Positions 1-7,554 of a DNA stretch of 7,554 nucleotides are shown piece after piece. The stretch's first letter is position 1. Each line of letters starts with the position of its first letter. Under the pieces are notes generated by a model. That model searched no databases. It was not told where the DNA came from and saw only the letters and a list, made by a program, of their open reading frames with translations. The translations under genes and the position numbers were made by a program. This DNA is from Desulfobacteraceae bacterium (lineage in GTDB: Bacteria; Desulfobacterota; Desulfobacteria; Desulfobacterales; Desulfobacteraceae): assembly GCA_023140455.1 (NCBI GenBank), contig JAGLLQ010000037.1, forward strand, positions 1-7,554, written 5' to 3'.

Positions 1-1474
1 ATTCCCGCAGCGCTTCCCGGGGCAGTTGGTCTTCTAAGTGCCGTCTATTATAGCAGCCGGTGAGTGCATCCTCTATGGATATCTTTTTTATTGTTTCATA
101 GGCAGACTTTAGCTTTTCTGTACGCTTGTCAACCTTTTCCTCAAGATGCAAAACCATTTCTTCCATTTCTTTTGAAAGCTTCTCTGAAAGCACAAAGGCA
201 TTGGAGAACCTGACTGACAATAAATATGATTGAAAAAAAATAAAAACAAAAAACCCAAAAGGAGCTATATCGCCGGTAAAAATAATCATCTGTGAATATA
301 AAATATCATTAATAACAGTCACAATAAGCACAAGCCAGCCCAGAAGAAATAATTTTGCCCCCTCTCTTTTTTTGTAAGCTGCCAGACACAGAGCCGATAG
401 GGAATAGAATATATAGAACAAGGTTATCATCTGATACGTTGTTGTCGTGTGGGAGTGAACAGGTGCTTTTGTAAATAATACAATCATGCTGAATATAATC
501 GCTATCAATATTGAACTTTGGACTATGATTCTGGATAGCTCCCTGGGATACAGGGATTTTAAGAATAGTAGAAAAAATGGTACTACTAGATAAAAGGAGA
601 GATATTCTAACTTCAGTGTCATTTCCCAGGTAATACCAACATATGTGTTAAGTAAATGACATCCTGTTGTTGTAACCCTAATAGCAATAATGATGCAGAC
701 AATTCCAAAATAAAGGGCGGAAGGGTCTTTCCGACGGAAAACAAAAAGTCCAAAATGGTATAACCCCATAATAATGAGGCCCCCGAGAAGCAATTGTTCT
801 AAAAAAAGAGCCTTTTCTCTTTTTTTCCGGATTTGTTTTTCTGTTCCGATAATAATGCTCTCTCGAATTCCACCTCTTCGAAACATGAAATTTGAGACCT
901 GTACAATTATCTGGATTGTTTTGTCAGTTGATTGGAAAGATGCAATCTTAGGTGACCAGAAAGGTGTCATAGTCTCCTTGCTTGTGCCCACAACTCCATT
1001 TGACAGCAATTTTTCATTATTCAGCCATAAAGTATAAGCAGTTGGAATGATATGTAACTTTAAGGCCTTCATATCAGAGGATGATCTTATCTTGATTTTT
1101 AGCCTGTAGGTGGCATAACCGTTTCCTGAAAGGGTTTTTTCGTTCACTTCGTAATTATTCCACACTGAAGGGAGGCGTATCAATCCGGTTTTTTGGGGCA
1201 GGGCCGGACTGTTAAAATCATCAGGCTTTAATAACTTTTCCCAGTAAAACTCCCATTCGCCATCAAGTTTTACAACCCCATCTTTTTGAAAATCCCAGTC
1301 AGACAAATCAAGTAATCCATTAACCGCCTGGGGAGGCTCGCGCTTAACTGTCTGGTGGTCACTACAGGAGGCAAACATGAGGCAAAGACATAGCGCCAGA
1401 CATGTTGTCATAATAATTAACAAAGAATCTGCTTTTTTTATCAGTCGAAGCATTGTACCAAGTCGCCCATTCAT
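1..1474 (-). CDS. 7TM-DISM membrane diguanylate cyclase, N-terminal part (cut by left edge)
   Basis: The minus-strand frame is open from 1474 to the window edge (491 codons), with no stop. Residues 8-36 form a signal peptide (short basic start, then a hydrophobic run) ending in FAS-C37, a possible but imperfect lipobox. Residues of about 50-200 form a periplasmic domain with the pattern LDGEWEFYW and a beta-rich continuation, as in the extracellular 7TMR-DISM domains. About seven hydrophobic helices follow between residues 220 and 425. Next comes a charged coiled-coil-like linker, and then D469-ALTGCYNRR, which is the entry motif of a GGDEF domain. The GGDEF signature itself would lie outside the window. 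The family synthesises cyclic di-GMP in response to a periplasmic ligand, and the ligand is unknown here. ATG 1453 is an alternative start that gives a more compact signal peptide; neither start has a strong Shine-Dalgarno. A histidine kinase output is less likely because of the DxLTGxYNRR motif. Confidence 0.85.
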   Translation of the reverse strand, partial: MNGRLGTMLRLIKKADSLLIIMTTCLALCLCLMFASCSDHQTVKREPPQAVNGLLDLSDWDFQKDGVVKLDGEWEFYWEKLLKPDDFNSPALPQKTGLIRLPSVWNNYEVNEKTLSGNGYATYRLKIKIRSSSDMKALKLHIIPTAYTLWLNNEKLLSNGVVGTSKETMTPFWSPKIASFQSTDKTIQIIVQVSNFMFRRGGIRESIIIGTEKQIRKKREKALFLEQLLLGGLIIMGLYHFGLFVFRRKDPSALYFGIVCIIIAIRVTTTGCHLLNTYVGITWEMTLKLEYLSFYLVVPFFLLFLKSLYPRELSRIIVQSSILIAIIFSMIVLFTKAPVHSHTTTTYQMITLFYIFYSLSALCLAAYKKREGAKLFLLGWLVLIVTVINDILYSQMIIFTGDIAPFGFFVFIFFQSYLLSVRFSNAFVLSEKLSKEMEEMVLHLEEKVDKRTEKLKSAYETIKKISIEDALTGCYNRRHLEDQLPREALRE

Positions 1475-1565
1475 AGTCCAAAGCACATCAAAAAAGAAGA
1501 TATTGAGCTGCTAACAGCTTTTCTCAGTGAAACTTTCTGTAGTTGTAAAAATCAGTATATCTATT

Positions 1566-1594
1566 ATTATAGCTCTATATCCAATAAGTTACAA
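1566..1594 (-). promoter_or_regulatory. sigma70-type promoter of the diguanylate cyclase gene
   Basis: Read on the minus strand, TTGTAA (1594-1589) is followed after exactly 17 bases by a perfect TATAAT (1571-1566). Initiation would fall near 1559, leaving an untranslated leader of about 85 bases before ATG 1474. The leader contains a small AGCTG-CTAA-CAGCT hairpin (1506-1519). I see no conserved core of a c-di-GMP riboswitch in it. The -35 and -10 boxes are seen directly; activity is inferred. Confidence 0.65.
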
Positions 1595-1660
1595 GGTCCT
1601 TTGTTTTGCACAGTACTTTTAAACTTATCAGGTTCAAATGCTTCCCATTTGGACAAATTA

Positions 1661-1709
1661 AAAAACTATAGAATATGACGAAAAAATCTGCTGAAGTGAA
1701 TCTTCTATA
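1661..1709 (-). terminator. weak candidate terminator after cysK
   Basis: Below the cysK stop codon, the minus strand reads TATAGAA (1709-1703), a 29-base loop that contains a smaller GAAG/CTTC pair, then TTCTATA (1673-1667), G and a run of six T. The outer stem is only 7 bp and all but one pair are A-T, so it would be unstable. It is the only hairpin followed by T residues between cysK and the diguanylate cyclase gene. Transcription could also read through. Confidence 0.25.
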
Positions 1710-1718
1710 TTATACAAC

Positions 1719-2648
1719 TTAATTAGCATCAGCAAACAGATCAGTACTTAAATATCTTTCTCCGGTATCGCAAATGACAAACACGATGGTTTTATCTTTA
1801 TTTTCAGGTCGTGATGCAGCGACCTTTGCTGCATGAAAAGCCGCACCCGATGAAATACCGCAAAGGATACCTTCTTTTTGTGCAAGATCTTTTGCGCCCT
1901 GCAAAGCTTCATTATTTTTAACAGTGATAACCTCATCAATGATATCTATGTTCAAGTTCTCAGGGATAAAGCCTGCACCAATGCCTTGTATTGCATGTGG
2001 ACCCGGAGACCCACCTGAAATCACAGGAGAATCAGCAGGTTCAACAGCAAAAGATTTCAAATCGGGATTTTTCTTTTTAAGCACTTCTGATACGCCTGTG
2101 ATAGTGCCACCAGTACCTACTCCTGCAACAAAGATATCAACCTTGCCATCACTGTCATCCCAGATTTCTAATGCTGTGGTTTGTCTATGGGCTTCAGGGT
2201 TTGCAGGATTGGAAAACTGATCCGGCATAAAAGAGTTGGGTGTTTCTTTTACAATCTTTTTTGCCTCTTCAATAGCACCTTTCATCCCCTTGGAACCGGT
2301 CGTCAATATAAGAGTGGCGCCTAAATGTTTTAAAAGCTGCTGTCTTTCAACACTCATGGTTTCAGGCATGGTTAAAATCAACTTCAAACCTTTTACTCTG
2401 GCAACAAATGCAAGGGCAATTCCTGTGTTTCCACTGGTAGGTTCTACAATAGTAGAATCTGAATTAATCTTACCTTTTGCAAAGGCATCCTCAATCATGG
2501 CAAGGCCTGCTCTGTCCTTTACACTTGATGTTGGATTAAAAAATTCAGACTTTCCATAAATATTTGCCCCGGTTTCCCTGCTGGCTGTTTCAATATATAC
2601 CAGAGGAGTATTGCCACATGTTTTTGTGATATCAGATTTGATGCCCAT
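1719..2648 (-). CDS. cysK: cysteine synthase (O-acetylserine sulfhydrylase), CysK type
   Basis: This cytoplasmic PLP enzyme exchanges the acetyl group of O-acetyl-L-serine for sulfide to give L-cysteine. The 309 residues match the usual CysK length. The sequence shows the Schiff-base lysine K44 in TSSVKDRAG and the substrate-binding loop TSGNTG (71-76). It also shows MPETMS (94-99), the glycine-rich phosphate loop GTGGT (178-182), SSGAA (266-270) and a C-terminal DTGERYLST. All expected active-site segments are present, and nothing indicates a cystathionine beta-synthase extension. It lies 13 bp after cysE; the AGAGGA Shine-Dalgarno directly follows and overlaps the cysE stop, which suggests translational coupling. 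Sitting after serine acetyltransferase also favours O-acetylserine over O-phosphoserine as substrate. A cysM-type or thiosulfate-using variant cannot be excluded from sequence alone, but CysK is the best match. Confidence 0.96.
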   Translation of the reverse strand: MGIKSDITKTCGNTPLVYIETASRETGANIYGKSEFFNPTSSVKDRAGLAMIEDAFAKGKINSDSTIVEPTSGNTGIALAFVARVKGLKLILTMPETMSVERQQLLKHLGATLILTTGSKGMKGAIEEAKKIVKETPNSFMPDQFSNPANPEAHRQTTALEIWDDSDGKVDIFVAGVGTGGTITGVSEVLKKKNPDLKSFAVEPADSPVISGGSPGPHAIQGIGAGFIPENLNIDIIDEVITVKNNEALQGAKDLAQKEGILCGISSGAAFHAAKVAASRPENKDKTIVFVICDTGERYLSTDLFADAN

Positions 2649-2659
2649 TGTTTTATTCC
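2647..2659 (-). repeat. 13-base leader shared by cysK and cysE (cysK copy)
   Basis: The minus strand reads GGAATAAAACAAT up to the AT of the cysK ATG. The same 13 bases occur directly before the cysE start at 3641-3629. Here they include part of the AGAGGA ribosome-binding sequence, which fixes ATG 2648 as the start at about 8 bases spacing. Confidence 0.7.
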
Positions 2660-2661
2660 TC

Positions 2662-3627
2662 TTAACTATTGTTATTATCCTGATATTTATAGGTCAGGCT
2701 GGGAGACTCAATAAACACTTTTGTATCCGATGGGACGGAACTTGTCAGCCAGACATTACCACCAACAACAGATCTTGCACCAATGGTTGTTTCGCCGCCA
2801 AGAATTGTAGCCCCAGAGTAAATTATAACATCATCTTCAATAGTTGGGTGACGTTTTGCATCCCGAAGTTTTTCGCCTGCATCAGGAGGCAATGACAAAG
2901 CACCGATGGTAACATTCTGATAAATCCTGACATTCTTTCCAATAACACTGGTTTCACCTACAACAATACCTGTTCCATGATCAATGACAAATCTTTCTCC
3001 GATTTTTGCACCTGGATGGATATCAATCCCGGTTAGACTGTGAGCATATTCTGTCATAATTCTTGGCAACTGGGGTACCTTCAGATTAAAAAGTATATGA
3101 GCAATTCTGTAAACAGTAATGGCATATAGTCCCGGGTAGGAAAAAATAATCTCATCATAACTTTTTGCAGCAGGATCCCCGTCAAAAACACCTCGGACAT
3201 CTCCGGCAAGAGAAATCCTTAGCTCAGGTATTGCCTTAATTGTTGTTAACGCAATTTCATTACCGCCCTTTTCACACTCTGAACATTTTTGGCCATAACG
3301 AAGACAATCATGTCTCAGCACATGGACAATTGCCTCAGACAGAATATCATAAAGCTGGGATACATTCTGACCTATATTATAGACAAGGTTTGCCTTGTCT
3401 ATTTTCTCACTTGAAAAATAACCGGGAAAAAGAATCGCTCTGAATTTATCAATCATTTCTTTTACTGATGTGGAAAAGTGGATTGGCTCATCTCCGATAT
3501 GGGCAAAAGTTTTGTCGTCTTCCATAGATTTAAGGACAGTCTTAATGACCTTAGGCAGCTCTTCTCTGTATTGGGAAGCTTCCTCTATGTCTGTCTGGCA
3601 TACACTATTTTTAAAAAATTCATCCAT
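2662..3627 (-). CDS. cysE: serine O-acetyltransferase, long form with Cys cluster
   Basis: It transfers acetyl from acetyl-CoA to L-serine, making the O-acetylserine used by the adjacent CysK. The protein has 321 residues. An alpha-helical N-terminal region (about 1-160) precedes YPGLYAITVYRIAH, and a left-handed beta-helix of hexapeptide repeats runs from about 200 to 300. The catalytic pair is visible: H217 in DHGTG, and D202 in GIDIHPGA, equivalent to the E. coli CysE His-Asp pair. RHPTIEDDVIIYSGATILG matches the CoA-binding coils. The C-terminus is short. The protein is longer at the N-terminus than enterobacterial CysE and carries C108, C115 and C118 in a HDC-x6-C-x2-C stretch. The start at 3627 has AAAGGGA upstream. 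It lies 16 bp after the HTH gene and 13 bp before cysK, so the three are probably co-transcribed. Confidence 0.95.
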   Translation of the reverse strand: MDEFFKNSVCQTDIEEASQYREELPKVIKTVLKSMEDDKTFAHIGDEPIHFSTSVKEMIDKFRAILFPGYFSSEKIDKANLVYNIGQNVSQLYDILSEAIVHVLRHDCLRYGQKCSECEKGGNEIALTTIKAIPELRISLAGDVRGVFDGDPAAKSYDEIIFSYPGLYAITVYRIAHILFNLKVPQLPRIMTEYAHSLTGIDIHPGAKIGERFVIDHGTGIVVGETSVIGKNVRIYQNVTIGALSLPPDAGEKLRDAKRHPTIEDDVIIYSGATILGGETTIGARSVVGGNVWLTSSVPSDTKVFIESPSLTYKYQDNNNS

Positions 3628-3628
3628 T

Positions 3629-3641
3629 ATTGTTTTATTCC
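3629..3641 (-). repeat. 13-base leader shared by cysK and cysE (cysE copy)
   Basis: GGAATAAAACAAT on the minus strand is identical to the sequence before cysK. Here it is preceded by AAAG, giving an AAGGGA Shine-Dalgarno that supports ATG 3627. The repeat is exact over 13 bases and sits in the equivalent place before both genes. Confidence 0.7.
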
Positions 3642-3643
3642 CT

Positions 3644-4045
3644 TTATTTATTTTTAAAAAATCCTTTAAATACCTTACAGCGCCGGCATTCTTTCATTTT
3701 TTCTTCCCAGGAATTATGGATTCTACCACTGCACTTAGTGCCATTAATAAACCAGCACAGATCACCTGAATCAAATTCCCAGGCAGGGCACTGCTTGAGC
3801 CTCTTTTCCGGACACTTCAGAACATCCCAGCATTTATCTGAAGATTTACCTTGACCTATAAGAACCCGGGAAAGCAGAAATAGCAGCTGCCTTTCAACAT
3901 GGTGGGGTATTTTACGCCATCCCTGTTCATAGCTATGAATTGCCTTTATGGAAACCCCGAGTATTTCAGCAAGTTCCTTTTGTGTTTTTTTCAGTCTTGC
4001 CCTGATATCTTTAAATTCATCACTTTCCATTGTTACTTTTTCCAT
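3644..4045 (-). CDS. XRE-type HTH regulator with C-terminal two-CW cysteine-rich domain
   Basis: The protein has 133 residues. Residues of about 11-55 form a helix-turn-helix of the XRE type (RLKKTQKELAEILGVSIKAI, then HSYEQGWRKIP), which binds DNA in this family. Residues 72-126 carry seven cysteines (72, 78, 86, 97, 105, 120, 123) in the order CW-x4-KC-x7-CPAW, CW with GTKC downstream, and CRRC-like C-x2-C. This is the widespread two-CW layout, which looks able to bind a metal or Fe-S centre; cofactor binding is inference. It is the first gene of a tight operon with cysE and cysK, so it probably regulates cysteine synthesis and its own promoter. No ligand-binding domain other than the Cys-rich part is present. 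ATG 4030 (M6), preceded by GGAAAAAG, is a possible alternative start; ATG 4045 has no clear Shine-Dalgarno. Confidence 0.85.
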   Translation of the reverse strand: MEKVTMESDEFKDIRARLKKTQKELAEILGVSIKAIHSYEQGWRKIPHHVERQLLFLLSRVLIGQGKSSDKCWDVLKCPEKRLKQCPAWEFDSGDLCWFINGTKCSGRIHNSWEEKMKECRRCKVFKGFFKNK

Positions 4046-4082
4046 ACTAAAGGATTATTCATAACCTTAAATTATTAGTTTA

Positions 4083-4111
4083 AAGATATGCCACAAAGTG
4101 GTGGTTGTCAA
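4083..4111 (-). promoter_or_regulatory. sigma70-type promoter of the regulator-cysE-cysK operon
   Basis: On the minus strand, a perfect TTGACA (4111-4106) is separated by 17 bases from TATCTT (4088-4083), which matches 4 of 6 positions. Transcription would start near 4076, about 30 bases before ATG 4045. The spacer holds a perfect dyad, described separately. The HAD gene is divergent and its own promoter must lie in the same short region; I could not identify it with confidence. Confidence 0.6.
4091..4101. promoter_or_regulatory. candidate operator CCAC-N3-GTGG in the cys operon promoter
   Basis: The 11-base perfect dyad CCACAAAGTGG lies entirely within the -35/-10 spacer of the cys operon promoter. 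A dimeric regulator bound there would block RNA polymerase. The adjacent HTH protein is the obvious candidate. The dyad is seen directly; its role is inferred. Confidence 0.45.
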
Positions 4112-4202
4112 TCTCTTTTATCTGCAACGCTGTAATTTCAGCCCGTATTGATTATTATTGATAAACCGAGTAGAATCCTCTGCAAAAAAAGGGCATAATT
4201 AT

Positions 4203-4673
4203 ATGATAAGCATTAACATACCGGGATTCCGACAGATAAGTATTAAGCATGTAGTATTTGATTATAATGGAACCATTGCCAAAGATGGTGAATTGATCAA
4301 AGGTGTTAAAGACGGCATAAAACAATTTTCAAACCAGCTAAAGTTCCACGTAATTACAGCTGATACTTTTGGATTTGTAAAAAAGGAGCTTCATGGTGTT
4401 GATGCTGCTCTGACCATTATCCCAAAAAATGATCAGGCTCAAAAGAAACTTGACTATATTCATACGCTTGGATCGGACCGGACCATTTGTGTTGGCAACG
4501 GTGCCAATGACAGACTGATGCTCAAGGAGGCCTGCATTGGCATTGCCGTGCTTCAGGAAGAGGGCCTATCCTCATCATCCCTTGCGGCAGCAGACCTTCT
4601 GGTAAAAAATATCCTTGATGTTTTCGGTTTTTTCCAGACACCGGAACGACTCATAGCAGGTTTGCGAACCTGA
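4203..4673 (+). CDS. small HAD-superfamily protein, soluble P-type-ATPase-like
   Basis: From ATG 4203 the protein has 156 residues and no cap domain. It shows HAD motif I as VFDYNGT (nucleophile D20), motif II as ITADTFG (T52), a likely motif III lysine around K81-K82, and motif IV as GNGANDRLML (98-107). This matches the group described as soluble P-type ATPases, which resembles the isolated phosphorylation domain of P-type ATPases. The residue two after the nucleophile is N22 rather than the Asp used as general acid by most HAD phosphatases. The substrate is unknown. There are no membrane segments, so it is cytoplasmic. I prefer ATG 4203 over the upstream TTG 4158 because AAAAGGG lies about 10 bases before it and the family normally begins with this short beta strand (MISINIPGF). 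It is divergent from the cys operon and convergent with the ATPase gene. Confidence 0.8.
   Translation: MISINIPGFRQISIKHVVFDYNGTIAKDGELIKGVKDGIKQFSNQLKFHVITADTFGFVKKELHGVDAALTIIPKNDQAQKKLDYIHTLGSDRTICVGNGANDRLMLKEACIGIAVLQEEGLSSSSLAAADLLVKNILDVFGFFQTPERLIAGLRT
4657..4672. repeat. hairpin over the HAD gene stop codon
   Basis: CAGGTT-TGCG-AACCTG is a perfect 6-bp inverted repeat ending in the TG of the TGA stop. It is followed on the plus strand by A-rich sequence rather than T. On the minus strand no T-run follows it either. It is therefore not a normal intrinsic terminator for either convergent gene, but it is the only hairpin in the 17-base convergent gap region. Confidence 0.4.
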
Positions 4674-4690
4674 AAAAACAAAAAAACAGT

Positions 4691-5866
4691 TTAAACAAGT
4701 GCCATTAAAAATTTTGATGCTGGAATCACATGGATATTGCTTTTTTTGTCCTGATAATGCTGCTGCTCATCCATGGTAACCAGAAATCTTTGTTCTACAT
4801 TCAGCCGATCTCCAAAATAGCTTAAGGGTTTGTGGGAAGAAACTTTAAGTTTACATTCCACCATAAACCATGGGGTCCCTTTCCATGTAACAAGAAAATC
4901 AACCTCACGACCTTCTCTATCTCTGATATACCATAATGCTATTTTCAGACCATAAACCTGGTGATAAAAATCACAAAATTTATTTAAATGGGATGCGATC
5001 ATATTTTCAAATTTTGAACCATCATCCTCTATTTCTGACCAGTCCCAAAGATAGTATTTAGATTCTTTTTTTAAGGCTCGCTCAAGTCTGGAATGAAACG
5101 GCATTACCCTGAAACAATAATAATTTCGGCAGAGCAGATCCATCCAGGTTATTATAGTTTTCGGGCTTGTCTGCACATCTTCTGACAGAGAAGATAGAGA
5201 GAGAGGAGATGCTACTCTTTTGGGAAGAAGTGCTCCTAAAAGTTCAACCTGGGAAAGCAGTCTCACTTTTTCTGCTGTTCTTATATCTTCTCTGAATATT
5301 CTCTCAAATCTTTCGTTCTGCCATCGTAAAAGTGTTTGTTCGCTTCCTTCAAGTAGTGGCTCTGGGAATCCTCCAAACTTAAATAAGTCTTTTAGATCCC
5401 CACCTTTTTCGGGAAACAATAAAGAGTGGCAGTATTGAGGCATCTCCATATCAGGCAAGCCTGTCTGAATAATTTCTTTCAATGAAAAAGGGTGGAGTAC
5501 GTGATAATGGTATCTTCCTAGTAAAGAGTCTCCTGATTTCCTGAAAATATTTAATTTTGATGAACCTGTAACAATTATTTTTTCATTATTGGATCGAGTA
5601 TCCCAAATCCCTTTTATTAAATTCTTCCATTTGTCGTATTTGTGTATTTCATCAAATACAATGTATTTTATATCCGGTGCCCATTTCTGCTTCATAATTT
5701 TGAGTTTATGTTTGGGATTGTCCCAATTCAAATAGACGTGATGGTTTTCTTCTTCAGCAATAAAACGGGCAAGTGTAGTTTTTCCGACCTGTCTAGGACC
5801 TCCCAGAAACACCATTTTTTTTTGAAGGTCATCTTTAATTGTTCCTGCTAAATATCTTTTCTTCAT
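4691..5866 (-). CDS. AAA_14 / DUF4143 P-loop ATPase
   Basis: From ATG 5866 the protein has 391 residues. Walker A is GGPRQVGKTT (K29), Walker B is YIVFDEIHK (D72, E73), and VTGSS (99-103) and GRYHYHVLHPFSL (from 117) follow as usual in this family. A helical, winged-helix-like part spans about 200-255. The C-terminal DUF4143 domain contains REVDFLV (D323) and FMVECKL (E337, K339), the D...ExK pattern of the PD-(D/E)XK nuclease fold, preceded by FENMIASHL (E287). This COG1373-type family is common and often multicopy, and its cellular role is poorly understood; nuclease activity is not established. An upstream in-frame ATG 5884 would add MGYFCH. I prefer 5866 because the family starts close to the first basic residues and because the likely -10 box lies inside those six codons. 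No Shine-Dalgarno is needed if the transcript is leaderless. It is convergent with the HAD gene. Confidence 0.88.
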   Translation of the reverse strand: MKKRYLAGTIKDDLQKKMVFLGGPRQVGKTTLARFIAEEENHHVYLNWDNPKHKLKIMKQKWAPDIKYIVFDEIHKYDKWKNLIKGIWDTRSNNEKIIVTGSSKLNIFRKSGDSLLGRYHYHVLHPFSLKEIIQTGLPDMEMPQYCHSLLFPEKGGDLKDLFKFGGFPEPLLEGSEQTLLRWQNERFERIFREDIRTAEKVRLLSQVELLGALLPKRVASPLSLSSLSEDVQTSPKTIITWMDLLCRNYYCFRVMPFHSRLERALKKESKYYLWDWSEIEDDGSKFENMIASHLNKFCDFYHQVYGLKIALWYIRDREGREVDFLVTWKGTPWFMVECKLKVSSHKPLSYFGDRLNVEQRFLVTMDEQQHYQDKKSNIHVIPASKFLMALV

Positions 5867-5932
5867 ATGACAAAAATAACCCATAGGTAAAGAATGTCAA
5901 TACTTTTTTTACCTATGGGTTATTTTTGTCAT
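5867..5932. repeat. perfect 25-bp inverted repeat with 16-base loop at the ATPase start
   Basis: The left arm 5867-5891 and the right arm 5908-5932 are exact reverse complements over 25 bases (ends ATGACAAAAATAACC and its complement). They are separated by 5892-5907. The left arm stops at the base next to the preferred ATPase start codon (5866-5864). Each arm also has internal partial symmetry around ACCTATGGGT. Because of the repeat, the hexapeptide MGYFCH can be read on both strands. No third copy is seen in the window, so this is more likely an operator or RNA hairpin than an element end. Confidence 0.9.
5873..5900 (-). promoter_or_regulatory. promoter of the ATPase gene inside the inverted repeat
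   Basis: On the minus strand, a perfect TTGACA (5900-5895) lies in the loop of the inverted repeat. TATTTT (5878-5873, 4 of 6 matches) lies in the left arm after 16 bases. The start of transcription would fall at or next to ATG 5866, giving a leaderless or nearly leaderless mRNA. The mirrored right arm has no -35 box at the equivalent distance, so the promoter appears to be one-directional. Confidence 0.5.
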
Positions 5933-6027
5933 TGCGTGCGCAGAGAAAATTATCGTAATGTTGATAATAATCATATCAATAAGCCCCTTGCTTGTCAATA
6001 CCATAACTATTTGATTTTATTAAATAA

Positions 6028-6061
6028 ATTGCTTGACACGAGCAATAGAAAATGTCATATA
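6028..6061 (+). promoter_or_regulatory. candidate promoter and dyad operator of the MATE gene
   Basis: A perfect TTGACA (6033-6038) is followed after 17 bases by the weak -10 CATATA (6056-6061), or after 19 bases by TATATC. The -35 lies inside the dyad ATTGCT (6028-6033) / AGCAAT (6041-6046), where a repressor could compete with polymerase. The rest of the 5933-6087 gap is A+T-rich and shows no convincing gene. Confidence 0.4.
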
Positions 6062-6087
6062 TCAGAGCGTATTTAAAATAAAAGGCG

Positions 6088-7446
6088 ATGAATCCCCATA
6101 TGAAACAAAAATCAAAGGCAAAACTTGTTGAAGGTGATATTGGTAAAATTCTTTACAAAATGACATTACCTATGCTTATGGGCATATTGGGAATGATTGT
6201 TTTTAATCTTGTTGATACTTATTTTATTGGCATTCTGGGTGTTGATGAACTTGCTGCCATCAGTTTTACATTCCCTGTTATCATGATTGTCATGAGTATA
6301 TCCATGGGACTCGGAGTCGGTACCTCTTCTGTTATTTCACGGGAAATAGGAACCGGTAATATGGATCAAGTCAAACGTTACACAACAGATGCCTTGATAC
6401 TATCCTTTGTGATTGTCATTTTATTGGTTATCCTAGGGCTTTTCACACTAAACCCGCTTTTTAAATTATTAGGTGCCGAAAAAGAGCTGATCCCCTTAAT
6501 CAGGGACTATATGATAATCTGGTATGCAGGTGTTCCACTTGTTGTTATTCCAATGGTCGGCAACAATGCCATCAGGGCAACAGGAGATACAAAATCTCCC
6601 GGGATCATTATGATGGTTGCCGTGGTTGTTAATTTGATCATGGATCCCTTATTAATATTCGGTATAGGTCCTTTCCCCCGGCTTGAACTTCAAGGTGCTG
6701 CCATAGCCACCCTTATTGCCAGAAGCTGTGTTATGATTTTTGCGCTATACGTGCTGTACAAAAGGGAGAAAATGATTTCTCTGCAATTGCCCACCCTGAA
6801 AAATTTATTTCATTCATGGAAAAAAATTCTCTATGTAGCAATTCCTACATCTCTGACAAACCTGATTGCACCTGTCACCATCGCAATAATCACCATGCTG
6901 GTGGCAAATTATGGAAAAAATGCAGTTGCTGCTTTTGGCATAGCCTCAAGGCTTGAAATGTTTTCATTAGCAATTGTAATGGCGCTTTCAGCTGTTATTG
7001 CACCATTCACCGGTCAAAACTATGGGGCAAAAAAATATAACCGGATTACTAAAGGGGTTCAAATCAGCACCAATTTTTCGATTATATATGGTCTTGTTGC
7101 CATGTTGTTCTTCATTCTTTTCTCAGAAAAGATAACCTCTGTTTTTACGGACAATCAGGAGGTTATTCAACACGCACAATTTTTTCTCATCATCCTTTCT
7201 ATAAGCTTTGGTGCCAGCGGTATTATTAAAGTAACAACTTCGGTTTTCAATGCTATTAACAAACCTTTATTTTCAACCATTCTTATTCTATTGCAGATGG
7301 TGATACTGCTTATACCGATGGCATTGTCAGGTTCAAAATTATATGGGCTGAAAGGAATTTTCATCGGATGTACCCTCGCCCATATCATATCAGGTTTTTT
7401 AGCATATTTTTTTATCCGCTGGGTGTGTGTTAAAATACAAAATTAA
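6088..7446 (+). CDS. MATE-family multidrug/cation antiporter
   Basis: This inner-membrane exporter has 452 residues, the normal size for a 12-helix MATE protein. MATE transporters expel drugs, dyes or metabolites in exchange for Na+ or H+; the substrate cannot be read from the sequence. The first half shows TLPMLMGILG and FNLVDTYFIG (acidic D43 in the first helix), then GVGTSSVISREIGTGN (S84-R85) and NNAIRATGDTKSP. The two halves are related: GQNYGAKKY (from G309) in the second half mirrors the SREIGTGN loop of the first. The frame is intact to TAA 7444-7446. ATG 6088 has AAAGG only 2 bases upstream. ATG 6100 (M5, MKQKSKAK) has the same sequence about 14 bases upstream, so either may be used. 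No regulator gene adjoins it, and no clear terminator follows. Confidence 0.93.
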   Translation: MNPHMKQKSKAKLVEGDIGKILYKMTLPMLMGILGMIVFNLVDTYFIGILGVDELAAISFTFPVIMIVMSISMGLGVGTSSVISREIGTGNMDQVKRYTTDALILSFVIVILLVILGLFTLNPLFKLLGAEKELIPLIRDYMIIWYAGVPLVVIPMVGNNAIRATGDTKSPGIIMMVAVVVNLIMDPLLIFGIGPFPRLELQGAAIATLIARSCVMIFALYVLYKREKMISLQLPTLKNLFHSWKKILYVAIPTSLTNLIAPVTIAIITMLVANYGKNAVAAFGIASRLEMFSLAIVMALSAVIAPFTGQNYGAKKYNRITKGVQISTNFSIIYGLVAMLFFILFSEKITSVFTDNQEVIQHAQFFLIILSISFGASGIIKVTTSVFNAINKPLFSTILILLQMVILLIPMALSGSKLYGLKGIFIGCTLAHIISGFLAYFFIRWVCVKIQN

Positions 7447-7468
7447 TTCTGCAAATCACTTTAATCGG

Positions 7469-7496
7469 TTGACAGTTTTCATATAATATTTATTCT
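7469..7496 (+). promoter_or_regulatory. promoter of the gene beyond the right edge
   Basis: A perfect TTGACA (7469-7474) is followed after 16 bases by TATTCT (7491-7496, 4 of 6 matches). Transcription would begin near 7503, inside the dyad described next. It lies after the MATE stop and serves a gene whose ribosome-binding site ends the window. Confidence 0.5.
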
Positions 7497-7501
7497 ATTA
7501 T

Positions 7502-7518
7502 ATACCCTACCGGGGTAT
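7502..7518. promoter_or_regulatory. CsoR/RcnR/CstR-like operator
   Basis: ATACCC (7502-7507), TACCG (7508-7512) and GGGTAT (7513-7518) form a G/C-centred dyad flanked by A+T-rich DNA, followed by GGTAT. The pattern TACCC-N5-GGGTA with a following GGTA resembles operators of the CsoR family of copper, nickel/cobalt or persulfide repressors. The dyad covers the expected transcription start, as expected for repression. It is not followed by a T-run, so a terminator is unlikely. The family assignment is by recall of the motif. Confidence 0.5.
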
Positions 7519-7545
7519 GGTATTAATTATTTTATTAAACAGATC

Positions 7546-7553
7546 AAAAGGAG
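7546..7553 (+). promoter_or_regulatory. Shine-Dalgarno of a gene starting beyond the window
   Basis: AAAAGGAG at the last bases is a near-ideal ribosome-binding site, about 45 bases after the predicted transcription start. The start codon should lie within about 10 bases past the right edge. The gene product cannot be seen. Confidence 0.6.
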
Positions 7554-7554
7554 C

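Follow-up and report, generated by a model that had tools for sequence, protein, structure and literature searches.

An inverted repeat at the start codon of an AAA_14/DUF4143 ATPase gene as a probable tandem operator for autoregulation

The DNA analysed here (the window, 7,554 nucleotides in length) carries a perfect inverted repeat directly in front of an ATPase gene, and the question raised by this locus is which function such a palindrome serves. Two exact reverse-complement arms of 25 bp, located by an inverted-repeat search at 5867-5891 (gene-proximal) and 5908-5932 (distal), enclose a loop of 16 bp read from the sequence (5892-5907), none of these features being assigned to a strand; the arms reach 31 nt each around 4 nt when two mismatches are allowed. 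The runner-up perfect inverted repeat of the window (loop under 60) has an arm of 10 nt and the longest arm in 20 order-1 simulated windows measures 12 nt, so that the arm search and the simulations confirm the opinion of an earlier note that the repeat is not due to chance. The same note had placed the palindrome at the ATPase start and the promoter inside it, and both placements are borne out: position 5867 adjoins the A of ATG 5866 directly, the -35 box TTGACA (minus strand, 5900-5895) lies in the loop and a -10-like box TATTTT (minus strand, 5878-5873) lies in the arm, after a spacer of 16 bp. The palindrome is probably a tandem operator for autoregulation by the ATPase, whose binding is predicted from sequence. 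The finding is broader than one locus, as the arrangement was found across AAA_14/DUF4143 genes.

The ATPase gene (4691-5866, minus strand) encodes 391 aa and displays matches above cut-off to AAA_14 (PF13173, E 1.1e-27) and DUF4143 (PF13635, E 3.6e-20), together with a best E of 1.6e-40 for PDC-S01, a candidate family of PADLOC. The PDC-S01 or AAA_14-DUF4143 ATPases, to which the window protein belongs, are presumably those linked to COG1373. A conserved segment, GGPRQVGKTT (residues 22-31; 5774-5803, minus strand), is taken by us to be the Walker A motif. In the AlphaFold model (mean pLDDT 89.7), residues 204-256 (5099-5257, minus strand) form a helix-helix-helix-strand unit, which we read as a winged helix-turn-helix with a putative recognition helix at residues 235-247 (5126-5164, minus strand). 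Further downstream, a PD-(D/E)XK-like nuclease motif, E321-x-D323 ... E337-x-K339 (4850-4906, minus strand), was delineated by conservation, E321, D323 and E337 being invariant and K339 nearly so in 50 sequences. The accessible text of one source describes PDC-S01 as a fusion of an ATPase with a domain of the PD-(D/E)XK superfamily, ranks it as the fourth most common defence in one survey and states that validation is pending for most such defence candidates (PMC12988326); PDC-S01 is presented as an abundant phage-defence candidate there and in the accessible part of a second source (PMC13356809). No operator or autoregulation is described in the accessible portions of the literature on DUF4143, COG1373 and PDC-S01, subscription papers and preprints lying outside the search. 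A sequence search of solved structures gave no credible relative, and the top Foldseek ranks were occupied by Cdc6/Orc1 and RuvB with TM-scores of about 0.3. The archaeal AAA+ ATPases SSO1545 (2fna) and PABY2304 (2qen) display the same arrangement of an AAA part followed by a winged helix-turn-helix, in a match which spans residues 1-281 only of the ATPase model. We know of no DNA site for either of these proteins.

In order to compare the upstream regions of related genes, 445 sequences (444 fetched loci and the window) were processed and a gene start was obtained for 407 of them, 7 being dropped for short upstream sequence or absence of a start codon and 31 for absence of a match near the protein N-terminus. 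These comprised 337 distinct sequences, of which 297 were left below 90% identity; the set comes almost entirely from one phylum, that of a Desulfobacula MAG. Of the 297 genes, 180 have a TTGAC that begins 31-38 bases upstream of the start codon; the same holds for 2 of 249 control ORFs, which were called mechanically in the same loci and are not verified genes. The distance from TTGAC to the start is 34, 35 or 36 in 171 of the 180 anchored genes, and a -10-like hexamer (at most 2 mismatches to TATAAT, best of four registers and counted without a control run) follows in 166 of them; both window boxes thus occupy positions that are conserved in the family. Motifs resembling a Shine-Dalgarno sequence are present in 18 of the 180 anchored genes and 40 of all 297, as compared to 83 of the 249 control ORFs. 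Since the -35 box is located some 35 bases before the ATG and such motifs are few, transcription most probably begins with the ATG itself (5864-5866, minus strand), and the transcript would then be leaderless. A second in-frame ATG occurs further upstream at 5884; 5866 was taken as the start because ATG 5884 falls inside the palindrome and the alignments of the relatives begin at 5866. The fixed distance between promoter and start codon helps to place gene starts in general.

The first five relatives compared share 61-88% protein identity with the window ATPase. In four of them (L001-L004) the ATG is immediately preceded by a clear inverted repeat, scoring 24, 19, 14 and 13, beyond which the DNA further upstream appears unrelated by eye, and in L004 the two arms are altered in step, TTACCTGAAGGTAA standing opposite TTACCTTCAGGTTAA. 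The fifth, a fragment (L005), keeps the layout and TTGAC with a repeat score of 8, within the shuffle range (shuffle maximum 10). An absence of the repeat from orthologous loci, which the earlier note had named as an outcome that would speak against its reading, was therefore not encountered.

The 180 promoters were then aligned on TTGAC and searched for column pairs that are complementary beyond the expectation from composition. Three axes stand out, at +0.5, -15.5 and +16.5: z 3 is exceeded by 17, 8 and 4 column pairs, respectively, and by 2 on the axis that ranks next. The axes were identical in an earlier run on 147 genes, in which a direct repeat with a period of 32 bp was also seen. Three dyad axes imply four equivalent half-sites, grouped into the dyads O1 and O2, which are arranged as tandem operators with centers 32 bp apart. 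Mapped to the window, O1 (5901-5930, minus strand, axis 5915.5) lies upstream of the -35 box and O2 (5869-5898, minus strand, axis 5883.5) extends from the -35 box (5895-5900), which overlaps its start, to 3 bp before the start codon. The arms of the palindrome are thus parts of two 30-bp sites, each of them dyadic in the family average. Within-gene matching was 0.537 for O1, 0.534 for O2, 0.560 for the outer halves of O1 and O2 and 0.658 for their inner halves, against at most 0.443, 0.483, 0.431 and 0.536, respectively, in 200 re-pairings with other genes. The operator letters vary between genes yet agree inside one gene: half-site position 4.5 holds 0.03 bits across 147 genes and shows a within-gene agreement of 0.54, where 0.26 is expected. 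Within a dyad, the two copies of this position are separated by 9 bp, close to one turn of the helix, and the 32 bp between dyads amount to about three turns; such spacing suits dimers of a winged helix-turn-helix protein on one helix face. A four-half-site symmetry score of at least 7 is reached by 185 of the 297 genes and by 2 of 216 control regions with enough upstream sequence, and 49 further genes without TTGAC exceed a symmetry threshold of 6.5. The axes and the four half-sites support the dimer-of-dimers operator with embedded promoter that the earlier note had envisaged.

Several results count against the operator reading. Neither TTGAC nor the symmetry threshold anchors 68 of the 297 genes. 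The single sites of the window are weakly symmetric, with 47% (O1) and 60% (O2) of 15 positions, and the value of O1 is near the 42% obtained when matching is made with other genes; the inverted pairing between the outer halves of O1 and O2 is perfect. Our confidence in autoregulation by the ATPase was slightly lowered because of these weak dyads in the window itself and of the result obtained with the L005 fragment.

The identity of the reader was approached by comparing operator letters with protein residues. Where residue 236 is N, half-site position 4.5 is C in 41 of 44 cases; where residue 235 is D, position 6.5 is C in all 17 cases, and this letter is absent there from every other residue class listed. 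The initial association tests, pair-based or using APC, mainly reflected clade structure, and cluster-level and tree-corrected tests were used in their place. In simulations corrected for the tree, 5 of 13 operator traits have their highest-ranking residue feature (among 1186-1885) within residues 233-245, where about 0.4 would be expected from the length of the segment, and this segment is among the top two features for 8 of the 13, the traits being mutually non-independent. With the tree taken into account, the operator letters therefore appear to be linked above chance to the first part of the recognition helix, residues 234-243 being those concerned. Residues outside the helix rank high too (190 and 187 at position 4.5, for instance), clades share both traits, and the genes with D235 resemble one clade. 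A weak test on 90 near-independent pairs (293 columns, uncorrected p values) singles out residue 236 at positions 5.5 (p 0.002) and 4.5 (p 0.019) and residue 239 at position 5.5 (p 0.001), with no helix column at position 6.5. In the cluster-level test, other columns ranked first at positions 6.5 and 5.5, and coarser clustering left too few genes for positions 5.5 to 2.5. An association with operator letters was likewise seen for residue 317 (codon 4916-4918), located next to the nuclease motif, perhaps only through clade structure.

The conserved geometry, the covarying half-sites, the helix association and the lack of further close copies of the arm in the genomes of relatives were computed directly from the sequences. 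Autoregulation by the ATPase and its nuclease-like domain, as proposed in the earlier note, can be retained as far as the ATPase is concerned, given the helix association and arm copies at its own promoters; the nuclease-like domain is not favored as the reader, the winged helix at residues 204-256 being likelier. The mechanism that we infer can be briefly summarized as follows. The ATPase would use its own winged helix-turn-helix to bind the four half-sites, in the form of dimers that cooperate and that the 32-bp distance between the centers of O1 and O2 would place on one helix face. Because O2 covers the promoter almost to the start codon, a filled O2 would shut off transcription and the ATPase would thereby limit its own synthesis from the predicted leaderless start. 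O1, whose center is about 50 bp upstream of the start, would provide cooperativity and might activate at low protein level; some switch could release the repression. Each gene copy would have its own matched operator and distant paralogs would therefore share no control site. A clear operator offers a handle on the control of the ATPase gene and on its DNA target, and the family makes available a natural series of repressor-operator pairs with differing letters.

This predicted arrangement is reminiscent of the controller (C) proteins of restriction-modification systems. C.PvuII, C.AhdI, C.Esp1396I and C.Csp231I likewise have two tandem dyads in their own promoter, and such systems combine a leaderless transcript with autogenous control of a nuclease, features to which the ATPase gene can be likened through its predicted leaderless start; a fusion of a C protein with its REase has been described as well (accessible text of PMC4824078). 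In the ATPase family the two tandem dyads are seen by covariation, the window sites being weakly self-symmetric. The systems differ in that the apparent reader is not a small free-standing Xre-type protein but a winged helix in an AAA ATPase of 391 aa that also carries a PD-(D/E)XK-like domain, and the ATPase is therefore not a member of the R-M controller class. Moreover, its half-sites of about 15 bp, with dyad centers 32 bp apart, are unlike the C-boxes. Neither a methyltransferase nor a linked methyltransferase/REase pair was found among the window genes scanned over 7.5 kb.

A special form of the autoregulation reading follows from this likeness, in which O1 would first activate and O2 later repress, so that the nuclease would be delayed and then capped after entry into a new cell. 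We regard it as possible but rather doubtful. The layout resembles the C-boxes with their OL/OR dyads, leaderless transcript and activation followed by repression (accessible text of PMC4824078), the center of O1 about 50 bp upstream of +1 would suit an activator site, and the operator-gene unit occurs in unrelated genomic surroundings. However, the combination of TTGACA, 16 bp and TATTTT seems an adequate promoter without an activator, and the mean symmetry of O1 and O2 is equal (0.54 vs 0.53), with no order of affinity visible. Slightly more credible, although still a tentative proposal, is that PDC-S01 genes are self-addressed modules, each with a private four-half-site operator that its own recognition helix would read by a decipherable residue-base code. 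Each would be a travelling unit of about 1.25 kb, from the outer edge of the operator to the stop codon, in which a new copy would be expressed until its own address is filled and the operator type would decide on coexistence. If true, PDC-S01, among the commonest prokaryotic defence candidates, would resemble controller-type restriction systems in its expression after arrival. R-M controllers form incompatibility groups by operator, according to the accessible part of PMC3874152; with the ATPases, 99 same-genome pairs among 222 genes revealed no consistent avoidance of shared operators within genomes.

The surroundings of the genes were compared in nine independent pairs whose identity is 85-98% across 900 nt or more. 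Homology begins between -67 and -61 in six of the nine pairs and at -88, -78 and -45 in the remaining three. Of the eight pairs with enough downstream sequence, seven lose homology between -4 and +9 relative to the stop codon. Judged from these alignments, the operator stays with the ATPase gene in differing, unrelated genomic surroundings. Such edges could be expected if the palindrome marked one end of a mobile element and served the ATPase-nuclease as a recognition site in moving that element, a possibility that we nevertheless consider unlikely. Among the best 70 of 2700 pairs, long flanks are common to L210-L217, L114-L176, L118-L123, L140-L144 and L053-L235. Long flanks are likewise common to L002-L198 and L293-L303. 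Host recombination keeping only functional DNA alike would also fit the edges. In the window, only the two palindrome arms match the 25-mer at up to 3 mismatches and no third copy exists. Searching the genomes of five relatives with the same tolerance returned 5 matches, found in three genomes and all at the ATPase's own promoter. These results speak against the ends of an insertion element, an origin that the earlier note had named as damaging to its reading. No terminal repeat was found at both ends of the gene, which bears on elements with terminal repeats, and no right-end motif was seen by eye in 32 hand-picked pairs. The neighbouring HAD gene has matches in 185 of 291 genomes of the class; in 30 loci of this gene neither the ATPase nor the MATE gene was found within the flank at E 1e-8 and no empty site was found, and as these 30 loci lack both genes the insertion site is not comparable.

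An operator serving another, trans-acting regulator is less probable still. A gene for an HTH protein is present nearby at 3644-4045, but the gene-specific operator letters follow the ATPase's own recognition helix and the site accompanies the ATPase where flanks differ. An RNA hairpin or DNA cruciform functioning as such seems very improbable: a perfect 25-bp stem is possible in principle, but the +0.5 axis would then suffice, whereas the direct repeat of 32 bp and the two further axes (-15.5 and +16.5) call for four equivalent half-sites; the stem would also be untranscribed from the ATPase promoter if transcription starts at the ATG, and the window has no Rfam match. An inverted repeat could in principle recombine, but loop inversion acting as a promoter switch, as suggested in the earlier note, has next to no likelihood in view of a loop of 16 bp and of the inverted box GTCAA being present at -40 to -28 in 1 of the 297 genes as compared to 180 with TTGAC.

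The tandem operator proposed for the ATPase was also sought outside the main phylum, the other phyla being represented by three plasmid loci inspected by eye. The Rhabdochlamydia plasmid locus displays the same layout with TTGGC replacing TTGAC, the Bandiella plasmid locus shows the operator-promoter layout in part, and the Thermus plasmid relative has dyads upstream of its start without a TTGAC box. These 3 loci come from 263 plasmid records with mostly distant ATPase relatives; 5 phage records had matches, no ATPase relative was confirmed in two scans of viral contigs, and plasmid DNA searches with the palindrome region and with the upstream flank gave no match. On the Rhabdochlamydia plasmid (NZ_CP075588.1, 798-846 of locus L325), the layout and the protein match point to a start codon lying 48 bases before the annotated one, and the annotation probably cuts the N-terminus of the ATPase. 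On the Candidatus Bandiella plasmid (NZ_CP104165.1), the AAA part and the DUF4143 part are found in two adjacent CDS, and this copy appears broken or split. Paralogous ATPase clusters occur as well, since a contig of 7.3 kb (C106 of genome G003) contains four AAA_14 matches. The Thermus gene TT_P0211, which has AAA_14 and DUF4143 motifs and is located near a CRISPR locus, changes 6.6-fold in HB27+P vs HB27 according to the accessible data of PMC4406477, which would fit a plasmid-responsive gene.

Three other genes of the window deserve mention. The HTH protein encoded at 3644-4045 (minus strand) has a C-terminal two-CW domain and lies beside cysE-like and cysK genes; it could be a regulator of the cysteine pathway. 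A large membrane protein (2-1486, minus strand) continues past the window edge, and its end resembles, by motif, what we take to be the start of a GGDEF domain. The small HAD-like protein encoded at 4203-4673 (plus strand) shows weak, below-cut-off matches to P-type ATPase models.
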